A stretch of 64,000 nt of DNA from positions 124,001 to 188,000 of the forward strand of contig JAFRCV010000008.1 in assembly GCA_017404205.1 (NCBI GenBank), in the 5' to 3' direction. The DNA is from Erysipelotrichaceae bacterium. Its GTDB lineage: Bacteria; Bacillota_I; Bacilli_A; Erysipelotrichales; Erysipelotrichaceae. This document shows positions 1 to 64,000 of the stretch, one piece after another (the first letter of the stretch is position 1; the number at the start of each line of letters is the position of its first letter). The notes under the pieces were generated by a model. The model was not told the DNA's origin. It saw only the letters and a list, made by a program, of their open reading frames with translations, and did no database searches. Made by a program: the position numbers and the translations under genes.

Positions 1-25
1 ACATCAAAATAGAAAGGATATAAAT

Positions 26-310
26 ATGAGATATATATTAGATATTCAATTCTTTGCTTCTAAAAAAGGTGTTGGTTCTACAAAGAACGGCCGTGATTCT
101 CATTCTAAAAGATTGGGCGCAAAGATAGCTGATGGTCAATTTGCTACTGCTGGTTCTATTATTTATCGTCAAAGAGGAACTAAAATTCATCCTGGCACAA
201 ATGTTAAAAAAGGTGGAGATGATACATTGTTCTGCACTTGCGATGGCGTAGTAAAATACGAACATTTAGGAAAAGACAAGAAAAAAGTTTCTTGTTATCC
301 ACAAGCTTAA
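26..310 (+). CDS. rpmA: 50S ribosomal protein L27
   Basis: L27 of the large ribosomal subunit; its N-terminus reaches toward the peptidyl transferase centre. The 94-residue protein begins with an 11-residue extension ([11 protein letters not shown]) before SKKG. In Firmicutes this extension is removed after FFA by the protease Prp, so the mature protein should start at Ser12. The rest ([13 protein letters not shown], then [13 protein letters not shown]) is typical L27. An AGGA Shine-Dalgarno lies 7 bases before the ATG. Prp and L21 normally lie just upstream and would be outside the window. A hairpin terminator follows. Confidence 0.98.
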
Positions 311-313
311 TAC

Positions 314-1660
<1,347 letters not shown>

Positions 1661-1661
1661 A

Positions 1662-1688
1662 TTGTACATTTTATATGTGTGTTATAAT
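1662..1688 (+). promoter_or_regulatory. ruvA promoter, leaderless type
   Basis: TTGTAC at 1662-1667 and an extended -10 (TGT TATAAT, box at 1683-1688; spacer 15). The ATG at 1695 begins six bases after the -10, so transcription should start at or next to the start codon. There is no Shine-Dalgarno. Confidence 0.7.
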
Positions 1689-1694
1689 CAAATT

Positions 1695-2258
1695 ATGATT
1701 GGTTTTCTAAGAGGTACTATTCATCACTTTGGATTAGATTACCTATTGATTGATGTAAACGGCGTTGGCTACCGCGTTAGTTTTTTTCACCCTGATAAAC
1801 TATCTATAGGTCAAGAAATGCTTATTTACACATATGATAATGTTCGTGAAGATGAAAGAACACTTTATGGTTTTTTAACTATTGATGAATACGATATGTT
1901 TGTAAAACTTATTTCAGTTAAAGGCTTAGGCCCTAAGATTGCTTCAAATATATTAACTGTTGCAAGTGTTGAAGCGTTAACTGAAGCTATTCAAAATGAA
2001 GACTTACAATTTATGAGAAACATGCCTGGCATTGGAATTAAAACAGCGAGTCAAATTATTCTTGATTTAAAAGGTAAACTTGTTTCTGAAGATAATAGCG
2101 ATGTTGACGATGAGATTCTTGTTGATGTATTAGAAGCTTTAAAGAATCTTGGTTATAAGCCTAGCGAAATTAAACCGGTTTTGAAAGAATTATCAAAAGA
2201 ACCGGGCTTGAGTGCAGATGAATATTTGAAACGTGCTCTTGCTATGTTTATTAAATAA
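1695..2258 (+). CDS. ruvA: Holliday junction branch migration protein RuvA
   Basis: DNA-binding subunit of the RuvAB branch migration motor in recombinational repair. The chosen ATG gives the standard N-terminus MIGFLRGTI; the longer open frame from 1662 would add eleven unrelated residues and overlap the promoter. Of the 187 residues, an OB fold covers about 1-62, two helix-hairpin-helix motifs follow (VKGLGPKIA and MPGIGIKTA), and the C-terminal domain III that contacts RuvB closes the protein. ruvB starts one base after the stop, so the two should be co-transcribed. Confidence 0.97.
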
Positions 2259-2259
2259 T

Positions 2260-3279
2260 ATGAGTGAAAAAGAATTTAAAAGTTTATTGACTACAGAAAA
2301 ACTTGAGGATGAAATTGAAGAAGAATTAAATTTGCGTCCTCAGTTTTTAAATGAATATGTAGGTCAAAGTGAATTAAAAGAAAATTTAGAAATATTTATT
2401 AAGGCAGCTAAAAACAGAAATGAAGCACTTGATCATTGTCTTTTTTATGGTCCTCCAGGACTTGGAAAAACTACTTTAGCTTATATTTTAGCTAATGAAA
2501 TGGGGACTGATATCAAAATTACATCTGGTCCAAGTATTGAAAAAAGCGGAGATTTAGCTGCGATACTATCAAATCTAAAAGCAGGCGATGTTTTATTTAT
2601 TGATGAAATTCATCGTTTACCAAAAGTTGTTGAAGAAGTCTTATATCCCGCAATGGAAGATTTTGTAATTGATGTTGTAGTGGGAAAAGACCAAGGCGCA
2701 AGATCAATTAGAATTGAACTTCCTCCTTTTACACTTGTTGGTGCTACAACTAGAATGGGTTCCATTTCTTCTCCTTTAAGAGATCGTTTCGGAATTGTTT
2801 CAAAGCTTGAATATTATAATGAAAATGAATTAGCTTCTATTGTCAAAAGAACTTCAAAAGTCTTTAATACGACAATAGATGATGATGCTGTAATTGAAAT
2901 TGCTAAAAGAAGTAGAGGAACACCACGTATAGCTAATAGATTATTTAGAAGAATTAGAGATTTTGCCCAAGTATTAAATGAAGGTCACATCGATTATCAG
3001 ATTGCCTCAAAATCTCTAGATCGTTTGAAAATTGATCCTATCGGTTTAGATCGCGTTGATATTAAATATCTAGAAGGAATAATCAATAGATATAATGGTG
3101 GTCCTGTTGGTGTTGAAGCTATTGCTAGTGCTATTGGTGAAGAAGTTGTTACTATTGAAGATGTCTATGAACCTTATTTAATTCAAATTGGTTTAATAAA
3201 CAGATCGCCTCGTGGTAGACTCGCAACACAAAAAGCTTATGAACATTTAAAAATTAGTTCAAGCGATACTCTTTTCTAA
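2260..3279 (+). CDS. ruvB: Holliday junction branch migration ATPase RuvB
   Basis: Hexameric AAA+ motor that drives branch migration with RuvA. The 339-residue protein has Walker [10 protein letters not shown], Walker B DEIHRL, sensor GATTRMG, arginine-finger region SSPLRDRFG and the C-terminal winged helix [18 protein letters not shown]. The ATG at 2260 matches family length; a frame extension back to 2233 would overlap ruvA and add nine residues of no RuvB character. It forms a two-gene operon with ruvA. Confidence 0.97.
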
Positions 3280-3329
3280 ATAGAATTTATATGATATTAT
3301 TTTAAAGTGTGAATAGGAGGTTATTTTAA

Positions 3330-3482
3330 ATGCCTAGAGAATTTGTAACATTCAAATGTGCAGAATGTGGTGAAGAAAATTACATCGGTTCTAGAAATAA
3401 GAAAAAACATCCAGACAAAATGGAAATAAAGAAATACTGTCCTAGATGTAATAAAATGACTGTTCATAAGGAGAAAAAATAA
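3330..3482 (+). CDS. rpmG: 50S ribosomal protein L33
   Basis: A 50-residue ribosomal protein starting MPREFVTFKCAEC and ending NKMTVHKEKK. It has the zinc-ribbon cysteine pairs of the C+ form (KCAEC, then CPRC). A strong AGGAGG (3315-3320) sits 9 bases before the ATG, in contrast to the Shine-Dalgarno-free genes nearby. It lies alone between ruvB and a metallo-hydrolase; the stop codon is the base of a terminator hairpin. Confidence 0.93.
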   Translation: MPREFVTFKCAECGEENYIGSRNKKKHPDKMEIKKYCPRCNKMTVHKEKK

Positions 3483-3507
3483 GCGGTAACGCTTATTTTC
3501 TTTATTA
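3477..3507 (+). terminator. rpmG terminator
   Basis: Nine-bp stem (AAATAAGCG / CGCTTATTT) with a GTAA loop, 3477-3498, then a T-rich run. The rpmG TAA lies inside the left arm. Confidence 0.85.
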
Positions 3508-3511
3508 TTCT

Positions 3512-4114
3512 ATGGAAGTTAAAAAAATATGTCTTGGAAGTTTTGGCACAAATACTTATATTTTAGAAATTGATAATAATGTTGTGCTAATTGATCCAGC
3601 AGGAAAATATGAGAAATTTTTGGAAATCTTAAATAATAAAAAACTAATCAGTATTTTACTTACGCACGGACATTTTGATCATATTAAAGCTGTTGATGGT
3701 CTATATAGATTATTTAATATTCCTGTTTATATAAGCAAAGAAGATGATGAATTATCAAGAGACAAAAACCAGTGTCTTGCTTTTGGACTTCCATACTCTC
3801 CTGTCATATCTTGTCCTGTTATTTATTTAAAAGAAGGTATGCTTAAGATTGGCCCATTTAATTTTGAAGTAATTTTTACTCCTGGTCATACTGAAGGATC
3901 TGTATGTTATAAAATTGATAATTATTTATTTACTGGTGATACTTTATTTAGAATGTCTGTTGGTCGAACTGATTTGAAAGGTGGAGATAATCGCAAATTG
4001 AAATCTTCTTTAAGGATATTGTCGCAATTAAATCCTGAATTAATTGTTTGTCCAGGACATGATTCACTAACTACTTTAAAGGAAGAATTAGAAAGTAATC
4101 CATATTTAAAATGA
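3512..4114 (+). CDS. MBL-fold metallo-hydrolase (YqgX/glyoxalase II-like)
   Basis: A 200-residue metallo-beta-lactamase-fold hydrolase. It shows the metal-binding motif THGHFDH (about 51-57), a second histidine in TPGHTEGS, the bridging aspartate in FTGDTLF and a late histidine in CPGHD. Size and the FTGDTLFRMSVGRTD block match the small YqgX/glyoxalase II-like family; the physiological thioester is unknown. No Shine-Dalgarno is seen; a TATTAT lies a few bases before the ATG, right after the rpmG terminator. Its stop overlaps the ATG of the following lipoprotein gene (ATGA). Confidence 0.9.
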   Translation: MEVKKICLGSFGTNTYILEIDNNVVLIDPAGKYEKFLEILNNKKLISILLTHGHFDHIKAVDGLYRLFNIPVYISKEDDELSRDKNQCLAFGLPYSPVISCPVIYLKEGMLKIGPFNFEVIFTPGHTEGSVCYKIDNYLFTGDTLFRMSVGRTDLKGGDNRKLKSSLRILSQLNPELIVCPGHDSLTTLKEELESNPYLK

Positions 4115-4557
4115 AAAAGATTTTATTTATATTATTATCTATTGTATTGTTAAGTTCTTGTTTTTATAAAGAAGAAATTACTAATAATGAAATTATAAAC
4201 GGCAACGATAATGCCGCTATTGATAGTTTTTTATCTGATTTACAAGGCAACTATTATGACACCAATGGGTCAATGAGCGAAGCTGAATTAAGCCTTTTAA
4301 ATGATAATACAATCGCTTTTGATATTTATATGCCTATAAGTAATGAAGAATTTGAAGAATGGATTATGTTTGTTAAATATGAAGATAACAAGCTAATCTA
4401 TGATGAATATTTACATACAAAAGTTAAAACTTTTGAAGGCAAAGATTATACAGAAATTTTAAACGATAGTAATGAAGGCTTTTTATTAATTGAGGATAAT
4501 AAAATATCGTGGCACGAAACATGCCACGATATTGATTTTATTTTTGTAAAAAAATAA
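4111..4557 (+). CDS. Small predicted lipoprotein, function unknown
   Basis: A 148-residue protein with a type II signal: MKK, hydrophobic stretch ILFILLSIVLL, then lipobox LSSC with the lipidated Cys at about residue 17. The rest is acidic and probably beta-rich, with no motif I recognise. It overlaps the hydrolase gene upstream by ATGA and should be translationally coupled. The last sixteen or so codons form a 12-bp hairpin that is evidently the terminator, so the C-terminal sequence is constrained by RNA folding. It abuts the end of trxB with no intergenic base. Confidence 0.8.
   Translation: MKKILFILLSIVLLSSCFYKEEITNNEIINGNDNAAIDSFLSDLQGNYYDTNGSMSEAELSLLNDNTIAFDIYMPISNEEFEEWIMFVKYEDNKLIYDEYLHTKVKTFEGKDYTEILNDSNEGFLLIEDNKISWHETCHDIDFIFVKK
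4503..4545. terminator. Terminator hairpin inside the coding end of the lipoprotein gene
   Basis: Perfect 12-bp stem: AATATCGTGGCA at 4503-4514 and TGCCACGATATT at 4522-4533, seven-base loop, then a T-rich tract ending at TTTTTG. It lies wholly inside the + strand frame. On the minus strand the same hairpin is followed by TTATTATCC, so it could also end trxB transcripts. Confidence 0.8.
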
Positions 4558-5460
4558 TTAACGTAAATAATTGACGATTGAATTAGCCGCAATAGCGCCA
4601 TCATTGGTTGCGGTAACAACTTGGCGAAGACTTTTTTTAGTTACATCTCCAGCTGCATAAATTCCTTTTACAGAAGTTTCCATATTATCATTTACGATAA
4701 CATATCCATTTTCATCTAAAATATCTAAATCGACAAATGTAGTATTTGGTTTAGCACCAATATATGGGAAAATTCCACTACAGTTTAATACTGTTGTTTC
4801 TTTAGTATCAACATTTTCTATTTCTAAGCCAACTATACGATTGTTGTCAATTACAAGTTGCTTAGGGATACTTTTTGTGATTATTTCAATCTTATCATTA
4901 ACTTTGACTTTATCAACAATTGATGCGTCTGCTCTAAAGACATCTCTTCTAATTACAATGTAGATTTTATTGACAATTGATGTCAAATATAAAGATTCTT
5001 CAAGTGCAGAATTGCCTCCACCTACAACTACAACATCTTTGTTGCGATAGAAGAATGCATCACAGACAGCACAATAAGATATTCCTCTTCCTGTATATTC
5101 ATCTGACTTATCTACTGGTAAATGATTTTCTTTTGTACCTGAAGCAATAATAATAGTTCTTGCTTCAAATTCTTCCCCTGTATCTAAATAGATTTTTTTA
5201 ATGTCGCCATTTACAATTTTAGAAACATTTCCAGGTCTTATTTCTACACCAAATGATTGACTGTGTTTGACAAGTTCATCTGCTAATTGGCCACCAGATA
5301 TCTTTGTAAAACCGGGATAATTTTCAATTTCATATGTTTTGGTGAGTTTACCACCCATACTTTCATTTTCAATAATAAGCACACTTAAATTGGCTCTAGA
5401 AGCATATATAGAAGCTGTTAATCCTGCAGGCCCAGCACCAATTATCAATACATCATACAT
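4558..5460 (-). CDS. trxB: Thioredoxin reductase
   Basis: NADPH-dependent flavoenzyme that reduces thioredoxin. The 300-residue protein has the FAD motif IIGAGPAG (6-13), redox pair CAVC (Cys130, Cys133) and NADPH motif GGGNSA (147-152), ending GIYAAGDVT near the C-terminus; length is as usual. On the minus strand GGAGGG lies 9 bases before the ATG and a TATAAT (5497-5492) further upstream, so this gene has a conventional leader. It is convergent with the lipoprotein gene and shares its terminator region. Confidence 0.96.
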   Translation of the reverse strand: MYDVLIIGAGPAGLTASIYASRANLSVLIIENESMGGKLTKTYEIENYPGFTKISGGQLADELVKHSQSFGVEIRPGNVSKIVNGDIKKIYLDTGEEFEARTIIIASGTKENHLPVDKSDEYTGRGISYCAVCDAFFYRNKDVVVVGGGNSALEESLYLTSIVNKIYIVIRRDVFRADASIVDKVKVNDKIEIITKSIPKQLVIDNNRIVGLEIENVDTKETTVLNCSGIFPYIGAKPNTTFVDLDILDENGYVIVNDNMETSVKGIYAAGDVTKKSLRQVVTATNDGAIAANSIVNYLR

Positions 5461-5492
5461 ACAATGTTACCCTCCATTAATTGTTGTAGGAA

Positions 5493-5741
5493 TTATAACA
5501 TGTTGTCTTGCAATTCTACGAACCATTTGCCCCTGTCAAAGAATAAATGTCTTATGCGATTATTATCAAATACACATGTATATCTTAGTCCTGAACCACC
5601 AACTTTTAATGATGCACGTGGACAAATTTCCTTAATTTTAATGATCGGTATTTTACGATTATCATTCCATATTAAAAATAAAGGTGTTACATTTCCAGCT
5701 TGATCATTTAAACAAATAACATCTACATATTTTCTTTTCAT
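5493..5741 (-). CDS. Small conserved-looking protein following dinB, function unknown
   Basis: An 82-residue protein starting MKRKYVDVICLND, two bases after the dinB stop, with an AAGGT Shine-Dalgarno formed by the end of dinB. It alternates beta-strand-like segments (VTPLFLIWNDNRKIPI, ASLKVGGSGLRYTCVF) and ends with a tryptophan-containing strand. I recall similar small proteins beside dinB in other Firmicutes but cannot name a family. Position suggests co-transcription with dinB and thus possible DNA-damage control. Confidence 0.65.
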   Translation of the reverse strand: MKRKYVDVICLNDQAGNVTPLFLIWNDNRKIPIIKIKEICPRASLKVGGSGLRYTCVFDNNRIRHLFFDRGKWFVELQDNML

Positions 5742-5743
5742 AT

Positions 5744-6988
5744 TTACCTTCCAAAATAGCTTACAGGATGTGTTACATGTTCATCCTTAGGGTTAAAACT
5801 CGCTAGTTTCTCATCTTCTAAAGAACGCAAATTGCGAATAGAGTAATAACCAAATCTTTTACGAATATCATAAATGGCAACATCTTTCTTTTTTTCTTTT
5901 AATGAATATTTTATATTGCCATTTAAGTCAATAATGCTTGTTTCCTTTTTATTAGAAAGATTACTAACAGATACGCCTATAGAGCGATAGGGGATTTTAA
6001 AATCTAAATGGTTTATTTCAAATAATTCTAAAGCGGTATTAAAGATGTCACTTGCTAAGTCACTATTTTCACAAAGGCTTTTTTGCATGGTGCGCCATTT
6101 GAGTTTCTTATCTCTTAAGCTTAGATGGATAGTTTTATAAAATAAACCAGCTTCTTTTATTCTTGAGGCAACAGAATCACATAATATATTTAAAACAAGT
6201 TTTAAATCATCCAAGTCATATAAGTCCCTAATAGTGGTAGAAGAATTGCCAATGCTTTTGATTTCTTCTTCATCATCGTCATATCTTCTTACTTTGCTTA
6301 AATCATAACCATTAGCAAAATACCATAAAGTTTCGCCATTTTTTCCTAAAATATTTTTTAAATAATCTTGTGAAGAATAAGCAACATCTTTAATTGAATA
6401 TAAACCATATGATTTTAATTTTTCATATGTGTGAAAGCCAACTCCAAGTAAGTCATTAGCTGGTAGATTTTCAATATCTTCAAGCTTGCTTATCACAAAA
6501 TATGAATCTTCTGCGGCAATATCACTTCCTAATTTTGCCCATATTTTGTTATTAGAAACACCTATGCTCAATGTTAATCCAATCTCTTCTTTAACTCTTC
6601 TTAAGATATTTTCCACAATATATTTAATTGAACCAAAATATTTTATACTTGAACTAATATCCAACCAACATTCATCAGGACCAAACGATTCAACTTTATC
6701 TGTATATTCGTAATATAATTTTTTTACTTGATTTGAATAATATGTATATGAATCATAATCTGGTTTTCTGATAATTAAATTAGGACATTTATTTTTTGCT
6801 TCAAAAATAGCTTCAGCAGTTTTAACTCCAGCTTTTTTAGCCAATACATTTTTAGCTAAAATGATGCCATGTCTATTTTCTGGATCACCAGCAATAGCCA
6901 TCGGTACATTTCTTAATTCTGGATGATATAACATTTCAACTGATGCATAAAAGCAATTTAAATCGCAGTGAAGTATTATCTTGTTCAT
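5744..6988 (-). CDS. dinB: DNA polymerase IV (Y-family translesion polymerase)
   Basis: Error-prone Y-family polymerase for lesion bypass. The 414 residues start MNKIILHCDLNCFYASVE (catalytic Asp9), continue with the second acidic cluster FGPDECWLD, thumb residues GVGFHTYEKLKSYGL and a little-finger domain with SIGNSSTTIRDL. It ends HPVSYFGR, without an obvious QLxLF clamp motif. The promoter (TTGAAC, 16 bases, TATAAT) ends six bases before the ATG, predicting a leaderless transcript. It faces a LexA-like repressor gene across 76 bases containing an 11-bp direct repeat; damage-inducible control is the likely reading. Confidence 0.95.
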   Translation of the reverse strand: MNKIILHCDLNCFYASVEMLYHPELRNVPMAIAGDPENRHGIILAKNVLAKKAGVKTAEAIFEAKNKCPNLIIRKPDYDSYTYYSNQVKKLYYEYTDKVESFGPDECWLDISSSIKYFGSIKYIVENILRRVKEEIGLTLSIGVSNNKIWAKLGSDIAAEDSYFVISKLEDIENLPANDLLGVGFHTYEKLKSYGLYSIKDVAYSSQDYLKNILGKNGETLWYFANGYDLSKVRRYDDDEEEIKSIGNSSTTIRDLYDLDDLKLVLNILCDSVASRIKEAGLFYKTIHLSLRDKKLKWRTMQKSLCENSDLASDIFNTALELFEINHLDFKIPYRSIGVSVSNLSNKKETSIIDLNGNIKYSLKEKKKDVAIYDIRKRFGYYSIRNLRSLEDEKLASFNPKDEHVTHPVSYFGR

Positions 6989-6994
6989 ACTTTA

Positions 6995-7022
6995 ATTATA
7001 CTTGAAAAATATTCATGTTCAA
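6995..7022 (-). promoter_or_regulatory. dinB promoter, leaderless type
   Basis: Read on the minus strand: TTGAAC (7022-7017), 16-base spacer, TATAAT (7000-6995), then six bases and the ATG (6988). One copy of the ACTTGAAAAAT repeat (7000-7010) covers the -10/spacer region. Confidence 0.8.
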
Positions 7023-7038
7023 TAATTACTTGAAAAAT
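7000..7038. promoter_or_regulatory. Paired ACTTGAAAAAT repeats, candidate repressor operators
   Basis: Identical 11-bp direct repeats at 7000-7010 and 7028-7038, 28 bp apart. The first covers the dinB -10 edge and spacer; the second contains the -35 (TTGAAA, 7030-7035) of the LexA-like gene. Each repeat is placed to block one of the two divergent promoters. Binding by the adjacent regulator is inference. Confidence 0.5.
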
Positions 7039-7058
7039 TTTCTATTATTTTTTATTAT
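7030..7058 (+). promoter_or_regulatory. Promoter of the LexA-like regulator, leaderless type
   Basis: TTGAAA (7030-7035), 17-base spacer, TATTAT (7053-7058), six bases, ATG at 7065. No Shine-Dalgarno. Confidence 0.75.
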
Positions 7059-7064
7059 TAAGTT

Positions 7065-7655
7065 ATGAAATTCAAAGAGAACTTAAGATATTTAAGACAT
7101 AGTAATAATATGTCTCAAGAAGATTTAGCTAAAAAATTTGGCTATAAGTCATTCACAACAGTTCAAAAATGGGAAGATGGCACAGCTTTTCCTAAAATTG
7201 AAAATCTAAATAAAATTGCTCAAATATTTAATGTTGAATTAGATCACTTATTAAATGTTGATTTGCGAACTAATAAAGTTAAAGTTCCTGTTTTAGGTGA
7301 AGTTAAAGCTGGCTATGATATGTATATTAACGAAGAAATACTTGGATATGAATATTTAAACAATAATGAATATACACCTGGCGAATACTTTTATTTAAAA
7401 GTAAAAGGCGATTCAATGATTAATGATCGTATTTGTGAAGGCGATATAGTCTATGTCCGCAAACAAGATTATCTTGAAAATAATGATTTGGGTGTCTTTG
7501 TTATTGATAATGATGAAGTAACAATAAAAAGAATTGAATATAGAGACGATGGTGTTGTATTGAAAGCTTCAAATAAAAAATATTCTGATCGTTATTTTGA
7601 TAACGATAATATTAAAATATTAGGTAAGGTATTACATAACAAGGTGCTATTCTGA
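7065..7655 (+). CDS. XRE-HTH / S24 peptidase repressor, LexA/CI-like
   Basis: A 196-residue self-cleaving repressor. Residues 5-62 are an XRE-type helix-turn-helix (MSQEDLAKKFGYKSFTTVQKWE). The C-terminal S24 domain has cleavage-site Ala82-Gly83, catalytic Ser117 in KGDSM and Lys155 in EVTIKRI, with spacing close to LexA. The HTH is CI/XRE type rather than the winged helix of LexA. It lies divergent from dinB with repeated operator-like sites between, suggesting it acts as the SOS-type repressor of dinB and of itself. Its stop overlaps the next ATG (TGATG). No phage genes are near, so a prophage origin is not favoured. Confidence 0.85.
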   Translation: MKFKENLRYLRHSNNMSQEDLAKKFGYKSFTTVQKWEDGTAFPKIENLNKIAQIFNVELDHLLNVDLRTNKVKVPVLGEVKAGYDMYINEEILGYEYLNNNEYTPGEYFYLKVKGDSMINDRICEGDIVYVRKQDYLENNDLGVFVIDNDEVTIKRIEYRDDGVVLKASNKKYSDRYFDNDNIKILGKVLHNKVLF

Positions 7656-7903
7656 TGAAAATTAAATATCGTTTTATATATTTCTTTACTTCTTTCTTTG
7701 CCTATGTAGCATTGGCATTTTTAGATTTCTTTGTTTTAAGATATTTGTTAGAAATGATTAGTACAAATTATCTTGTCCATACAATTATGATGCTAATATG
7801 TTTAATAATCATTAATCCAATAATTGTATATTATTTGATTAATTATTTGCCTATTAAACCAAAACTAAAAAAATTAGAAAAAACAGCTATTACTGACAAG
7901 TAA
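7655..7903 (+). CDS. Small membrane protein, function unknown
   Basis: An 82-residue hydrophobic protein with two to three membrane segments (about 7-30, 37-65) and a lysine-rich cytoplasmic tail PKLKKLEKTAI. No recognised family. It overlaps the stop of the S24 repressor by one base, so it should be produced with it; a membrane-linked damage-response role is possible but unsupported. Its final codons and stop make the stem of the following terminator. Confidence 0.6.
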   Translation: MKIKYRFIYFFTSFFAYVALAFLDFFVLRYLLEMISTNYLVHTIMMLICLIIINPIIVYYLINYLPIKPKLKKLEKTAITDK

Positions 7904-7920
7904 TAGTTTTTTTATTTTTT
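7887..7920 (+). terminator. Terminator ahead of murG
   Basis: Stem CTATTAC (7887-7893) / GTAATAG (7900-7906), loop TGACAA, then a long T-rich run. The TAA of the upstream gene (7901-7903) is inside the right arm. Confidence 0.8.
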
Positions 7921-7932
7921 ATCATTAAATGT

Positions 7933-7938
7933 TAAAAT
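7933..7938 (+). promoter_or_regulatory. murG -10 element, leaderless type
   Basis: TAAAAT at 7933-7938, six bases before the ATG at 7945. The -35 region falls in the preceding terminator T-run and is not well defined. Confidence 0.5.
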
Positions 7939-7944
7939 TATTGC

Positions 7945-9003
7945 ATGAAGATTGCGATTGCTGCTGGAGGAACTGGAGGACATATTTATCCTGCATTAAC
8001 TCTAGCTAAAGCTTTAAAGGAAAGAGGACACAGCATAGTCTTTTTTGGTTCTAGTGACAGAATGGAAAAAGATGTTGTACCAGAAAATGGTTTTGAATTT
8101 ATACCTTTAAATGTTTTAAGTACTCAAGGAAATATAATTCACAAGGTGGTAAGCTTATTTAGCATTATTAAATCTTATTTTTATTGTAAAAAAATGTTAA
8201 AGGGCTATGATCTAGCTATTGGTTTTGGAAATTATATATCAATTCCAGTTATCTTAGCTGCCAATAAAATGAAATTAAAAACTGTTTTACATGAACAAAA
8301 TTCATTTGTAGGCAAGGCGAATAAATTTTTAGATGAAAAAGTAGATTTAATCGTTGGTTCTTATGAAGAGAATAAGCAACAATTTAAGAATCCTAATACT
8401 TTGATTTTAGGAAATCCTCAAAGTTATCGTGCCTTGCATATTGAAAAAGATGACAATACTTTATTAAATATGGGCCTAAAAAACAACATCAAGACAGTTG
8501 TTATTTTTATGGGTTCTCTAGGCTCAGAAACAGTTAATAAAGTTTTAATTGATTATTTTAAATTATTAGATAATTCTTATCAAGTTATTTATGCTGCAGG
8601 TAAAAATTATTATTATGAAGATAAAAAACAAATAAGTGAAACTGATTATCTAAAATTATTCGAAAGAATTGATGGTATTAAAGTAATGAAATCATGCGAC
8701 TTGTTGGTGTCTAGGGCTGGTGCAACTACGCTATGTGAGATTGCATCTTTGGGAATGCCTTCTATTTTGATTCCTTCGCCATATGTTCCTAATAACCATC
8801 AATTTTTTAATGCCAAAGCTTTTGTCGATAAAGATGCAGCTATAATGATTGAAGAAAAAGATTTAAGTCCAATTAAACTTAAAGAAACGATAGATAGTAT
8901 AATTAATGATGACAAAATACTTGCTAAACTAAAAACTAATGCACGCAAGTTATCAAATGATAAAGTTCTTGATGAAATGGTGAAAGAAATAGAAGGTTTA
9001 TGA
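7945..9003 (+). CDS. murG: Lipid II-forming N-acetylglucosaminyltransferase MurG
   Basis: Membrane-associated GT-B enzyme that adds GlcNAc to lipid I, giving lipid II. The 352 residues include the N-terminal loop AGGTGGHIYPA (7-17), GFGNYIS (one G to N change from the common GFGGY), HEQNSFVGKAN, the second-domain VSRAGATTLCEIASLG and NHQFFNA. It appears intact. Its TGA overlaps the murB ATG. It indicates that the cell makes peptidoglycan. Confidence 0.95.
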   Translation: MKIAIAAGGTGGHIYPALTLAKALKERGHSIVFFGSSDRMEKDVVPENGFEFIPLNVLSTQGNIIHKVVSLFSIIKSYFYCKKMLKGYDLAIGFGNYISIPVILAANKMKLKTVLHEQNSFVGKANKFLDEKVDLIVGSYEENKQQFKNPNTLILGNPQSYRALHIEKDDNTLLNMGLKNNIKTVVIFMGSLGSETVNKVLIDYFKLLDNSYQVIYAAGKNYYYEDKKQISETDYLKLFERIDGIKVMKSCDLLVSRAGATTLCEIASLGMPSILIPSPYVPNNHQFFNAKAFVDKDAAIMIEEKDLSPIKLKETIDSIINDDKILAKLKTNARKLSNDKVLDEMVKEIEGL

Positions 9004-9887
9004 TCGAGGAATATTTAAAAATACATGGTGATTATCGAAATGATAAGTCATTTAAAGAATTAACGACAATAAAAATGGGTGGAGAAATTGCTCATTATAT
9101 TGAACCATATAACATTGAAGATTTAAAACAAATTATATCTTTTTTAAAGGTCAATTGCATTCCTTTTAAAGTTATCGGCAATGGTTCTAATTTAATATGT
9201 GGATCAAGTAGGTTTGAAGGCGTTGTCATTTGTTTAAAACATTTTGATAATTACGAAATCAACAACAACATTATTTATGTTGAAGCGGGTGTTATGGTAC
9301 CTTATCTTGTTCAGGTGATGTTGAAGAATAATTTAAAAGGGCTTGAATTTGCAAGTGGCATTCCAGGTACAATAGGGGGCTTAATATATATGAATGCTGG
9401 TGCCTATAAACAAGACATGTCTAGTGTTGTAAAAGAAGTTCTTGTTTTAAAAGATGATGAAGTTGTAAGAATGAATATTGATGAATTAAAATTTGCTTAT
9501 CGTTATTCAATTTTTCAAGAACATCCTCGTTGGTTGATAATTGCTGCATATTTAAAACTCGAGGCTGGTGATCCGATAAAAACAAAAGCTCTTATTGAAG
9601 ATAGGGCAATGCGTAGAAGACAATCACAACCAATAGACAAACCAAGTGCTGGCTCATGTTTTAGAAATCCTGAAGGTGATTTTGCGTGGAAATTAATTGA
9701 TGGCATAGGTTATCGTGGTATGAGAATAAATGATGTGGAAGTATCAAATAAGCATTCTAATTTTATTATTAATACTAGTAATGGATGTGGGGAAGACTAT
9801 CTAAAATTGGCGCTTGATATACAAGAAAAGGTAAATGCCAAATATGGAATAAAGCTTGTCATGGAAGTGGAGAAATTTAATTGTTAG
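9000..9887 (+). CDS. murB: UDP-N-acetylenolpyruvoylglucosamine reductase
   Basis: FAD/NADPH enzyme making UDP-MurNAc in peptidoglycan synthesis. The 295 residues carry the FAD-binding GNGSNL, GIPGTIGGLIYMNAGAY, the tyrosine in FAYRYSIF, the catalytic-serine region PSAGSCFRNP and KHSNFIIN. This is the shorter Gram-positive type (type II). It overlaps murG by ATGA and ftsQ by 7 bases, so the three should be translated as a unit. Confidence 0.95.
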   Translation: MIEEYLKIHGDYRNDKSFKELTTIKMGGEIAHYIEPYNIEDLKQIISFLKVNCIPFKVIGNGSNLICGSSRFEGVVICLKHFDNYEINNNIIYVEAGVMVPYLVQVMLKNNLKGLEFASGIPGTIGGLIYMNAGAYKQDMSSVVKEVLVLKDDEVVRMNIDELKFAYRYSIFQEHPRWLIIAAYLKLEAGDPIKTKALIEDRAMRRRQSQPIDKPSAGSCFRNPEGDFAWKLIDGIGYRGMRINDVEVSNKHSNFIINTSNGCGEDYLKLALDIQEKVNAKYGIKLVMEVEKFNC

Positions 9888-10699
9888 ACTATGATGAAAA
9901 AAAGATAGTTAATGATAATTATCTTATAAATAAACATAAAAATAAAAAAAGAAAGAAAGTTTTTAAGGCAATTAAGAATTTTTGCTTTTTATGTGGAATT
10001 ATCTTAGGACTAATTGTTTTGATATTCCTATATTTTGTATCTGATTATTCTAAGATTTATCATATCTCTGTTCATGGCAACATCTATTTAAAGGATAAGG
10101 ACATTATTAAAATATCTGGAATTGATTCTGATGATCGTTTTATATTGCTAATCCCTAATATTATTGAATCAAGATTAAATAATTCTCCCTATATTGAAAA
10201 CGCAAAAGTTGAAAAGTTAGATGGAAATCTAATCAAGATTACCGTTAACGAATATAAACAAGTTGCCTATTTTTATGAGAATTATGAAACAAAATTACTT
10301 CTAATTAATAATGATCGAATAACTTTAAATGAAGACAATCTTTATTTAATTAATAATGTTCCATTATTAGAAGGTTATGTATCTGAACAAATCAATAATA
10401 TTCTTCGCGGTTTTAAACAAATAGATTATTCGGTTATAAATGAAATATCCGAAATACATCGCTATCCTTTTAGTTATGATGAAAATATGCTTGAAGTAAT
10501 AATGAAAGATGGTAATTTCTGTTTTCTATCTTGGACTGGACTATCAATGTTGAATGATTACTACAAGATAAATTCAGCATTTGATAAATCACAAGGTAAT
10601 GTTTGTATTTATTTAGATGAATTAACCAAATCGGGATATGCTAGCTCATGTCCATGGCAAGACACAAATATTTCAAGCGATAAAGCTAATAATGAATAA
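9881..10699 (+). CDS. ftsQ: Cell division protein FtsQ/DivIB
   Basis: Divisome subunit with one membrane segment and an outward POTRA domain. The 272 residues have a lysine-rich cytoplasmic tail (18-29), a membrane span (about 32-53), a POTRA domain (about 58-130, IHHISVHGN-like start) and a FtsQ beta domain. The start is a TTG with GGAG eight bases upstream; the nearby ATGs at 9891/9894 are in another frame. murG-murB-ftsQ is a familiar part of the dcw cluster, but ftsA and ftsZ do not follow here. Confidence 0.88.
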   Translation: MLDYDEKKIVNDNYLINKHKNKKRKKVFKAIKNFCFLCGIILGLIVLIFLYFVSDYSKIYHISVHGNIYLKDKDIIKISGIDSDDRFILLIPNIIESRLNNSPYIENAKVEKLDGNLIKITVNEYKQVAYFYENYETKLLLINNDRITLNEDNLYLINNVPLLEGYVSEQINNILRGFKQIDYSVINEISEIHRYPFSYDENMLEVIMKDGNFCFLSWTGLSMLNDYYKINSAFDKSQGNVCIYLDELTKSGYASSCPWQDTNISSDKANNE

Positions 10700-10731
10700 A
10701 AAAACAGATTGAAATTTCAATCTGTTATTTT
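10698..10731. terminator. Bidirectional terminator between ftsQ and the tRNA cluster
   Basis: Ten-bp stem with AATT centre: AACAGATTGA at 10703 through TCAATCTGTT at 10726, flanked by an A-run on the left and T-run on the right, so it can end both ftsQ (+) and the tRNA transcript (-). Confidence 0.85.
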
Positions 10732-10734
10732 TAA

Positions 10735-10810
10735 TGGTGGTTCCGGCCAGAATTGAACTGGCGACACATGGATTTTCAGTCCATTGCTCTACCAACTGAG
10801 CTACAGAACC
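10735..10810 (-). tRNA. tRNA-Phe (GAA)
   Basis: Cloverleaf on the minus strand, 76 nt with encoded CCA. Anticodon loop CTGAAAA gives GAA. Acceptor GGTTCTG pairs with CGGAACC with one T-G wobble. Last gene of the nine-tRNA cluster before its terminator. Confidence 0.95.
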
Positions 10811-10812
10811 AT

Positions 10813-10889
10813 TGGTTGCGAGGGAAGGATTTGAACCAACGACCTCCGGGTTATGGGCCCGACGAGCTGCCAGACTGCTCTACCTCGCG
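10813..10889 (-). tRNA. Initiator tRNA-fMet (CAT)
   Basis: 77 nt with CCA. The acceptor has the initiator-specific C1 x A72 mismatch (CGCGAGG against CCTCGCA), and three G-C pairs (GGG/CCC) close the anticodon stem next to the loop CCATAAC-type sequence. This separates it from the two other CAT tRNAs in the cluster. Confidence 0.93.
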
Positions 10890-10897
10890 ATATATAA

Positions 10898-10988
10898 TGG
10901 CGGAGGAACTGGGATTCGAACCCAGGCGCCGGTTTCCCGACCTACCGGTTTTCAAGACCGGACCCTTCAGCCACTTGGGTATTCCTCC
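10898..10988 (-). tRNA. tRNA-Ser (TGA)
   Basis: 91 nt with a long variable arm and encoded CCA. Anticodon loop CTTGAAA gives TGA (reads UCN, mainly UCA). G73 discriminator, as expected for serine. Confidence 0.94.
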
Positions 10989-11003
10989 GTAGTTATAAAA
11001 TTA

Positions 11004-11080
11004 TGGTGGACCCTCAGGGACTCGAACCCGGGACCGACCGGTTATGAGCCGGTTGCTCTGACCAACTGAGCTAAGGGTCC
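11004..11080 (-). tRNA. tRNA-Ile2 (CAT, expected lysidine-modified)
   Basis: 77 nt with CCA. Anticodon loop CTCATAA. The body (GGACCCTTAGCTCAGTTGG start, GGCTCATAACC arm) resembles AUA-reading Ile2 whose C34 is changed to lysidine by TilS. A separate elongator-type Met tRNA lies next to it, which supports this call; sequence alone cannot exclude a second Met tRNA. Confidence 0.75.
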
Positions 11081-11084
11081 AAAA

Positions 11085-11161
11085 TGGTAGCGAGGGTGGG
11101 ACTCGAACCCACGACCTTCCGGGTATGAACCGAACGCTCTAGCCAACTAAGCAACCTCGCC
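11085..11161 (-). tRNA. Elongator tRNA-Met (CAT)
   Basis: 77 nt with CCA. Anticodon loop TTCATAC, as in Bacillus elongator Met tRNA. The acceptor GGCGAGG/CCTCGCT is paired at position 1 (G-T), unlike the initiator. Confidence 0.85.
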
Positions 11162-11178
11162 ATGCTTTAGATAAAAAA

Positions 11179-11255
11179 TGGTCGGGATGACAGGATTCGA
11201 ACCTGCGACACCTTGATCCCAAATCAAGTACTCTACCAAGCTGAGCTACATCCCG
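11179..11255 (-). tRNA. tRNA-Pro (TGG)
   Basis: 77 nt with CCA. Anticodon loop TTTGGGA gives TGG. Acceptor CGGGATG with A73. Confidence 0.94.
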
Positions 11256-11264
11256 AATTCTAAG

Positions 11265-11341
11265 TGGCGCGCCCAGTAGGACTTGAACCCGCAACCTTTT
11301 GATCCGTAGTCAAACGCTCTATCCAGTTGAGCTATGGGCGC
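11265..11341 (-). tRNA. tRNA-Arg (ACG)
   Basis: 77 nt with CCA. Anticodon loop CTACGGA gives ACG, which needs A34-to-inosine editing by TadA to read CGU/CGC/CGA. G73 discriminator. Confidence 0.94.
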
Positions 11342-11347
11342 AATAGA

Positions 11348-11433
11348 TGGTGGGGATGGAGGGAGTTGAACCCTCACGGTATTGCTACCAAGGGATTTTA
11401 AGTCCCTCGCGTCTACCATTCCGCCACATCCCC
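11348..11433 (-). tRNA. tRNA-Leu (TAA)
   Basis: 86 nt with a long variable arm and CCA. Anticodon loop CTTAAAA gives TAA, the major leucine codon tRNA in an AT-rich genome. Confidence 0.95.
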
Positions 11434-11436
11434 ATG

Positions 11437-11510
11437 TGGAGGTTCCTACCAGATTCGAACCGGTGATCACAGAGTTGCAGTCTATTGCCTTACCACTTGG
11501 CTAAGGAACC
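11437..11510 (-). tRNA. tRNA-Cys (GCA)
   Basis: 74 nt with CCA and the cysteine-specific U73 discriminator. Anticodon loop CTGCAAC gives GCA. First gene of the cluster, nearest the promoter. Confidence 0.94.
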
Positions 11511-11531
11511 ATTTCATATCTGCGCTTATTT

Positions 11532-11560
11532 ATAATACTAAAAACAATTAAAAAATGCAA
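11532..11560 (-). promoter_or_regulatory. Promoter of the tRNA cluster
   Basis: On the minus strand TTGCAT (11560-11555), 17-base spacer, TATTAT (11537-11532), then 21 bases to the 5' end of tRNA-Cys. All nine tRNAs are on this strand with gaps of at most 17 bases, so a single transcript is likely. Confidence 0.65.
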
Positions 11561-11568
11561 TATCTAAC

Positions 11569-11598
11569 TTGTTTAATAATTAAAAAAATTATTATAAT
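11569..11598 (+). promoter_or_regulatory. Promoter of the coiled-coil gene
   Basis: TTGTTT (11569-11574), 18-base spacer, TATAAT (11593-11598), leaving a leader of about 33 bases before the ATG at 11638. It diverges from the tRNA promoter. Confidence 0.55.
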
Positions 11599-11637
11599 TA
11601 TTTAAGAGATAAATAAGATTCGAAAGCGAGAACTATC

Positions 11638-14600
11638 ATGGCTAAAAAATTAAGTAATGAAGAAAAAAGTATTGAAATAAGTAAAATGAATAAGAAAGAT
11701 GTTGATTCTAAACTTAGGTCTACTAAGATTAAAACAAAGAAAACACAAGATGAAATAAAAGCTAAGGAAGCATCTAAAGAAAAAATTAAAGCTGAGTATA
11801 AAAAGAATCAAGAAAAGTTGATTAATAGCCATAAAAAAGATTTAAAGAAAATTGAAGATTCAAAAAAACAAATTAAAAAAGAAATCGAATCTTTTGATAA
11901 TGAAGTAATTGAAAAAAATAATAAAAGAATAGCCGCAAAAAATAATGTGATAAGTAGAAAAAAAGCCTTAAAGGATAGTCATATTGAGCTTGCTAAGAAA
12001 GTTCTTGAAGAAGAAAAGGAAAAGCACACTAAAAATGTTAACTCTTTGAATAACAAAATAGCCCAAACTGATGAGATGTTAAATAATCAAACAGTTAACT
12101 TTAATAATACAAAGAATAAAATTGAAAATAATTCTAATGAAACCAAAGAAAAATTGAATAAGAAAAATTTATCTTTGAAAGAAGCAGAAGAAAATTTAAA
12201 AAGTAGTAATGAAAAAGAAATAGAAGATATTTTAAATAACATTGAAAATACTAAAAAGAATAATGCTGCTGCAGCAAAAAAAGCAAAGGAAAAATCTGAT
12301 GAAGAAATCGCAATTGAATTAGCCCAAGCAGAAACAAAATTAAATGAAAAACGAATGGAACTTGAATCAGCATTATTAAAACTAAATGAAACTGATGAAT
12401 TAAAAATAAAAGTCGATGATGAATATGATCGTACTATTTCAAGACTTGAAAGCGAATATAATCAACTTGTCAGAGACTTTGATAAAGAAAGAGATACTTT
12501 ATTAAAGGAAAATGATGCATTAAAAAGGCAACTGGAAATTAATCGCGAAGAATTTAATAAAGCAGAAAAAATCGAAAATGAAGAATACGAAAAAGAAGTA
12601 TTAGAGCTTGAAAATTTAATTAGTAATTACGGTGATAAAGAAGCAATCACGAAAGCTAATTTTATAAAGCAGATTGAAAACAATGATCTTGCAAAAAAGA
12701 AAGAATATTCTGAACTTATTGATCATTTAGATGTTGAATACGCACAAGAAAAAACAAATAATGAAAAAGAAATAGAAGATTTGAAATTTAGATTATCATT
12801 AAAAGAAACCGAGTTAAATAATCGAAATGCATATTTAAAAGAAAGATTAGATAATTTTGAAGCAGAATATAAAAAGCAAAATGATCATCTAGCTAGTGAA
12901 AATGATGAACTAGAAAAAAGATATGTTGTTCTTGAACATGAATACAATGAAAAAATTCATAATCTTAAAAACGAGCTTTTACATATTCAAAAAGAGTATG
13001 AAGCTGAAGTAGAGGAAAAAGAAAAATCATTTAAGAATCAAATTGAAGCCATTAAAGCAAATAATAATGACAAAATTAAAGAGATTCTAAAACAAAAAGA
13101 AGATCTAAATAATAAGATTGATGAAATCAATAATTCAATCAAGAATAAAAAAGATGAATTATCAGCATATGAATCTGAAAATAGAATTAAAAAAGAGTCT
13201 CTTATCAATAAACATCAATTAGAAGTAGATAACATTTTTTCAATTAAAGAATCAATCAAAGCAGAAATTGAAAAATTAAATAAGAAACATGAAAATGAAG
13301 TGGCATTACATGATCAAAAAGTTGCTGAACTAAGCGAAAAGACTAATGAAGCAAATTTAAATTATGAAGAAAATATTAAAACATTAAATCATGAATATAG
13401 TAAAAACATCGAAGATGCAAATACTAAATATCAAGAACTTGTTGAAGATGCAAAACATGAACACGATATCGCTGTAAATAAGCTTTTGGAAGAATTTAAT
13501 AGAACTAAGGAAAGTCTTGAAGAAGAAAGCAACAAACTCGTTAATGATTTTGATAATGAGAAAAACAATCTTTTAAGTCGGATTGATGAGCTTAATGAAG
13601 ATTATGACAATAGAATTAATAACTATCAATCTAAGAAAGCTGAGCTTTTAATCAATATTGAATATCTTAAAACAAATTACGACCATGAATTTAAGAAATA
13701 CAATGATGATAAAATTGCAATTGAAAAATTAAGAGATGAAAATATTGAAAAATTAAATAATAGTTTTAATGAGGAAAAAGCAAATATATTTGTTGATCCT
13801 GCATTATTAGATGAATTAGAAAAAGTTAAAATTAGATATAATAACAAAGTTTCTGAGCATGAAAAAGAAATTGAAAAAATTGAAAATCAAAAAGTTGTTC
13901 TTGATAATGAATATGCTCAATTAGAAGAAGAAAATAATCTTAAACTTGAAAAAATAAAAGGTCAACTTGAAGAAGAGAATAATGGTTTTGAAATCATTAA
14001 ACAAGAACGTGAAAGTCAAAGCAAATTATTGGAAGATGATTTGAATGAAAAGACCAGATCTTTAGAAGAACTTAAGAATGATTTATCAAATAAACTAGAT
14101 GATATTAGAAATAAAAACAATAATGATCTATCTGATCTTATCAATAGCCAAAACAATCAATTAGAAGAGATTAAAAACAATTATTTAAATGAAGAAAACT
14201 CTATTAAAGCTGCTTATGATCAAGAGATACAATTCAAAAATGATGAATTGAACGCAATTAAAAATGAATATCAAAATCAATTAGAAAGTATAAAGAATAA
14301 TAAAGAAAGAACTGAAAACGAATTAAAGAATCGTTATGATTTGGTTAGAATCAAAACTGAATCACTTCAAAATGAGTTTAATCAAATTAATTCGCAACTA
14401 AATGAAAGCAGAAACAAATGGAGTGATGAATTAAATTTATTAAAGTCTGAAATGTCTAAGGAAGCTGAAAAGATAAGCGAAAATAATTCTTCGCTAATAT
14501 CAGAAAATAGAAGACAATTAGAAAATGAAATTAATGAAATTAAAAATAATATTAATCAATTAAATGATGAAGTTTTCAATTTGAATAATGATATCGAAAA

Positions 14601-15462
14601 TAAGTATCTTGAATTGAATAATTATAAAAATCAAAGAGTAAATGAATACAATGAATTAAAACAAAATGCTGATGCATATTTAAAACAACTAAATAATAAT
14701 TTAAAAGATTTAGTAAACAAGGAAAAAGAAGCAGAAATAATTCATTCAAAAAGAGTTAGTGAAATCAAAAATCAAATCATTAATGTTTTAAATGAATACG
14801 ATAGTTTAGAAAAGAGCGCTCCATTTGTTATAAGGAAGAATGAAGAAGATTTTGAAAAAGAACTTATTCAAACAGCGAATGAATTTAAACAAAAATTAAA
14901 TGATTTAAATGAATCTCATAAATCGATTCTTGAATGTTTGGCTGAAGATAAACAAAAAACAATTAACGAATTATCACAACAATTTGAAAGCATAGTTAAT
15001 GACAAGAATAATGCAAGTAAGGAATATGATGAAAGTGTTAATCTATTAAATCAAGCTTATGATGATCTATTAAAACTAGAACATGATAAACAATCATCGC
15101 TTAATAAGCAAATAGATGAATTAAAGAATTCAAAAGAGAAAGAAGAAAGTGAATTTGAAAACCTTTCTCAAGAATATGCATCTAAATCATATTTTCATCA
15201 ATTATTAAATGATTCAATTAAAGAAAATGAAAGTTTAGAAAACAAACGTATTTTATTAAAGAATCGTTATGATCAATTAATGGATGCATTTAATAAAATT
15301 GATGTTGAAATTAATAATAAGAAAATTGATTTATGCAAGAGTTTTAAGAATAAGGCTGATGAAATAAATGATTATTACCAAAAGATTGTTGATGACAATA
15401 AAAAACAAATAAATAATGTTGATGTTTTAGGAAAAAATATACCTGACTTATTTAAAAAATAA
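11638..15462 (+). CDS. Giant cytoplasmic coiled-coil protein, function unknown
   Basis: A 1274-residue protein almost entirely made of Glu, Lys, Asn, Leu and Ile in heptad-like order (for example LENEINEIKNNINQLNDEV), predicted as one very long coiled coil. Proline is nearly absent apart from FVDPALLDEL (about residues 717-726), SAPFVIRK (about 1060) and the C-terminus GKNIPDLFKK, which could be hinges or ends. No signal peptide, membrane span, ATPase motif (so not an SMC or Rad50) or cysteine pair is visible. Only a weak GCGAG precedes the ATG. It stands alone between the tRNA cluster and the thr genes. A filament or scaffold role is plausible but unproven. Confidence 0.85.
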   Translation: MAKKLSNEEKSIEISKMNKKDVDSKLRSTKIKTKKTQDEIKAKEASKEKIKAEYKKNQEKLINSHKKDLKKIEDSKKQIKKEIESFDNEVIEKNNKRIAAKNNVISRKKALKDSHIELAKKVLEEEKEKHTKNVNSLNNKIAQTDEMLNNQTVNFNNTKNKIENNSNETKEKLNKKNLSLKEAEENLKSSNEKEIEDILNNIENTKKNNAAAAKKAKEKSDEEIAIELAQAETKLNEKRMELESALLKLNETDELKIKVDDEYDRTISRLESEYNQLVRDFDKERDTLLKENDALKRQLEINREEFNKAEKIENEEYEKEVLELENLISNYGDKEAITKANFIKQIENNDLAKKKEYSELIDHLDVEYAQEKTNNEKEIEDLKFRLSLKETELNNRNAYLKERLDNFEAEYKKQNDHLASENDELEKRYVVLEHEYNEKIHNLKNELLHIQKEYEAEVEEKEKSFKNQIEAIKANNNDKIKEILKQKEDLNNKIDEINNSIKNKKDELSAYESENRIKKESLINKHQLEVDNIFSIKESIKAEIEKLNKKHENEVALHDQKVAELSEKTNEANLNYEENIKTLNHEYSKNIEDANTKYQELVEDAKHEHDIAVNKLLEEFNRTKESLEEESNKLVNDFDNEKNNLLSRIDELNEDYDNRINNYQSKKAELLINIEYLKTNYDHEFKKYNDDKIAIEKLRDENIEKLNNSFNEEKANIFVDPALLDELEKVKIRYNNKVSEHEKEIEKIENQKVVLDNEYAQLEEENNLKLEKIKGQLEEENNGFEIIKQERESQSKLLEDDLNEKTRSLEELKNDLSNKLDDIRNKNNNDLSDLINSQNNQLEEIKNNYLNEENSIKAAYDQEIQFKNDELNAIKNEYQNQLESIKNNKERTENELKNRYDLVRIKTESLQNEFNQINSQLNESRNKWSDELNLLKSEMSKEAEKISENNSSLISENRRQLENEINEIKNNINQLNDEVFNLNNDIENKYLELNNYKNQRVNEYNELKQNADAYLKQLNNNLKDLVNKEKEAEIIHSKRVSEIKNQIINVLNEYDSLEKSAPFVIRKNEEDFEKELIQTANEFKQKLNDLNESHKSILECLAEDKQKTINELSQQFESIVNDKNNASKEYDESVNLLNQAYDDLLKLEHDKQSSLNKQIDELKNSKEKEESEFENLSQEYASKSYFHQLLNDSIKENESLENKRILLKNRYDQLMDAFNKIDVEINNKKIDLCKSFKNKADEINDYYQKIVDDNKKQINNVDVLGKNIPDLFKK

Positions 15463-15469
15463 TTAATAT

Positions 15470-15910
15470 TTATTGGCCTATGGACATTATCCTGAAGTTA
15501 CTTAATTCAGGAATTTTGTTCATTTCTGTTTCAAATTCATTTAATGAAATATTAATATTAGATATATCAAGTGACAGCATTACTGGCGCAACATTATCAA
15601 TTGGTATAGATTGAAAAACTGTTAATATTGAAATATCAAATTTTGCTAATTTATCACATATTTTAGATAATGAACCTTTTTCGTGAATCAAATTCAATGA
15701 TACAGCAATTTTTTTAATATCTTTTCTTTCTTCATATGAATATACAGAGTTTTGATATTTATAAAAACTGCTGCGGGAAATATTTAGATAATCACATACT
15801 TTTGAAACGCTATCAAATTTGTTTTCTTTCAATAGTTTTTTTGCTTCAATTACTTTTTCAAAACATTTAGGTAAAAGTTTTTTATCAACAATTAGGTATT
15901 CGTTAGACAT
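15470..15910 (-). CDS. thrR: HTH plus ACT-domain regulator (UPF0735/ThrR-like)
   Basis: A 146-residue regulator with an N-terminal helix-turn-helix (about 28-55, VSKVCDYLNISRSSFYKYQ) and a C-terminal ACT domain (about 70-142), typical of UPF0735. The Bacillus subtilis member ThrR (formerly PheB) represses threonine synthesis genes hom and thrCB. Here the gene is the last in thrC-thrB-thrR, overlapping thrB by 8 bases, and the operon faces hom, so feedback control by an amino acid bound to the ACT domain is a strong inference. The effector cannot be read from sequence. Confidence 0.85.
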   Translation of the reverse strand: MSNEYLIVDKKLLPKCFEKVIEAKKLLKENKFDSVSKVCDYLNISRSSFYKYQNSVYSYEERKDIKKIAVSLNLIHEKGSLSKICDKLAKFDISILTVFQSIPIDNVAPVMLSLDISNINISLNEFETEMNKIPELSNFRIMSIGQ

Positions 15911-16739
15911 TTCTTACTCCATCCTTGTCTATTTTTACATTTATATATTTAAAATCATTTTCTTTTATTGATAAATCTTTGTCACTAATCGACAGGCATG
16001 CACTACCAGAGCCAGAAATCACAAAAGCTAATGCACCATTTTGTAACGCCATTTTTTTATAAATATTAAATTTTTTAATTAATTTTTTACGATATGGTTC
16101 ATGTATTTTATCATTCATTATTTTTTTGATATTAGCAATATCAAAATCTTCTAATGCCTTTAAAACAAAAAGGGCAGAAGAGACGTTATTGACAGCATCA
16201 TCAATGCTTATTTCTTTTTTTATTATGTTTCTTGCTTTTTCGGTATTTATATAATAATTAAAAATCCATAAACCAAAATGCCATTTATTAGATATTTTAA
16301 TTTTCATAATTTCATTATTATTTATAATACACAATCCGCCATAAATTGCTGGAGCTATATTATCAGGGTGTTTTTCAATTGATAGTGCAATTTTAAATAT
16401 TTCATCTTTATTAAGACAATTATTGTTTATTAAATTAAACGCATATATACCAGCAACAATTAAACTGCTAGAAGATCCTAGACCTCCACACATTGGAATA
16501 TTTGACTTTAATTTTACTAATAGTGGCTTAGCTTTTATTTTTTTATATTTTGCCGCTTTTAAATAAGATTTTAAAAATAAATTATTCTTTTTAATTTCTT
16601 CTTCTATAAAGCCTTCAAATATCCAATTATTAGCTTCTTTAATTTCAAAAAAATTATATAAATTAAATGCAATGCCCATGCAATCAAAACCAATCCCTAG
16701 ATTCGCACTTGTCGCAGGAACTTTAAACTTAATTGTCAT
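15903..16739 (-). CDS. thrB: Homoserine kinase
   Basis: GHMP-family kinase that phosphorylates homoserine before threonine synthase. The 278 residues start with PATSANLGIGFDCMGIAF, have the ATP loop PMCGGLGSSSSL (about 83-94) and a C-terminal GHMP motif VISGSGSACLSI. Slightly short relative to the usual 290-310. It overlaps thrC by ATGA and thrR by 8 bases. Confidence 0.95.
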   Translation of the reverse strand: MTIKFKVPATSANLGIGFDCMGIAFNLYNFFEIKEANNWIFEGFIEEEIKKNNLFLKSYLKAAKYKKIKAKPLLVKLKSNIPMCGGLGSSSSLIVAGIYAFNLINNNCLNKDEIFKIALSIEKHPDNIAPAIYGGLCIINNNEIMKIKISNKWHFGLWIFNYYINTEKARNIIKKEISIDDAVNNVSSALFVLKALEDFDIANIKKIMNDKIHEPYRKKLIKKFNIYKKMALQNGALAFVISGSGSACLSISDKDLSIKENDFKYINVKIDKDGVRNV

Positions 16740-18160
16740 TTTGCCTCCAATTCTTTAATAATTTCATTAATTTGATCTTTGTTATATGTTTTATTGAATC
16801 TAACTTTTAAATCTTTTAAAATTTTAAGACTATTAGGTATCTCTATATTCGTATATTCATTTAATAAATCCATTGATTTTAAATTATCTTCTATTTTTTT
16901 GTCTGTTAAATAATAATAAACATCTTTAGAAAATTTGAAAGGGGAAGCTGTTGCTAAGACGATTTTTTTATTATTTGATTGATATTTATTAATTACTGAT
17001 GCGCCAACCGCTGTATGAGTATCAATTAAGTAATTGAAATTCTCATAATAATATTTCAAAACATTTTTAATTTCATCTTCATTTGACCAATATGCACTAA
17101 AATCTTCATTAATCTCTTTCAATAATTCATTAGATATTTTAAAAGACTTATTATTCTTCAAATCTTCCATTAAGGATTTAATTAAATCGCTATCTTTTGT
17201 TTTTAAATATAAATATCTTTCAAGATTTGATGAAATTAATATATCAATAGAAGGTGAACTAGTGTTATATAGTTGTCGATTTGAATTATATATGCCAGTA
17301 TTGAAAAAATCAGTTAATACATTATTGATGTTTGATGCACAAACAAGTTTACCAATTGGCAATCCCATTTCTTTTGCTATATATCCAGCCAATATATCTC
17401 CAAAGTTACCAGTAGGGACAATAAAATCTACTTTTTGTTTATCTCTGATTTCTTTATTATTAATTAAATCTAAATAAGCTTTAAAATAATAAACTATTTG
17501 AGGAACTAATCTTGCAATATTAATAGAATTTGCACTTGTTAAAAAAATATTATTGTTATGATAATTTTCAAGAATATTTTTAACGATTCTTTGACAATCA
17601 TCAAAATTTCCATTAATAGATATTACATTTGTGTTGTTTCCTAATGTAGTTAGCATTTGTCTTTCTTGGATTAAAGAAACCATATTATGTGGGTAAAGAA
17701 CTAAAATCCGAGTATTTTTTACATCTTTAAAACCTTCAAGTGCTGCTTTGCCTGTATCGCCGCTTGTAGCGCTCAAAATTGCGATTTCTTTATCTTTATT
17801 GACCGTTGACATTAAATGAGGTAAAAACTGCAAAGCAATATCTTTAAATGCGCATGTTGGTCCATGGTATAGTTCTAAAAAATAATTATCTCCAACTTTT
17901 CTAAGCGGAGTTATATCTTCATATTTAAAGTTTCTGTTATATGCTAGATTAACGCATTCTTTTATATCGAATTCATTAAAATATTTTGAGATGATAAATG
18001 ACGCAAGTTCATTGTAAGAAAAATCTTTTAAATCAGATATATTTTCAATATATTCAATATTTTCTGGAACAAATAAACCGCCATCATCGCTTAGTCCATT
18101 CATTATGGCAAAATCAGCATTTACTTTATTTTTATCGTTTCTTGTACTTATAAATTTCAT
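16736..18160 (-). CDS. thrC: Threonine synthase
   Basis: PLP enzyme turning O-phosphohomoserine into threonine. Starting at the ATG at 18160 the protein is 474 residues, beginning MKFISTRND and carrying the PLP lysine in GPTCAFKDIALQ, SGDTGKAAL and the phosphate loop PTGNFGDILAG. Length and the FKDIALQFL motif indicate the long fungal/Gram-negative-like class rather than the 350-residue Bacillus type. The longer open frame to 18391 runs through the divergent promoter and into hom and is rejected. Promoter: TTGTTT, 17, TATCAT on the minus strand. Confidence 0.94.
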   Translation of the reverse strand: MKFISTRNDKNKVNADFAIMNGLSDDGGLFVPENIEYIENISDLKDFSYNELASFIISKYFNEFDIKECVNLAYNRNFKYEDITPLRKVGDNYFLELYHGPTCAFKDIALQFLPHLMSTVNKDKEIAILSATSGDTGKAALEGFKDVKNTRILVLYPHNMVSLIQERQMLTTLGNNTNVISINGNFDDCQRIVKNILENYHNNNIFLTSANSINIARLVPQIVYYFKAYLDLINNKEIRDKQKVDFIVPTGNFGDILAGYIAKEMGLPIGKLVCASNINNVLTDFFNTGIYNSNRQLYNTSSPSIDILISSNLERYLYLKTKDSDLIKSLMEDLKNNKSFKISNELLKEINEDFSAYWSNEDEIKNVLKYYYENFNYLIDTHTAVGASVINKYQSNNKKIVLATASPFKFSKDVYYYLTDKKIEDNLKSMDLLNEYTNIEIPNSLKILKDLKVRFNKTYNKDQINEIIKELEAK

Positions 18161-18233
18161 ATTGTTTATCCAATAAAAAAATGATACTATGTTTTTATAT
18201 AATAAACAAGTGTATTGTGATAACGGACAAAAT
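18161..18233. promoter_or_regulatory. Divergent thrC / hom control region with an inverted repeat
   Basis: thrC promoter on the minus strand: TTGTTT (18209-18204), 17 bases, TATCAT (18186-18181). hom has TATAAT at 18198-18203 without a good -35. A perfect 8-bp inverted repeat, TTGTTTAT (18162-18169) and ATAAACAA (18202-18209), spans the region; the right arm covers the thrC -35 and the hom -10 edge, and the left arm sits at the thrC start. It is a candidate ThrR site. Confidence 0.5.
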
Positions 18234-19349
18234 ATGAAAATAGCGATATTAGGATATGGTGTAGTAGGCAAAGGCGTTGCTAAATTAGCAATAGAAAACA
18301 AAATAGATGTTTCATATATTTTAATGAGACAAGATGATGATTTAATTTTGCCAAATATGTGCAAAGATTTAGATACAATTTTAAATGACAATAATGTTGA
18401 GTGTGTAGTTGAATGTATTGGCGGTGATGAACCCGCATTTTCATATGTTAAAAGATGCTTAAATGCTAAAAAAAATGTCGTTTCTTCAAATAAAAAAATG
18501 CTCGTTAATCATTTTGAAGAACTATATAATCTTTCAAAGAAAAATAATGTGAATTTGTTATTCTCGGCAGCATGCGGTGGGGGAATACCTTGGATTAAAA
18601 CATTATCAAATATTAAAAACATATCTTCGATAAATTACTTCGAAGGTATTATGAATGGGACAAGTAATTTTATATTGGATAACATTTTTACACAAAATGT
18701 TAGTTTTGAAGATTCATTAAAAAAAGCTCAAATGCTTGGCTATGCTGAAGCTGATCCAAGTGATGATGTAGATGGTTTAGATACAGCTAATAAGACAATA
18801 TTAAGTTCAATAGTTGCTTATGGAGCCAATTTTAAGATTAATGATTTATTTATTAAAGGAATTCGTTATTTTAATAATGATGACTTAAAATTTTGTTTAA
18901 GTAACCATTATCGCTGTGTATTAGTTGGAAAAGGAACTAAAATAAAAAATAAATATCATTTAACTGTTATGCCTAGATTTGTTAATAAAAAATCAGCTTT
19001 TTATTCTATATCTAAGAATCATAATTGTTTTATATTAAATACAAATAATTTAAATGATTTATGTCTAATTGGCCAAGGCGCAGGAAGTTTGCCGACTGCG
19101 AATAATATAATTAATGATATTTTTGATTTAAATAAACCATACACATATTCATTAAACAATTTAAATAACAAAATGGATTATGATTCAATTAAATCAAAGT
19201 ATTATATTAGAACAAATCATTTAATTGATAATAAATATATTGATATAAAGATAAATCAGAATTGTTTTATAAGTAAAGAAATAAGTATTAATGAAATAAA
19301 AGAGTTTTTAAAAGATGATGATTTTATAGGGGAAATATCAAATGATTAA
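18234..19349 (+). CDS. hom: Homoserine dehydrogenase (no ACT domain)
   Basis: NAD(P)H enzyme reducing aspartate semialdehyde to homoserine. It starts MKIAILGYGVVGKG (nucleotide motif) and contains the catalytic block EGIMNGTSNFILD and AEADPSDDVDGLD. At 371 residues it ends soon after the catalytic domain and lacks the C-terminal ACT domain found in most Firmicute Hom (about 430), so direct threonine inhibition may be missing. The ATG at 18234 is chosen over an in-frame ATG at 18189, which lies in the promoter. It overlaps lysC by 8 bases. Confidence 0.93.
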   Translation: MKIAILGYGVVGKGVAKLAIENKIDVSYILMRQDDDLILPNMCKDLDTILNDNNVECVVECIGGDEPAFSYVKRCLNAKKNVVSSNKKMLVNHFEELYNLSKKNNVNLLFSAACGGGIPWIKTLSNIKNISSINYFEGIMNGTSNFILDNIFTQNVSFEDSLKKAQMLGYAEADPSDDVDGLDTANKTILSSIVAYGANFKINDLFIKGIRYFNNDDLKFCLSNHYRCVLVGKGTKIKNKYHLTVMPRFVNKKSAFYSISKNHNCFILNTNNLNDLCLIGQGAGSLPTANNIINDIFDLNKPYTYSLNNLNNKMDYDSIKSKYYIRTNHLIDNKYIDIKINQNCFISKEISINEIKEFLKDDDFIGEISND

Positions 19350-20652
19350 AGTATGTAAATTTGGTGGTAGCTCATTAGCTAATTCAAAACAATTTAAAAA
19401 AATTAAGAAAATAGTCAATAGTGAAGAAGATCGAAAAGTCATTATTGCTTCAGCATGTGGAAAATCAAATAAAAACGATCATAAAGTAACTGATTTATTA
19501 TATTTATGCATTGCTCATAAAAAATATGGAATGTCATACGATAGTATATTAAATGAGATTAAGAATAAACATTTACAAATTATCAATGATTTAAAATTAA
19601 ACTTTGATTTAGAAAATGAAATTAAAAGAATTAAATCTTTATTAGACAAAAACGGCAACGTGGATGAAATTTTATCTTTTGGTGAATATTTATCAAGCAA
19701 GCTATTATCTTTATATTTAAAATGTGACTATGTAGATGCAAAAGATGTAATTTGTTTTAATTATGATGGAAGCATTAATTTTGAAAAAACCAAGGAATCG
19801 TTACTTAAATATTTAAAAACTAACAAAAAAGTAGTGATACCTGGTTTTTATGGTTCTTTGCCAAATGGAGTTATAAAAATCATGAGCAGAGGTGGTTCTG
19901 ATATAACTGGTTCAATAATAGCTAATGTAATAGATGCAGATATTTATGAGAATTGGACTGATGTATCTGGCATCTATGTTTGTGACCCACGAATAATAAG
20001 TAATCCTAAAAAGATTGAATTAATTACTTATTCTGAATTAAGAGAAATGTCATATATGGGCGCAAATGTTTTGCATGAAGAAGCGATTTATCCCGTAAAA
20101 AACAAAAATATTCCAATTAATATAAGGAATACCAATGATTACCTAGAAAATGGAACATTGATTGTTTCAAATACTGACAAAAAGAAAACACCTCCTATTA
20201 GTGGCATTACTGGAAAGAAAGATTTTTTAGTTATAAGCATTGCTAAAATTAATTCTTCAAATGAATTAGGATTCTTAAAACGTATTCTTGATATTTTTGA
20301 TAATTATAGAATTCCAGTTGTTTTAGTAACAACAGCAATTGATTCTTTTTCAATAATATTAGATAAATCAAAAATTAAAAACGATATCTATGAAGTATGT
20401 AATGAAATAAAAACATCTTTAAAATGTGATGAAGTATCTTTATATGACAATTTATCTTTAGTTTGTGTTGTTGGTAGGGGAATGAAAGATAAAAAAGGAA
20501 TATCTGGAAAGATATTCTCATTACTAGGAGAAAATGATATTAATATTCGTACAATTTCACAAGGAGCAGATGAAATATCTATAATTGTTGGAGTTGATGA
20601 CGATAATTATGAAAAGACGATTAAATGTATCTATGAGAGGTTCGTGAAATAA
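19342..20652 (+). CDS. lysC: Aspartate kinase
   Basis: First enzyme of the aspartate pathway. The 436 residues begin VCKFGGSSLAN, have the kinase motif SRGGSDITGS and NWTDVSGIYVCDPR, and end with two ACT domains (about 295-436, including SLVCVVGRGM and ENDINIRTISQGADEI). With no ACT domain on Hom, this protein and ThrR are the visible places for allosteric control. It overlaps hom upstream, and its TAA shares one base with the asd ATG (TAATG). Confidence 0.95.
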   Translation: MIKVCKFGGSSLANSKQFKKIKKIVNSEEDRKVIIASACGKSNKNDHKVTDLLYLCIAHKKYGMSYDSILNEIKNKHLQIINDLKLNFDLENEIKRIKSLLDKNGNVDEILSFGEYLSSKLLSLYLKCDYVDAKDVICFNYDGSINFEKTKESLLKYLKTNKKVVIPGFYGSLPNGVIKIMSRGGSDITGSIIANVIDADIYENWTDVSGIYVCDPRIISNPKKIELITYSELREMSYMGANVLHEEAIYPVKNKNIPINIRNTNDYLENGTLIVSNTDKKKTPPISGITGKKDFLVISIAKINSSNELGFLKRILDIFDNYRIPVVLVTTAIDSFSIILDKSKIKNDIYEVCNEIKTSLKCDEVSLYDNLSLVCVVGRGMKDKKGISGKIFSLLGENDINIRTISQGADEISIIVGVDDDNYEKTIKCIYERFVK

Positions 20653-21626
20653 TGAATATTGGAATTATTGGTGCTACTGGTGTTGTTGGCAGGCAAATGA
20701 TTGATTGTTTAATTGAAGAAAAAATAAAAGTTGATAATTTACGACTTTTCGCAAGTGAAAAATCTGCTGGACAAAAAATTAAATTTTTAAATAATGAAGT
20801 TGAAATTGAAACCATTAATGAAAATAGTTTTAAAGGTTTAGATATTGTTTTAGGTGCTGCAAGCAATAATATTGCTAAAGAAGTTGCTCCTTTAATTAAA
20901 AAAACTGGTGCTGTTTTTATTGATAACTCAAGTTATTTTCGTTTATTTGATGATGTTCCATTAATAATTCCCGAAATTAATGGTGAAGAAGCAAAAAAAC
21001 ACAATGGAATAATTTCAAATCCAAACTGTTCAACAATTATTACTTTGCTAGCTTGTAATGCAATTAATAAAATATCACCTATAAAGTCTTTAATCGTATC
21101 TACATATCAAGCAGTTTCTGGTGCAGGCAAAGAAGGAATGAATGAATTACTATCCCAAATAAACGATTCAACATTTAAACCAAATGTTTTCCCTTATGAA
21201 ATTGCCTATAATCTAATACCATCAATTGGTAGCCCTAGTGATGATGATTACACAAGCGAGGAAATGAAACTTGAGAATGAAGGAAGAAAGATTATGAATT
21301 TGCCTGATCTTAATGTAACTTGTACATGTGTTAGAGTTCCAATTCTAAGGAGCCATAGTATTTCAATCTCTTTGCAATGTGAAAAAGAACTTAATCTTGA
21401 TGAAGTTAAAGAATCATTAAGAAAACAAAAAGGTGTAATTTATTATGATGATTTAGTTAATAAAAAATATCCTATGCCTATATTATCTTCTAATCAAAAT
21501 AATGTATATGTAGGAAGACTTAGAAAAGATAAAGTTTTAAAAGGTGGTGTTGCGCTTTTTTGTTCAGGCGATCAAATAAGAAAAGGCGCTGCCAGTAATG
21601 CTGTATCAATAATTAAATGTTTATAA
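20652..21626 (+). CDS. asd: Aspartate-semialdehyde dehydrogenase
   Basis: NADPH enzyme making aspartate semialdehyde. The 324 residues start MNIGIIGATGVVGRQM, have the catalytic cysteine in SNPNCSTI (about residue 124) and the active-site RVPILRSHSISI. The frame is complete. It follows lysC with a one-base overlap and supplies Hom encoded two genes upstream. Confidence 0.96.
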   Translation: MNIGIIGATGVVGRQMIDCLIEEKIKVDNLRLFASEKSAGQKIKFLNNEVEIETINENSFKGLDIVLGAASNNIAKEVAPLIKKTGAVFIDNSSYFRLFDDVPLIIPEINGEEAKKHNGIISNPNCSTIITLLACNAINKISPIKSLIVSTYQAVSGAGKEGMNELLSQINDSTFKPNVFPYEIAYNLIPSIGSPSDDDYTSEEMKLENEGRKIMNLPDLNVTCTCVRVPILRSHSISISLQCEKELNLDEVKESLRKQKGVIYYDDLVNKKYPMPILSSNQNNVYVGRLRKDKVLKGGVALFCSGDQIRKGAASNAVSIIKCL

Positions 21627-21656
21627 TATAATGTTAATAATATTTCGGGAGCTAAA

Positions 21657-22829
21657 ATGTTTTTTGCTAAAAATAGAAATTTAAAAAAATATGTAGATGG
21701 CATTTACCCAATAACAAATGCCTGCAAAAATGATAAGAATATCAATAAAGTTAATGGAACAATTGGCTCTTTATATAATGAAGAAAATGTAATCGTTGCC
21801 TATAAAACAGTATATCAAGCATTAAGAAATTTAAGTAATGAAAATATTGCAAGTTATGCAAGCGGATCATTTGGAAACAAAGATTATAATGATGCAATTA
21901 GTAATTATGTTTTAGAAGATAGAATTAATAATTATCGTACAATTCCTACTCCAGGTGGAACGGGTGCAATTAATATGGCAATTAATATGTGTCTTGAAAA
22001 AGGAGACTCAATTATTCTACCTGAAGTTGCTTGGGGTAATTATAAAAATATTGCTCTTGAATATGACCTTAATGTGCTTACTTATGATATTTATGATTTA
22101 GATTCTTTATTAATACTATTAGATAAATTAGATAAAATCTTCATTGTAATTAATTCACCATGTCAAAATCCATGTGGTCTTTCATATACATTTGAACAAT
22201 GGAAAAGAATCGTTGATTATTTAAATAATTGTAATAAAGAAGCAATTATTTTGAATGATGTTGCTTATATGGATTATTCATATAATCAAAACTACAAAGA
22301 TTATTTTGAACTATTTAATCATTTGAATAATAATGTGCTTATTCTAATTGCTTATTCATGTTCTAAAGCTTTTTCTTTTTATGGTGTTCGATTAGGTTCA
22401 TTGTTTGTCATTCATAATGACAAAATATTCTTAGACGACTTTATTAATCAATGTGCTAGAAGAGCTAGAGCAACATATTCTAATGTTAATAATGGCGCAA
22501 TGAAAACAATTGTTGAATTATTAAATAATCATTATGAAGAATACATATCAGAAAAAGATTATTATATTTCTTTACTTAAAAAGCGTTCTAATATTTTTAT
22601 TAATGAATGTAAAGACAATGGCCTTGATATTTATCCTTATAATGAAGGGTTCTTTGTGACTTTAAAATTTGATGATAATAACATACGCGATGAAGCTTTT
22701 GAAAAATTATTTAAAGAGCATTTATATTTTATAAAAATGAATAAAGGTATTCGTGTTGGAATTTGTGCCATTCCTATAAAAGATATTTATGGTTTAGCAA
22801 AAAGGATTAAATCTATTATAAGCGGGTAA
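21657..22829 (+). CDS. Class I/II aminotransferase, aspartate/aromatic type
   Basis: PLP aminotransferase of 390 residues. It shows the PTPGGTGAINMA cofactor-phosphate region, NSPCQNPCGLSY (substrate loop), LNDVAYMDYSY and the Schiff-base lysine in YSCSKAFSFYGVRLG. The arrangement resembles the aromatic/aspartate group (COG1448-like). GGGAG lies 6-7 bases before the ATG. Position after asd suggests it supplies aspartate for the pathway; an aromatic amino acid role is the alternative. Confidence 0.85.
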   Translation: MFFAKNRNLKKYVDGIYPITNACKNDKNINKVNGTIGSLYNEENVIVAYKTVYQALRNLSNENIASYASGSFGNKDYNDAISNYVLEDRINNYRTIPTPGGTGAINMAINMCLEKGDSIILPEVAWGNYKNIALEYDLNVLTYDIYDLDSLLILLDKLDKIFIVINSPCQNPCGLSYTFEQWKRIVDYLNNCNKEAIILNDVAYMDYSYNQNYKDYFELFNHLNNNVLILIAYSCSKAFSFYGVRLGSLFVIHNDKIFLDDFINQCARRARATYSNVNNGAMKTIVELLNNHYEEYISEKDYYISLLKKRSNIFINECKDNGLDIYPYNEGFFVTLKFDDNNIRDEAFEKLFKEHLYFIKMNKGIRVGICAIPIKDIYGLAKRIKSIISG

Positions 22830-22833
22830 TTTT

Positions 22834-25299
22834 ATGAGCAAGATTAAATATTATGGAAACTTGTATTTAGACAGAGAAAAAGATATTGTAATTGAGTTTT
22901 ACCAATCTGGTAATTCTTATAGCTATATTCTTAGAACGCCAAATCATAAATCAGGTAATTTAATAAGAAATCTTGCTAAAATATGTGATTTACCATTAAG
23001 TTTAGATGACAATGGCCTATTGATAATAAAGGGTGAGTTGCCATCTTTTATAAATGATGAAAATAAAAGAATATATATATTAAAATTTGCTAATAAAACG
23101 GTTGCTATTATTAATGAAGAAGGGGAGATAAAAGCGCGAGCTTCTATTCCGGCAATTTCAAAAACATTAATGTCACAAAGCAAAGACATTTCTTTAAGTT
23201 TAGATAAAATTTTTGTTAGGACATATATTGAAGAGAAATATAAATTTAAAACCGATTTGCATTGCCATATGAATGCGATTTTACACCCTGACTTTTTAAT
23301 TGCTTTAGGTATAAAACATCAAATACTATATCCTTATTATTATGTTTTAAAGCTCGGACTGAAATTAACTACTAAACAAGAAGAAAAAATATTAAAACAA
23401 AGAGAAAAAGTTGCTTATAAATTTAAAGATACAATATTAGTTGGAAAGTATAAAGAAAGAAGAATTAATGATTTAACATACATTAATTTTGCTGATTTAA
23501 TTTTAAATAATATTGAAAATGCTGCTTATAATATTGAAAAAATAAGAGCTTCATTATTTATTCTTAAAGATGGCCAAGCTGTTTTTACAAATTTAGAGAA
23601 AGTTTATTTATATCGATATGTTTTCACAAAGGGAATTGAATCTAAGACAAAAATTAAATTAAAAAATCTAGATAGTATTCCTGATTTTAATATTAGAAAC
23701 TCTTTGTCTTTAATGCTTAAAGATTCTAATGATTTTAAATTTAAAAACTTTAATTTAATTGAAGATAAATTATTATGGATAGCTCGAAATTATGCACATC
23801 AAGGTATTTATTATGTTGAAATTTCTAATACTACTTTAGTTAAGGATGAAGCGGTTGATTTCATTGAAATGTGTCATAAAGTTCTTCCAATCATCGAAAA
23901 TGAAACACATGTAAAAATTAGATTTTTAGCTGCTTTAAGACGAATTCCTTTAACGATAATTAAAGATAAGGTCGCTTCTGCAGATTATTTGGTTGACAAT
24001 TTAAATGTATTAAAAGCCGTTGCTAAAGATCCGTATGTTGTGGGTTGTGACATTGTTGGGGAAGAAATTAATGATATACGAGATTTAAAGCCTGTAATTA
24101 ATGAAATAGTTAATTATTGTAATCTTGATGAATTTTTTACTATTAGGATTCATGCTGGTGAAAATGATTCATTAACAAACAATGTTGCTTCTAGTATACA
24201 GCTAGTAAAAGAATCATTAAAAGAAAATCAAAAATTTCCTAAATTACGAATTGGACACGGTTTATATGTACCTTCATTAACAAGTAAAAAAGGAAAAAAA
24301 CTAATTAAAGATATTAAAGATAATAATGTTGTTTTAGAATTTCAATTAACATCCAATGTAAGATTAAATAATTTGAATTCTATTGAAAGTCATCCTGTTA
24401 AGGAATATCTTAATAATAATGTTAAATGCTTACAAGGTAGTGATGGTGGTGGCGTTTATGGAACAAATATGTTAGATGAAGAACTTGCACTTATTAATTT
24501 CTTTAATCTTAAAAAAGAAGATTTAATGAAAATGATTAATGTAGAAAATGAAATTATTGAGTTTTCAAATACTGCCTTTATTAAAAAAACAAAACTATTT
24601 AATCATTTAATAAAGAATTTAGGCATAAGAAAAACACTAGAAACAATAATTGAAAATAATAGATCTATATCTAACAATTTAGATTTTAAAAGTAACTCAA
24701 GCATATTAAGCTTTAATGCATTAAATAATCAAATTAAGGAACTACCAACTAATAAATTACCAATTATTATATGCGGTGGAAGCTTTAATGCTGATACAAG
24801 GAATGATAAATTATTAAGCATTGAAAAGGAACTTATTGATGAGTTATTAAAAAAGCTAAGTCCTAAAAAATATTTCTTTGTGATAGGTCATAAACTAAAG
24901 AGTTATGAAAAATACCTTTTTGAAAAAAATAATGAAAAATTTGATTTATTTGCAATTGTTCCTGCAAGTATTAGTAAAACTGAGAAAAATCATTTATTAA
25001 AAGCTAAGGTTAATATAAGAATTTCTACAGAATCTTTAGGTATGGGGATTTATAAATCATTTAATTATGAAATATTTGAAAGAAGAAAATCGGTTTTAAT
25101 TGCCATGATGGGAAATTCGGCTGCATTAAATTTAATACAGGAAGCAAATAATGGTAAAGCAAAAGCTTTAATCTATATTTCTAATAATGACAAGCATTTA
25201 AAACAAAAAGCTGATTATTTATCTGGTTATGTAAACATCTATTCAAATAAAAAAGATATTGATTTAATGATTAAAAATATCAAAAGAATTATGTATTAA
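22834..25299 (+). CDS. Large adenosine-deaminase-family protein with an extra C-terminal Rossmann-like domain
   Basis: An 821-residue protein with three parts. Residues 1-135 are a beta-rich domain I cannot assign. Residues 136-590 are an adenosine/AMP deaminase barrel: metal histidines 143 and 145 (DLHCH), His440 and Glu443 (HAGEND), His475 (GHGLYV), Asp537 (GSDGGG, where many ADAs have two aspartates). About 110-170 residues are inserted after the first histidines. Residues 640-805 form an alpha/beta domain starting IIICGGSFN with IGHKL and LIAMMGNSAA, suggestive of the SLOG nucleotide-binding fold. It starts four bases after the aminotransferase. Substrate unknown; no RdrA-type ATPase is adjacent, so it is not a standard RADAR locus. 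Confidence 0.75.
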   Translation: MSKIKYYGNLYLDREKDIVIEFYQSGNSYSYILRTPNHKSGNLIRNLAKICDLPLSLDDNGLLIIKGELPSFINDENKRIYILKFANKTVAIINEEGEIKARASIPAISKTLMSQSKDISLSLDKIFVRTYIEEKYKFKTDLHCHMNAILHPDFLIALGIKHQILYPYYYVLKLGLKLTTKQEEKILKQREKVAYKFKDTILVGKYKERRINDLTYINFADLILNNIENAAYNIEKIRASLFILKDGQAVFTNLEKVYLYRYVFTKGIESKTKIKLKNLDSIPDFNIRNSLSLMLKDSNDFKFKNFNLIEDKLLWIARNYAHQGIYYVEISNTTLVKDEAVDFIEMCHKVLPIIENETHVKIRFLAALRRIPLTIIKDKVASADYLVDNLNVLKAVAKDPYVVGCDIVGEEINDIRDLKPVINEIVNYCNLDEFFTIRIHAGENDSLTNNVASSIQLVKESLKENQKFPKLRIGHGLYVPSLTSKKGKKLIKDIKDNNVVLEFQLTSNVRLNNLNSIESHPVKEYLNNNVKCLQGSDGGGVYGTNMLDEELALINFFNLKKEDLMKMINVENEIIEFSNTAFIKKTKLFNHLIKNLGIRKTLETIIENNRSISNNLDFKSNSSILSFNALNNQIKELPTNKLPIIICGGSFNADTRNDKLLSIEKELIDELLKKLSPKKYFFVIGHKLKSYEKYLFEKNNEKFDLFAIVPASISKTEKNHLLKAKVNIRISTESLGMGIYKSFNYEIFERRKSVLIAMMGNSAALNLIQEANNGKAKALIYISNNDKHLKQKADYLSGYVNIYSNKKDIDLMIKNIKRIMY

Positions 25300-25306
25300 A
25301 TAGGTT

Positions 25307-25312
25307 TATAAT
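25307..25312 (+). promoter_or_regulatory. -10 element of the patatin gene, leaderless type
   Basis: TATAAT at 25307-25312 with six bases to the ATG at 25319 and no Shine-Dalgarno. Confidence 0.55.
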
Positions 25313-25318
25313 GAAGAT

Positions 25319-26218
25319 ATGGAAGATATATTTAACATTGAACACAAGAATTATTCTGGAACTATTACTAAAGGTTGTTTAGCTCTTGAAGGTGGGGCAT
25401 TTAGAGGAATTTATACATCTGGAGTATTAGATTATTTTATTGAGCATAATTTAAATTTAAGCGATGCTTATGGAGTTTCTGCTGGTGCTTTGAATGCTGC
25501 AAATTACATGGCAGAAGCTTTTGGAAGAAGTGGACTTCTAATCTTAGAACATCGACATAATAAACATTATGTTGGGCTTCAAGCATTAAAAGAATCGGGC
25601 AGTATAGTTGGCTTTGAATTCATGTTGAATGAACTAAATAAAGAATACCCATTAAATGAAGAATTGTTATTTAGCAAAAAGAAAAACCTGACCGTAGTAG
25701 CTACAAATGTATATACGGGTCAGCCTGAATATTTTTCAAATCATGATGGTAGTATTACTTTCTATAAAGCGATTAGGGCCAGCGCATCAATTCCTTTAGT
25801 ATCAAAAATGGTTAAAATTAATAATCAATTATATTTAGATGGTGGATGTGCAACAAAGCTTCCAATTAGAAAAGCAATTGAAGATGGTCATAAAAAAATT
25901 ATTTTTATTGGCACTAGAGATGCATCATATCGTAGAAAAACAAATTCAAAAGAAAATGAATTAATAAAAGTAATTTATCATCGTTACCCAAATTTTGTAA
26001 AGAGTTATCTAAATGCTAATGCTTTGTATAATCAAGATTGTGATTATATAGATGAATTAGTAAAAGAAAACAAAATATATCGTATTACGCCAAGCATTCC
26101 GGTTACTGTTGGACGTTTAGAAAAAAGTGTTAAAAAATTAAGCGAATTATATTATCTTGGTTATAACGATGCGGCTAAACACTTTGATAAAGTAATTGAA
26201 TTTCTTAACTCTAAATAA
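25319..26218 (+). CDS. Patatin-like phospholipase (YjjU-like)
   Basis: A 299-residue serine lipid hydrolase. The oxyanion glycine-rich loop EGGAFRG (about 24-30), nucleophile elbow GVSAG (Ser about 51) and catalytic Asp in LDGGCA are all present. The architecture is that of the stand-alone bacterial YjjU/RssA-like group rather than a CBASS effector. It follows the deaminase gene by 19 bases but has its own leaderless-type promoter. A strong terminator follows. Confidence 0.88.
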   Translation: MEDIFNIEHKNYSGTITKGCLALEGGAFRGIYTSGVLDYFIEHNLNLSDAYGVSAGALNAANYMAEAFGRSGLLILEHRHNKHYVGLQALKESGSIVGFEFMLNELNKEYPLNEELLFSKKKNLTVVATNVYTGQPEYFSNHDGSITFYKAIRASASIPLVSKMVKINNQLYLDGGCATKLPIRKAIEDGHKKIIFIGTRDASYRRKTNSKENELIKVIYHRYPNFVKSYLNANALYNQDCDYIDELVKENKIYRITPSIPVTVGRLEKSVKKLSELYYLGYNDAAKHFDKVIEFLNSK

Positions 26219-26222
26219 CAAT

Positions 26223-26246
26223 CCGCACGTATAACGTGCGGTTTTT
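26223..26246 (+). terminator. Terminator of the patatin gene
   Basis: Eight-bp G+C-rich stem CCGCACGT / ACGTGCGG, loop ATA, then TTTTT. Confidence 0.92.
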
Positions 26247-26328
26247 AGGCCACCCTATAAGGGCCTTTACCTCACGTCGACCCTCAAGGGTCTTGTGAAA
26301 CTTGCCAACCGTGTTAACACACTATGGC

Positions 26329-26793
26329 TTATCCCTTAAAGGGATCTATGTGTTCTTTCTTGCTTAAGTTATCTTGCATCATATCTTCTTGTTCTTGGTT
26401 TTTGATGTATTCTTGTACTACTTTTGCATTTAAACCTACAGTAGATACATAATACCATTTTGCCCAGAAATTACGATTGCCATACTTATACTTTAAGTTC
26501 GCATGTTTTTCGAAAATCATCAATGATGATTTTCCTTTAAGATAACCCATAAAACTAGATACTGATATCTTAGGTGGAATCTTAACCAACATATGTATAT
26601 GATCGGACATTGCATGTCCTTCTATCAGCTCTACATTCTTATATACACATAATTGTTTTAAGATTTGCCCTATGTCAGATCTTAACTTCCCATATATCGC
26701 TTTTCTACGATATTTAGGTATAAATACTATATGGTACTTACAGTTCCATCTAGTATGTGATAAACTACTATCGTCATTTGCTTTATTGGCCAA
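26329..26793 (-). CDS. tnpA: IS200-family transposase TnpA (HUH/Y1)
   Basis: A 154-residue single-strand transposase. The HUH motif is His65-Ile-His67 in SDHIHMLV and the nucleophile is Tyr129 in VVQEYIKNQ; the conserved start TRWNCKYHIVFIPKYRRK is present and length is normal, so it is probably active. The start codon is TTG with AAGGAGGT seven bases upstream. An exact complement of that Shine-Dalgarno lies further upstream and may block translation of read-through RNA. Confidence 0.92.
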   Translation of the reverse strand: MANKANDDSSLSHTRWNCKYHIVFIPKYRRKAIYGKLRSDIGQILKQLCVYKNVELIEGHAMSDHIHMLVKIPPKISVSSFMGYLKGKSSLMIFEKHANLKYKYGNRNFWAKWYYVSTVGLNAKVVQEYIKNQEQEDMMQDNLSKKEHIDPFKG

Positions 26794-26800
26794 TGATACT

Positions 26801-26853
26801 ACCTCCTTTTAATATTCACGATTGACAAGTTCGTGTTTATTATACAAGGAGGT
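26801..26853 (-). promoter_or_regulatory. tnpA Shine-Dalgarno and complementary upstream segment
   Basis: On the minus strand ACCTCCTT (26853-26846) lies 37 bases before AAGGAGGT (26808-26801). The 8-bp pairing would hide the ribosome binding site in transcripts entering from outside. A TATAAT just after the first segment would give transcripts lacking it. Confidence 0.5.
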
Positions 26854-26932
26854 TTTCTTATTACATAGCTTAAGCTATTCTATGCACATACGCATAGCGT
26901 ATGGTTTTTAATCAGGCTTACGCCTGATTAAT

Positions 26933-26963
26933 AAAAAGTTTGTATATTGAATACAAACTTTTT
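26933..26963. terminator. Bidirectional terminator of the UMF1 transporter gene
   Basis: Perfect 13-bp stem AAAAAGTTTGTAT / ATACAAACTTTTT, loop ATTGA; A-run and T-run on either side make it work in both directions. Confidence 0.88.
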
Positions 26964-26986
26964 GTTATTAATTGAATTTATTTTAA

Positions 26987-28294
26987 TTAAGCAACTTCTT
27001 TATTTTCTTTTTTATATTTATCAGCAAGGACTAAGAATATAAAACCTAAGAAGAAGAATATTGCTAATAGGGCAACAGCGACATTAATTGTGCCGCCAGC
27101 AAATTTAACTGCAGCTATTACGCCTGAACCTAAGAATGATGCACCTTTTGCAAATATATCATAGATGCCAAAATATTCACCTGAATGTTCTGCAGGGATT
27201 ATCTTTGTAAAATATGATCTAGATAATGATTGAATTGATCCTTGGAACATACCAACCATAAATGCTAAGATACCAAAACTTAATAGATTTTTTAAAGTTA
27301 AAGCATATAAACTTACACAGAAATATCCAGCTATACAAACCAGTAATAAAGTAACTGTTTCATATTTTTTTGATAATTTAGCAAAAATTAATGAGAATAT
27401 CCAAGCTACCACTTGTGTTCCAAGTAATAGAATAACTAATCCAACTTGATCAAGACCTAGATTTGTTCCTATATTAGTACAGTTATCAATTATTGTACCA
27501 ACACCATCAATATATAAGAAGAATGCTAATAGGAATAAAGCTACTTTTTTATCCTTTGTTATAATTTTCTTAAATGTTTGGAATATATGTTTAAATATTT
27601 GAGAAATTTCATGTTTATGAACAGTAGAATAGTTTTCTTGTGTATATCCTTTAATTAGAGGAAGAGTAACAATTAACCACCAAACGCCAGTAATTGCAAA
27701 ACCTATAATCTTGCCGACAATTTCAGGAATTAAAGATACAATACCACCAGATATAGCAAACGCAACAAGTGCTAATAAGAATGGAATACAAGATCCAATA
27801 TAGCCCCAAGCATAGCCATATGAAGATACTTCATCAAATCTATCTTCAACTGTTACATCGTTCAACATTGAATCATAGACAGTTAAAGAAACTGAATAGA
27901 ATATTTTTGTCAATGCAAAGATAATCAAGAATATTAACCAGAAATTTACAAATCCATTAATGATACAGCCAATAACACCTGCTGCAACCGAAGTGGTGAA
28001 AATAGCTTTTTTCTTATCTTTATGATCAGCAATAGCGCCAATTGCTGGTCCAATTAAAGCAACAATAATCGTAACAATAGAAATCGCAGTTGCCCATAAA
28101 GCCGTAGCTCTATCATCACTAATTTGACCAGGATTTGTTCCAACAGCAATGTTTTTGAACCAAATTGGAATCAACGAACAAGCTAACATGGTATAGGCTG
28201 AATTGCCAACATCATATAATACCCATGAAAATTCTTTTTCGCTTAAACCTCTGAAGATACTCAAATTGTTTAACCATTTAAACAACTTTCCCAT
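26987..28294 (-). CDS. MFS transporter of the UMF1 family
   Basis: A 435-residue polytopic membrane protein with about eleven to twelve segments. The N-terminal FSWVLYDVGNSAY and IGAIADHKDKKK loop are typical of the UMF1/Atg22-like branch of the major facilitator superfamily; Atg22 relatives export amino acids, but the bacterial substrate is not known. On the minus strand AGGAGG is placed just before the ATG. It follows the zinc phospholipase C-like gene by 11 bases and is probably in the same operon. Confidence 0.88.
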   Translation of the reverse strand: MGKLFKWLNNLSIFRGLSEKEFSWVLYDVGNSAYTMLACSLIPIWFKNIAVGTNPGQISDDRATALWATAISIVTIIVALIGPAIGAIADHKDKKKAIFTTSVAAGVIGCIINGFVNFWLIFLIIFALTKIFYSVSLTVYDSMLNDVTVEDRFDEVSSYGYAWGYIGSCIPFLLALVAFAISGGIVSLIPEIVGKIIGFAITGVWWLIVTLPLIKGYTQENYSTVHKHEISQIFKHIFQTFKKIITKDKKVALFLLAFFLYIDGVGTIIDNCTNIGTNLGLDQVGLVILLLGTQVVAWIFSLIFAKLSKKYETVTLLLVCIAGYFCVSLYALTLKNLLSFGILAFMVGMFQGSIQSLSRSYFTKIIPAEHSGEYFGIYDIFAKGASFLGSGVIAAVKFAGGTINVAVALLAIFFFLGFIFLVLADKYKKENKEVA

Positions 28295-28305
28295 AATTTT
28301 CCTCC

Positions 28306-29172
28306 TTATTTTTGAAATTCATTAATTGAGTATTTTAATTCATCTTCATAAGATAAAATTGGTATCTGCTTATAATCTTCCTTAGGACAAAAATGATTAT
28401 GATAATATGCATCTAATTCGCATTTATCATTTAAATAATCAACAAGATTATTTGCTAATAAAGGATAATGCTTAACAGCAATATTAAACAATTTATTTAA
28501 TCTTTCGTTCGTATCTAAACATCTAGGATCATCTTCCTTGGTGATTAATAATTCTTTAAAAGAATAGGCATGGGCTAAATCCATAGCTTTATTTAAAATC
28601 CATCTTTTAATATCACTATCATCTTTTAATAAATTTAAATAGAATAATTGATCTTTAAGTGTTTTATATACATCCTTTTCATTAATTTCTGGAAATAATT
28701 GATAAATAACATGTGCAATTTCTTTACTTGGTTTTAATGAAAAAGTAACCGACTTTTTAACAGGATTGTATCCATCTTTTTTTAAGAAATAACGATCAAG
28801 CTGAGATTCTATTTTCCCATGAGGAACACCACATGTTTCATCTTTTAAATCAATATAACCATGACAATATGAATCTAAAGTAAAATGACAAACAAAGCCC
28901 AATAAATAAGATAATGCGGCATCTTTATTGTCACATTTTTGATATAAAGGTTTTATTTTTGACAATGTATCCTTAAAAGGTATGTCATGTAAATTTGTAC
29001 CAAATTGATTAATTTCATTGTGCTTTAAACAATTATAATAAAAAAAGATGTCGGGTCCATGAACTCCAAAATCAAAAATTTCTCTATTATTAGTAATGAT
29101 GTTTTTTAGATTATTATCTAATGTGTCAATACATTTATCGCCAAATCGCCAATGTGCATAGGTAGTAGGCAT
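28306..29172 (-). CDS. Zinc-dependent phospholipase C-like protein
   Basis: A 288-residue protein starting MPTTYAHWRFG, the usual start of the bacterial zinc-dependent phospholipase C-like family (PF00882). Potential metal ligands include His6, HGPDIFFYY, LLGFVCHFTLDSYCHGYID and HGKIESQLD. No signal peptide is visible, so it may act inside the cell. Shine-Dalgarno GGAG before the ATG. First gene of a pair with the UMF1 transporter; it diverges from the acyl-CoA synthetase gene. Confidence 0.82.
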   Translation of the reverse strand: MPTTYAHWRFGDKCIDTLDNNLKNIITNNREIFDFGVHGPDIFFYYNCLKHNEINQFGTNLHDIPFKDTLSKIKPLYQKCDNKDAALSYLLGFVCHFTLDSYCHGYIDLKDETCGVPHGKIESQLDRYFLKKDGYNPVKKSVTFSLKPSKEIAHVIYQLFPEINEKDVYKTLKDQLFYLNLLKDDSDIKRWILNKAMDLAHAYSFKELLITKEDDPRCLDTNERLNKLFNIAVKHYPLLANNLVDYLNDKCELDAYYHNHFCPKEDYKQIPILSYEDELKYSINEFQK

Positions 29173-29303
29173 AATAAATCTCCTTTTTTATATTTTATCA
29201 AATGATAAAGAATAACAAAATATAAAAGTTTTAAAATAAAAATAAAAGATATATAATGATGAAGCGTGTATCGCTAACTCTATTAATGATTCGGAGGTTA
29301 AAT
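29173..29303. promoter_or_regulatory. Divergent control region with a 16-bp palindrome
   Basis: Contains TATAAT (29252-29257) for the rightward gene and a perfect palindrome TTTATCA AA TGATAAA (29194-29209) near the leftward promoter. The palindrome could be an operator; no regulator gene is adjacent. Confidence 0.4.
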
Positions 29304-31025
29304 ATGAGTGAAACAATTACTGCTAAGGCGCCTTGGAAGAATAATCTTGGTGACTTACCATTTACATTAAAATATTTTGAAGGTACGATGTTTGAAAAAG
29401 TCGAAGAAATCGCAAATAAATATCCAAATAATATTGCTTTTGACTTTATGAACAGACCAACAACATATAGAGAAATGATTAAACATATCAGAAACTGTGC
29501 TAAATCATTATCAACACTTGGTGTAAGAGAAAATGACCGTGTTACTATTGCGCTTCCAAATTGCCCTCAAGCAATCTATATGTTCTATGCAATAAATTTA
29601 ATTGGCGCTGTTTCCAATATGGTGCACCCTTTAAGTTCTGAAGAAGAATTAGCTTTCTATATTAATGAATCAGAATCTGAAACTGTAATTACACTTGATC
29701 AGTTTTATCATAAATTTGAAGCAATTAGAGCTAAAACATGTGCTAAGAATATAATTATAGCTCGCATTAGAGATGCATTAAGCCAACCTTTAAAATTAGG
29801 TTATATGTTAACTGAAGGAAGAAAAATTAAAAAAATTCCAAGTGATGCCCCTGTAATTTTTTGGGATGATTTTTTAAGATTTGGAAAAACGAGATTCTTT
29901 GATATTAAAGTTTCAAGAAAAAGCGAAGATGCTGCAACAATTTTATATTCTGGTGGTACAACTGGAACAACAAAAGGTATATTGTTAACAAATAAGAATT
30001 TCAATGCATTATCACAACAAATTATTGCTGCTAATCCTATTTTTAGACCTGGCGATAAAATGCTTGCTGCAATGCCTATATTCCATGGCTTTGGACTTGG
30101 TGTATGTATACATTCTATGCTAGCAAATGGTGGTAGATGTGTGCTTGTTCCTCGTTTTACACCTGCTTCTTATGCAAAATTAATCACACAATATCAAATT
30201 AATTTTATGGCTGGTGTTCCAACATTATTTGAAGCATTATTGAGGTTGCCTAAATTTGATAAAGCTAATTTGTCATGTTTAAAAGGTGTATTCTCTGGTG
30301 GTGATTCGCTATCAATCGAATTAAAGAAAAAATTAGATAAATTCTTATATGATCATGAAGCAAAAATTCAAGTAAGAGAAGGTTATGGAACAACGGAAAC
30401 TGTAACAGCGTGTTGTTTAACACCATCTCATCGCTATAAAGAAGGCTCAATTGGACTCCCACTTCCTGATGTTTATATTAAGATTGTTGAACCTGGAACT
30501 GATAAGGAACTTCCTTATGGTGAAGAAGGTGAAATTCTACTAGCTGGTCCTACTGTTATGAAAGAATATATCAAGCATCCAGAAGAAACTGCTGATACTT
30601 TAAGGAAACACGATGATGGCCTTACTTGGGTATATACAGGTGACTTAGGTATTATGGATAGCGAAGGATTTGTATATTTTAAAGGTCGTAGTAAACGTAT
30701 GATTGTTACTTCTGGATATAATGTATATCCTGCTCAACTTGAAAACATCATTGATTCTTGTGATAAAGTATCAATGTCATGTGTTATCGGTGTTAAAGAC
30801 CCTTATCGTATGCAAAAAGTTAAAGCCTTTATCGTATTGAAAAATGGTATAGAAGCAAGTGATGAAGTAAAAGAGGAAATATTGAATTATTGCTCAAAAC
30901 GAATTGCCAAATATGCTATGCCTAGAGAGATTGAATTTAGAGCTGAATTGCCAAAGACGCTTGTAGGTAAAGTTGCATATAGAAAGCTTGAAGAAGAAGA
31001 GCTTGCGAAAGAACAATCAAATTAA
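29304..31025 (+). CDS. Long-chain acyl-CoA synthetase / AMP-dependent ligase
   Basis: A 573-residue adenylate-forming enzyme. It has the phosphate loop ILYSGGTTGTTKG, the A5 motif GYGTTET, the A7 motif YTGDLG, the hinge FKGRSKRMIVTSGYNVYP and the catalytic lysine near the end (KTLVGKVAYRKL). It probably activates fatty acids, as judged from the AGCFGLG-type hydrophobic pocket region and nearby lipase genes; the exact acid is unknown. Start at 29304 is set by CGGAGGT five to six bases upstream; an upstream in-frame ATG lacks this. Confidence 0.88.
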   Translation: MSETITAKAPWKNNLGDLPFTLKYFEGTMFEKVEEIANKYPNNIAFDFMNRPTTYREMIKHIRNCAKSLSTLGVRENDRVTIALPNCPQAIYMFYAINLIGAVSNMVHPLSSEEELAFYINESESETVITLDQFYHKFEAIRAKTCAKNIIIARIRDALSQPLKLGYMLTEGRKIKKIPSDAPVIFWDDFLRFGKTRFFDIKVSRKSEDAATILYSGGTTGTTKGILLTNKNFNALSQQIIAANPIFRPGDKMLAAMPIFHGFGLGVCIHSMLANGGRCVLVPRFTPASYAKLITQYQINFMAGVPTLFEALLRLPKFDKANLSCLKGVFSGGDSLSIELKKKLDKFLYDHEAKIQVREGYGTTETVTACCLTPSHRYKEGSIGLPLPDVYIKIVEPGTDKELPYGEEGEILLAGPTVMKEYIKHPEETADTLRKHDDGLTWVYTGDLGIMDSEGFVYFKGRSKRMIVTSGYNVYPAQLENIIDSCDKVSMSCVIGVKDPYRMQKVKAFIVLKNGIEASDEVKEEILNYCSKRIAKYAMPREIEFRAELPKTLVGKVAYRKLEEEELAKEQSN

Positions 31026-31052
31026 GATTAAGCATTTGCTTAATCTTTTTTG
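31024..31052 (+). terminator. Terminator after the acyl-CoA synthetase
   Basis: Ten-bp stem AAGATTAAGC / GCTTAATCTT with an ATTT loop, then TTTT; the left arm includes the last two bases of the stop codon. Confidence 0.88.
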
Positions 31053-31080
31053 ATAAAATAATAAAAAAGAGGGAATTATC

Positions 31081-32001
31081 ATGAAAAAAGAAGAATTTTA
31101 TTTTGATAGTAATGATGGCTTAACTAAAATTAGAGCTTTAAAGTTTATTCCTGATGGAGAAGTTAAAGCTATACTTCAAATATCACATGGAATGGTTGAA
31201 TTCATAGATCGTTATGAAAGCTTTGCTAATTATCTATGTGAAAAAGGATTTTTAGTTGTCGGCAATGATCATCTTGGACATGGTGGATCTGTTAATTCAA
31301 AAGAAGATTGGGGATATTTCGCTAAAAAAGATGGATATCGCATTGTTCTTAACGATATATTAAAACTATTAAATATTGTAAAAAAAGATTATCCAAATAG
31401 AAATTATTTTTTATTAGGACATTCAATGGGTTCTTTTTTAGCAAGACTTTTTCTGATTGAATATGGTAATGAATTAGATGGTGCAATTATTATGGGAACT
31501 GGTCAGCAATCAAAAGGAACATTAGTTGCTGGAAAAGCATTAACAAAACTAATTGGTCTATTTAAAGGAGAAAAATATAGAAGCAGTTTCATTAATAATA
31601 TGGCATTAGGTTCATATAATAAAAAATTTGAACCAAGTACAACTCATTGTGATTGGTTAACAAAAGATGAAAAAATAGTAAATTGGTATTACAACGAGCC
31701 AAGATGCCAATTTGTATTTACCTTAAATGGCTATTACAATTTATTTTCATTGATAGAACAAATTATCGATGAAAAGAACCTAGAAAAAATGCCAAAAGAT
31801 TTACCTGTATTAATCGTCTCTGGTGAAGATGATCCTGTAGGAAATTTTGGAAAAGATCCTAAAGCTGTATATGAAGCATTTAAATCTATTGGCATGAAAA
31901 ATCTTGATTTAAAATTATATCCAAATGATCGTCATGAAATATTAAATGAAATAGATAAAGATCTTGTATATGATGACATATATAATTGGTTAAAAAAATA
32001 A
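31081..32001 (+). CDS. Alpha/beta hydrolase, monoacylglycerol lipase / lysophospholipase type
   Basis: A 306-residue serine hydrolase. SHGMVEFIDRYESFA (oxyanion region), NDHLGHGGS, nucleophile elbow LGHSMGS (Ser about 114), Asp in SGEDDPVG and His in NDRHEILNE make a complete triad of the PldB/MGL type. GAGGG lies seven to eight bases before the ATG. It follows the acyl-CoA synthetase gene after a terminator; together they could release and activate fatty acids from host or membrane lipids (inference). Confidence 0.88.
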   Translation: MKKEEFYFDSNDGLTKIRALKFIPDGEVKAILQISHGMVEFIDRYESFANYLCEKGFLVVGNDHLGHGGSVNSKEDWGYFAKKDGYRIVLNDILKLLNIVKKDYPNRNYFLLGHSMGSFLARLFLIEYGNELDGAIIMGTGQQSKGTLVAGKALTKLIGLFKGEKYRSSFINNMALGSYNKKFEPSTTHCDWLTKDEKIVNWYYNEPRCQFVFTLNGYYNLFSLIEQIIDEKNLEKMPKDLPVLIVSGEDDPVGNFGKDPKAVYEAFKSIGMKNLDLKLYPNDRHEILNEIDKDLVYDDIYNWLKK

Positions 32002-32022
32002 AGGCCTTGTAAGGCCTTTATT
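31997..32022. terminator. Shared convergent terminator covering both stop codons
   Basis: Ten-bp stem AATAAAGGCC (31997-32006) / GGCCTTTATT (32013-32022), loop TTGTAA. The + strand TAA lies in the left arm and the minus-strand stop in the right arm. Confidence 0.85.
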
Positions 32023-32320
32023 CATTAATGTGTTCTAAACCTTGTCCAATGATCTGATAAACATGATCATCGTTCAATGAATAATATATTGTTTGACCAT
32101 CTCGACGAGATTTAATTAATTTAAATGTTTTTAATTTTTGCAATTGATGCGATATAGCTGATTGATTCATTGACAATTGTTTAGCAATATCATTTACATT
32201 AAATTCGCCATTATAGAGGAGTCTTAATATTTTTAGTCGTGTTGAATCACTAAATACTTTAAATAAATCGGCTAAATCAGAAATTTCTATTTCATCTATT
32301 ATTATTTGTTTTTTCATCAT
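32018..32320 (-). CDS. ArsR/SmtB-family metal sensor repressor
   Basis: A 100-residue winged-helix repressor. The recognition helix is NQSAISHQLQKLK. The C-terminal helix has Asp84, His86, His97 and Glu100, the alpha-5 zinc/cobalt site of SmtB and CzrA (SmtB also uses Glu at the last position). The start overlaps the ATPase stop by ATGA; a second ATG follows at once, so the start may be three bases further in. Frames running further upstream only read the ATPase gene out of frame. It most likely represses the HMA-ATPase operon through the SmtB-type operator at 34431. Confidence 0.88.
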   Translation of the reverse strand: MMKKQIIIDEIEISDLADLFKVFSDSTRLKILRLLYNGEFNVNDIAKQLSMNQSAISHQLQKLKTFKLIKSRRDGQTIYYSLNDDHVYQIIGQGLEHINE

Positions 32321-34191
32321 AAATTCCTTACATATAAAGCTCTGATAGCATTTAAGACGGCAATAATCATAACGCCAGTATCGGCAAATATAGCTAGCCA
32401 CATATTTGCGATACCAAAAGCGCCTAAAATTAAGCAAATAATTTTTATACCGATTGCAAAATATATGTTTTGATATACGATACGCATACACTTTTTAGCA
32501 ATCTTAATAGCACTAACTAGTTTATATGGATCATCATCCATCAAAACAACATCAGCAGCCTCAATAGCCGCATCACTTCCAAGTGCTCCCATTGCAATTC
32601 CAACATCAGCTCTAGCAATAACTGGAGCATCGTTTATTCCATCGCCAACAAAAGCAACCATTTCATTGTCTTTTTTCTTATTATTTAATATTTCTTCTAA
32701 TTTATTAATTTTTTCATCTGGTAATAATTCAGAATAATAATCATCAATGCCTAATTCTTTACATATTTTATTGGCGGTTTCTTTTTTGTCACCAGTTAAC
32801 ATAATTGTTTTTAAAATTCCAATATTTTTAAGTCCAGAAATACATTTCTTTGATGTAGGTTTAATTAAATCTGCTATATGTAAGTGTCCAACATATTTTC
32901 CATCAATTGCGACATAAACAATTGTTGATGAATCAAAACAATCATGAACTTCAATATTATTTTCTTCAAATAGTTTTTTATTGCCTGCAATAACATTTTT
33001 GCCTAATACTTTAGCAATAACGCCATGCCCTGGTATTTCTTTAATAGATTCAATTTTATTTTTATCAATAGTTTTGCCATATTCTTTGACAATTGATTGA
33101 CCAATAGGGTGGTTAGATAGACTTTCTGCATACGCTACATATTCTAATAATTGTTCTTCACTGATTTTGCATTCATGATAGCAACTAACTTCAAAAATTC
33201 CCTTTGTCATTGTTCCAGTTTTATCAAAAGCAACATATTTTATTTTTGATAAGTTTTCAAGATAATTAGAACCTTTTACAAGTATGCCTTTATTACTTTC
33301 GCCACCAATTCCACCAAAAAAGCTAAGAGGTATTGAAATAACAAGTGCACATGGGCAACTAATAACAAGGAAAGTCAATGCTCTATACAACCACATATTG
33401 AAATTAATAGGATTTTTTATTATTAAATTAAATAATGGTGGAATAAACGCAAGAATTAGTGCAAAAATACAAACAATAGGTGTATAGTATTTCGCAAATT
33501 TTGAAATAAATTCTTCACTATGTGATTTATTAGAAGATGCATTTTCAACAAGATTTAAGATCTTAGATGCGGTAGATTCTTCAAATAGCTTTGTAGTTTT
33601 AATTTTAATAACTGCATACATATTAATGCATCCAGATAAAACATTATCATTAATTTTGACATTCATTGGCTTAGATTCGCCAGTTAATGCAGCAGTATTT
33701 AAAATTGATTCTCCTTCAACTATTATGCCATCTAATGGAATTTTATCACCAACTTTAACGGTAATTATTGTTCCAACTTCAACTTCGTTTGGATCAACTT
33801 TAATTAAATGATTGTCTTTTTCTATATATGCATAATCTGGTCTAATATCCATTAAATCACTAATATTCTTTCTAGATTTTCTAATTGCATAATCTTGAAA
33901 GAATTCACCGATTTGATATAAAAGCATTACCGCAACACTTTCGCCATATTCTCCAAGCGCAAATGAACCAGCTGAAGCAATAAACATTAAGAAATTTTCA
34001 TCTAATACTTGACCTTTAAATATGCCTTTGATAGCTTTTTTAATAATGTCATAAGCAATTATTAAATAAGCAAATAAATATAAGAAGAATGAAAATTTAA
34101 AATCTTCAAAAAATAGGTGAAAGATAACTAATAAGCATACACAAATAATTATTCTAATAAGAATCTTTTTTTGTTTATTATTTAATTTCAT
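32317..34191 (-). CDS. P1B-type heavy-metal ATPase (zinc/cadmium export type)
   Basis: A 624-residue membrane pump. Key sites: TGES at 170-173, transmembrane Cys279-Pro-Cys281, phosphorylation Asp323 in DKTGT, HP motif in SNHPIGQSI, GDGINDAP hinge and a final membrane segment with D in FADTGVM, which favours Zn/Cd/Pb over Cu. It has no N-terminal metal-binding domain; a separate HMA protein is encoded just upstream. It overlaps that gene and the downstream sensor by four bases each. Confidence 0.92.
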   Translation of the reverse strand: MKLNNKQKKILIRIIICVCLLVIFHLFFEDFKFSFFLYLFAYLIIAYDIIKKAIKGIFKGQVLDENFLMFIASAGSFALGEYGESVAVMLLYQIGEFFQDYAIRKSRKNISDLMDIRPDYAYIEKDNHLIKVDPNEVEVGTIITVKVGDKIPLDGIIVEGESILNTAALTGESKPMNVKINDNVLSGCINMYAVIKIKTTKLFEESTASKILNLVENASSNKSHSEEFISKFAKYYTPIVCIFALILAFIPPLFNLIIKNPINFNMWLYRALTFLVISCPCALVISIPLSFFGGIGGESNKGILVKGSNYLENLSKIKYVAFDKTGTMTKGIFEVSCYHECKISEEQLLEYVAYAESLSNHPIGQSIVKEYGKTIDKNKIESIKEIPGHGVIAKVLGKNVIAGNKKLFEENNIEVHDCFDSSTIVYVAIDGKYVGHLHIADLIKPTSKKCISGLKNIGILKTIMLTGDKKETANKICKELGIDDYYSELLPDEKINKLEEILNNKKKDNEMVAFVGDGINDAPVIARADVGIAMGALGSDAAIEAADVVLMDDDPYKLVSAIKIAKKCMRIVYQNIYFAIGIKIICLILGAFGIANMWLAIFADTGVMIIAVLNAIRALYVRNL

Positions 34192-34406
34192 AGAAAGATC
34201 TCACAATCATCTTCGACTTTTTTACAGTTTTTTAAAACATCTTTCATAACGTTTTTTTCTTCATAACCATCTTCAAATTCAATTATCATTTTTAAAGTCA
34301 TGAAATTTACTGTTGCATTTTTAACACCTTTAGTGTTTTTGGCTGCTTCTTCCATCTTATTTGCACAATTAGCGCAATCAACATCGATATTATATGTTTT
34401 TTTCAT
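34188..34406 (-). CDS. Stand-alone heavy-metal-associated (HMA) domain protein
   Basis: A 72-residue ferredoxin-like HMA domain starting MKKTYNIDVDCANCANKM, with Cys11 and Cys14 as the CxxC metal site, and KDVLKNCKK near the end. The start at 34406 is supported by CGGAGGA upstream. In CadA/ZntA the same domain is fused to the pump; here it is a separate protein overlapping the ATPase gene by ATGA, and probably delivers or senses metal for it. Confidence 0.88.
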   Translation of the reverse strand: MKKTYNIDVDCANCANKMEEAAKNTKGVKNATVNFMTLKMIIEFEDGYEEKNVMKDVLKNCKKVEDDCEIFL

Positions 34407-34430
34407 AAAAATCCTCCGAAAATAAATATT

Positions 34431-34483
34431 TATATATGAACATATACTCATATATAATATACCACATTTATTTTTTACTTCAA
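34431..34483 (-). promoter_or_regulatory. SmtB/CzrA-type operator and promoter of the metal efflux operon
   Basis: Perfect 9-bp arms TATATATGA (34431-34439) and TCATATATA (34448-34456), centre ACATATAC, resembling the ArsR/SmtB zinc operator TGAA..TTCA pattern. On the minus strand TTGAAG (34483-34478) with TATATT 16 bases or TATTAT 18 bases downstream places the operator at the start of transcription. The -35 lies in the end of the GH2 gene. Confidence 0.65.
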
Positions 34484-36145
34484 TGAATTTTTATATTCTT
34501 TATCAATTTCCTTTTTGATTGTATTCATTATATCTTTTGATACTTTTAATACTTTTCGATCATATGTATATAAACCATTAATTTCTTCTTCAACATCTGA
34601 TAATTGTGTATATACCGATCCACACAAGCCATATTTAATTGATGGAATAACCATTTTATGATATATATCTAATATCGCTTTATTTAATTCATCTTCACTT
34701 GCTTTTTTGCCATAACCGTAATTAGCTTTTCTTTTATTAAAAATATGGCCATTTATCTTTCTTGCAATGCCACCAAATTCAGATAAGAAAAGTATTTTAT
34801 TTTTATCATTAGACTTTAAGATTTTATTTTTAAAGTATATATGTTCTGAATTAAAATCACTTAAATTATCCTTATGTTTAAACCATCCAGAAGTACTATC
34901 AAACAAACGATTAGCATCTAATTTTTTTAAAATTAAATAAGCCTCATCGCTATTTATTTGTCCCCATCCTTCATTAAATATTGTCCAAGCAATTATTGAT
35001 GGATGATTATATAAATGATTTATAGTTTCTATTGAATGATTTATAAATATTTCAAATTGTTTATTATCGTCTTGATGATCGTTTAAAACTTTTAGTCCTA
35101 AATTAGGGAGAAGTGCATGCTTAAAGAAATTAAATTCACCGTTATTCACAAAATCTTGCATTACTAGCATTCCATTAATATCACAATAATAATAAAATAT
35201 TTCGGGTTCAACTTTTATATGCTTACGAAGTAGATTAAACCCTAATGATTTCATTCTTTTTATATCGTTTTCATATTCGATAGGATTTAAAGGCAAAAAT
35301 ATGCCATCTTCAAAATATCCTTGATCTAAGACACCATTTAAATAAATTGGTTCATCATTCAGATATAATCTTTGATATCCATTGACTAACTTTGCTTCTA
35401 ATTTCCTAAGGGCAAAGTATGACTTTATTTCATCATCGCTTGTTTTTAAAGTAAAATAATATATTTTTGGATTATCTGGTGACCATTTTTGATATTGTAT
35501 ATTACACTTATCTAAATCGATATAAAAAGTATTTCTTTTAAATGTTTGACTAAATATTTGGCCATCAAAATCAATATCAATTGTGAAAGATTTGGCTGTT
35601 GAATCGATATCAATATATAAAGAATGTGTATCAGGACTTATTTTTATAGATTTAATTTGATTTATTTTAGGAACACATTCTAACCATACTGATCCCCAAA
35701 TTCCTGATATATTTGTATACCACATGCCTGAAGGATTATTAGATTGTTTGCCATATGGATAGTTTTTATTTAATTCATCTTTAACATTTACTACTAGAAA
35801 ATTTTCATATTTTACATAGTCACTTATATCAAAGCTAAATGGAAGATATGATCCAATATGATTGCCTAATAAGTTATTGTTTAAAAAGACTTCACATTCT
35901 TGATCAATTGCATCTAAATGTAAAATTAGTTTTTCTTTATTTGGATTAAAATTCAAGTCTAAAGTAAAGTATTTTTTATATTCTAATAATTTTTCATATT
36001 TTTTTCTTTTATATCCAGAAATTTCTGATTGTTTAACATATGGAACTTCAATGAAATCGTCATTTAGGCCCCAAACGCCATCTAATGATTGATAACTATT
36101 TCTAACGAATTGAGGTCGAGGATATGTATTCTTATAATAATTCAT
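34475..36145 (-). CDS. Glycoside hydrolase family 2 (beta-galactosidase/glucuronidase-like)
   Basis: A 556-residue retaining glycosidase. Order: sugar-binding jelly roll (about 15-160), immunoglobulin-like domain (about 160-250) and TIM barrel. The acid/base is Glu392 in FNEGWG and the nucleophile Glu456 in LSEFGG. It is shorter than LacZ and has no signal peptide, so it probably cleaves an imported oligosaccharide; sugar specificity cannot be read. A weak -10 (TAAACT) lies six bases before the ATG. It diverges from the GNAT gene. Confidence 0.88.
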   Translation of the reverse strand: MNYYKNTYPRPQFVRNSYQSLDGVWGLNDDFIEVPYVKQSEISGYKRKKYEKLLEYKKYFTLDLNFNPNKEKLILHLDAIDQECEVFLNNNLLGNHIGSYLPFSFDISDYVKYENFLVVNVKDELNKNYPYGKQSNNPSGMWYTNISGIWGSVWLECVPKINQIKSIKISPDTHSLYIDIDSTAKSFTIDIDFDGQIFSQTFKRNTFYIDLDKCNIQYQKWSPDNPKIYYFTLKTSDDEIKSYFALRKLEAKLVNGYQRLYLNDEPIYLNGVLDQGYFEDGIFLPLNPIEYENDIKRMKSLGFNLLRKHIKVEPEIFYYYCDINGMLVMQDFVNNGEFNFFKHALLPNLGLKVLNDHQDDNKQFEIFINHSIETINHLYNHPSIIAWTIFNEGWGQINSDEAYLILKKLDANRLFDSTSGWFKHKDNLSDFNSEHIYFKNKILKSNDKNKILFLSEFGGIARKINGHIFNKRKANYGYGKKASEDELNKAILDIYHKMVIPSIKYGLCGSVYTQLSDVEEEINGLYTYDRKVLKVSKDIMNTIKKEIDKEYKNSLK

Positions 36146-36151
36146 AATAAT

Positions 36152-36173
36152 AGTTTAACATATGGTTTATAAT
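36152..36173. promoter_or_regulatory. Divergent -10 elements for the GH2 and GNAT genes
   Basis: Minus strand TAAACT (36157-36152), six bases from the GH2 ATG. Plus strand TATAAT (36168-36173), eight bases from the GNAT ATG. Neither gene has a Shine-Dalgarno. Confidence 0.45.
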
Positions 36174-36181
36174 GATTTAAG

Positions 36182-36655
36182 ATGAATAAAGTGTTTAATA
36201 TCTTTAAAAATAACAGAATTAGACATATAGGCGAAAATGTTGATCTTGTTGAAAGATATAGAGTATCTGAAAACACATCTTTTGATGGTATACCGACTGT
36301 TTATTATGATATATATCTACATGATACTGATTATAAAATTGGAAAATGTGATATAAGATTAAAGCTTGATGAAAGAATGTATTATTATGGCCATGTTGGT
36401 TATAGTATATATCCCCAATATCAAGGCCATCATTATGCATATTATGCCTGCTTAATTCTTTTTAAAATAGCTAAAGAAGATTTTAATATGGATGAACTTA
36501 TTATTACGTGTAATCCTGATAATGTTGCTTCTTATAAAACATTAAAAAAGCTTAATGGTGAATTAATAGAAGTAGCACAAATTCCTGAGGAACATGAGCT
36601 TTATCGACAAGGTGAAAAATATAAATGCGTATTTAAATATAGAATCGAGTTATAA
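36182..36655 (+). CDS. GNAT-family N-acetyltransferase
   Basis: A 157-residue protein with the GNAT pattern: a beta strand HVGYSIYP, the acetyl-CoA loop QYQGHHYAYYACLILFKIA (about 80-98) and ITCNPDNVASYKTLKKLNGE near the end. Such enzymes acetylate small amines or protein N-termini; no substrate can be given. Followed directly by a small gene with no spacing. Confidence 0.85.
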   Translation: MNKVFNIFKNNRIRHIGENVDLVERYRVSENTSFDGIPTVYYDIYLHDTDYKIGKCDIRLKLDERMYYYGHVGYSIYPQYQGHHYAYYACLILFKIAKEDFNMDELIITCNPDNVASYKTLKKLNGELIEVAQIPEEHELYRQGEKYKCVFKYRIEL

Positions 36656-36913
36656 ATGGAAGATAAATATTATATTAATGAAGCCATCAAGATGTTAAAA
36701 GAAGGCGCTATTCTTACAACAAATAATAATAATAATCATTTTATATATAAAAATGAAAAATTTTATCATTACTTTAATGGTTCATTAATTAAATTAGATT
36801 TAAATAACTTTATTGAAATATATAAAAAAGAAGTCTTTTATTTATATGAAGAAAATGGGACATTTATTGATGATTCAAAAGATGAAGATTATTATCGATA
36901 TTATAAAAAATAA
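36656..36913 (+). CDS. Small asparagine- and tyrosine-rich protein, function unknown
   Basis: An 85-residue frame beginning right after the GNAT stop codon. It contains NNNNNHFIYKNEKFYHYFNG and an acidic C-terminus. No family recognised; the first 17 residues look helical (YINEAIKMLKEGAIL). Directly adjoining position suggests co-translation with the GNAT gene. Confidence 0.55.
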   Translation: MEDKYYINEAIKMLKEGAILTTNNNNNHFIYKNEKFYHYFNGSLIKLDLNNFIEIYKKEVFYLYEENGTFIDDSKDEDYYRYYKK

Positions 36914-36924
36914 TAGAAATCTAT

Positions 36925-37491
36925 TTATTGATTGTTTTTAAACCTAAGACCAACAATAGCACCAACTAAACCGCCTAAGATGTGTGTCAATTGTGATATT
37001 GTATCAGTTGTTGTTAAACCAGTGACAATTTCTCCACCAATCCACATAATAGCAACAAATATTAATGTAATAGGGATACCATTTTCGTTACCAGTTATTG
37101 ATGACAATAATATAAATGAGAAAACAACACCACTTGCTCCTAATAAAGCGACATTAGGTGAAATTATATTATGAACAATTCCAGTAACCAAGGCAGTAAT
37201 TATAATTACAATAATTAATTTATCGTGATATTTTTCTTCTAGCATTGGCCCCAACAATAAGATATAAGTCATATTTGATATTAAATGGCTTAGATTAGCA
37301 TGCCCAAATATATGTCCAATGAGCCTTAAATATGTTAGGGGGTCTAAAAGCGAAGATCCATATGTTGCAAATAATAATCTTGTAGAAATACCATCAGTAA
37401 TATTTTGCAATAAAAGAACTATGCAACACATTGCAACAAAACTTAAAATAATAGGGGAATTGAAATAAATTTTAAAACGATTTTTTCTCAT
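36925..37491 (-). CDS. Rhomboid-family intramembrane serine protease
   Basis: About 188 residues from the ATG at 37491 (MRKNRFKIYF; a TTG at 37509 would add six residues). Six membrane segments with the rhomboid signatures: HANLSHLISN (oxyanion His/Asn), catalytic GASG with Ser, and the catalytic His in QLTHILGG. Compact core form without added domains. Substrate unknown. A second rhomboid is at the window end. Confidence 0.9.
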   Translation of the reverse strand: MRKNRFKIYFNSPIILSFVAMCCIVLLLQNITDGISTRLLFATYGSSLLDPLTYLRLIGHIFGHANLSHLISNMTYILLLGPMLEEKYHDKLIIVIIITALVTGIVHNIISPNVALLGASGVVFSFILLSSITGNENGIPITLIFVAIMWIGGEIVTGLTTTDTISQLTHILGGLVGAIVGLRFKNNQ

Positions 37492-37524
37492 AGTATTATT
37501 ATTGCACAAAATTAAAGGTAAGAC

Positions 37525-37530
37525 TAAAAT
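37525..37530 (+). promoter_or_regulatory. -10 element of the second patatin gene, leaderless type
   Basis: TAAAAT at 37525-37530, six bases before the ATG at 37537; no Shine-Dalgarno. Confidence 0.5.
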
Positions 37531-37536
37531 TAATTT

Positions 37537-38388
37537 ATGAATAAAAAAATTGCTTTAGTATTAGAAGGCGGGGGGATGCGTGGTGCATATACCGCTGGAT
37601 GTTTATCTTGGCTTGTAGATGAAGGAATAGAATTTGATGCTGCATATGGTATTTCTACTGGTGCGGTGCATTTGACATCTTATCTTTTTAAAAATAATTA
37701 TTTTCTTCATGAAATGTCTACAAAAGTTATAGCTCATAAATCAGTTATTGGAATTAGACCATTAATTAAAGAAGGAACTATTTGTAGCTATAATCATCTT
37801 TTTGATCTTTTTTTAAAGAAAGAATTTAATTTTGATATTAAAGATATTAAAGACTGTAAATGTGATGCTAAATATGGTGTTTATGATTTAGAAAAAGGTG
37901 AAACAGTATATTTGCCTCTAAAAGACATGAATATGAATATTTTAAAAGCGTGTTGTAGTTTGCCTATTATTGGTCATATAGTAAAAGAAGGAAATCACGA
38001 ATATCTTGATGGTGGAATCACTAAAATGATACCAGTTGAAGAAGCAATTAAAGACAATTGTACAGATTTTTTAATTATTACGACTAAACCAATTGATTAT
38101 ATTCGAAAACCCGCAAAAAACTTTGTTGTTTGGCTTATGTCGAAAGTATATAAGAAGTATCCTAAGATTGCTGATCATTATAAAGTAAGGCATTTGAACT
38201 ATGAAAAGCAAATTAATTTAATAAAAGAATATGAAAAACTAGGTCATGTTATATATCGTTATCCAAGTGAAAAAGTAGATGTTTCAAGATTAAGAGGAGA
38301 CCAAAAAGATCTTGAAAAATTGTATTTACTTGGTAGAAAAGATATGGAAGCCAACAGGGAAGCAATTTATAATTTAATAAAAAAATGA
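37537..38388 (+). CDS. Patatin-like phospholipase (second copy)
   Basis: A 283-residue paralogue of the protein at 25319. It has EGGGMRGAYTAG (about 10-21), the serine elbow GISTGA (Ser about 42) and LDGG with the catalytic Asp. The end (VDVSRLRGDQKDLEKLYLLG) parallels the other copy's VGRLEKSVKKLSELYYLG, supporting a duplicated YjjU-like family. It overlaps the next gene by ATGA. Confidence 0.88.
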   Translation: MNKKIALVLEGGGMRGAYTAGCLSWLVDEGIEFDAAYGISTGAVHLTSYLFKNNYFLHEMSTKVIAHKSVIGIRPLIKEGTICSYNHLFDLFLKKEFNFDIKDIKDCKCDAKYGVYDLEKGETVYLPLKDMNMNILKACCSLPIIGHIVKEGNHEYLDGGITKMIPVEEAIKDNCTDFLIITTKPIDYIRKPAKNFVVWLMSKVYKKYPKIADHYKVRHLNYEKQINLIKEYEKLGHVIYRYPSEKVDVSRLRGDQKDLEKLYLLGRKDMEANREAIYNLIKK

Positions 38389-39593
38389 AAAAGATTTTAA
38401 TTATAATTATGTTATTATTTTTGGTAGCTTGTAATAGCAAAGATACCAATAATGATAATAAATATATTGAACCTATTAATGAACAAGAAGTATTTAGTTA
38501 TCTAAAGGATGATCTTTATAACCTTTTATATAAAGCAAACGACAATAAAGAGATTGAAACATATTTATTGGAATATTTAGGAAACGACTTAATCGAATAT
38601 AGCGCATATGACATCAATGATCAAATTATTGACTTTAATAATTATAAAGACAAAAAAGTGATAATCGAAATTGCTGGTACATGGTGTAATCATTGTAAAG
38701 AACAATCTCTATACCATAACGAAGAACTTCTTGATAAATATAAAGATATAACGTTCATTCAATTCTTTAATGAAGGAAATAAAAACCAAATTAAAGCTTT
38801 TTATGCTGAAATTGGCAAAACTATTCCTGATAATATTATTGTCATTCCCGAAGACAATATTTTATCTAATTTAATACTTGATTCTTATAATCCTAAATAC
38901 TATCCTGGCTTTTTATTCTTCAATGAAGGTAAATTATCTTGGGTGAAGATTTCTTCTTTAACTGTTGATGAAATGGATTTATGTTATGATGTGGCATTTA
39001 ATAATAATATTTTTAAAGATGATTTAGTTGATAATGATAATGTATCTATTTTTACACATAAAAGAGGACTAGAAGATGTAAAAAATGACCTCAGTGAATC
39101 TAATTATAAATTACTTGAAAGCTTAGACAATGATGGAGATACAATAAAAAATACTTTATCTTTTATTGGCAAAGAATTTGATTTTTATAAACAATACGAA
39201 AATGCTTCAAATTATAATTGTGATATTAATTTTTTAGATTATTTAGATAGTGATTTAGTTGTTATTTATTTTAATCAAAGTGATGAATCAAAAGTTAAAC
39301 TAATTAATGATTTTTATGATTCAAATACAGACATTGATATTATTGTTTTAAATATAACCGATGAAGATAATGAGGAATTGGCTCTAAAACTTAAACCAAA
39401 ACTCGTTTCGATAATGAATCAAGTTCCTAAAATGTTTAATGAAGTAGTATTTAAAGAGGTTCCATCGGCCTTATATATTCAAAAAGGTATTATTACTGGT
39501 GCATTTTCTAATATAAATGATCTTGATTTGTTTAATCAAAGTGTTGATATATTTTTAAAAGATAGTTCAATTGCTTTATTAAAGAATAATTAA
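38385..39593 (+). CDS. Lipoprotein with a thioredoxin-like domain
   Basis: A 402-residue exported protein: lipobox LVAC (Cys16), a spacer, then a thioredoxin/AhpC-type fold (about 80-190) with GTWCNHCKE as the redox CxxC (Cys108, Cys111). The C-terminal third (about 285-400, VVIYFNQSDESKVKLINDF to TGAFSNINDLDLF) looks like a second thioredoxin fold without cysteines. Probably an extracytoplasmic thiol oxidoreductase. Coupled to the patatin gene by ATGA; its stop overlaps the stop of the converging VanY-like gene. Confidence 0.82.
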   Translation: MKKILIIIMLLFLVACNSKDTNNDNKYIEPINEQEVFSYLKDDLYNLLYKANDNKEIETYLLEYLGNDLIEYSAYDINDQIIDFNNYKDKKVIIEIAGTWCNHCKEQSLYHNEELLDKYKDITFIQFFNEGNKNQIKAFYAEIGKTIPDNIIVIPEDNILSNLILDSYNPKYYPGFLFFNEGKLSWVKISSLTVDEMDLCYDVAFNNNIFKDDLVDNDNVSIFTHKRGLEDVKNDLSESNYKLLESLDNDGDTIKNTLSFIGKEFDFYKQYENASNYNCDINFLDYLDSDLVVIYFNQSDESKVKLINDFYDSNTDIDIIVLNITDEDNEELALKLKPKLVSIMNQVPKMFNEVVFKEVPSALYIQKGIITGAFSNINDLDLFNQSVDIFLKDSSIALLKNN

Positions 39594-40636
39594 TATAGAT
39601 AATTGTAATAATATTCATCAAAGCACATACCACTGTCATATATGTTGCTTGCTAATTCAATTCCGACAAAACGCCATAACGTATAAGATGTTAAGTGATT
39701 TGTTAAGGCTTCTTTTCCTTCGGGGTATCTTTGAATAAAACCATATTCATGGGCATGTTCTAATAGCCATTTATATGTATTTGAATCTTTAAAACTTTCT
39801 CCTTCAATAGTTAAACTTACACACAAACCTGTTTGATTATCAGAGAAACCTTCTTTTAAATTCTTATATGGATCATTTATATATAATTCTTTTTGACTCT
39901 CATATGGAATATATGCATTTACTGCATAAAAGCCTTTCACATTATCACTAGCTATTGCTTTACACATTGAATAATAGGCATCCAAAGCTCTACTTTCAAG
40001 GAAAACATTAGGAATAGCATATTGTTTAACGATTTCCGCAAGTTTTGAAGGCACATAATTGCCAATTGATGATTTTGGAGAAACATAGACATCAATTAAA
40101 GAAGGATCTTCAATTTCAATATAGTTTTCATATGGATGAAAATAGTCACCTGATATATTAAAGTGATTATTATCGTTTTCATTTGCTAAACAATCATTTA
40201 TATAATCATCAAGATTATCAAGCTTATCAAATACAATTAATGGTTTCAAATCATATATTCTTAGCTTTGAATATAAATATTCTAATTCTTCGTCATTATA
40301 ATTGCGCTTAGTTTTTAATTTTTCATATAAATTGAAATAATCATCATTTAATTCATCAGTTATTAAATACAATCTTAGATATTCTTTATTAAATGAATCT
40401 TTAATTATTTCATTATTTAAATAATCAGAATAATACTTGTTTTTCAATATAGTGCTTCTTAAATGTTTTGCGTTTATGGCTGATATTGCTTCTTGACTAT
40501 ATCCAAGTTCTAAAAGTCGATTAGTATTAATGAAGTTTGGAATCTTAATTATAGATAAAATGATTAATAAAACACCTGCAACAAGTGCTACAAATTTTCC
40601 ATTAAGTTTTCTTTTTTTCTTTTTTATATTAGACAT
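39590..40636 (-). CDS. VanY-family D,D-carboxypeptidase homologue lacking catalytic residues
   Basis: A 348-residue protein with an N-terminal membrane anchor (about 15-34), a helical linker and a C-terminal VanY fold (AYIPYESQKELY, then TYKWLLEHAHEYGFIQRYPEGKE). The metal motif SxHxxGxAxD reads SDNQTGLCVS (His to Asn, Asp to Ser), and the ExWHxRYVG motif reads SYTLWRFVG (Glu and His lost). All usual zinc ligands and the catalytic Glu are missing although the frame is full length, so it is probably a peptidoglycan-binding or regulatory pseudoenzyme. It overlaps the pseudouridine synthase gene by 13 bases. Confidence 0.82.
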   Translation of the reverse strand: MSNIKKKKRKLNGKFVALVAGVLLIILSIIKIPNFINTNRLLELGYSQEAISAINAKHLRSTILKNKYYSDYLNNEIIKDSFNKEYLRLYLITDELNDDYFNLYEKLKTKRNYNDEELEYLYSKLRIYDLKPLIVFDKLDNLDDYINDCLANENDNNHFNISGDYFHPYENYIEIEDPSLIDVYVSPKSSIGNYVPSKLAEIVKQYAIPNVFLESRALDAYYSMCKAIASDNVKGFYAVNAYIPYESQKELYINDPYKNLKEGFSDNQTGLCVSLTIEGESFKDSNTYKWLLEHAHEYGFIQRYPEGKEALTNHLTSYTLWRFVGIELASNIYDSGMCFDEYYYNYLY

Positions 40637-41280
40637 AATTTATTAAATGGCCTCCTATCTACATTTGAAGTGAAGCTAATAATTTGATTAGTAATCGGAT
40701 GTTTAAAAGTTATCTTATAAGAATGTAAGGCAATTTGCTGACCCTTCAAAGAGTTTTTATTGTATCTTTGATCTCCCCAAAGTGAATGATTACGACTAGA
40801 AAATTGAACTCTTATTTGATGAGAACGACCTGTATATAAATCAATTTGTACAAGTACTAAGTTATCTTTGCGGTTTAATACTTTATAACTAAGTAGGGCG
40901 TCCTTGCCATTTTTATCTACTTTTACCATATTAGTTTTTGAATCTTTTAATAATTTGTCTTTAAAAATATCCGAATCTTTTAAACCATTGTCATCACATA
41001 CTGCTAAATACTCTTTACTAAATTCATGATTTTGTATTTGCCTTGATAGACGACTAGCTGCCTTACTTGTTTTAGCAAAAACACAAACACCACTTACAGG
41101 ACGATCTAAACGATGAACTAAACCTAAATAGACATTTCCGGGTTTATTATATTTTTCTTTTAGATATTGTTTGGCGATGCTTAATAAATCTTCATCTTTA
41201 CTTGAATCTTCTTGCATTGGAACATTTATTGGTTTATTTAAGACTAATAAATGATTATCTTCATAAATAACATCAATCAT
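40624..41280 (-). CDS. RluA-family pseudouridine synthase
   Basis: A 218-residue RNA pseudouridine synthase starting MIDVIYEDNHLLVLNKP. The catalytic motif is GLVHRLDRPVSGV (Asp in HRLD), and LYTGRSHQIRVQF is the usual RNA-binding block. It lacks an S4 domain, like the short RluA/RluC-type members; the target (23S rRNA or tRNA) is uncertain. The frame could extend to 41331, but the shorter start matches the fold and overlaps the upstream gene by only 8 bases. Confidence 0.88.
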   Translation of the reverse strand: MIDVIYEDNHLLVLNKPINVPMQEDSSKDEDLLSIAKQYLKEKYNKPGNVYLGLVHRLDRPVSGVCVFAKTSKAASRLSRQIQNHEFSKEYLAVCDDNGLKDSDIFKDKLLKDSKTNMVKVDKNGKDALLSYKVLNRKDNLVLVQIDLYTGRSHQIRVQFSSRNHSLWGDQRYNKNSLKGQQIALHSYKITFKHPITNQIISFTSNVDRRPFNKLCLI

Positions 41281-42139
41281 TTGACCACCTTGTTGTAAAA
41301 CCACATGGTAAAAAATAATTTGTATTATCAATTTGAATTCCTAATTCATCAGCAATAACATTTCCTTTTAAATTAGAATTATCTAAATGTCTATTTAAAA
41401 CATTTTTAATTGTTGTACTAGAATAGCCTGTTGTATATGTATTAATAATAAAGAATAGGGGATTATCACTTAATAGTTTAATTGCTTCCTCAATCAATGG
41501 ATTAATTTGTTCTTCAAATTTAAAAACTTCATTATTCGGACCTCGACCATAACTAGGAGGATCCATGATTATTCCTTCATATTTTCTTCCACGTCTATTT
41601 TCGCGCTTCATAAATTTAAGACAATCATCAACTATGTATCTTATTTTTTCATCTTGAAGATTATTCAAATCACGGTTTTCTTTTGCCCATTCAACCATTC
41701 CTTTGGCCGCATCAACGTGAACAATTTCATTTATATGGCATGAAGCTAATACAGTTGTAGCAACACCAGTATATGCAAAAAGATTTAAAACTCTAGCGTC
41801 TTTATGATTAGCCAATTTATTTGATATAAAGTCCCAATTGTTTGCTTGTTCTGGAAATATACCAGTGTGTTTAAAATTGGTAGGCGATACTTTAAATACT
41901 AAATCCTTATATTTAACATTCCAACTTTCAGGAAGTTTATGTTTATATTCCCAATATCCTCCACCAGTATTAGATCGATGATAATATGCATCGGCATTTT
42001 CCCAAATATCTGGTTTACTCCTTTTCCATATTGCCATAGGGTCAGGCCTTCTTAAAACAATCTTGCCCCAAGACTCAAGTTTTTCACCATCACCAGCATC
42101 TATCAATTTATAATCACTAAAAGTATTTGTATATAACAT
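41273..42139 (-). CDS. Class I SAM-dependent RNA methyltransferase (RlmI/RlmK-like)
   Basis: A 288-residue Rossmann methyltransferase with motif I VLNLFAYTG, acidic VHVDAAKGM, and the catalytic DPPSYGRG (cytosine-type DPPSY). No PUA domain is present, so it corresponds to the shortened members of the RlmI-like group. A 23S rRNA cytosine target is likely but not certain. TATAAT six bases before the ATG predicts a leaderless message. Confidence 0.85.
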   Translation of the reverse strand: MLYTNTFSDYKLIDAGDGEKLESWGKIVLRRPDPMAIWKRSKPDIWENADAYYHRSNTGGGYWEYKHKLPESWNVKYKDLVFKVSPTNFKHTGIFPEQANNWDFISNKLANHKDARVLNLFAYTGVATTVLASCHINEIVHVDAAKGMVEWAKENRDLNNLQDEKIRYIVDDCLKFMKRENRRGRKYEGIIMDPPSYGRGPNNEVFKFEEQINPLIEEAIKLLSDNPLFFIINTYTTGYSSTTIKNVLNRHLDNSNLKGNVIADELGIQIDNTNYFLPCGFTTRWSND

Positions 42140-42145
42140 AATTTA

Positions 42146-42151
42146 ATTATA
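42146..42151 (-). promoter_or_regulatory. -10 element of the methyltransferase gene, leaderless type
   Basis: Minus-strand TATAAT (42151-42146), six bases from the ATG at 42139. Confidence 0.55.
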
Positions 42152-42156
42152 ATATA

Positions 42157-42564
42157 TCAATCTATCTGTTCATCCTTAAAAACCCATAATTTTTGAGCAA
42201 AATAGAAAACAAAGAACAAGATACTATCAACAGCCATTTTTTCAATTACTTCATTAGCTTTAAATAGCACATTAACAAAATATATTAAAGAGGCAGATAA
42301 TAACATTTGTACTACGGTTAATATAATATGTTTAGTTAATTGCTTACTAATTTTTCCATCAGATTTAAAGACAATTTTTTTGTTTAAAATATAAGAAATG
42401 ATACAAGAAATAATTCTGGCTAATATTGTAGATAAGAAGACAGCTTCATGTAGCCCAAGCTTATCAAGTTCCTTTAAAAATATATAAAAAAACGCAATAT
42501 CAATTGCCGAAGATGCTAAGGAAGTTAAAATATATTCTATAAATACTTTCAATCTTAAATTCAT
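42157..42564 (-). CDS. GtrA-like membrane protein
   Basis: A 135-residue protein with four membrane segments and the family pattern FIEYILTSLASSAIDIAFFYI at the start and FFAQKLWVF at the end. GtrA proteins help to move lipid-linked sugars or act in cell-surface polysaccharide synthesis. It has a clear promoter (TTTACA, 17, TAAAAT) ending six bases before the ATG. Confidence 0.85.
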   Translation of the reverse strand: MNLRLKVFIEYILTSLASSAIDIAFFYIFLKELDKLGLHEAVFLSTILARIISCIISYILNKKIVFKSDGKISKQLTKHIILTVVQMLLSASLIYFVNVLFKANEVIEKMAVDSILFFVFYFAQKLWVFKDEQID

Positions 42565-42570
42565 GTTCTT

Positions 42571-42599
42571 ATTTTAGTTTTTTTAAATAAAAATGTAAA
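42571..42599 (-). promoter_or_regulatory. Promoter of the GtrA-like gene, leaderless type
   Basis: Minus strand TTTACA (42599-42594), 17-base spacer, TAAAAT (42576-42571), six bases, ATG at 42564. Confidence 0.7.
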
Positions 42600-42610
42600 T
42601 TATACTAGTG

Positions 42611-42616
42611 TATAAT
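42611..42616 (+). promoter_or_regulatory. pcrA -10 element, leaderless type
   Basis: TATAAT at 42611-42616, six bases before the ATG at 42623; back to back with the GtrA promoter. Confidence 0.6.
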
Positions 42617-42622
42617 ATTTTT

Positions 42623-44764
42623 ATGATTAAATATTCTGACCTAAATAATGAACAAAGAATGGCTGTTGTAGATGATAGTAAGCACCTTAGAATTATTGCT
42701 GGGGCTGGCTCTGGCAAGACTCGTGTTTTAACGATGCGAATTGTATATTTGATAGAAAAAAAACATGTAAATCCAAGACATATCTTGGCTATTACATTTA
42801 CTAATAAAGCCGCTAATGAGATGAAAAAAAGAATTAGTGAAATGTTAGGTGAAGAAGGTGACGGATGTTTTATTTCTACAATTCATTCATTATGTTTAAG
42901 AATACTTAAAGAAGAAATTGAAATTTTAGGCTATCCTAAAAATTTTACTGTTGTTGATGCAGATGATCAAAAAACAATTTTAAAAGAAGCATATAAAGAA
43001 AATAATATCGAAAAAAATGAAATATCTTATGCTGCTGCGCTTGATTATATTGCAAATTGTAAATATGCGGGAATTTCATATCAAAACGCAATTGAACAGG
43101 CCTATGGTGATCCTTCTATAATTAAAAAAGCCAAGGTATATGAATATTATCAAGAACGTTTAAAACAAGTTTATGGACTTGATTTTGATGATTTAATTCT
43201 TTGGACAACAAAATTATTTAAACTATATCCAAATGTCTTAGAAAAATGGTCTAAACGTTTTGAATTTATTCATGTTGATGAATTTCAAGATATAGATAAA
43301 GAACAATATTTATTAATTAAACAATTGTCTACTTATCATGACAACGTCTATGTTGTTGGTGATCCAGACCAAACAATATATACATGGCGAGGAGCTGATG
43401 TTAATATTATTGTCAATTTTGATACGGATTTTAAAGATACTAAAACGATTATTTTAAATCAAAATTATCGTTCAACTAACAATATACTTGAAGGAGCAAA
43501 CTCTGTTATTAAGAATAATAAATCTAGAGTTAAGAAAGACTTGTATTCCAATAATGGCGATGGCGAAAAGATTATACATAAAACTTTAGCTAGTGAAACA
43601 GCAGAAGCATATTATGTAGTTGATGAAATTAGAAAATTAAAGCGAAAAGATTTTAATTATAGCGATATCGCAATACTATATCGTTCAAATTATTTATCAA
43701 GAGAAATCGAAAAAGTTTTAATGGAAAACCATATGCCATATATTATTTATGGTGGTTTAAGATTCTATGAAAGAATGGAAGTCAAAGATATTCTTTCTTA
43801 TTTAAGATTAATTGTAAATGGCGATGATTTAGCATTTCAAAGAGTTATTAATCAACCTAAAAGAGGTATTGGACCTAAAAGCATAGAAACAATCTTAAAA
43901 ATAGCGCAAAAAGAAAATATAACTATGTATGAGGTAATTAAAAGAGGTTTATATGCTAAAAAACAAGATGTCTTTGATAATTTTGTTTCTATGGTTGAAA
44001 AATGGAAAGAAATATTAAATGACGGTTTAGAATTGGATAAATTCTTAAATCGTGTTTTAGATGACTCAGGATATCGAACAATGCTAGAAAAAGATTCAGA
44101 AACAGAAAGGCTTGAAAATGTTAAAGCATTAATAGATGATATTACTGAATATCAAAAAACTTATGCAGAAAGCTCATTAGAAGATTATTTGCAAATGGTG
44201 TCTTTATATACAGATAAAGCTAATTTAAAAGATGAAGATTCTTTAAATTTATTAACAATACATGCTGCTAAAGGTCTTGAGTTTCCAGTTGTATTTGTGA
44301 TTGGGCTTTCAGAGGGTGTTTTCCCTAGTCAAAGAACATTACAAGAAGGTTCAAAAGGAATCGAGGAAGAAAGAAGGCTGGCATATGTCGCATATACACG
44401 TGCAAAACAATTATTGTATTTAACTGATTCATCATCATTTTCTTATGTATTAGAAAGCAGTAAATTACCTTCAAGATTTATAAATGAAATTGATGATAAA
44501 TATATTAATCACCTTGATAAACAAGAAAAGAAAGAGTCAATATTTGATGTTGATTTCTTCTCAGATGATAAAAAAGTTGAACCTATAATCAATACCCGCT
44601 ATAAAAAGGGCGATGTTGTTATTCATGGTGTCTTTGGTGAAGGTGTTGTTATTAAAATAGATGGCCAAATTTTAGAAATTGCTTTTTCATATCCATATGG
44701 AATTAAAAAAATATTAGCTAGTCATCCATCTATTAGAAAGAAAGAAGCAAATGATTATAACTAA
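42623..44764 (+). CDS. pcrA: UvrD/PcrA-type DNA helicase
   Basis: Superfamily 1A 3'-5' helicase for repair and plasmid or replication fork processing. The 713 residues start MIKYSDLNNEQRMAV, with Walker A AGAGSGKT, TFTNKAANEMKKR (Ia), VDEFQDID (II), GDPDQTIYTWRGA (III), QNYRS (IV), LLTIHAAKGLEFPVVFVIG (V) and AYTRAK (VI), then a C-terminal KGDVVIHGVFGEGVV Tudor-like tail for RNA polymerase contact. The ATG at 42623 removes five residues that would overlap the promoter. No ligA follows, unlike many Firmicutes. Confidence 0.95.
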   Translation: MIKYSDLNNEQRMAVVDDSKHLRIIAGAGSGKTRVLTMRIVYLIEKKHVNPRHILAITFTNKAANEMKKRISEMLGEEGDGCFISTIHSLCLRILKEEIEILGYPKNFTVVDADDQKTILKEAYKENNIEKNEISYAAALDYIANCKYAGISYQNAIEQAYGDPSIIKKAKVYEYYQERLKQVYGLDFDDLILWTTKLFKLYPNVLEKWSKRFEFIHVDEFQDIDKEQYLLIKQLSTYHDNVYVVGDPDQTIYTWRGADVNIIVNFDTDFKDTKTIILNQNYRSTNNILEGANSVIKNNKSRVKKDLYSNNGDGEKIIHKTLASETAEAYYVVDEIRKLKRKDFNYSDIAILYRSNYLSREIEKVLMENHMPYIIYGGLRFYERMEVKDILSYLRLIVNGDDLAFQRVINQPKRGIGPKSIETILKIAQKENITMYEVIKRGLYAKKQDVFDNFVSMVEKWKEILNDGLELDKFLNRVLDDSGYRTMLEKDSETERLENVKALIDDITEYQKTYAESSLEDYLQMVSLYTDKANLKDEDSLNLLTIHAAKGLEFPVVFVIGLSEGVFPSQRTLQEGSKGIEEERRLAYVAYTRAKQLLYLTDSSSFSYVLESSKLPSRFINEIDDKYINHLDKQEKKESIFDVDFFSDDKKVEPIINTRYKKGDVVIHGVFGEGVVIKIDGQILEIAFSYPYGIKKILASHPSIRKKEANDYN

Positions 44765-45245
44765 AGGCAAAATTTCAGATATTAATGATGTATTTGTCAT
44801 AATTGATCAAGCGAAAGAATTTTTAAAAGAACAAAATATTAATCAGTGGCAAGATAATTATCCAAATATTAATACTATTACAGAAGATATCGAATTAGAA
44901 AGACTTTATGTAGTTAAAGAAAATGATTTAGTTATTGGAATATTTGTGGTAGTTGAATATGAGCCAACATATGATGTTATTTATGATGGATCTTGGTATG
45001 ATAATAGTTCATATATAGCCGTTCATCGAATTGCGGTATTGAATGATTATAAAGGAAAGGGCGTTGCGAATTGCATCTTTAATTATTTAAAACATAAATA
45101 TAATCATATTCGTGTTGATACTCATAGAAATAATTTAAATATGCAAAGATGTCTTATAAAGAACAATTTTAAATATTGTGGCATTATTTATCTAAATAAA
45201 AATAGCGAATCAGATAAAGAACGTTTAGCATACGAATATTTTTAA
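44751..45245 (+). CDS. GNAT-family N-acetyltransferase
   Basis: A 164-residue protein with the GNAT pattern: IAVHRIAVLNDYKGKGVANCIFNYLK (acetyl-CoA loop KGKGVA, about 98-107) and VDTHRNNLNMQRCLIKNNFKYCG. The AKEFLKEQNINQWQDNYP start is common in Firmicute acetyltransferases of unknown substrate. It overlaps the end of pcrA by 14 bases. Confidence 0.87.
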   Translation: MIITKGKISDINDVFVIIDQAKEFLKEQNINQWQDNYPNINTITEDIELERLYVVKENDLVIGIFVVVEYEPTYDVIYDGSWYDNSSYIAVHRIAVLNDYKGKGVANCIFNYLKHKYNHIRVDTHRNNLNMQRCLIKNNFKYCGIIYLNKNSESDKERLAYEYF

Positions 45246-45261
45246 AATATATGAAATAGGT

Positions 45262-45278
45262 TATAATTTATTTAAGGA
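45262..45278 (+). promoter_or_regulatory. Promoter -10 and Shine-Dalgarno of the YdjG-like operon
   Basis: TATAAT (45262-45267) followed by an AAGGA site about seven bases before the ATG at 45286. This is a leadered start, in contrast with many genes here. Confidence 0.55.
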
Positions 45279-45285
45279 AACTAAT

Positions 45286-46332
45286 ATGAGTGAATTAAAA
45301 GATTTTAAATGTCCTACTTGTGGCGCACGTTTAGAGTTTGATTCAAAGACCCAGAAATTAAAATGTCCATATTGTGAAGGAATGTATGATCCAGATACTT
45401 TTGATAGTTCAGAAAATTTTGATATTAAAAGTGATAAATGGAACGGAAATGAATTAGAAGTTTATACATGTAATTCGTGTGGTGGGGCAATAATGGCAGA
45501 TATCAATACTGTTGCAAAAACATGCCCTTATTGTGGTAATCCGGTTGTTTTACAAGGAAATATTTCTGGAGATTATAAACCAAGCAGAATTATTCCATTT
45601 AAATTAAATAAAGAAGATGCAAAAACTTTATATAGAAAACATCTACAAGGAAAAATTCTTCTACCTAAGACTTTTTCTAATGAAGCAATAATTGATGAGA
45701 TTAAAGGTGTTTATGTACCTTTTTGGTTATTTGATGGTTCATGTAATGCTCAAATTTGGTATGATGCAACAAAAGTAAGAACTTGGTCTGATAGTGATTA
45801 TGACTATGTTGAAACGAGTTATTATAAATTGTTTAGAGCTGGTAGAGTTAAATTTGAAGATGTTCCAGTTGATGCATCTACGATGATTGATGATCAATTT
45901 TCACAATCTATCGAGCCGTTTGATTCTGTTGATTTAGTTAATTTTAATGCCAATTATTTAGCTGGATATTTAGCTGATAAATATGATGTTAGTGCAAAAG
46001 AATGCGAAGATATTGCATATGATCGAATCTATAATTCAACTCAAGCTTTATTCCAAAGCACTACTTCAGGATTTGCTACAGCTGTTCCAACTGCGAAGAA
46101 TATGATTTTAAAAAACGGCACACAAGAGTATGTAATGATGCCTATGTGGCTTTTAAATGTTAAATATAACAATAAAAACTATAAATTTGCAATGAATGGA
46201 CAAACCGGCAAATTCGTTGGCGATTTGCCAATGGACAAAACTAAATTTTTCTTAATTGCAATTTTAATTTTAATTGGCGTTGCATTAATCGCTATTGCAG
46301 TTCAATACTTTATGATGGGAGGCCAATTATGA
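45286..46332 (+). CDS. Zinc-ribbon membrane protein, YdjG-like
   Basis: A 348-residue protein: an N-terminal TFIIB-type zinc ribbon (CPTC, CPYC), a second ribbon (CNSC, CPYC), a large central domain with FKLNKEDAKTLYRKHLQGK and FWLFDGSC, and one membrane segment near the C-terminus (about 322-343). Arrangement and neighbours match YdjG of Bacillus subtilis, which with YdjH and YdjI interacts with PspA at the membrane. It overlaps the next gene by ATGA. Confidence 0.82.
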   Translation: MSELKDFKCPTCGARLEFDSKTQKLKCPYCEGMYDPDTFDSSENFDIKSDKWNGNELEVYTCNSCGGAIMADINTVAKTCPYCGNPVVLQGNISGDYKPSRIIPFKLNKEDAKTLYRKHLQGKILLPKTFSNEAIIDEIKGVYVPFWLFDGSCNAQIWYDATKVRTWSDSDYDYVETSYYKLFRAGRVKFEDVPVDASTMIDDQFSQSIEPFDSVDLVNFNANYLAGYLADKYDVSAKECEDIAYDRIYNSTQALFQSTTSGFATAVPTAKNMILKNGTQEYVMMPMWLLNVKYNNKNYKFAMNGQTGKFVGDLPMDKTKFFLIAILILIGVALIAIAVQYFMMGGQL

Positions 46333-47534
46333 AAAAGTTTTTAACATTCATTATTGCTTCTTTAATTGTTTTTACATCATTTATTAATATTCATGCTGAT
46401 GATTTTATCTTTGATGAACACATAGTTTTAGGTGAGAATGAATCTATAATTTTAGATTCTGAAGAAAAAATAGAATTAGAAAACGATTTAAATCAAATTA
46501 AAGATAATTACAATATTAATATTTATTTTATATTTGATTCCCTTATTAGTGATGAAGAATTTGATGCTTATTTAGAATCTTTTAAAAATCAATCTATAGA
46601 CGATGAAAATAACGTGTTATTATTAATAAATAAAAATTATTGGCAAATTGAAGCTATTGGTCCTAATCAAGATATTGTTAATAATAATGCCCAAGAAATT
46701 TATAGTTCTTTTGTGAATGATTTTCAAATTGATTATAAAGATGGGATTATTGCTTATTATCAAAAAGTTGTTTCATTAATTAATAATTTAAATTATACAT
46801 CTAGTGTTGACAAAGTTTCTGGAAGACCACAAATCGTTGATTTTGCTGATCTACTAAGTTCTAGTGAAGAAGAAAAACTAATTGATCTATTTTCACAAGT
46901 TTATACAAAGCAAGGCATATATCTTGTTGGTGTAATAACAAATTCAATAAACGGTTTAAGTCCTATGCAATATGCCGATGATTTCTTGGATTATAATAAT
47001 TATCCTTCTAATTCATGCTTATTACTTGTTTCTATGGAAGATAGAGATTGGTATATTTCAACTACAGGTAACGCTATAGATATTTTAAATGATGATGATA
47101 TTTATCGAATTGGTGATTATGTCGTTGATGAATTGGCAAATGAAGATTATTATTCTGCTTTTTCTGTATTTGCAAAAAAAGTAAGTGATGATATTTCTAA
47201 TTATAATAATCCATCATATAATCCAGATACAAATACATCTCAAACATTTACTATAAAAAATATATGGATAGGACTTGGCATTGGATTATTTGTAACATTA
47301 ATAACAATGCTTATATTAAGAGGCCAATTAAAAAGTGTTAGAACTAAGCACTTCGCTAGTGATTATATAGTTAAAAATAGTTTTGCGATTACAGGTTATG
47401 CTGATATGTTTTTAAATAAACATGTTACAAGAACTGCAAAACCAAAAGACAATGACAGTTCATCTGGTGGTGGTGGATCATTTCATACATCATCCAGCGG
47501 AATTTCTCATGGCGGAGGCGGAGGAAAATTCTAA
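46329..47534 (+). CDS. TPM-domain membrane protein, YdjH/YgcG-like
   Basis: A 401-residue exported protein: signal sequence (1-24), a first TPM-like fold (about 30-160), a second, better conserved TPM domain (about 170-295, VDFADLLSSSEEEKLIDLF), one membrane segment (about 312-333) and a low-complexity end with SSGGGGSFHTSSSG and SHGGGGGKF typical of this family. TPM domains act in membrane-associated repair and quality control. It is the middle gene of the YdjGHI-like set. Confidence 0.82.
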   Translation: MKKFLTFIIASLIVFTSFINIHADDFIFDEHIVLGENESIILDSEEKIELENDLNQIKDNYNINIYFIFDSLISDEEFDAYLESFKNQSIDDENNVLLLINKNYWQIEAIGPNQDIVNNNAQEIYSSFVNDFQIDYKDGIIAYYQKVVSLINNLNYTSSVDKVSGRPQIVDFADLLSSSEEEKLIDLFSQVYTKQGIYLVGVITNSINGLSPMQYADDFLDYNNYPSNSCLLLVSMEDRDWYISTTGNAIDILNDDDIYRIGDYVVDELANEDYYSAFSVFAKKVSDDISNYNNPSYNPDTNTSQTFTIKNIWIGLGIGLFVTLITMLILRGQLKSVRTKHFASDYIVKNSFAITGYADMFLNKHVTRTAKPKDNDSSSGGGGSFHTSSSGISHGGGGGKF

Positions 47535-47571
47535 CATTAAATAAGAATAATTAAACATAAGGAGGAATACT

Positions 47572-48735
47572 ATGGGTTTAATTAAAGCATTATTAGGTTC
47601 TACAGTTGGAACATTAGAAGAAAACTGGAAGGATTATTTCGTTTGTGATTCATTAAGCGATAATGTTTTGATGGTTAAAGGTGTCAAAAGGGGAAAAGGC
47701 GGTTCAGGTGAAGTTATTACTAATGGATCTGGAATTGTTGTAAACGAAGGCCAATGTGCACTTATCGTAGATGAAGGGCGTGTATTAGAAGTTGCTGCTG
47801 AACCAGGCAATTACACATTTGATACAACTGCTTCTCCAAGTGTATTCGATGGTGGCTTTGAAGGCATTAAAAACACTTTCAAAGATTTAATTGGCAGATT
47901 TACATATGGTGGTGAAGTTAATAAAACACAAAGAGTTTATTATGTAAATACTAAAGAAATTTTTGGAAATTTATTTGGTACTGCAACTCCTGTTCCATTT
48001 AGAATTATTGATAGAAATCTTGGGTTAGATGTAGATATGCCTATTAGATGTAATGGCGAATATTCATTTAGAATTGTAAATCCGCTTGTTTTCTACAAGA
48101 ATGTTGTTGGCAATAAAGCTGATTATTACACAAAAGATGAACTTTCTTCAATTATGAAAGCTGAAATGTTATCTAGTCTTCAACCAGCATTTGCGGCAAT
48201 TGCGCAACAAGGTGTTCGTTATTCAGAAGTACCAGCTCATGTTGATGTTTTAGCTAAAGCTATGCAAGATGCTTTACAAGAAAAATGGACTAATGCAAGA
48301 GGTATCGCTTTTGCTTCAATTGCTGTTAATTCTGTTTCAATGGATGAAGAAAATGAAAAGAAATTAAGAGATGCACAATTTTCAGCTATTAATAGAAATC
48401 CAGATATGGCAAATGCTACTATTATTCAAGCTACAGCTGACGCAATGAGAGATGCTGCGAATAACGAAAATGGCGCAATGAATGGCATTTTTGGAGTTAA
48501 TATGATGAATAATACTGGTGCTTCTACTTTGGGAGCATTTAGAAATGCTAGTCCTAGTCAAACTGCACAAAATAATGCAGACACATGGACTTGTCCTAAA
48601 TGTGGCGCTACATGTACTGGCAATTTCTGCACAGTTTGTGGTGAAGCTAAGCCAAGTAAATCATATTGTCCAACTTGTGGTAAAGAAGTAGCGCCTGGTT
48701 CTAATTTCTGTCCTCATTGTGGCGCAAAATTATAA
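47572..48735 (+). CDS. SPFH-like virion core / YdjI-like protein
   Basis: A 387-residue protein with an N-terminal SPFH-type region (about 30-270: IVVNEGQCALIVDEGRV, MPIRCNGEYSFRIVNP) and two C-terminal zinc ribbons (CPKC...CTVC, CPTC...CPHC, from about 340). This is the architecture of YdjI. A strong AGGAGG precedes the ATG, which suggests high expression relative to the other two genes. It may form an oligomeric membrane scaffold. pspA is not in the window. Confidence 0.85.
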   Translation: MGLIKALLGSTVGTLEENWKDYFVCDSLSDNVLMVKGVKRGKGGSGEVITNGSGIVVNEGQCALIVDEGRVLEVAAEPGNYTFDTTASPSVFDGGFEGIKNTFKDLIGRFTYGGEVNKTQRVYYVNTKEIFGNLFGTATPVPFRIIDRNLGLDVDMPIRCNGEYSFRIVNPLVFYKNVVGNKADYYTKDELSSIMKAEMLSSLQPAFAAIAQQGVRYSEVPAHVDVLAKAMQDALQEKWTNARGIAFASIAVNSVSMDEENEKKLRDAQFSAINRNPDMANATIIQATADAMRDAANNENGAMNGIFGVNMMNNTGASTLGAFRNASPSQTAQNNADTWTCPKCGATCTGNFCTVCGEAKPSKSYCPTCGKEVAPGSNFCPHCGAKL

Positions 48736-48761
48736 TTAATTATTAGATAAATTAATTTCTT

Positions 48762-48790
48762 AAAGGTCTAAATAATTTTAGACCTTTTTT
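48762..48790 (+). terminator. Terminator of the YdjGHI-like operon
   Basis: Eleven-bp stem AAAGGTCTAAA / TTTAGACCTTT, loop TAAT, then a T run. Confidence 0.92.
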
Positions 48791-48812
48791 ATACATTAAG
48801 TGAACTTTTTTA

Positions 48813-48818
48813 TATAAT
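48813..48818 (+). promoter_or_regulatory. rsmE -10 element, leaderless type
   Basis: TATAAT at 48813-48818, six bases before the ATG at 48825; no Shine-Dalgarno. Confidence 0.6.
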
Positions 48819-48824
48819 AATTTT

Positions 48825-49511
48825 ATGCAACAGTTTTTTGTAAATGAACTTATTGAGAATAATGAACTTGTTAGTTTAGATGCTGATGTTCTTTATCAAT
48901 TAAAAAAAGTTTTAAGAGTAAATAATGGCTATACTTTTAGGCTTGTTGACAATGACTCAAATGTTTATTTATGCCATTTTGAGAATAATCATGCTAGAAT
49001 CATTAATAAAATTATTGAAAATAATGAATTAGATACAAACATTACGGTAATTTTATCTTTAATTAAAAACGATAAAATGGATTTTGCTATTCAAAAACTA
49101 TGTGAACTTGGTGTTAAAAGAATAGTGCCATATAAAGCTTATAGGTCTGTTGTTAAAGAAGGCAAGGCGACAAATAAAATTGATCGATTTAAAAAAATTG
49201 CTAAAGAAGCCTGTGAACAATCTCATCGAAATATAATACCAGAAATAACTGATTTTATTAATATCAAAGAAATAAAGAATTATATGAACGATATAAATGT
49301 TATTGCTTATGAAAATGAAGATAACATCGTAAATAATTTTAAATGTAATTCAATTACAATTCTTATTGGGCCAGAAGGTGGCTTTGATGAAAAAGAATTA
49401 GAAATAATTAAAAATTTAGGCTTCAATTCCATATCTTTAGGAAAAAGAATTCTAAGAGCTGAGACGGCAGCAATATATTTAACAAGTCTAATCGTAGGTG
49501 ATAATCAATGA
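48825..49511 (+). CDS. rsmE: 16S rRNA m3U1498 methyltransferase
   Basis: SPOUT-class enzyme methylating U1498 of 16S rRNA. The 228 residues start MQQFFVNELIENN, have a PUA-like N-domain, KMDFAIQKLCELGVKRIVP, and the knotted SAM site LIGPEGGFDEKE with LGKRILRAETAAIY. It overlaps mtaB by ATGA, a common gene order in Firmicutes. Confidence 0.95.
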   Translation: MQQFFVNELIENNELVSLDADVLYQLKKVLRVNNGYTFRLVDNDSNVYLCHFENNHARIINKIIENNELDTNITVILSLIKNDKMDFAIQKLCELGVKRIVPYKAYRSVVKEGKATNKIDRFKKIAKEACEQSHRNIIPEITDFINIKEIKNYMNDINVIAYENEDNIVNNFKCNSITILIGPEGGFDEKELEIIKNLGFNSISLGKRILRAETAAIYLTSLIVGDNQ

Positions 49512-50767
49512 AGACTTTTGCGATGATGGTTTTAGGTTGTAAAGTAAATGATTACGAAGCAACTTATTTAAGAAATAAATTATTAAATGATTATAAGGAA
49601 GTTACTTTTAAAGAAGTTGCTGATATTTATATTATTTTTACATGTTGTGTCACAAACATCGCTGAAGCTAAAACACGTAAAATGTTACATCGAGCTCGTA
49701 ATTTAAATCCAAATGCATATATTGTAGCTGTTGGATGTCTAGCTCAAATTAAAGGAAAAAATGAAGAATTTAAAGACATTGATTTAGTAATTGGTTCAAA
49801 TCATAAAGATGAAATTTATGATTTAATAAATAAGCATTTTATAGGTAACAAATTAGAAGAACTTAATAAACCAAAATTTGAAAAGTTATTCTTTGATCAT
49901 TATCCTGGTAAATCGCGTGCATTTTTAAAGATTCAAGATGGTTGCAATCAATTTTGTTCTTACTGTATTATCCCTTATGCTCGAGGAAGTGAAAGATCTG
50001 GAAACTATGTTGATTTAATAAATCAAGCTAATTTGTTATCTAAAACAAATAAAGAATTAGTTTTAACTGGCATACATACTGGCAGATACTTTGATGGTAA
50101 AAATCATTTATATGATTTATTATTAGGACTTAATGAAATTAAAGAATTAAAGACAATTAGATTATCTTCAATTGAGATTAATGAAATTTCTAACTCAATT
50201 ATTGATTTAATGAAAAATAATAATAAACTAGCTCATCATTTGCATATTCCTGTACAATCAGCTTCTAATAAAATTTTAAAACTAATGAATAGACCTTATA
50301 CGATTGAAGAATATATAAATAGAATTAATTATATAAGAAAAGAAATACCTGATATTTCCATAAGCACAGATTTGATTGTTGGCTTTCCACTAGAAGATGA
50401 TGAAGCTTTTGAGGAAACTTTAAATAATTTATTTAAAATTAAATTTTCATTTATTCATGTTTTTCCTTATGCTAGAAAGAAGGGCACAAAAGCTGATTCA
50501 TATAGTGGACATTTAGATTCATCCGTTAAAAAACAAAGGGTGTCAAAGGTTTTTGAATTAGAAAAAAATATTGAAATTGAATTTAAGAAGTCATTTATAA
50601 ATAAAAAACTAGAATTATTGATAGAAAAAAAAGATGATCAATATGTATATGGATATGTTAAACAATATTTTTATGTAAAGGCAAAAGGAAGCGGAAATAT
50701 TGGCGATTTAGTTGATGTAATTATTGAAGAAGTTAATGAATTAGAGGTTTTAGGTCATGTTGCTTAA
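49508..50767 (+). CDS. mtaB: tRNA t6A37 methylthiotransferase MtaB
   Basis: Radical SAM enzyme converting t6A37 to ms2t6A37 in tRNA. The 419 residues have the N-terminal cluster cysteines (LGCKVND, CCVTN, GCLAQ), the radical SAM motif CNQFCSYC and ARGSERSG, then a TRAM-type C-terminal domain. Overlaps rsmE by ATGA and the following Mur ligase-like gene by 11 bases. Confidence 0.94.
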   Translation: MKTFAMMVLGCKVNDYEATYLRNKLLNDYKEVTFKEVADIYIIFTCCVTNIAEAKTRKMLHRARNLNPNAYIVAVGCLAQIKGKNEEFKDIDLVIGSNHKDEIYDLINKHFIGNKLEELNKPKFEKLFFDHYPGKSRAFLKIQDGCNQFCSYCIIPYARGSERSGNYVDLINQANLLSKTNKELVLTGIHTGRYFDGKNHLYDLLLGLNEIKELKTIRLSSIEINEISNSIIDLMKNNNKLAHHLHIPVQSASNKILKLMNRPYTIEEYINRINYIRKEIPDISISTDLIVGFPLEDDEAFEETLNNLFKIKFSFIHVFPYARKKGTKADSYSGHLDSSVKKQRVSKVFELEKNIEIEFKKSFINKKLELLIEKKDDQYVYGYVKQYFYVKAKGSGNIGDLVDVIIEEVNELEVLGHVA

Positions 50768-52205
50768 TGAATTATTTGAAGGAAGTCCCGATATAGAAAT
50801 AAAACAATTATCAATTGATTCACGTGTGCCAATGAAAGATTGCATATTTTTTTGTATCACGGGTATTAGATATAATGGCCACGACTATATTGATGAAGCC
50901 ATAAAAAATGGGGCTAATGTAATTGTCTATGAAAATAATATAAATACTGATCGAAATGCAATTTTTATAAAAGTAAATAATGTCGCAAAATGTTTAAATG
51001 CTATTTCTGGAAAGTTTTATGATTATCCCGCTAAATCAATAGAAACATATTTAATTGGCGGTTGTGAAGGACAAAGTAGTGTAAGTCACATCATTAATTC
51101 TTTGCTTAATAATTATAAATCTTGTGGCTCTATAGGAAGTCTTGGGATAGATTATGGAAATCATCATCTTTCTACAAGCTCACAAACACTTACAATTCTG
51201 GATAATCAAAAATATTTAAATGAATTTAGAAACAATAAAATAGAAGTTGCAACTTTTGAAACAAACGCATTATCGCTAACTTACAATAAACTTGATTGTA
51301 TTTTTCCTGATGTTTTTATTTATACTTCCACTAATAAGCTTTCTAAGTCTTTTTTAGAAATTGAAGTTAATTATTTTGATGCAATGTGTAATTATTTATA
51401 TTCTTTGGATGAAGATGTAATTTTTATTTTAAATAAAGATGATATTTCTTTTAATGATCTTAATTTAGCAACCGGTAAAAATACATTCACTTATGGGCAA
51501 GATGCAAATAGTGATTTTGTTATTAGCGATATATTATTATTAAAAGATTTTTCAACATTCAAAATTACATATAGCAATAGTTCATATACCATAAATACAA
51601 AATTATTAGGTTTGAATAACGTTTATAATGTAACTGCTGCTTTGGCTGCGCTGATTGCCAAAGGATACAATATTGATAACCTTATTAATGATTTACTTAA
51701 TGTAAAACAAGTTGAAGGTATTATAGAAAGAGTTGAACTTGAAAATTATAATATTTATATTGATTGTGCATCGAATTTAAATGACATTAAAGATGTTTAC
51801 GAATACGCTAAAAGCATTAAACAAAAAAATAGTAAAATATATACAATTTGGGGAATAAACTATTTTGATGAAATTGACAATATTAAAAAGATTGCAGAAC
51901 TATCTGATAATTCAATAGATCATATTATTTTTACTGAAAATAATACATATGCCGGCAATATTAACGAAATAATTAATGAAATATCAAAATATTTTAAAAA
52001 CATAAATATGTTATTTATTGAAGATCGCGAAATCGCAATTGAATCAGCTATTGAATTGCTCAATTCTCAAGATATACTTCTTATACTTGGAAAAGGAAAT
52101 GAAACAACAATTACTCGAAATCTAGGCAAGCAAGCATATAAAGGCGATAAAAATGTCGTTATTGATTTCTTAAATATGAATAAAGAAAATGATGACATTC
52201 AATAA
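50757..52205 (+). CDS. MurE-like Mur ligase homologue with a disrupted ATP-binding loop
   Basis: A 482-residue protein with the three-domain Mur ligase plan. The N-domain keeps DSRVPMKDCIFFCITG and GHDYIDEAIKNGA. The P-loop, normally GTNGKTT, is GCEGQSS (102-108), losing the lysine (Gln106). The EVSSHAL block reads FETNALSL and the DHLDYH block is absent, while LNKDD, TYGQ, LLGLNNVYNVTAALAA and GKGNET remain recognisable. It may be a pseudoenzyme or have a new role; an active murE would be needed elsewhere, since murG and murB appear intact. Overlaps mtaB. Confidence 0.8.
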   Translation: MLLNELFEGSPDIEIKQLSIDSRVPMKDCIFFCITGIRYNGHDYIDEAIKNGANVIVYENNINTDRNAIFIKVNNVAKCLNAISGKFYDYPAKSIETYLIGGCEGQSSVSHIINSLLNNYKSCGSIGSLGIDYGNHHLSTSSQTLTILDNQKYLNEFRNNKIEVATFETNALSLTYNKLDCIFPDVFIYTSTNKLSKSFLEIEVNYFDAMCNYLYSLDEDVIFILNKDDISFNDLNLATGKNTFTYGQDANSDFVISDILLLKDFSTFKITYSNSSYTINTKLLGLNNVYNVTAALAALIAKGYNIDNLINDLLNVKQVEGIIERVELENYNIYIDCASNLNDIKDVYEYAKSIKQKNSKIYTIWGINYFDEIDNIKKIAELSDNSIDHIIFTENNTYAGNINEIINEISKYFKNINMLFIEDREIAIESAIELLNSQDILLILGKGNETTITRNLGKQAYKGDKNVVIDFLNMNKENDDIQ

Positions 52206-52213
52206 AAATTTGT

Positions 52214-52219
52214 TATAAT
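52214..52219 (+). promoter_or_regulatory. rpsU promoter -10 element
   Basis: TATAAT at 52214-52219, followed by a leader with AAGGAAGGGGGTG, a very strong Shine-Dalgarno region before the ATG at 52253. Confidence 0.6.
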
Positions 52220-52252
52220 AAACTAGTCAAATAAGGAAGGGGGTGTTAATAG

Positions 52253-52432
52253 ATGTCAAAAGTTGTTGTTAAGGAAAACGAACAATTAGATGATGCTTTA
52301 CGTAGATTTAAAAGACAAGTATCACGTAATGGTACCCTTCTTGAAGTTAGAAAACGCGAATATTATGTTAAACCAGGCGTTAAGAAAAGATTAAAACAAG
52401 AAGCTGCTAGAAAAGCTCGTAAAGGAAAATAG
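52253..52432 (+). CDS. rpsU: 30S ribosomal protein S21
   Basis: A 59-residue basic protein beginning [19 protein letters not shown] and ending AARKARKGK, typical S21. It binds near the 3' end of 16S rRNA and assists recognition of leadered mRNA. It has one of the strongest Shine-Dalgarno sequences in the window (GGAAGGGGGTG). The TAG stop forms part of the terminator stem. phoH follows, as often in Firmicutes, though with its own promoter. Confidence 0.96.
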
Positions 52433-52453
52433 TGCTTAGTCACTATTTTTTTA
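52427..52453 (+). terminator. rpsU terminator
   Basis: Stem AATAGTG / CACTATT with flanking A and T runs, loop CTTAGT; includes the rpsU stop (52430-52432). The T run leads straight into the phoH promoter. Confidence 0.85.
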
Positions 52454-52459
52454 TATAAT
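52454..52459 (+). promoter_or_regulatory. phoH -10 element, leaderless type
   Basis: TATAAT at 52454-52459, six bases before the ATG at 52466. Confidence 0.6.
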
Positions 52460-52465
52460 TGAATT

Positions 52466-53401
52466 ATGAAATATAAAGAAATATTGTTAGATGATATAAA
52501 TCAAGATGAATTAAAAAATTTATATGGCGTTGATAATCAAAATATCAATATTTTAAGTGACTTATTTAATAGAGAAATTATAGCTAGAGGTAATTGTATC
52601 CTTGTTGATTTTGATATTTATAATGATTTGTATGAAATAATTAATCAACTAATTAATATGATTAAACACAATCATCAAATTGATGAAAACACTGTTAAAC
52701 ACACATATAACAATTTAAAAAACCATATTGATAATTCATTTCAAAATTTAATCGCAATTACTACTAATTCTGGTAAACCAATTAAATATAAAACATATAA
52801 ACAGTATCTATTATCTGAAATAATAAATAAGAATGATCTAGTATTTTCAATTGGACCTGCTGGTACAGGCAAAACATTTTTAGCTGTTTTATTAGCTGTA
52901 AAAGCATTAAAAAATGGTGAAGTTAAAAAGATTATTTTAACTAGGCCTGCAGTTGAAGCGGGCGAATCATTAGGATTTTTGCCTGGAGATTTAAAAGAAA
53001 AAATTAATCCATATTTAATGCCCTTATATGATTCATTAGAAGATATTCTTGGAAGTGAACAAGTTGAAAAACTTATTGAAAAAGAAATAATTGAAGTTAT
53101 TCCACTAGCTTATATGCGTGGAAGAACTTTAAATGACGCTTTTATTATCCTTGATGAAGCTCAAAATACTACTGATGGTCAAATGCTGATGTTTTTAACT
53201 AGATTAGGTTATAATTCTAAAATGATTGTTAATGGCGACTTGACACAAATTGATTTAAATATAAACAAAAATAAAAGTGGATTGGTTGTTGCTGTTGATA
53301 AATTAAAGAAAATCAAGGGAATTGATTTTATAGAATTTGACAATAATGATATTGTAAGAAATCCAATAGTATCTAAAATAATTGATCGTTTTAAAAAATA
53401 G
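52466..53401 (+). CDS. phoH: PhoH-like ATPase
   Basis: A 311-residue P-loop protein of the PhoH family: Walker A GPAGTGKTFLA (about 132-142), Walker B FIILDEAQNTT, ATP-contact LTRPAVEAGESLGFLPGDL and MIVNGDLTQID. PhoH proteins have been linked to RNA processing with YbeY; ybeY is not next to it here. The N-terminal 120 residues are helical. The rdgB gene follows 7 bases later. Confidence 0.93.
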   Translation: MKYKEILLDDINQDELKNLYGVDNQNINILSDLFNREIIARGNCILVDFDIYNDLYEIINQLINMIKHNHQIDENTVKHTYNNLKNHIDNSFQNLIAITTNSGKPIKYKTYKQYLLSEIINKNDLVFSIGPAGTGKTFLAVLLAVKALKNGEVKKIILTRPAVEAGESLGFLPGDLKEKINPYLMPLYDSLEDILGSEQVEKLIEKEIIEVIPLAYMRGRTLNDAFIILDEAQNTTDGQMLMFLTRLGYNSKMIVNGDLTQIDLNINKNKSGLVVAVDKLKKIKGIDFIEFDNNDIVRNPIVSKIIDRFKK

Positions 53402-53408
53402 GTGAAAT

Positions 53409-53990
53409 ATGAAAAAAATATTAATCGCAACCGGAAATGCACACAAGATTCAAGAATTTAAAGATATCCTCAAATATTTAAATGTTGAAGTTGAACTTAT
53501 TAGTCCTAAAGATTTGGGCTCTTATGAAGAACCAATTGAAAATGGTAAAACATATGAAGAGAATTCATATATAAAAGCGAAATTCTTTTATGACAAATTT
53601 CATTTGCCGACAATTGCAGATGATAGTGGAGTGGAAATTGATTTTTATGATGGGAAACCCGGTATTTATTCTGCCAGATTTTTAGGTGATATGTCATATA
53701 GAGATAGAAATATTTATATTACTAATGAAATGAAAGGCAGCGAAAATAGAGGCGCTAGTTTCCATTGTGTGATTACTTATATTGAAAATGATATTGTTAA
53801 TTATTATAAAGGAATTTTATATGGAAAAATAGCTAATGAGCCAAAGGGAGATGAAGGTTTTGGCTATGATCCAATATTTATTTGTAATGGATTTAATTCT
53901 ACTAATGCAGAATTAGGCCAAGATTTTAAGAATCATCATTCACATCGTGCATTAGCTTTAAGAAAGTGGGCAAAAGATTTTGAAAAATAG
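53409..53990 (+). CDS. rdgB: XTP/dITP pyrophosphatase (RdgB/HAM1)
   Basis: House-cleaning enzyme removing inosine and xanthosine triphosphates. The 193 residues start with the substrate motif IATGNAHKIQEF, have IADDSGVEID, the F-G-Y-DP block GFGYDPIF and NHHSHRALAL at the end. GGTGA lies shortly before the ATG. It overlaps the next frame by 11 bases. Confidence 0.95.
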   Translation: MKKILIATGNAHKIQEFKDILKYLNVEVELISPKDLGSYEEPIENGKTYEENSYIKAKFFYDKFHLPTIADDSGVEIDFYDGKPGIYSARFLGDMSYRDRNIYITNEMKGSENRGASFHCVITYIENDIVNYYKGILYGKIANEPKGDEGFGYDPIFICNGFNSTNAELGQDFKNHHSHRALALRKWAKDFEK

Positions 53991-54654
53991 AATATTTTCA
54001 TTAATATGTGCGTTTTCTTTAATACTATCGACAATTATAACTGTAATTGATTTTTGGTGTTTTAATGATGCCTTTTATAAACATGAATATGAATCTTTAA
54101 ATACTGCTTCTTCTATTGGTATGTCAAAAGATGATTTAAATAAAACAACCGATGTTTTATTATCATATATTAAAGATTATGATAAGACTCTTGATATAAA
54201 TATAAATATCAATGGAGAAAATAGACAAGTATTTAATGAACGTGAAAAGGCTCATATGATTGATGTTAGAGATTTATATCAAAATGCCATAAAAGTAAGA
54301 AATTTTTCTCTCTTGATTTATGCTTTTTCTTTAGTGATATTAATAATGAATAAAGGTCTAAATGAATTATATAGAGGTTTCAAAAAAGCTTTAGGTATAT
54401 TTGTATTCATGTTTGGGTTAATTGCCGTTTTCTGTTTAATCGATTTTAATGCCTTTTGGACCAACTTTCATCATGTCTTTTTCCCATTAAATGATTTATG
54501 GTTACTAGATCCTCGAACAGATATTTTAATTATGATGGTACCTGAAAAATTCTTTTTTGATTTATGTGTATTAATTATTTTTTCGATTTTCATATTAATG
54601 CTTATATTCTTTATTATTATTAAATTATTAGATAAAAGGGTTTTCAACAAATGA
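53980..54654 (+). CDS. DUF1461/TIGR01906-type membrane protein
   Basis: A 224-residue protein with four membrane segments (about 5-28, 108-127, 136-160, 193-217) and a large outside loop between the first two. The FNEREKAHMIDVRDLY sequence and the FHHVFF motif are typical of the TIGR01906/DUF1461 family of unknown function. The start is a TTG inside the end of rdgB; it is not certain but no better ATG is available before the first membrane segment. Confidence 0.8.
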   Translation: MKNRIFSLICAFSLILSTIITVIDFWCFNDAFYKHEYESLNTASSIGMSKDDLNKTTDVLLSYIKDYDKTLDINININGENRQVFNEREKAHMIDVRDLYQNAIKVRNFSLLIYAFSLVILIMNKGLNELYRGFKKALGIFVFMFGLIAVFCLIDFNAFWTNFHHVFFPLNDLWLLDPRTDILIMMVPEKFFFDLCVLIIFSIFILMLIFFIIIKLLDKRVFNK

Positions 54655-55157
54655 TTAATGTAGTTTTATATGAGCCAGAAATACCACAAAATACGGGGAA
54701 TATCATGCGCACTTGTATGGCTTTTAATATGCGTCTTCATTTAATTAAGCCATTAGGTTTTTCATTTGATGATAAATATTTAAAAAGATCACATATGGAT
54801 TATATAAATGAAGTTGATTATGTAATCTATGAGAACTACGAAGATTTTAAGAATAAAAATAAATCTGGACAATTTATCTTCTTTTCTCGATATGGAATGA
54901 AAAGCTTTAATGAATGTGTTTTTAAAAAAGATGAAGATATTTATTTATTATTTGGAAAAGAATCTACAGGCATTCCAAAAGAAATCTTAAAAGATCATTT
55001 AGATAACACTTATAGATTCCCTATGAAAGCTAACGCTAGAAGTTTAAATCTTTCTAATTGTGTTGCGATTGGTGCATATGAATGCTTAAATCAAGTGGGC
55101 TTCGATGGACTTAGCGATAGGGAAGTAATAAAAGGTGAAGATTGGTTGCTGAAATAA
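54651..55157 (+). CDS. trmL: tRNA (cytidine/uridine-34-2'-O)-methyltransferase TrmL
   Basis: SPOUT methyltransferase modifying the wobble ribose of leucine tRNAs. The 168 residues have EPEIPQNTGNIMRTC, PLGFSFDDKYLKRSHMDY, the knot LFGKESTGIP and FPMKANARSLNLSNCVAI. Overlaps the membrane protein gene by ATGA. The target tRNA-Leu(UAA) is encoded in this window at 11348. Confidence 0.95.
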   Translation: MINVVLYEPEIPQNTGNIMRTCMAFNMRLHLIKPLGFSFDDKYLKRSHMDYINEVDYVIYENYEDFKNKNKSGQFIFFSRYGMKSFNECVFKKDEDIYLLFGKESTGIPKEILKDHLDNTYRFPMKANARSLNLSNCVAIGAYECLNQVGFDGLSDREVIKGEDWLLK

Positions 55158-55164
55158 ATTCAGT

Positions 55165-55170
55165 TATAAT
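55165..55170 (+). promoter_or_regulatory. -10 element of the small lipoprotein gene, leaderless type
   Basis: TATAAT at 55165-55170, six bases before the ATG at 55177. Confidence 0.55.
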
Positions 55171-55176
55171 TATTAT

Positions 55177-55584
55177 ATGAATATTAAAAGAGCTATATTG
55201 ATTTGTTGTTTAATTATTTTAACAGCTGGCTGTTATATTTTTATGAATCGCAATTATGATCCTTTAGCACGTTATCAATATGATTTAGATGACAAAACCA
55301 AAGCATTAGTGTTAGAAAAATTAAATGATAGAGAGATTAAATATATTATTGATTATGCTATAGATATTAATTCATTTTATTATTATTTAGATAATGGAAA
55401 TTTTAATATTTATCATTTAAAGGAATATGAATTTGCTAAACCATATTTATACAAGCTCAATGATCATCAAATAGTTAATGTTGTTGAGAACTTATTAAAA
55501 AAAGATGTTGATTTTGAATACTACATTAATAGATTTTTGGGTATGACATACGATGAGATTCTTTATATTGAAATAGGACTATAA
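55177..55584 (+). CDS. Small secreted or lipid-anchored protein, function unknown
   Basis: A 135-residue protein with a hydrophobic N-terminus (about 5-22) containing LTAGC, which fits a lipobox although the signal is short. The rest is a set of short helices (LNDREIKYIIDYAID, LNDHQIVNVVENLLKK) with NFNIYHLKEYEF between. This pattern recalls the helical linker of the VanY-like protein at 39590 (YSQEAISAI..., DELNDDYFNLY), suggesting a shared repeat; low certainty. One base separates it from the phosphoesterase gene. Confidence 0.6.
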   Translation: MNIKRAILICCLIILTAGCYIFMNRNYDPLARYQYDLDDKTKALVLEKLNDREIKYIIDYAIDINSFYYYLDNGNFNIYHLKEYEFAKPYLYKLNDHQIVNVVENLLKKDVDFEYYINRFLGMTYDEILYIEIGL

Positions 55585-55585
55585 A

Positions 55586-56059
55586 ATGAAAATTGTTGTA
55601 TGCAGCGATAATCATGGTAATTTTGATGTAATTAATAAAATATTGAATTTGCACCCAGATGCTGATTATTACTGGCATTTAGGAGATTCTGAAGCTCAAA
55701 ATATAAATCAATTAAAACCTTTTATCAGTGTAAAAGGAAATAATGATTTTTTTATTGATTTACCATTATATAGAATAATCGAAATTAATAAATATCGTTT
55801 TTTATTAATTCATGGAACTGGCTTAACATATTTTGGATATGATAATTTAGTTTATAAAGGTCTTGAGAATAATTGTAATATTATTTTGTTTGGGCACACT
55901 CATACACCTTTGAATGAATACATCAAAGAAAGAGATGTCTATTTAATTAATCCAGGATCTTGTCATCATAATCGAAATATTAAATATCCAACTTATTGTA
56001 TTATTTATATAGATAATGATTCTTTATTAAATGTTAAATTTTATGAAATAAATGATTGA
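55586..56059 (+). CDS. Metallophosphoesterase, YfcE/MJ0936 type
   Basis: A 157-residue calcineurin-like phosphoesterase with all metal motifs: SDNHGN (7-12), HLGDSE, VKGNND and FGHTHTP, plus NPGS near the end. The family hydrolyses phosphodiesters in vitro; the natural substrate is unknown. Located one base after the small lipoprotein gene and before the infC leader. Confidence 0.92.
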   Translation: MKIVVCSDNHGNFDVINKILNLHPDADYYWHLGDSEAQNINQLKPFISVKGNNDFFIDLPLYRIIEINKYRFLLIHGTGLTYFGYDNLVYKGLENNCNIILFGHTHTPLNEYIKERDVYLINPGSCHHNRNIKYPTYCIIYIDNDSLLNVKFYEIND

Positions 56060-56085
56060 CTTTAGTCATATTAAATACATATAAT
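56056..56085 (+). promoter_or_regulatory. infC operon promoter
   Basis: TTGACT (56056-56061), 18-base spacer, TATAAT (56080-56085); transcription should start near 56092. The -35 overlaps the stop of the phosphoesterase gene. Confidence 0.8.
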
Positions 56086-56091
56086 AATTAA

Positions 56092-56223
56092 GTAATAAAA
56101 AGTAGGTAGAAAGAAGAAGGCCACTTCTCACCTGATGTCTATTAGACTTGGGTATATATTGCTACTATATAGAGTAATATAAAGTGGGCTTTGTCTCGCT
56201 TTTTATTTTATAGGAGGACATTA
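56092..56223 (+). ncRNA. L20-type autoregulatory leader of infC-rpmI-rplT
   Basis: About 130 nt of structured leader before infC. It has a hairpin AGAAG GCCA CTTCT (56115-56128), a central GTCT ATT AGAC stem, and a terminator stem AAAGTGGG / CTCGCTTT (56181-56202) followed by TTATTTTA. CCACTT (56121-56126) can pair instead with AAGTGG (56182-56187), which would break the terminator. This matches the L20 leader in Firmicutes, where excess L20 causes early termination. Confidence 0.75.
56181..56210 (+). terminator. Leader attenuator hairpin ahead of infC
   Basis: Eight-bp stem with G-U pairs, loop CTTTGT, then TTATTTTA; ends two bases before the infC Shine-Dalgarno AGGAGG (56212-56217). Confidence 0.7.
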
Positions 56224-56748
56224 ATTATAGCAGGGAAAAAGAACGAAGATCTTGTCAATGATAACATTCGATTTAAAGAATTGCTTGTTATTGACTATGA
56301 TGGCACTCAATTAGGTGTGATGAGTAAAAGCGAAGCTTTACAAAAAGCATATGATCAAGATTTGGACTTATTATGTGTTTCAGCCAATTCAAATCCACCA
56401 GTATGTAAAATATTGGATTATGGAAAATATCGTTTTGAAGCTCAAAAGAAAGCCAAAGAAGCTAAAAAGAATCAACAAACTTCTGAAACTAAGCCACTTA
56501 GATTGTCTCCAGTAATTGATACTCATGATTTTGAGACAAAAATTAAACAAGCAACTAAATGGTTAGAAGATGGCACAAAAGTTAAAGTTGATATGCGTTT
56601 TAGAGGCCGTATGATGACTCGTCAAGAAGTTGGTATGGCCGTTATGAATGATTTTATCAATCGTCTTAGTGAAATATCAAATGTCGACAAGACACCAAAA
56701 TTAGAGGGCAATATAATGTCTTGCGTATTAATGCCTAAGAAGAAATAG
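56224..56748 (+). CDS. infC: Translation initiation factor IF-3 (non-AUG start)
   Basis: IF-3 controls start-codon fidelity and subunit splitting. No ATG or GTG lies suitably: AGGAGG at 56212-56217 is followed by ATT at 56224 (6-base gap) and ATA at 56227 (9-base gap). ATT is the well known self-regulating infC start, so it is chosen, giving 174 residues. The body has NDNIRFKELLVIDYDGTQLGVMSKSEAL, VCKILDYGKYRFE, and the C-domain LRLSPVIDTHDFETKI with MRFRGRMMTRQE. The frame extends back to an ATG at 56191, but that start lies within the attenuator and is rejected. Confidence 0.93.
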   Translation: MIAGKKNEDLVNDNIRFKELLVIDYDGTQLGVMSKSEALQKAYDQDLDLLCVSANSNPPVCKILDYGKYRFEAQKKAKEAKKNQQTSETKPLRLSPVIDTHDFETKIKQATKWLEDGTKVKVDMRFRGRMMTRQEVGMAVMNDFINRLSEISNVDKTPKLEGNIMSCVLMPKKK

Positions 56749-56760
56749 GAGAGAAAACAA

Positions 56761-56955
56761 ATGCCAAAAATGAAAACAAAAAAGACTTTTGCTAAAAGAG
56801 TAAAAGTTACTGGTACAGGTAAGTTGAAAAGACATCATAACTTTACATCTCACTTTGCCGCAAACAAAACACACAAACAAAAAGTACAATTAAGGAAGGC
56901 CGCTTTAGTATCTAACTCAGATGTAAGAAGAGATAAGGCCTTATTACAAGGATAG
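56761..56955 (+). CDS. rpmI: 50S ribosomal protein L35
   Basis: A 64-residue basic protein starting [21 protein letters not shown], with [17 protein letters not shown], typical L35. AGGAGAG lies before the ATG. Second gene of infC-rpmI-rplT. Confidence 0.98.
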
Positions 56956-56967
56956 GAGGGATAGATA

Positions 56968-57324
56968 ATGGCTAGAATTAAAAGATCTAATACCCTTAGA
57001 AAAAGACATAAAAGAGTCTTAAAACAAGCTAAAGGTTATTTTGGAAGTAAACATTTATTATATAAGACTGCTCATGAGCAAGTAATGCATTCATTAAAAT
57101 ATGCTTATATTGCTAGAAAACAAAATAAGAGAAATTTCCGTAAATTATGGATTGCTAGAATCAATGCTGCTGCTAGAATGCATGATTTATCTTATTCAAA
57201 ATTAATGCATGGTCTTAAATTAGCTAATGTTAATGTTAACAGAAAAATGTTATCTGAAATCGCAATTTCAGATCCAGATAGCTTCGCTAAGATTTGTGAG
57301 ACAGCTAAGTCAAAATTAAACTAA
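56968..57324 (+). CDS. rplT: 50S ribosomal protein L20
   Basis: A 118-residue protein starting [29 protein letters not shown]. It assembles early on 23S rRNA and in Firmicutes also binds the infC leader to repress this operon. Strong AGGAGGG before the ATG. A compact terminator follows. Confidence 0.98.
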
Positions 57325-57327
57325 TAA

Positions 57328-57347
57328 GGATCGAAAGATCCTTTTTT
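57328..57347 (+). terminator. rplT terminator
   Basis: GGATC GAAA GATCC stem-tetraloop followed by TTTTTT, ending at the first base of tRNA-Glu. Confidence 0.92.
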
Positions 57348-57423
57348 GGCCTGTTGGTGAAACGGTTAACACATTGCCCTCTCAAGGCAACATTCACGGG
57401 TTCGAATCCCGTACAGGTCACCA
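57348..57423 (+). tRNA. tRNA-Glu (CTC)
   Basis: 76 nt with CCA. The body is glutamate type (GGCCTGTTGGTGAAACGGTTAA start). The anticodon stem TTGCC/GGCAA closes a loop CTCTCAA, giving CTC, which reads GAG only. An AT-rich genome needs a TTC tRNA for GAA as well, presumably elsewhere. Confidence 0.9.
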
Positions 57424-57431
57424 TATTGAAG

Positions 57432-57482
57432 CAATTGTGCTAATACGAGATTTTATTCTCATATTAGCACTTTTTCTTTTTT
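57432..57482 (+). terminator. Terminator after tRNA-Glu
   Basis: GTGCTAATA ... TATTAGCAC stem of 9 bp, extended by GAG/CTC past one mismatch, then TTTTTCTTTTTT. Confidence 0.85.
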
Positions 57483-57618
57483 AGGCATTTTTGCGAGGGC
57501 AATTCCAGCTATTAGTGAAGAAACCAATTTTTTTATTGCTTCAATATCAGCTGAAATTTAACCCTATACACGAAAGGTGTAGGCTATCATGTATGTATTT
57601 TAATAAGGTCCACGCAAA

Positions 57619-57875
57619 AAAGATAGTGCACATTCGGCTACGGAAACAGTAGCAGATCTTCAACAAGCACCAGTTAAAACAATTTTAAAAGTTATTAGAG
57701 AATTCAAGATGGCAATTATGTTGTGTTGCAAGTAGTTTATAATTTTGCAGGAGCTGGTTAAATGATCGACGTTGATATATTTAGATTTGAAAATGGTTTT
57801 ATTGCTGAACGCTTGGATGTTATGGAAGAGACTATGCCTAAAGATAAATGGACAAACCAAAAAGGAAAACTATAA
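57619..57875 (+). pseudogene. SnoaL/NTF2-like protein, frameshifted and interrupted
   Basis: In one frame HSATETVADLQQAPVKTIL to KVIRE ends at about 57703; shifting frame at 57705 continues as QDGNYVVLQVVYNFAGAG, then an in-frame TAA (57759-57761), then MIDVDIFRFENGFIAERLDVM to the end at 57875. The DIFRFENGKIAEHWDV-type block and preceding GDYVVVQ strand are characteristic of NTF2-like (SnoaL-type) proteins. A frameshift plus a stop and no clear start indicate a pseudogene. Confidence 0.75.
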
Positions 57876-57931
57876 ACTTGTAGTAAACAAGATGACATCT
57901 CATGATAAATGTGATATAAAAATAAAAATGA

Positions 57932-58075
57932 AGTGGCATTGTTGTTAAAAACATCCATAAAGCACTTGATGGCAAGCTTATGAAAATACAAGATTCTATG
58001 AATAACCAAATGAAGGAAATAAAAATTGGTGATGTTTATAACGACATTATCAGTGAATTAAATACGGAGGCTTAG
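57932..58075 (+). pseudogene. C-terminal remnant of an unidentified protein
   Basis: A 47-codon frame without a start reads KNIHKALDGKLMKIQDSMNN and continues MKEIKIGDVYNDIISELN to a TAG at 58073. It looks like the helical tail of a regulator (MerR-type is one thought) but cannot be identified. Its last bases contain the Shine-Dalgarno of the next gene. Confidence 0.45.
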
Positions 58076-58077
58076 AT

Positions 58078-58476
58078 ATGAATAAAGTAGTAGAAGAATT
58101 AAAGAAAGTAAAAATATTTTATATTGCGACTATTGATGGCGACCAACCAAGAGTTAGGCCATTTTCAAGTGTTGCTGAATTTGAAGGGCATGCCTATTTA
58201 TGCACTGGCAAACATAAAGAGATTTATAAACAGATTTCTAAAAATCCAAAAGTCGAGTTATCTGGTAAGTATGATGGTGGAACATGGCTTAGAGTATCTG
58301 CAACTTTAGTGGAAGATGATAGAATAGAAGCTCAAGAAGCAATATTAAATGATCCAACAGGACCTTCTCAATTATATAAACCAAATGATGGAAGATTTGT
58401 TGCGTATAAATTAACTAACGTAAAAGCATTGAAATATAATTTTTATGCAGAACCTGAAGAAATCAAAGAGAATTAG
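58078..58476 (+). CDS. Pyridoxamine 5'-phosphate oxidase-like flavin protein
   Basis: A 132-residue split-barrel flavin-binding protein: FYIATIDGDQPRVRPFSSVAEFEG, YLCTGKHKEIYKQISKNPKVEL and WLRVSATLVEDD follow the pattern of small FMN- or F420-type PPOX-like reductases in Firmicutes. GGAGG (58066-58070) is seven bases before the ATG. It is the only intact gene in an otherwise decayed patch, so it could be a recent acquisition or a survivor. Confidence 0.85.
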   Translation: MNKVVEELKKVKIFYIATIDGDQPRVRPFSSVAEFEGHAYLCTGKHKEIYKQISKNPKVELSGKYDGGTWLRVSATLVEDDRIEAQEAILNDPTGPSQLYKPNDGRFVAYKLTNVKALKYNFYAEPEEIKEN

Positions 58477-58603
58477 GTGATAGTGAGACTTAAATTCATA
58501 AACTGCATATACAACCAAATAATATATGTTGCAATAAAATTTATATTTTAGGTGTGCAAGGGTGTGCATTGTATTAAAATAGTTCATTTTTGCCATGAAT
58601 ATT

Positions 58604-58630
58604 ACGCTAGAATTAATCTAGCGTTTTTTT
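58604..58630 (+). terminator. Terminator ahead of the FAD oxidoreductase gene
   Basis: Stem ACGCTAG / CTAGCGT (7 bp), loop AATTAAT, then TTTTTT. Confidence 0.85.
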
Positions 58631-58632
58631 GT

Positions 58633-58638
58633 TAAAAT
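58633..58638 (+). promoter_or_regulatory. -10 element of the FAD oxidoreductase gene, leaderless type
   Basis: TAAAAT at 58633-58638, six bases before the ATG at 58645, right after the terminator T run. Confidence 0.5.
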
Positions 58639-58644
58639 ATTGTT

Positions 58645-59739
58645 ATGAGCATTTATGATGTTATTATTGTGGGTGGTGGTGTTGCTGGATGTTCAGCAGC
58701 ATTATCAGCAGCAAAAGAGAATTTAAAAGTTTGCTTAATTGAAAAATTATCTCTATTAGGTGGTCTAGCGACAAGCGGTTTAATTAATTGGTATGAACCT
58801 TTATGTGATGGAAACGGCAAACAATTAATATTTGGGCAAGCTGAAGATTTTTTTAATTTAGCTTTGAAATATGGATATAGTACATATGATTCAAATTGGT
58901 CAATAAATGGTAAAAGAAAATCATCGTGGTTCAATCATAATTTATTTGCTTTATCATTAAATAGACTAATGATTGAAAATGATATATACATCGAATATGA
59001 ATCTTTAGTTACTGATGTAATAATTGAAAACAAAACAATTAAAGGAATTGTTTTGGAAAATATAGAAGGTAAAAAAGTAATATACGCGAAGACATTCATT
59101 GATGCAAGTGGCAATGCCATATTGTTTAGAAAAAGTAATATTGATGTTATATTAGGCGAAAATTATTTAACTTACGCAACTACAAATTATTTAAATAAAG
59201 GCATAGGAAAACCAATATTTAAATATAGCGGCGCAAACGCTTATGGGAAAGGGCATCCGAAGAATTTAAAGTATTTTAATGGTTTAAAACAAAGCGATAT
59301 AAATGAATATTTGACTTTAGCTCAAAATTTAGCTTTAGATGATTTTGAAAATCAAAGAATTAATGATATATCTTCTTTGCCATCCATGCCTCAATTTAGA
59401 AAAATTGCTGCAATATGTGGACAATACACTTTATCAAATAAAGATAAAAATAAATACAATGTTGACTCAATAGGCGTTATTGGAGCTTTTTATAAATCAG
59501 GTGAGTATTTTGAAATTCCACTAGGATGTTTATATAGCAACAAGATAAATAATCTATTTGCTGCAGGAAGAATTATTTCTGCAAATGAAGATGCTTGGGA
59601 AGCAATAAGAACAATTCCTGTTGGAATATTAACAGGTGAAATTTGTGGTATATTAGCCAAAAGCTATCTAACAAATAGTTTTAAACTTGACTTAATCCAA
59701 GAAAAAATTATAAATAGGGATATTAAGCTTCATTATTAA
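58645..59739 (+). CDS. FAD-dependent oxidoreductase
   Basis: A 364-residue flavoprotein starting YDVIIVGGGVAGCSAALSAAKE (FAD motif at 6-16), with EKLSLLGGLATSGLINWYEP, a pattern of the FAD-dependent oxidoreductase family PF12831, and NNLFAAGRIISANEDAWEAIRTIP near the C-terminus. Short relative to many family members (about 450). Substrate unknown. Converges on gltX with a shared terminator. Confidence 0.85.
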   Translation: MSIYDVIIVGGGVAGCSAALSAAKENLKVCLIEKLSLLGGLATSGLINWYEPLCDGNGKQLIFGQAEDFFNLALKYGYSTYDSNWSINGKRKSSWFNHNLFALSLNRLMIENDIYIEYESLVTDVIIENKTIKGIVLENIEGKKVIYAKTFIDASGNAILFRKSNIDVILGENYLTYATTNYLNKGIGKPIFKYSGANAYGKGHPKNLKYFNGLKQSDINEYLTLAQNLALDDFENQRINDISSLPSMPQFRKIAAICGQYTLSNKDKNKYNVDSIGVIGAFYKSGEYFEIPLGCLYSNKINNLFAAGRIISANEDAWEAIRTIPVGILTGEICGILAKSYLTNSFKLDLIQEKIINRDIKLHY

Positions 59740-59747
59740 TGTTAGTT

Positions 59748-59790
59748 TAAATTAAAAGCCTCATTATTGAGGCTTAATTTAATTTTTCTA
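59748..59790. terminator. Bidirectional terminator between the FAD gene and gltX
   Basis: Core stem AAGCCTCA (59756-59763) / TGAGGCTT (59768-59775), loop TTAT, flanked by A-rich and T-rich runs. The gltX stop lies in the right arm. Confidence 0.85.
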
Positions 59791-61225
59791 AAGCTTTTTC
59801 TAATCTTTTAATTGTTTCATCCTTGCCTAATATTTGGCTAATCATTGTAGCACCACCTGGTGTTTTATCTTTACCAGATAATGCAACTTGTACCGGATAC
59901 ATGATAGTGATATTCTTTAATTCATTCTTATTTGCAACATCTGCTAATGTTTGGAAAATAGCATCATTGTTCCAATCATTTAAATCTTTTAATGCGTTAA
60001 TAGCTAATTCTAATGATTTTTTAGCTATTTTTGGATCTGATTTAGCTTTTTTATTATTATATAAATCAATACTATATTCTTTAACTTCGTTAAAGAAATC
60101 TACCATTTCTTCAACTTCAGTCAATAATTGAACACGATCTTTTAAAGCTTTAGCAATATCGCGATAGTTATATTTTGGATTAACATTCTTTTCAATAAAT
60201 GGCTTAACTAATTCATAATATTTATCTTCATCCATATTTCTTAAATAAACACCATTCATCCATTTTAATTTTTCAATATCAAATATTGCTCCAGAAGTTC
60301 CAATTCGTTTAACATCAAAAGCTTTTGATAATTCTTCTAAAGTATATATTTCTTTATCTTCACTAGGCGCCCAACCAAGTAGAGCAATATAATTTAAAAT
60401 CGCTTCAGGCAAATAGCCTTTAACGACCAAATCTTGGAAAGAAGCATCACCGTTTCTTTTTGATAATTTTTCATGCTCGTTTTTCATTACTGGTGGACAA
60501 TGAATATATCTTGGCTTTTCCCAACCAAAAGCTTCATATAAAAGATTATATTTAGGGGTACTAGATAAATATTCATTTCCTCTTACTACATCACTAATCT
60601 CCATTAAATGATCATCAACAACATTTGCGAAATTATAAGTAGGGTAGCCATCAGACTTTAATAAGATCATTTCATCAAGATCTTCATTATTTACAGTAAT
60701 AGAGCCATATACCTCATCATCAAATGTAGTAGTACCAACAGGATTTATGGTTTGTCTAATTACATAATCTTCTCCATTGTTAACTCTTTCTTGAGCTTGT
60801 TCTAGAGATAAATGTTTACAAGGATCTTTGTATAAGAATGATTCTCCTTTAGCATTGGCAATTTGTTTTTGAATTTCAATATCTTCTTCTTTACAGAAGC
60901 AATAATGAGCATTGCCATTTTTAACAAGTCTTAAAGCGTAGTCTTTATAAATTCCAGCTTTCATTCTTTCAGATTGAATATATGGGCCATAATTTCCCCC
61001 AACATCTGGACCTTCATCATGCTTTAAATTACATTCTTTTAATGTGTTATAGATTATATCTGTTGCACCATCTACTAAACGATTTTGATCTGTATCTTCG
61101 ATTCTTAAAATAAAATCGCCTTCATCTTTTTTTGCTACCAAATAAGCATATAAGGCAGTTCTTAAATTTCCAATATGCATATATCCAGTTGGTGATGGCG
61201 CAAATCTAGTTCTTACTTTCTTCAT
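59774..61225 (-). CDS. gltX: Glutamyl-tRNA synthetase
   Basis: Class Ic synthetase charging tRNA-Glu. The 483 residues have FAPSPTGYMHIGNLRTALYAYL (HIGH-type site), EDTDQNR, and KLSKRNG as the KMSKS loop. Length is normal for the bacterial discriminating or non-discriminating enzyme; which of these applies cannot be told. On the minus strand TTGAAA, 17, TAGAAT (61274-61246) and GAGGT nine bases before the ATG give a conventional leadered start. A tRNA-Glu gene lies 2.4 kb away. Confidence 0.96.
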   Translation of the reverse strand: MKKVRTRFAPSPTGYMHIGNLRTALYAYLVAKKDEGDFILRIEDTDQNRLVDGATDIIYNTLKECNLKHDEGPDVGGNYGPYIQSERMKAGIYKDYALRLVKNGNAHYCFCKEEDIEIQKQIANAKGESFLYKDPCKHLSLEQAQERVNNGEDYVIRQTINPVGTTTFDDEVYGSITVNNEDLDEMILLKSDGYPTYNFANVVDDHLMEISDVVRGNEYLSSTPKYNLLYEAFGWEKPRYIHCPPVMKNEHEKLSKRNGDASFQDLVVKGYLPEAILNYIALLGWAPSEDKEIYTLEELSKAFDVKRIGTSGAIFDIEKLKWMNGVYLRNMDEDKYYELVKPFIEKNVNPKYNYRDIAKALKDRVQLLTEVEEMVDFFNEVKEYSIDLYNNKKAKSDPKIAKKSLELAINALKDLNDWNNDAIFQTLADVANKNELKNITIMYPVQVALSGKDKTPGGATMISQILGKDETIKRLEKALEKLN

Positions 61226-61245
61226 ACAATAAATACCTCTATTAC

Positions 61246-61274
61246 ATTCTACTTAAAGTTAACATTTGTTTCAA
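61246..61274 (-). promoter_or_regulatory. gltX promoter
   Basis: Minus strand TTGAAA (61274-61269), 17-base spacer, TAGAAT (61251-61246), about 20 bases of leader with a GAGGT Shine-Dalgarno. No T-box is present. Confidence 0.7.
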
Positions 61275-61328
61275 TCATTACAGTTGCATTATTTAAAATA
61301 TCAACTAAAATGAAATAGGTGAGGAATT

Positions 61329-61583
61329 ATGAACTACAAATATATACCAAAAGGCGTGTGCTCTAGAGAAATGAATTTTGAAATCGAAGATGGTGTTATT
61401 AAAACATTAAATGTTGTTGGCGGATGTAATGGTAATCTTAAAGGAATATCTTCATTATTAAGCGGAATGAAAGTAGATGATGCTATTAAAAAGCTAAAAG
61501 GAATTGAATGTGGATACAAAAATACATCTTGTCCAGATCAAATTGCTAAAGCTTTAGAAAAATATCTTCAAGAAAGCGCATAA
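61329..61583 (+). CDS. TSCPD-domain protein (TIGR03905 type)
   Basis: An 84-residue protein starting MNYKYIPKGVCSREMNFE, with VVGGCNGNLKGISSLLSGM and CGYKNTSCPDQIAKAL. The TSCPD motif also occurs at the C-terminus of some ribonucleotide reductases; the free-standing TIGR03905 family has no settled function. GGTGAGG is seven bases before the ATG. Terminator stem at its end. Confidence 0.87.
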   Translation: MNYKYIPKGVCSREMNFEIEDGVIKTLNVVGGCNGNLKGISSLLSGMKVDDAIKKLKGIECGYKNTSCPDQIAKALEKYLQESA

Positions 61584-61600
61584 CGCGTTTTTTTATTATA
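61573..61600 (+). terminator. Terminator ahead of lspA
   Basis: Stem AAAGCGC / GCGTTTT (one G-U pair), loop ATAAC containing part of the stop codon of the TSCPD gene, then a T run. Confidence 0.75.
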
Positions 61601-61608
61601 AAATCTTA

Positions 61609-61614
61609 TATAAT
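61609..61614 (+). promoter_or_regulatory. lspA -10 element, leaderless type
   Basis: TATAAT at 61609-61614, six bases before the ATG at 61621. Confidence 0.6.
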
Positions 61615-61620
61615 ATTGAT

Positions 61621-62088
61621 ATGCATTATTTAATATATTTTTTTATTGTTGCAGTATTAGTTTTTATAGATCAGTTTAGTAAATCTTTGATTGTTTCAAC
61701 TATTGATTTAAATCAATCGATAACTGTTATTAAAGGTTTTTTTAATATAACTTATGTACGTAATTTTGGCGCTGGTTTTTCAATAATGCAAAACGCAACA
61801 ACTACTTTCTATATAATTACACCAATTTGTTTAATTTTATTTATATATTTGTTAATTAAAACTAAAGAGAAAGATTATCTAAGTAAAACCGCTTTATTGT
61901 TAATGATTGGCGGTACTATTGGAAATTTTTTAGATCGCATCATTAATGTTTATGTTGTAGATTTCTTGGATTTCATTATTTTTGGTTGGGATTTTCCTGT
62001 TTTTAATTTCGCTGATATTTGTTTAACGATTGGTGTAGGCATATATATTGTTTCATTATTGAAGGAGTCAAAAAATGAAAGAGCTTAA
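61621..62088 (+). CDS. lspA: Lipoprotein signal peptidase (SPase II)
   Basis: Four-span membrane aspartyl protease that removes lipoprotein signals. The 155 residues have VRNFGAGFSI (usual NTGAAFS block), the first catalytic Asp in GGTIGNFLDRI and the second in FNFADICLTIG. It would process the three predicted lipoproteins in this window (4111, 38385, possibly 55177). Overlaps rluD by 14 bases. Confidence 0.95.
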   Translation: MHYLIYFFIVAVLVFIDQFSKSLIVSTIDLNQSITVIKGFFNITYVRNFGAGFSIMQNATTTFYIITPICLILFIYLLIKTKEKDYLSKTALLLMIGGTIGNFLDRIINVYVVDFLDFIIFGWDFPVFNFADICLTIGVGIYIVSLLKESKNERA

Positions 62089-62986
62089 ATTAATGGTAGA
62101 TATTGATAATGTTGATTTAAGACTTGATTATTTTCTGGCATTAAATACGCCTTTAAGTCGCTCTAATATTCAAAAACTTATTAAAGATGGATCAATAACT
62201 GTAAATGGAAAACGTTCAAAAAATGCCTATAAAACAGCGATTAATGACGAAATTAAAATTTTATATGAAGAAAATATAATATCAGATTTAAAGCCCAATG
62301 ACGTTCCTTTAAATATTATTTATGAAGATGATGATTTATTAATAATCAATAAACAAAAGAATTTAGTTGTCCATCCAGCACCTGGAAATTATGACAACAC
62401 AATTGTGAATGGCTTACTATATAGATCCAAACAATTATCAGATATTAATGGTTATTTTAGACCTGGTATTGTGCATAGAATTGATAAAGATACTAGTGGC
62501 TTATTAGTTGTAGCTAAAAATAATGATGCACATATTAAACTAGCTGAGCAATTAAAAGACAAAACTATGTATCGCAAATATTATGCTTTAGTAAAAGGCG
62601 TTATTAGTAATAATGAAGGTGTGATTAATGCGCCAATTGGAAGAAGTATTAAAGATCGTCAAAAAATGTGTGTAACTGAAAAGAATTCTAAAGAAGCTAT
62701 TACTGAATTTAAAGTCTTAGAAAGATATCAAAACTCAACTCTATTGGATATAAAACTATTAACTGGTCGCACACATCAAATAAGAGTTCATATGTCATAT
62801 ATTAATCATCCTGTTTTAAATGACAGCAAATATGGTGGTCCAATATTTGATGAAACTGGACAATATTTACATGCATATTATTTAAGTTTTATTCATCCAA
62901 GCACTTTAAAAAGAATCGAATTTAAGACTGATATTCCTGAATATATGAAGGAATATATAAAAGAAAATGGAGGCAAATATGAATAG
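62075..62986 (+). CDS. rluD: RluD-type 23S rRNA pseudouridine synthase
   Basis: A 303-residue pseudouridine synthase with an N-terminal S4 domain (about 14-60, RSNIQKLIKDGSITVNGK) and the catalytic motif GIVHRIDKDTSGLLVV, then LLTGRTHQIRVHM. In this gene order (lspA-rluD) it is the usual RluD/YlyB homologue of Firmicutes. Overlaps the rhomboid gene by 8 bases. Confidence 0.93.
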   Translation: MKELKLMVDIDNVDLRLDYFLALNTPLSRSNIQKLIKDGSITVNGKRSKNAYKTAINDEIKILYEENIISDLKPNDVPLNIIYEDDDLLIINKQKNLVVHPAPGNYDNTIVNGLLYRSKQLSDINGYFRPGIVHRIDKDTSGLLVVAKNNDAHIKLAEQLKDKTMYRKYYALVKGVISNNEGVINAPIGRSIKDRQKMCVTEKNSKEAITEFKVLERYQNSTLLDIKLLTGRTHQIRVHMSYINHPVLNDSKYGGPIFDETGQYLHAYYLSFIHPSTLKRIEFKTDIPEYMKEYIKENGGKYE

Positions 62987-64000
62987 AAGCAATATTTATA
63001 AAATCTATCAACTCTATAATTTCTTTATGCATAATTATAATTATGTTAATTTTTCATTCTATGGAAAAGATTTTAAAGATGAATTATGGCTTTTAAATAA
63101 AGATAATGATGATTATCAAATAATTAGATTATCATCTAAAGAAATCATAACTAATCAAAATGAATTATTACGATTTGAAGCAATTAAACAAGTATTTCAA
63201 AAGCAATATAATCTAGAAAATATTAAATTACTAGATATACATATTTCTAATGATGAATATGGCATTGATAATGAAGAAAACATTGCGATAATAAACAGCA
63301 ATTATCATAGTGGCATTGATTTAAGTAAATATTTTATAGGAATTTATGATGTTGTTCATGATGTAGATAATGAGGAAGAAGAGATTAAATCATTATTAGA
63401 TTCAATAAATGAACAAGTGAATTTTAAAAAAGCTAAACAAAAAAGAAATAGATTCAAAGATCTTTTTTCTAAAAAGACGGTTGTTTTTTCTTTAATTGTC
63501 ATATCAGTTTTGATGTTTATTTTTTCGACAATATTAAGCAACAAATATTCTCAATCTGCTTCTTTAATTTTCCTTGGTGCCGATTATAAGATTTTCACTT
63601 TAGGATTAAAAGAATTTTGGCGTTTATTTACATATTCTTTTTTACATGGAAGTATTATCCATCTAATTTCTAATTGCCTTTCTTTATATGTTATTGGTTC
63701 CTTACTTGAACCCAGAATTGGACATTTAAAGTTTTTAGTAATCTATATTTTAGGTGTAATTGGTGCAGGCTTATCACACGGCATTCTATTAGGTAATTCA
63801 TTATGTATCGGAATGTCTGGTGGTATATATGCTTTATTTGCTTATTTTATATTATATTTTTCTAGAAGACGCATGATTAATTTTGCATCGATTATGCCAA
63901 CAATAATGATTAATTTACTTATCAATTTCATGCCTGGTGTATCTTGGCAAGGTCATTTAGGTGGTGCAATTATTGGCATTATCTTCTTTTATATTTATCT
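62979..64000 (+). CDS. Rhomboid protease, YqgP/GluP-like (3' end cut by the window)
   Basis: About 340 residues are visible before the window ends. A cytoplasmic N-terminal domain (about 1-160, YGKDFKDELWLLNKDND and similar) precedes a membrane domain with FLHGSIIHLISN, catalytic Ser in GMSGGIYALFAYF and catalytic His in QGHLGGAIIG. The N-terminal extension resembles YqgP/GluP of Bacillus, which acts with metal transporters and FtsH. GGAGG is five bases before the ATG, overlapping the end of rluD. Confidence 0.88.
   Translation, partial: MNRSNIYKIYQLYNFFMHNYNYVNFSFYGKDFKDELWLLNKDNDDYQIIRLSSKEIITNQNELLRFEAIKQVFQKQYNLENIKLLDIHISNDEYGIDNEENIAIINSNYHSGIDLSKYFIGIYDVVHDVDNEEEEIKSLLDSINEQVNFKKAKQKRNRFKDLFSKKTVVFSLIVISVLMFIFSTILSNKYSQSASLIFLGADYKIFTLGLKEFWRLFTYSFLHGSIIHLISNCLSLYVIGSLLEPRIGHLKFLVIYILGVIGAGLSHGILLGNSLCIGMSGGIYALFAYFILYFSRRRMINFASIMPTIMINLLINFMPGVSWQGHLGGAIIGIIFFYIY

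Follow-up and report, generated by a model that had tools for sequence, protein, structure and literature searches.

A CI-type S24 repressor divergent from dinB as a candidate LexA substitute in Erysipelotrichaceae

The dinB-repressor locus and the search for LexA

Can a phage-type repressor encoded beside dinB take the place of LexA in a bacterium of the Erysipelotrichaceae? The question is raised by a locus in the window (the whole 64,000-nucleotide stretch of DNA that was analysed), where a 76-bp gap separates dinB from a divergently transcribed repressor gene with HTH_3 and Peptidase_S24 domains (Table 1). The source genome (1.62 Mb in 23 contigs, completeness 99.69%) has assemblies named 'Solobacterium sp.' and 'Erysipelotrichaceae bacterium' as its nearest named relatives. 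The dinB product matched the NCBIfam models of DNA polymerase IV with scores below their cut-offs. An ORF of 82 aa (7655-7903), without a match in Pfam or NCBIfam, overlaps the stop codon of the repressor gene and may be cotranscribed with it. Nine tRNA genes are clustered at 10735-11510 on the minus strand, and the short ORFs listed in that interval are therefore regarded as spurious.

Table 1. Features of the dinB-repressor locus, in window coordinates
Feature	Position	Strand	Description	Basis or remark
dinB	5744..6988	-	Y-family DNA polymerase IV, 414 aa	Pfam IMS, IMS_C, IMS_HHH_1
Predicted dinB promoter	6995..7022	-	TTGAAC-16-TATAAT; -35 at 7022-7017, -10 at 7000-6995	consensus match only
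Operator O1	7000..7018	.	ACTTGAAAAATATTCATGT, 19-bp palindrome, 1 mismatch	spans the dinB -35/-10 spacer; place conserved in relatives
Operator O2	7028..7046	.	ACTTGAAAAATTTTCTATT, 19-bp palindrome, 2 mismatches, the right arm being degraded	over the repressor -35
Predicted repressor promoter	7030..7058	+	TTGAAA-17-TATTAT; -35 at 7030-7035, -10 at 7053-7058	consensus match only
Repressor gene	7065..7655	+	XRE/CI-type S24 repressor, 196 aa, proposed LexA substitute	HTH_3 (3.6e-11), Peptidase_S24 (2e-27)
HTH recognition motif	7143..7175	+	YKSFTTVQKWE, codons 27-37; tracks the operator	sequence comparison
Predicted self-cleavage bond	7308..7313	+	Ala-Gly, codons 82-83	family alignment
Catalytic Ser	7413..7415	+	codon 117	Ser in 62/62 family repressors
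Catalytic Lys	7527..7529	+	codon 155	Lys in 61/62 family repressors, the remaining one truncated

The initial annotation had described a complete S24 autocleavage site in this protein, joined to a DNA-binding domain of the XRE type and not of the LexA type, and both descriptions are borne out by the sequence. The residues A82-G83, S117 and K155 are in place, so that the protein has the Ala/Cys-Gly bond and the Ser-Lys dyad of self-cleaving S24 repressors. Position 83 is glycine in all 62 family repressors compared, and position 82 is Ala in 46, Gly in 11, Thr in 4 and Cys in one of them; the proteins with Gly or Thr at this position may be poorly cleaved. The canonical LexA model (TIGR00498) matched residues 65-190 only, with a score of 98.9 bits that is below its cut-off of 110.95, and the N-terminus is an HTH_3 domain without a match to the winged-helix LexA DNA-binding domain (PF01726). 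In an AlphaFold2 model (pLDDT 82.5, pTM 0.59) the cleavage region 83-90 had low confidence; the best PDB match of the model was the Thermotoga LexA (3k2z), with the lambda and 186 repressors lower in the list.

A substitute for LexA presupposes a host that lacks it. A profile search for PF01726 gave no match in any of six genomes of the genus, including the one under study, and neither box type of the better known SOS systems was found near dinB: there was no Bacillus subtilis-type CGAAC-N4-GTTCG at up to two mismatches and no Escherichia coli-type CTGT-N8-ACAG at up to one, in agreement with the earlier view that the operator here belongs to neither type. It could be argued that a canonical LexA was missed in a genome of 23 contigs by what was a single profile search, and that the S24 protein is a secondary regulator. 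We consider this extremely improbable, given the high completeness of the assembly, the matches of the search to its positive controls (E. coli, B. subtilis and others), the zero matches in six related genomes, and the lack of either box near dinB. Thus LexA appears to be absent from the genus, as judged from these six genomes.

At the level of the family, PF01726 matches at E<=0.001 were found in 63 of 145 genomes, 28 of them over the cut-off. Inspection of 13 of these loci by eye identified most as HrcA, MarR or GntR proteins, and three (L060, L065, L066) had no clear protein; a single true LexA, in genome G108, was recognised among the 13 (201 aa, TIGR00498 138.5 bits), and canonical LexA was accordingly rejected as a general feature of the family. 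LexA is likely absent from the family, where the PF01726 matches beyond the inspected loci were judged by frame length alone. The genome G108 holds both this LexA (L366:1133-1738) and, beside dinB, an S24 repressor of the non-A type defined below.

Putative operators at dinB, the repressor gene and pgsA-recA

The 11-mer ACTTGAAAAAT, noticed earlier at 7000-7010 and 7028-7038, is present at both positions, and its placement on the dinB -10/spacer and over the repressor -35 agrees with a promoter scan. The scan found two promoter-like sites against a shuffle average of 2.4 and by itself proves nothing. The interpretation of the 11-mer as a direct-repeat operator was abandoned, since the upstream regions of relatives conserve a 19-bp inverted repeat, ACTTGAA-N5-TTCAAGT, of which each 11-mer is the left arm. 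The centres of the two operators, O1 and O2, are 28 bp apart, and their positions across the dinB -10/-35 and over the repressor -35 fit repression by blocking of the polymerase. Both predicted -10 elements end 6 nt before the ATG, at the starts 6988 (dinB) and 7065 (repressor), and both mRNAs may be leaderless at this locus; in several relatives, by contrast, the repressor start is preceded by a Shine-Dalgarno-like stretch.

The palindrome was found upstream of the repressor gene (no more than 130 bp from its start) in 20 of 20 loci, comprising our own and 19 from relatives (L016-L034), and a second copy stands 28-30 bp away in 15 of them, the other five having a single site. In the window, three matches with up to two mismatches were observed where 0.80 would be expected (3 of 100 shuffles gave at least as many), and two of the three fall at the dinB-repressor promoter region. 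As a genome-wide marker the 11-mer was rejected, because 13 of its 15 exact copies in the genome lie inside long ORFs and the only intergenic pair is formed by the arms of O1 and O2. The informative unit is the palindrome, and the 11-mer alone is weak evidence.

In addition to O1, the whole genome contains only one site with no more than one mismatch. This site, ACTTGAAAATTAATCAAGT, is also the best match in the genome (score 25.1) and stands 34 bp ahead of pgsA, which is followed after 29 bp by recA; the gene families of both were confirmed. The same box is thus found at the recA operon and at a translesion polymerase. The earlier proposal to look for copies ahead of repair genes had a favourable outcome, as the palindrome precedes pgsA-recA. 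The uvrA and second Y-family polymerase genes of this genome have no recognisable box.

We scored the pgsA upstream regions of the genus with a matrix built from repressor/dinB sites only, at a threshold of 11.5. Thirty loci were fetched and 29 scored, one lacking its 5' end. A site was present in 26 of the 29, at -33 to -48 in 25 of them; three regions were without one, and in one locus the site and the start codon overlap. As a null we used 874 windows of 280 bp, the length of the pgsA upstream windows, from uvrA and rarA loci (mostly coding DNA, without L239 and L299); only 2 of them reached the threshold. A scan of 36 genus genomes at up to one mismatch found 66 sites (rows summed), compared with 22 for the reversed control. 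Outside the genus, a box precedes pgsA in 13 and recA in 2 of 40 genomes with an A-type repressor, 15 in all. No box ahead of either gene was found in 20 non-A genomes; the 40 exclude G017, whose repressor match is weak, and the HTH motif of G138, G015 and G105 was left unread in this comparison. In the non-A genomes tried for their own non-A operators no convincing copy stood ahead of pgsA or recA.

These numbers bear on a narrower explanation, in which control by the repressor is limited to its own gene and dinB, the site at pgsA-recA having arisen by chance or being used by a different factor. Such restricted units have precedents, as Lactococcus lactis HdiR and Francisella FddR are reported to leave recA alone; moreover, 25 of the 40 A-type genomes outside the genus have no box at recA or pgsA, and uvrA of our genome has none. 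A coincidence is difficult to reconcile with 26 of 29 genus pgsA regions carrying the box, 25 of them at the same distance, or with the pgsA site being the strongest in the genome and the only other one within one mismatch. We therefore regard the narrower explanation as unlikely and retain pgsA-recA as a candidate target.

Extension of the regulon beyond these genes was less productive. With up to two mismatches allowed, 27 sites were counted in the genome and 26 with the reversed control, and this pattern was rejected as a means of finding further members. Fifteen of the 27 were inspected, and four proved intergenic, namely O1, O2, the pgsA-recA site, and a site (L044) where no gene of at least 90 aa starts within 200 bp. 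The second Y-family polymerase has a site scoring at least 11.5 in 12 of 26 genus loci scored. As core members, uvrA and rarA were rejected, with a site in 1/29 and 1/15 loci, respectively, both in genome G151. In a different genus an exact site lies between uvrB (named by eye) and uvrA (L183, L184). Single cases at ssb (L180) and mutL (L202) were left out of the counts; the genome of the ssb box, G031, has a weak repressor match only.

Several boxes stand ahead of genes of other kinds. TnpB-type genes in two genus genomes have a box 21-32 bp upstream (L163:2001-2019 and L171:2001-2019), as if a transposon gene came under SOS control; the L171 box is exact and its gene matches NCBIfam guided_TnpB, and the L163 gene was judged by eye. 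In the A-type genome G044 an exact box (L179:1501-1519) precedes a different XRE gene by 15 bp, perhaps reflecting control of a prophage by the host SOS repressor. Near-boxes were also seen in three genus genomes (L130, L144, L150), each 12-21 bp upstream of a small gene followed by FeoAB-like genes (assigned by eye).

Recognition motif and operator in the family and in phages

Among the 145 family genomes, some repressor match was found in 140 and a dinB match in 138, and the two genes lie divergently side by side in at least 55, two of them with a gap near 1 kb; this count compares the matches listed, which cover 113 and 74 genomes. All of the best 30 family matches read Y[KRT]SFTT[IV]QKWE, 27 with KSFTT and three with TSFTT or RSFTT. 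The repressors of this KSFTT type (A type) have the box in 37 of 37 loci, with a lowest score of 11.6, and in 17 of 17 when the 20 loci used to train the matrix are excluded. In contrast, repressors with another HTH at the same dinB position (non-A) have it in none of 25 loci, the highest score being 7.1. One locus without a clear start (L360) was dropped from this contrast, there may be overlap between the two collections, and for some of the 37 repressors dinB is located elsewhere. Few independent events underlie the contrast, since for the most part a single split of the tree separates the A from the non-A chromosomal repressors. In the loci of non-A repressors other palindromes stand beside dinB, for example TGTTCCAAAAATCAATATATTTTGGAACA and TGTTGCGTATTTCTATTGATATACGCAACA; they include GTTCC..GGAAC, TTGCGTA..TACGCAA, GTTGCAT..ATGCAAC and similar ones.

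Phages provided further cases. When viral contigs were searched with the alignment, six loci were obtained; the motif reads KSFTTIQKWE in five of them and KSCSTIQKWE in the sixth. All six, which were picked by their HTH sequence and not by the box, have one to four boxes scoring at least 15 within 500 bp of the HTH. Four of five viral frames (L429-L433) are 108-149 aa long, too short for a full S24 domain. Among ten named phages chosen from the HTH matches, Streptococcus phage Javan91 alone has KSFTT and alone has the box, with three sites scoring at least 19, two of them in the cI-cro interval; the best score of the other nine anywhere in 2.4-2.6 kb was 8.3. Altogether, the box accompanies 7 of 7 phage repressors with this HTH type and 0 of 9 with other types. 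In a tree of S24 domains alone, read without support values, Javan91 pairs with phage 315.3, from which it differs in both HTH and operator, and phage 2638A falls among the A-type S24 domains yet has another HTH and no box. The CI-type repressors of Javan91 and of the contigs L429-L433 thus share with the window repressor the recognition motif and the operator near the repressor gene; they differ in being phage proteins, presumably serving lysogeny. The window repressor itself is one of an Erysipelotrichaceae set, and in the phage comparison the box follows the HTH and not the S24 domain.

The same data weigh on the proposal that a different regulator binds the palindrome, the neighbouring S24 protein being unrelated or of prophage type. 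These genomes do encode other XRE and S24 proteins, with several matches per genome, G044 has its exact box ahead of a different XRE gene, and the assignment of the palindrome to the repressor comes from sequence. Such a regulator would, however, have to account for a box that follows the HTH motif across genera and phages, including the two phage cases where S24 and HTH disagree, and for the two Javan91 boxes in the cI-cro interval. We judge it very improbable, and the adjacent repressor remains the preferred candidate for binding.

Known systems, proposed mechanism and meaning

The idea that an S24 repressor of phage type can replace LexA is not new, and four published systems were compared with the window locus. 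The LexA-like S24 repressor HdiR of Lactococcus and Streptococcus, in hosts described as lacking LexA, controls itself and a UmuC-type polymerase (PMC1592510, PMC8565304), and in S. thermophilus also cinA-recA (PMC8565304). The window repressor resembles it in host context and in its putative control of itself and a translesion polymerase, but belongs to a different family, with dinB adjacent and divergent; its palindrome is also distinct, since the L. lactis consensus, reported as tttATCAGtTtttCTGATaaa, has the form ATCAG-tTttt-CTGAT, which the operator of our locus does not have. FddR of Francisella combines a phage-type HTH (PF01381) with S24, has a palindromic self-operator, and forms divergent fddR-dinB units in two species; its operator is GTG-N11-CAC, recA is given as uninduced, and the protein is stated to be absent outside Francisella (PMC13148647). 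The likeness extends to domains, self-operator and divergent dinB, but not to the operator sequence, which at the window locus is ACTTGAA-N5-TTCAAGT. The non-canonical LexA of Bacteroidetes, with a CI-like N-terminal domain and S24, runs an SOS regulon through GGA-N5-TCC and CTAA-N5-TTAG and is reported as restricted to that phylum (PMC8565304); its regulon is larger and its operators differ from the one described here.

The fourth system is UmuDAb from LexA-less Acinetobacter, described as repressing itself and error-prone polymerases through AACTTGAA-N11-TTCAAGTT with the required co-repressor DdrR (PMC4807011, PMC11332147). Its half-site is identical to the arm of the window operator, but the spacing is 11 instead of 5, and its N-terminal domain (L445) is a different one without the KSFTT motif, so the common arm looks convergent. 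Exact ACTTGAA-N11-TTCAAGT occurs in five loci (L090, L096, L187, L337, L361) in the repressor/dinB region of the A-type genomes G044 and G020, where this spacing arises from arms of neighbouring sites or from chance overlap. The operator, the clade, the HTH-operator code common with phages, and the graded regulon were not found in the literature searched, nor was any work on LexA or SOS control in Erysipelotrichaceae; subscription journals and preprints were outside the coverage of this search.

From the sites, their conservation, the link to HTH type, the catalytic residues, and the lack of a LexA DNA-binding domain, we infer binding, repression, RecA-stimulated cleavage and induction by damage. 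A homodimer of the CI-type repressor would bind ACTTGAA-N5-TTCAAGT. At O1 it would lie over the -35/-10 interval of the dinB promoter and at O2 over the -35 of its own gene, and from the third site it would hold down the pgsA-recA operon. Upon formation of RecA filaments on single-stranded DNA, the S24 domain would cut its own Ala82-Gly83 bond via Ser117/Lys155, and the dimer would dissociate, switching on dinB, recA and the repressor gene. It is highly probable that this protein recognises the palindrome and, in response to damage, controls its own gene as well as dinB and pgsA-recA. The initial description of an SOS switch built on a phage-CI-type repressor is supported by the operator at pgsA-recA and by the missing LexA domain, the control of the genes being predicted. 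Our best reading is that of a LexA-less, SOS-like response under a CI-type repressor, which would work like HdiR and FddR with a different operator.

A broader scenario, tentative and held with somewhat less than even confidence, is that the Erysipelotrichaceae lost LexA and rebuilt an SOS response from the self-contained repressor/dinB unit, with DNA specificity exchanged more than once and targets recruited in the order dinB, recA, the second polymerase, and then uvrA and rarA. A 2026 paper on Francisella proposes that SOS networks are rebuilt stepwise from divergently transcribed repressor/gene units (PMC13148647). This model can be tested directly in the Erysipelotrichaceae, where numerous genomes represent different steps and both the operator and the recognition motif are readable. 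If the A type indeed has an operator code common to temperate phages, the host SOS repressor and phage CI proteins could bind each other's operators, predicting cross-immunity or coupled induction. In the organism studied here, a gut bacterium without LexA, an error-prone polymerase and the recA operon both appear to be governed by a self-cutting repressor of viral type.

Follow-up and report, generated by a model that had tools for sequence, protein, structure and literature searches.

A zinc deaminase barrel joined to a predicted SLOG domain in gut and rumen Firmicutes: a candidate ligand-gated adenine-nucleotide deaminase

In silico analysis of a 64,000-nucleotide stretch of DNA (the window) revealed an open reading frame with an ATG start (22834..25299; coordinates refer to the window and, unless stated otherwise, to its plus strand) whose 821-residue product joins an adenosine deaminase (ADA)-type barrel to an N-terminal beta domain and to a C-terminal domain predicted to adopt the SLOG fold. 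This ADA-SLOG is a real protein, and sensor-gated deaminases as a kind are already known; to our knowledge, no function has been assigned to ADA-SLOG itself. By analogy, and with about even confidence, we propose that it may serve as a single-protein, ligand-gated deaminase of adenine nucleotides. Among the evidence for this proposal are a catalytic residue set retained in all 88 homologues compared, the predicted SLOG fold of the C-terminal domain, and the joint conservation of the whole architecture. We found no literature report of an ADA fused to SLOG, LSDAT, or STALD, with a large comparative survey of conflict systems centred on nucleotides, from 2015, lying outside that search.

The sole Pfam match of the 821-residue protein was A_deaminase (E 2e-16, 60.4 bits; cut-off 27), and the protein reached the curated Pfam score of the ADA/AMP-deaminase superfamily (PF00962). 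It scored 45.7 bits against TIGR01430, the equivalog model of canonical adenosine deaminase, and did not reach the cut-off of 216.55 set for this model. Since the same genome encodes an ordinary ADA of 339 residues by a separate gene on the same contig, ADA-SLOG is not the housekeeping enzyme, and at 821 residues it is indeed more than twice as large as the latter, as had been claimed in the original prediction. The 339-residue ADA (L136:4188-5207, G000:C3) carries HAGD at the place where ADA proteins usually have HAGE, and NTDN instead of SDDP.

Full-length homologues of ADA-SLOG in relatives of the organism possess 46-66% identity. When a species-genome collection was searched by tblastn with an alignment-based query, at least 509 candidate relatives were found, while a single-sequence query of the genome collection retrieved none of them; judged by its sequences, the family is far beyond chance. 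We kept the best 80 of these at least 509 relatives for the family analysis; their proteins are about 810-856 residues long, except for one frame of 1000 residues, the extra length of which may be a matter of the assigned start site. In one genome (G1160:C1:145764-148316), the ADA-SLOG copy appeared as two overlapping matches, perhaps in different frames, possibly reflecting a frameshift, an insertion, or an assembly error. Residue conservation, scored across 88 homologues, had mean values of 0.71 for the N-terminal domain, 0.75 for the barrel, 0.66 for the C-terminal domain, and 0.47 for the linker (residues ~591-640; 24604..24753), which is the least conserved stretch between domains. The three domains are therefore kept together, and the domain architecture as well as the zinc-binding and catalytic residues were found in 88 of 88 homologues.

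Foldseek and VIA alignments to ADA, AMP deaminase, and Cad1 identified the central part of the protein (residues ~136-590; 23239..24603) as an ADA-type barrel. For residues 122-584, Z-scores reached 25.9 for ADA, 20-22 for Cad1, and 21 for AMP deaminase; RdrB was not among the barrel structure matches listed, an absence that does not exclude likeness. All six residues to which the original prediction had assigned the deaminase site (His143, His145, His440, Glu443, His475, and Asp537) proved to be invariant in the 88 homologues. They are contributed by the zinc-binding HxH motif (His143-x-His145-x-Asn147; 23260..23274), assigned by HMMER alignment to Plasmodium ADA, by His440-Ala-Gly-Glu443 (24151..24162), which provides a zinc ligand and the catalytic glutamate, by the GHG motif containing His475 (24256..24258), and by Asp537-Gly538 (24442..24447), which HMMER aligned to SDD of the Plasmodium enzyme. 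The same alignment uncovered a trait on which the original prediction was silent: both adenosine-binding aspartates of canonical ADA, Asp19 and Asp296, are changed, and this holds for 88 of 88 homologues. The position of Asp19 in mouse ADA numbering is occupied by Asn147 (Asn in 83 and Ser in five of the 88 proteins), and the Asp296 position by Gly538 (88/88), with the zinc ligand Asp537 being kept. The insertion in the barrel that had been predicted (residues ~176-300; 23359..23733) was recovered in the model as helices spanning residues 180-297, located between strands 1 and 2 of the barrel, and 26 positions of this ~100-residue segment are invariant across the 88 homologues. The model, and with it the geometry of the pocket, is of low confidence at the active-site loops (residues 244-254, 374-379, 511-515, and 538-543). 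The N-terminal domain (residues 1-135; 22834..23238) is predicted to be mostly beta, with pLDDT values of ~70-90. When searched alone, it had no convincing sequence match in Pfam, NCBIfam, or the PDB, a profile search of the latter included.

The C-terminal domain (residues ~641-803; 24754..25242), folded alone together with 70 homologues, gave a confident model (pLDDT 93.5, pTM 0.91). Foldseek searches with this model had as their top matches the Moco carrier protein 6y01 (3e-4), the N-terminus of TRPM8, ShosA, and LOG-type proteins; the lower ranks were mixed, and only two matches fell below 0.001. After VIA re-alignment, all 50 matches listed were Moco carrier, TRPM, DprA, LOG, or LOG-like proteins, with Z-scores of 12.5-14.6 over 154-187 residues and identities of 8-17%. 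The best of these alignments were to TRPM2 (Z 14.6, rmsd 3.1 over 185 residues) and to the Moco carrier (Z 14.5, rmsd 3.0 over 158 residues). Since models without a true match typically reach a best Z of 7-8, these values are well above background. The N-terminal SLOG (LSDAT) domain of TRPM, the Moco carrier, LOG, and DprA share the predicted fold of the C-terminal domain of ADA-SLOG, whereas the latter differs from them in its low sequence identity, in lacking the LOG motif, and in being joined to a deaminase. Sequence searches with the C-terminal ~165-200 residues alone gave no convincing match in Pfam, NCBIfam, or the PDB; a divergent relative (P0002, see below) matched the Pfam family LSDAT_prok ("SLOG in TRPM, prokaryote") weakly at 0.0069, under the family cut-off, and the C-terminal domains of the ADA-SLOG family and of P0002 align profile to profile (hhalign E 4e-8). 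The SLOG-like character originally proposed for the C-terminus is confirmed for the predicted structure, mainly by fold match and with weak support from sequence. Weak matches of the C-terminus to Pfam Toprim_2 were seen in 15 of 70 members (best 0.0074); the fold search gave this reading no support, and we rejected it.

The two short motifs that had been highlighted in this domain fared differently. GGS, part of a GGSFN loop (residues 648-652; 24775..24789), is invariant, its G, G, and S being present in 88 of 88 homologues, with the following F in 87 and N in 85; the histidine of IGH is found in only 73 of the 88 proteins. About 20 residues of the SLOG domain are invariant, among them G648, G649, S650, K741, S742, E746, Q769, and N773, and they suggest a putative ligand site. 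The conserved polar residues S650, K741, S742, E746, N761, S762, N766, Q769, and N773 would fit such a pocket. Several of the latter lie in a conserved xGNSAxxxxIQExxN segment (residues 759-773; 25108..25152), which by strand order takes the place that PGGxGTxxE occupies in LOG enzymes. Neither this LOG catalytic motif nor the shorter GGxGT is present in any of the 88 homologues. SLOG folds elsewhere bind signaling nucleotides, and they also occur as enzymes or as nucleic-acid binders (DprA).

As originally described, the ADA-SLOG gene is positioned between an aspartate-family operon and a patatin gene. The class I/II aminotransferase gene preceding it (21657..22829), itself located behind a hom-lysC-asd run, is separated by 4 bp, counted from its stop codon, from the start of ADA-SLOG, and a gene for a patatin-like protein with DUF6363 (25319..26218) follows after 19 bp and is succeeded by a terminator-like hairpin (26223..26241). 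Directly after the patatin gene and this terminator, an IS200-like Y1 transposase gene (26329-26793, minus strand; PF01797, 2.5e-38) is present; it is missing from the syntenic loci L027 and L167. Among the homologue neighborhoods read, patatin adjoins ADA-SLOG only in genome G014, which shares the syntenic block, ADA-SLOG included, with the window genome. In a congener (G001; L167:6722-8810), the block is fully syntenic and the ADA-SLOG gene is missing, with 13 bp separating the aminotransferase and patatin genes; the gene therefore comes or goes as a unit. Since the block occurs without the gene and other homologues are flanked otherwise, we ruled out a partnership with the aspartate-family genes or with patatin. 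We likewise rejected patatin as a CBASS effector; it scored 22.8 against a curated CBASS model with a cut-off of 200, and the pairing is not conserved.

Elsewhere, the neighbors of ADA-SLOG homologues differ almost everywhere, and no neighbor recurs. A survey of 150 neighbors of homologues revealed no purine-salvage family among the 25 most frequent of the 156 Pfam families listed. The homologues are thus not tied to purine salvage operons, and a role within a purine operon was ruled out. No recurrent defense gene suggesting a linkage was seen among these 150 neighbors or those in the window. In agreement with the original prediction that no RdrA ATPase is nearby, RdrA was found neither among the window neighbors nor in the 25 most frequent of the 32 families listed for the same 150 homologue neighbors. 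No TIR gene was recognized beside ADA-SLOG in the window.

In one rumen lineage, the ADA-SLOG gene is close to fixation, whereas its occurrence in other lineages is scattered. It was present in six of 392 sampled genomes of the phylum to which the window belongs and in 18 of 299 genomes of the Butyrivibrio family. Within the genus Butyrivibrio, 58 of 79 genomes carry it, and 31 of the 32 with a size of at least 3.7 Mb (a hand count from the genus table) do so with intact frames; its occurrence in the genus of the window organism is patchy. A tree of 70 sequences requires several changes of family label (five for Erysipelotrichaceae, six for Lachnospiraceae), but since these labels rest on bins and submitter names, the tree is weak evidence for transfer. 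Searches of phage records, plasmid records, and viral contigs gave no match to ADA-SLOG. An obligate TIR partner was ruled out, since at least eight of 24 carriers have neither a TIR_2 nor a ThsB_TIR match, the single-contig genome G042 and the 100%-complete genome G048 being among them. Seven TIR_2 matches were found in another carrier (G018; G018:C8, G018:C49); five of these share one contig and suggest a TIR gene array.

A second, divergent ADA-SLOG subfamily is represented by the 783-residue protein P0002 (L135:8226-10577, genome G722). It has the same domain order as the main family and aligns with it end to end (hhalign E 3e-53), its Asp296 and Asp19 positions being occupied by Gly and Ala, respectively. 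Its N-terminal domain and barrel insertion are shorter than those of the main family, and its SLOG-like motif, VTGGTNHGVEKEAH, is more typical. Upstream of it lie a Nudix gene and a gene with weak likeness to ART.

Among the PADLOC models, CARF_ADA (Cad1) was the only related one; it was matched by the window protein and by 43 of 56 members, and the profile covers the ADA part only (residues 139-569 versus model positions 260-573 of 605). Like ADA-SLOG, Cad1/CAAD of type III CRISPR systems combines a zinc ADA barrel with a Rossmann-type nucleotide-sensing domain (a putative sensor in ADA-SLOG), and its Asp19 and Asp296 positions are likewise substituted. The replacing residues differ: Cad1 has Gly where ADA-SLOG has Asn at the Asp19 position, and Asn instead of Gly at the Asp296 position. 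Moreover, the sensor of Cad1 is an N-terminal CARF domain, whereas the putative sensor of ADA-SLOG is the C-terminal SLOG domain; ADA-SLOG lacks an N-terminal CARF domain and begins with the ~135-residue beta domain, which is extra relative to Cad1. No CRISPR linkage of ADA-SLOG was seen in the neighbors scanned. TaqCad1, with Gly and Asn at the Asp19- and Asp296-equivalent positions, has poor activity on adenosine and converts ATP to ITP once its CARF domain is occupied; when both aspartates were put back, adenosine activity was not regained, so that these positions alone do not set specificity (PMC12669630). For this reason, we take the corresponding changes in ADA-SLOG as a hint and not as proof.

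ThsA, the SIR2-SLOG protein of type I Thoeris, resembles ADA-SLOG in linking a nucleotide-metabolizing enzyme to a C-terminal SLOG domain, which in ThsA binds cyclic ADP-ribose isomers and thereby switches the SIR2 NADase (PMC11204291, PMC12948488). The output enzyme is an NADase in ThsA and an ADA in ADA-SLOG, and the latter has no adjoining TIR partner gene. RdrB is, like ADA-SLOG, a large ADA-family protein with an N-terminal extension and a barrel insertion, and the ADA domains of RADAR produce ITP (PMC9994260). ADA-SLOG differs from RdrB by the absence of RdrA and of insertion 3, by the presence of the SLOG domain, and by the lack of a match to the RdrB models. The barrel fold and the HxH, HAGE, GHG, and D motifs are common to ADA-SLOG, canonical ADA, ADAL, and AMP deaminase; the ~100-residue barrel insertion, the two extra domains, and the replaced substrate-binding aspartates set ADA-SLOG apart from these enzymes.

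Since both nucleoside-binding aspartates are replaced and many basic residues are invariant (R261, R318, R363, R369, R370, R472, R510, K245, K256, and K337), we infer that the substrate hydrolytically deaminated by the barrel would be not adenosine but an adenine nucleotide with a 5' phosphate, such as AMP, ATP, dATP, or a related compound. The change of Asp296 to Gly could instead mean that another base is used or that the enzyme is impaired. The SLOG domain would bind a nucleotide or an ADP-ribose-type ligand and would switch or tune the deaminase, in the way that Cad1 is controlled by CARF and ThsA by SLOG. Lacking the LOG catalytic motif, it would more probably act as a sensor than as an additional enzyme. 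Control of the adenylate pool during growth or stress of gut and rumen Firmicutes is the role we regard as most likely, with antiviral use as the main alternative; the near-core status of the gene in large Butyrivibrio genomes, with its frames intact, fits such a physiological role.

ADA-SLOG might instead be a stand-alone anti-phage effector in which an infection signal of the nucleotide or ADP-ribose type is bound by the SLOG domain in the manner of ThsA, and the deaminase, with an output like that of RADAR or Cad1, makes (d)ITP from (d)ATP and stops phage growth. The domain logic is in keeping with this, given the gating of ThsA by SLOG (PMC11204291, PMC12948488) and the formation of ITP by ADA in RADAR (PMC9994260) and Cad1 (PMC12669630), and so are the patchy occurrence in the genus of the window organism, the clean single-gene empty site in G001, the unrelated neighbors of the homologues, and the family-level scatter in the tree. 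We nevertheless consider this rather unlikely. No defense genes recur in the neighborhoods, no gene for a signal-making enzyme is consistently linked, and at least eight of the 24 carriers have no TIR_2 or ThsB_TIR match. The absence of ADA-SLOG from the phage, plasmid, and viral collections, its well-conserved and not fast-evolving sequence, and its presence in nearly every large Butyrivibrio genome, which would be unusual for a defense gene, also argue against it.

A bifunctional catabolic enzyme, the ADA part of which deaminates (modified) AMP before a LOG-like SLOG domain removes ribose 5-phosphate, would agree with the occurrence among the SLOG structure matches of LOG enzymes, whose substrates are N6-modified AMP, and with Asn at the Asp19 position, a residue also seen there in N6-methyl-AMP deaminases (ADAL/MAPDA). 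However, with PGGxGTxxE and GGxGT in none of the 88 homologues and xGNSAxxxxIQE at the equivalent segment, this reading is improbable. We are similarly doubtful that ADA-SLOG is an ordinary adenosine deaminase whose additional domains merely provide stability or oligomerization: the intact catalytic residues and ADA as the best fold match of the barrel agree with it, but both adenosine-specific aspartates are replaced throughout the family, a normal ADA is already present in this genome, and the ~20 invariant SLOG residues suggest a ligand site. Least probable of all, to a degree that we hardly expect it, is an RdrB-type protein whose RdrA was lost or separated. PADLOC RdrB models did not match ADA-SLOG at E-values up to 10, RdrA is not beside the gene, only 62 residues separate the last His from Asp537, leaving no insertion at the site of RdrB insertion 3, and a SLOG domain is not described for RdrB. 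These points outweigh the similar layout, in which HxH is preceded by an N-terminal extension and the barrel is interrupted by an insertion, and the correspondence of RdrB residues H152/H154, H498, E501, and H530 (PMC9994260) to H143/H145, H440, E443, and H475 of ADA-SLOG.

Hundreds of gut and rumen Firmicutes genomes encode ADA-SLOG, and nearly all large genomes of the fiber-degrading genus Butyrivibrio do so. It is conceivable, although in our view unlikely, that ADA-SLOG constitutes a one-gene antiviral or stress switch whose SLOG domain perceives a nucleotide signal, of the ADP-ribose type or another, without requiring a linked gene for a dedicated partner, and then activates the deamination of (d)ATP to (d)ITP; if this were true, deaminase-based immunity would gain a further class of sensor in addition to CARF (Cad1) and RdrA (RADAR). 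RADAR and Cad1 are two ADA-based systems in which a sensor controls the conversion of the ATP pool to ITP. A third architecture, with the deaminase under same-chain control by a SLOG domain like those of Thoeris and TRPM channels, would extend the range of ligands that can gate nucleotide deaminases.
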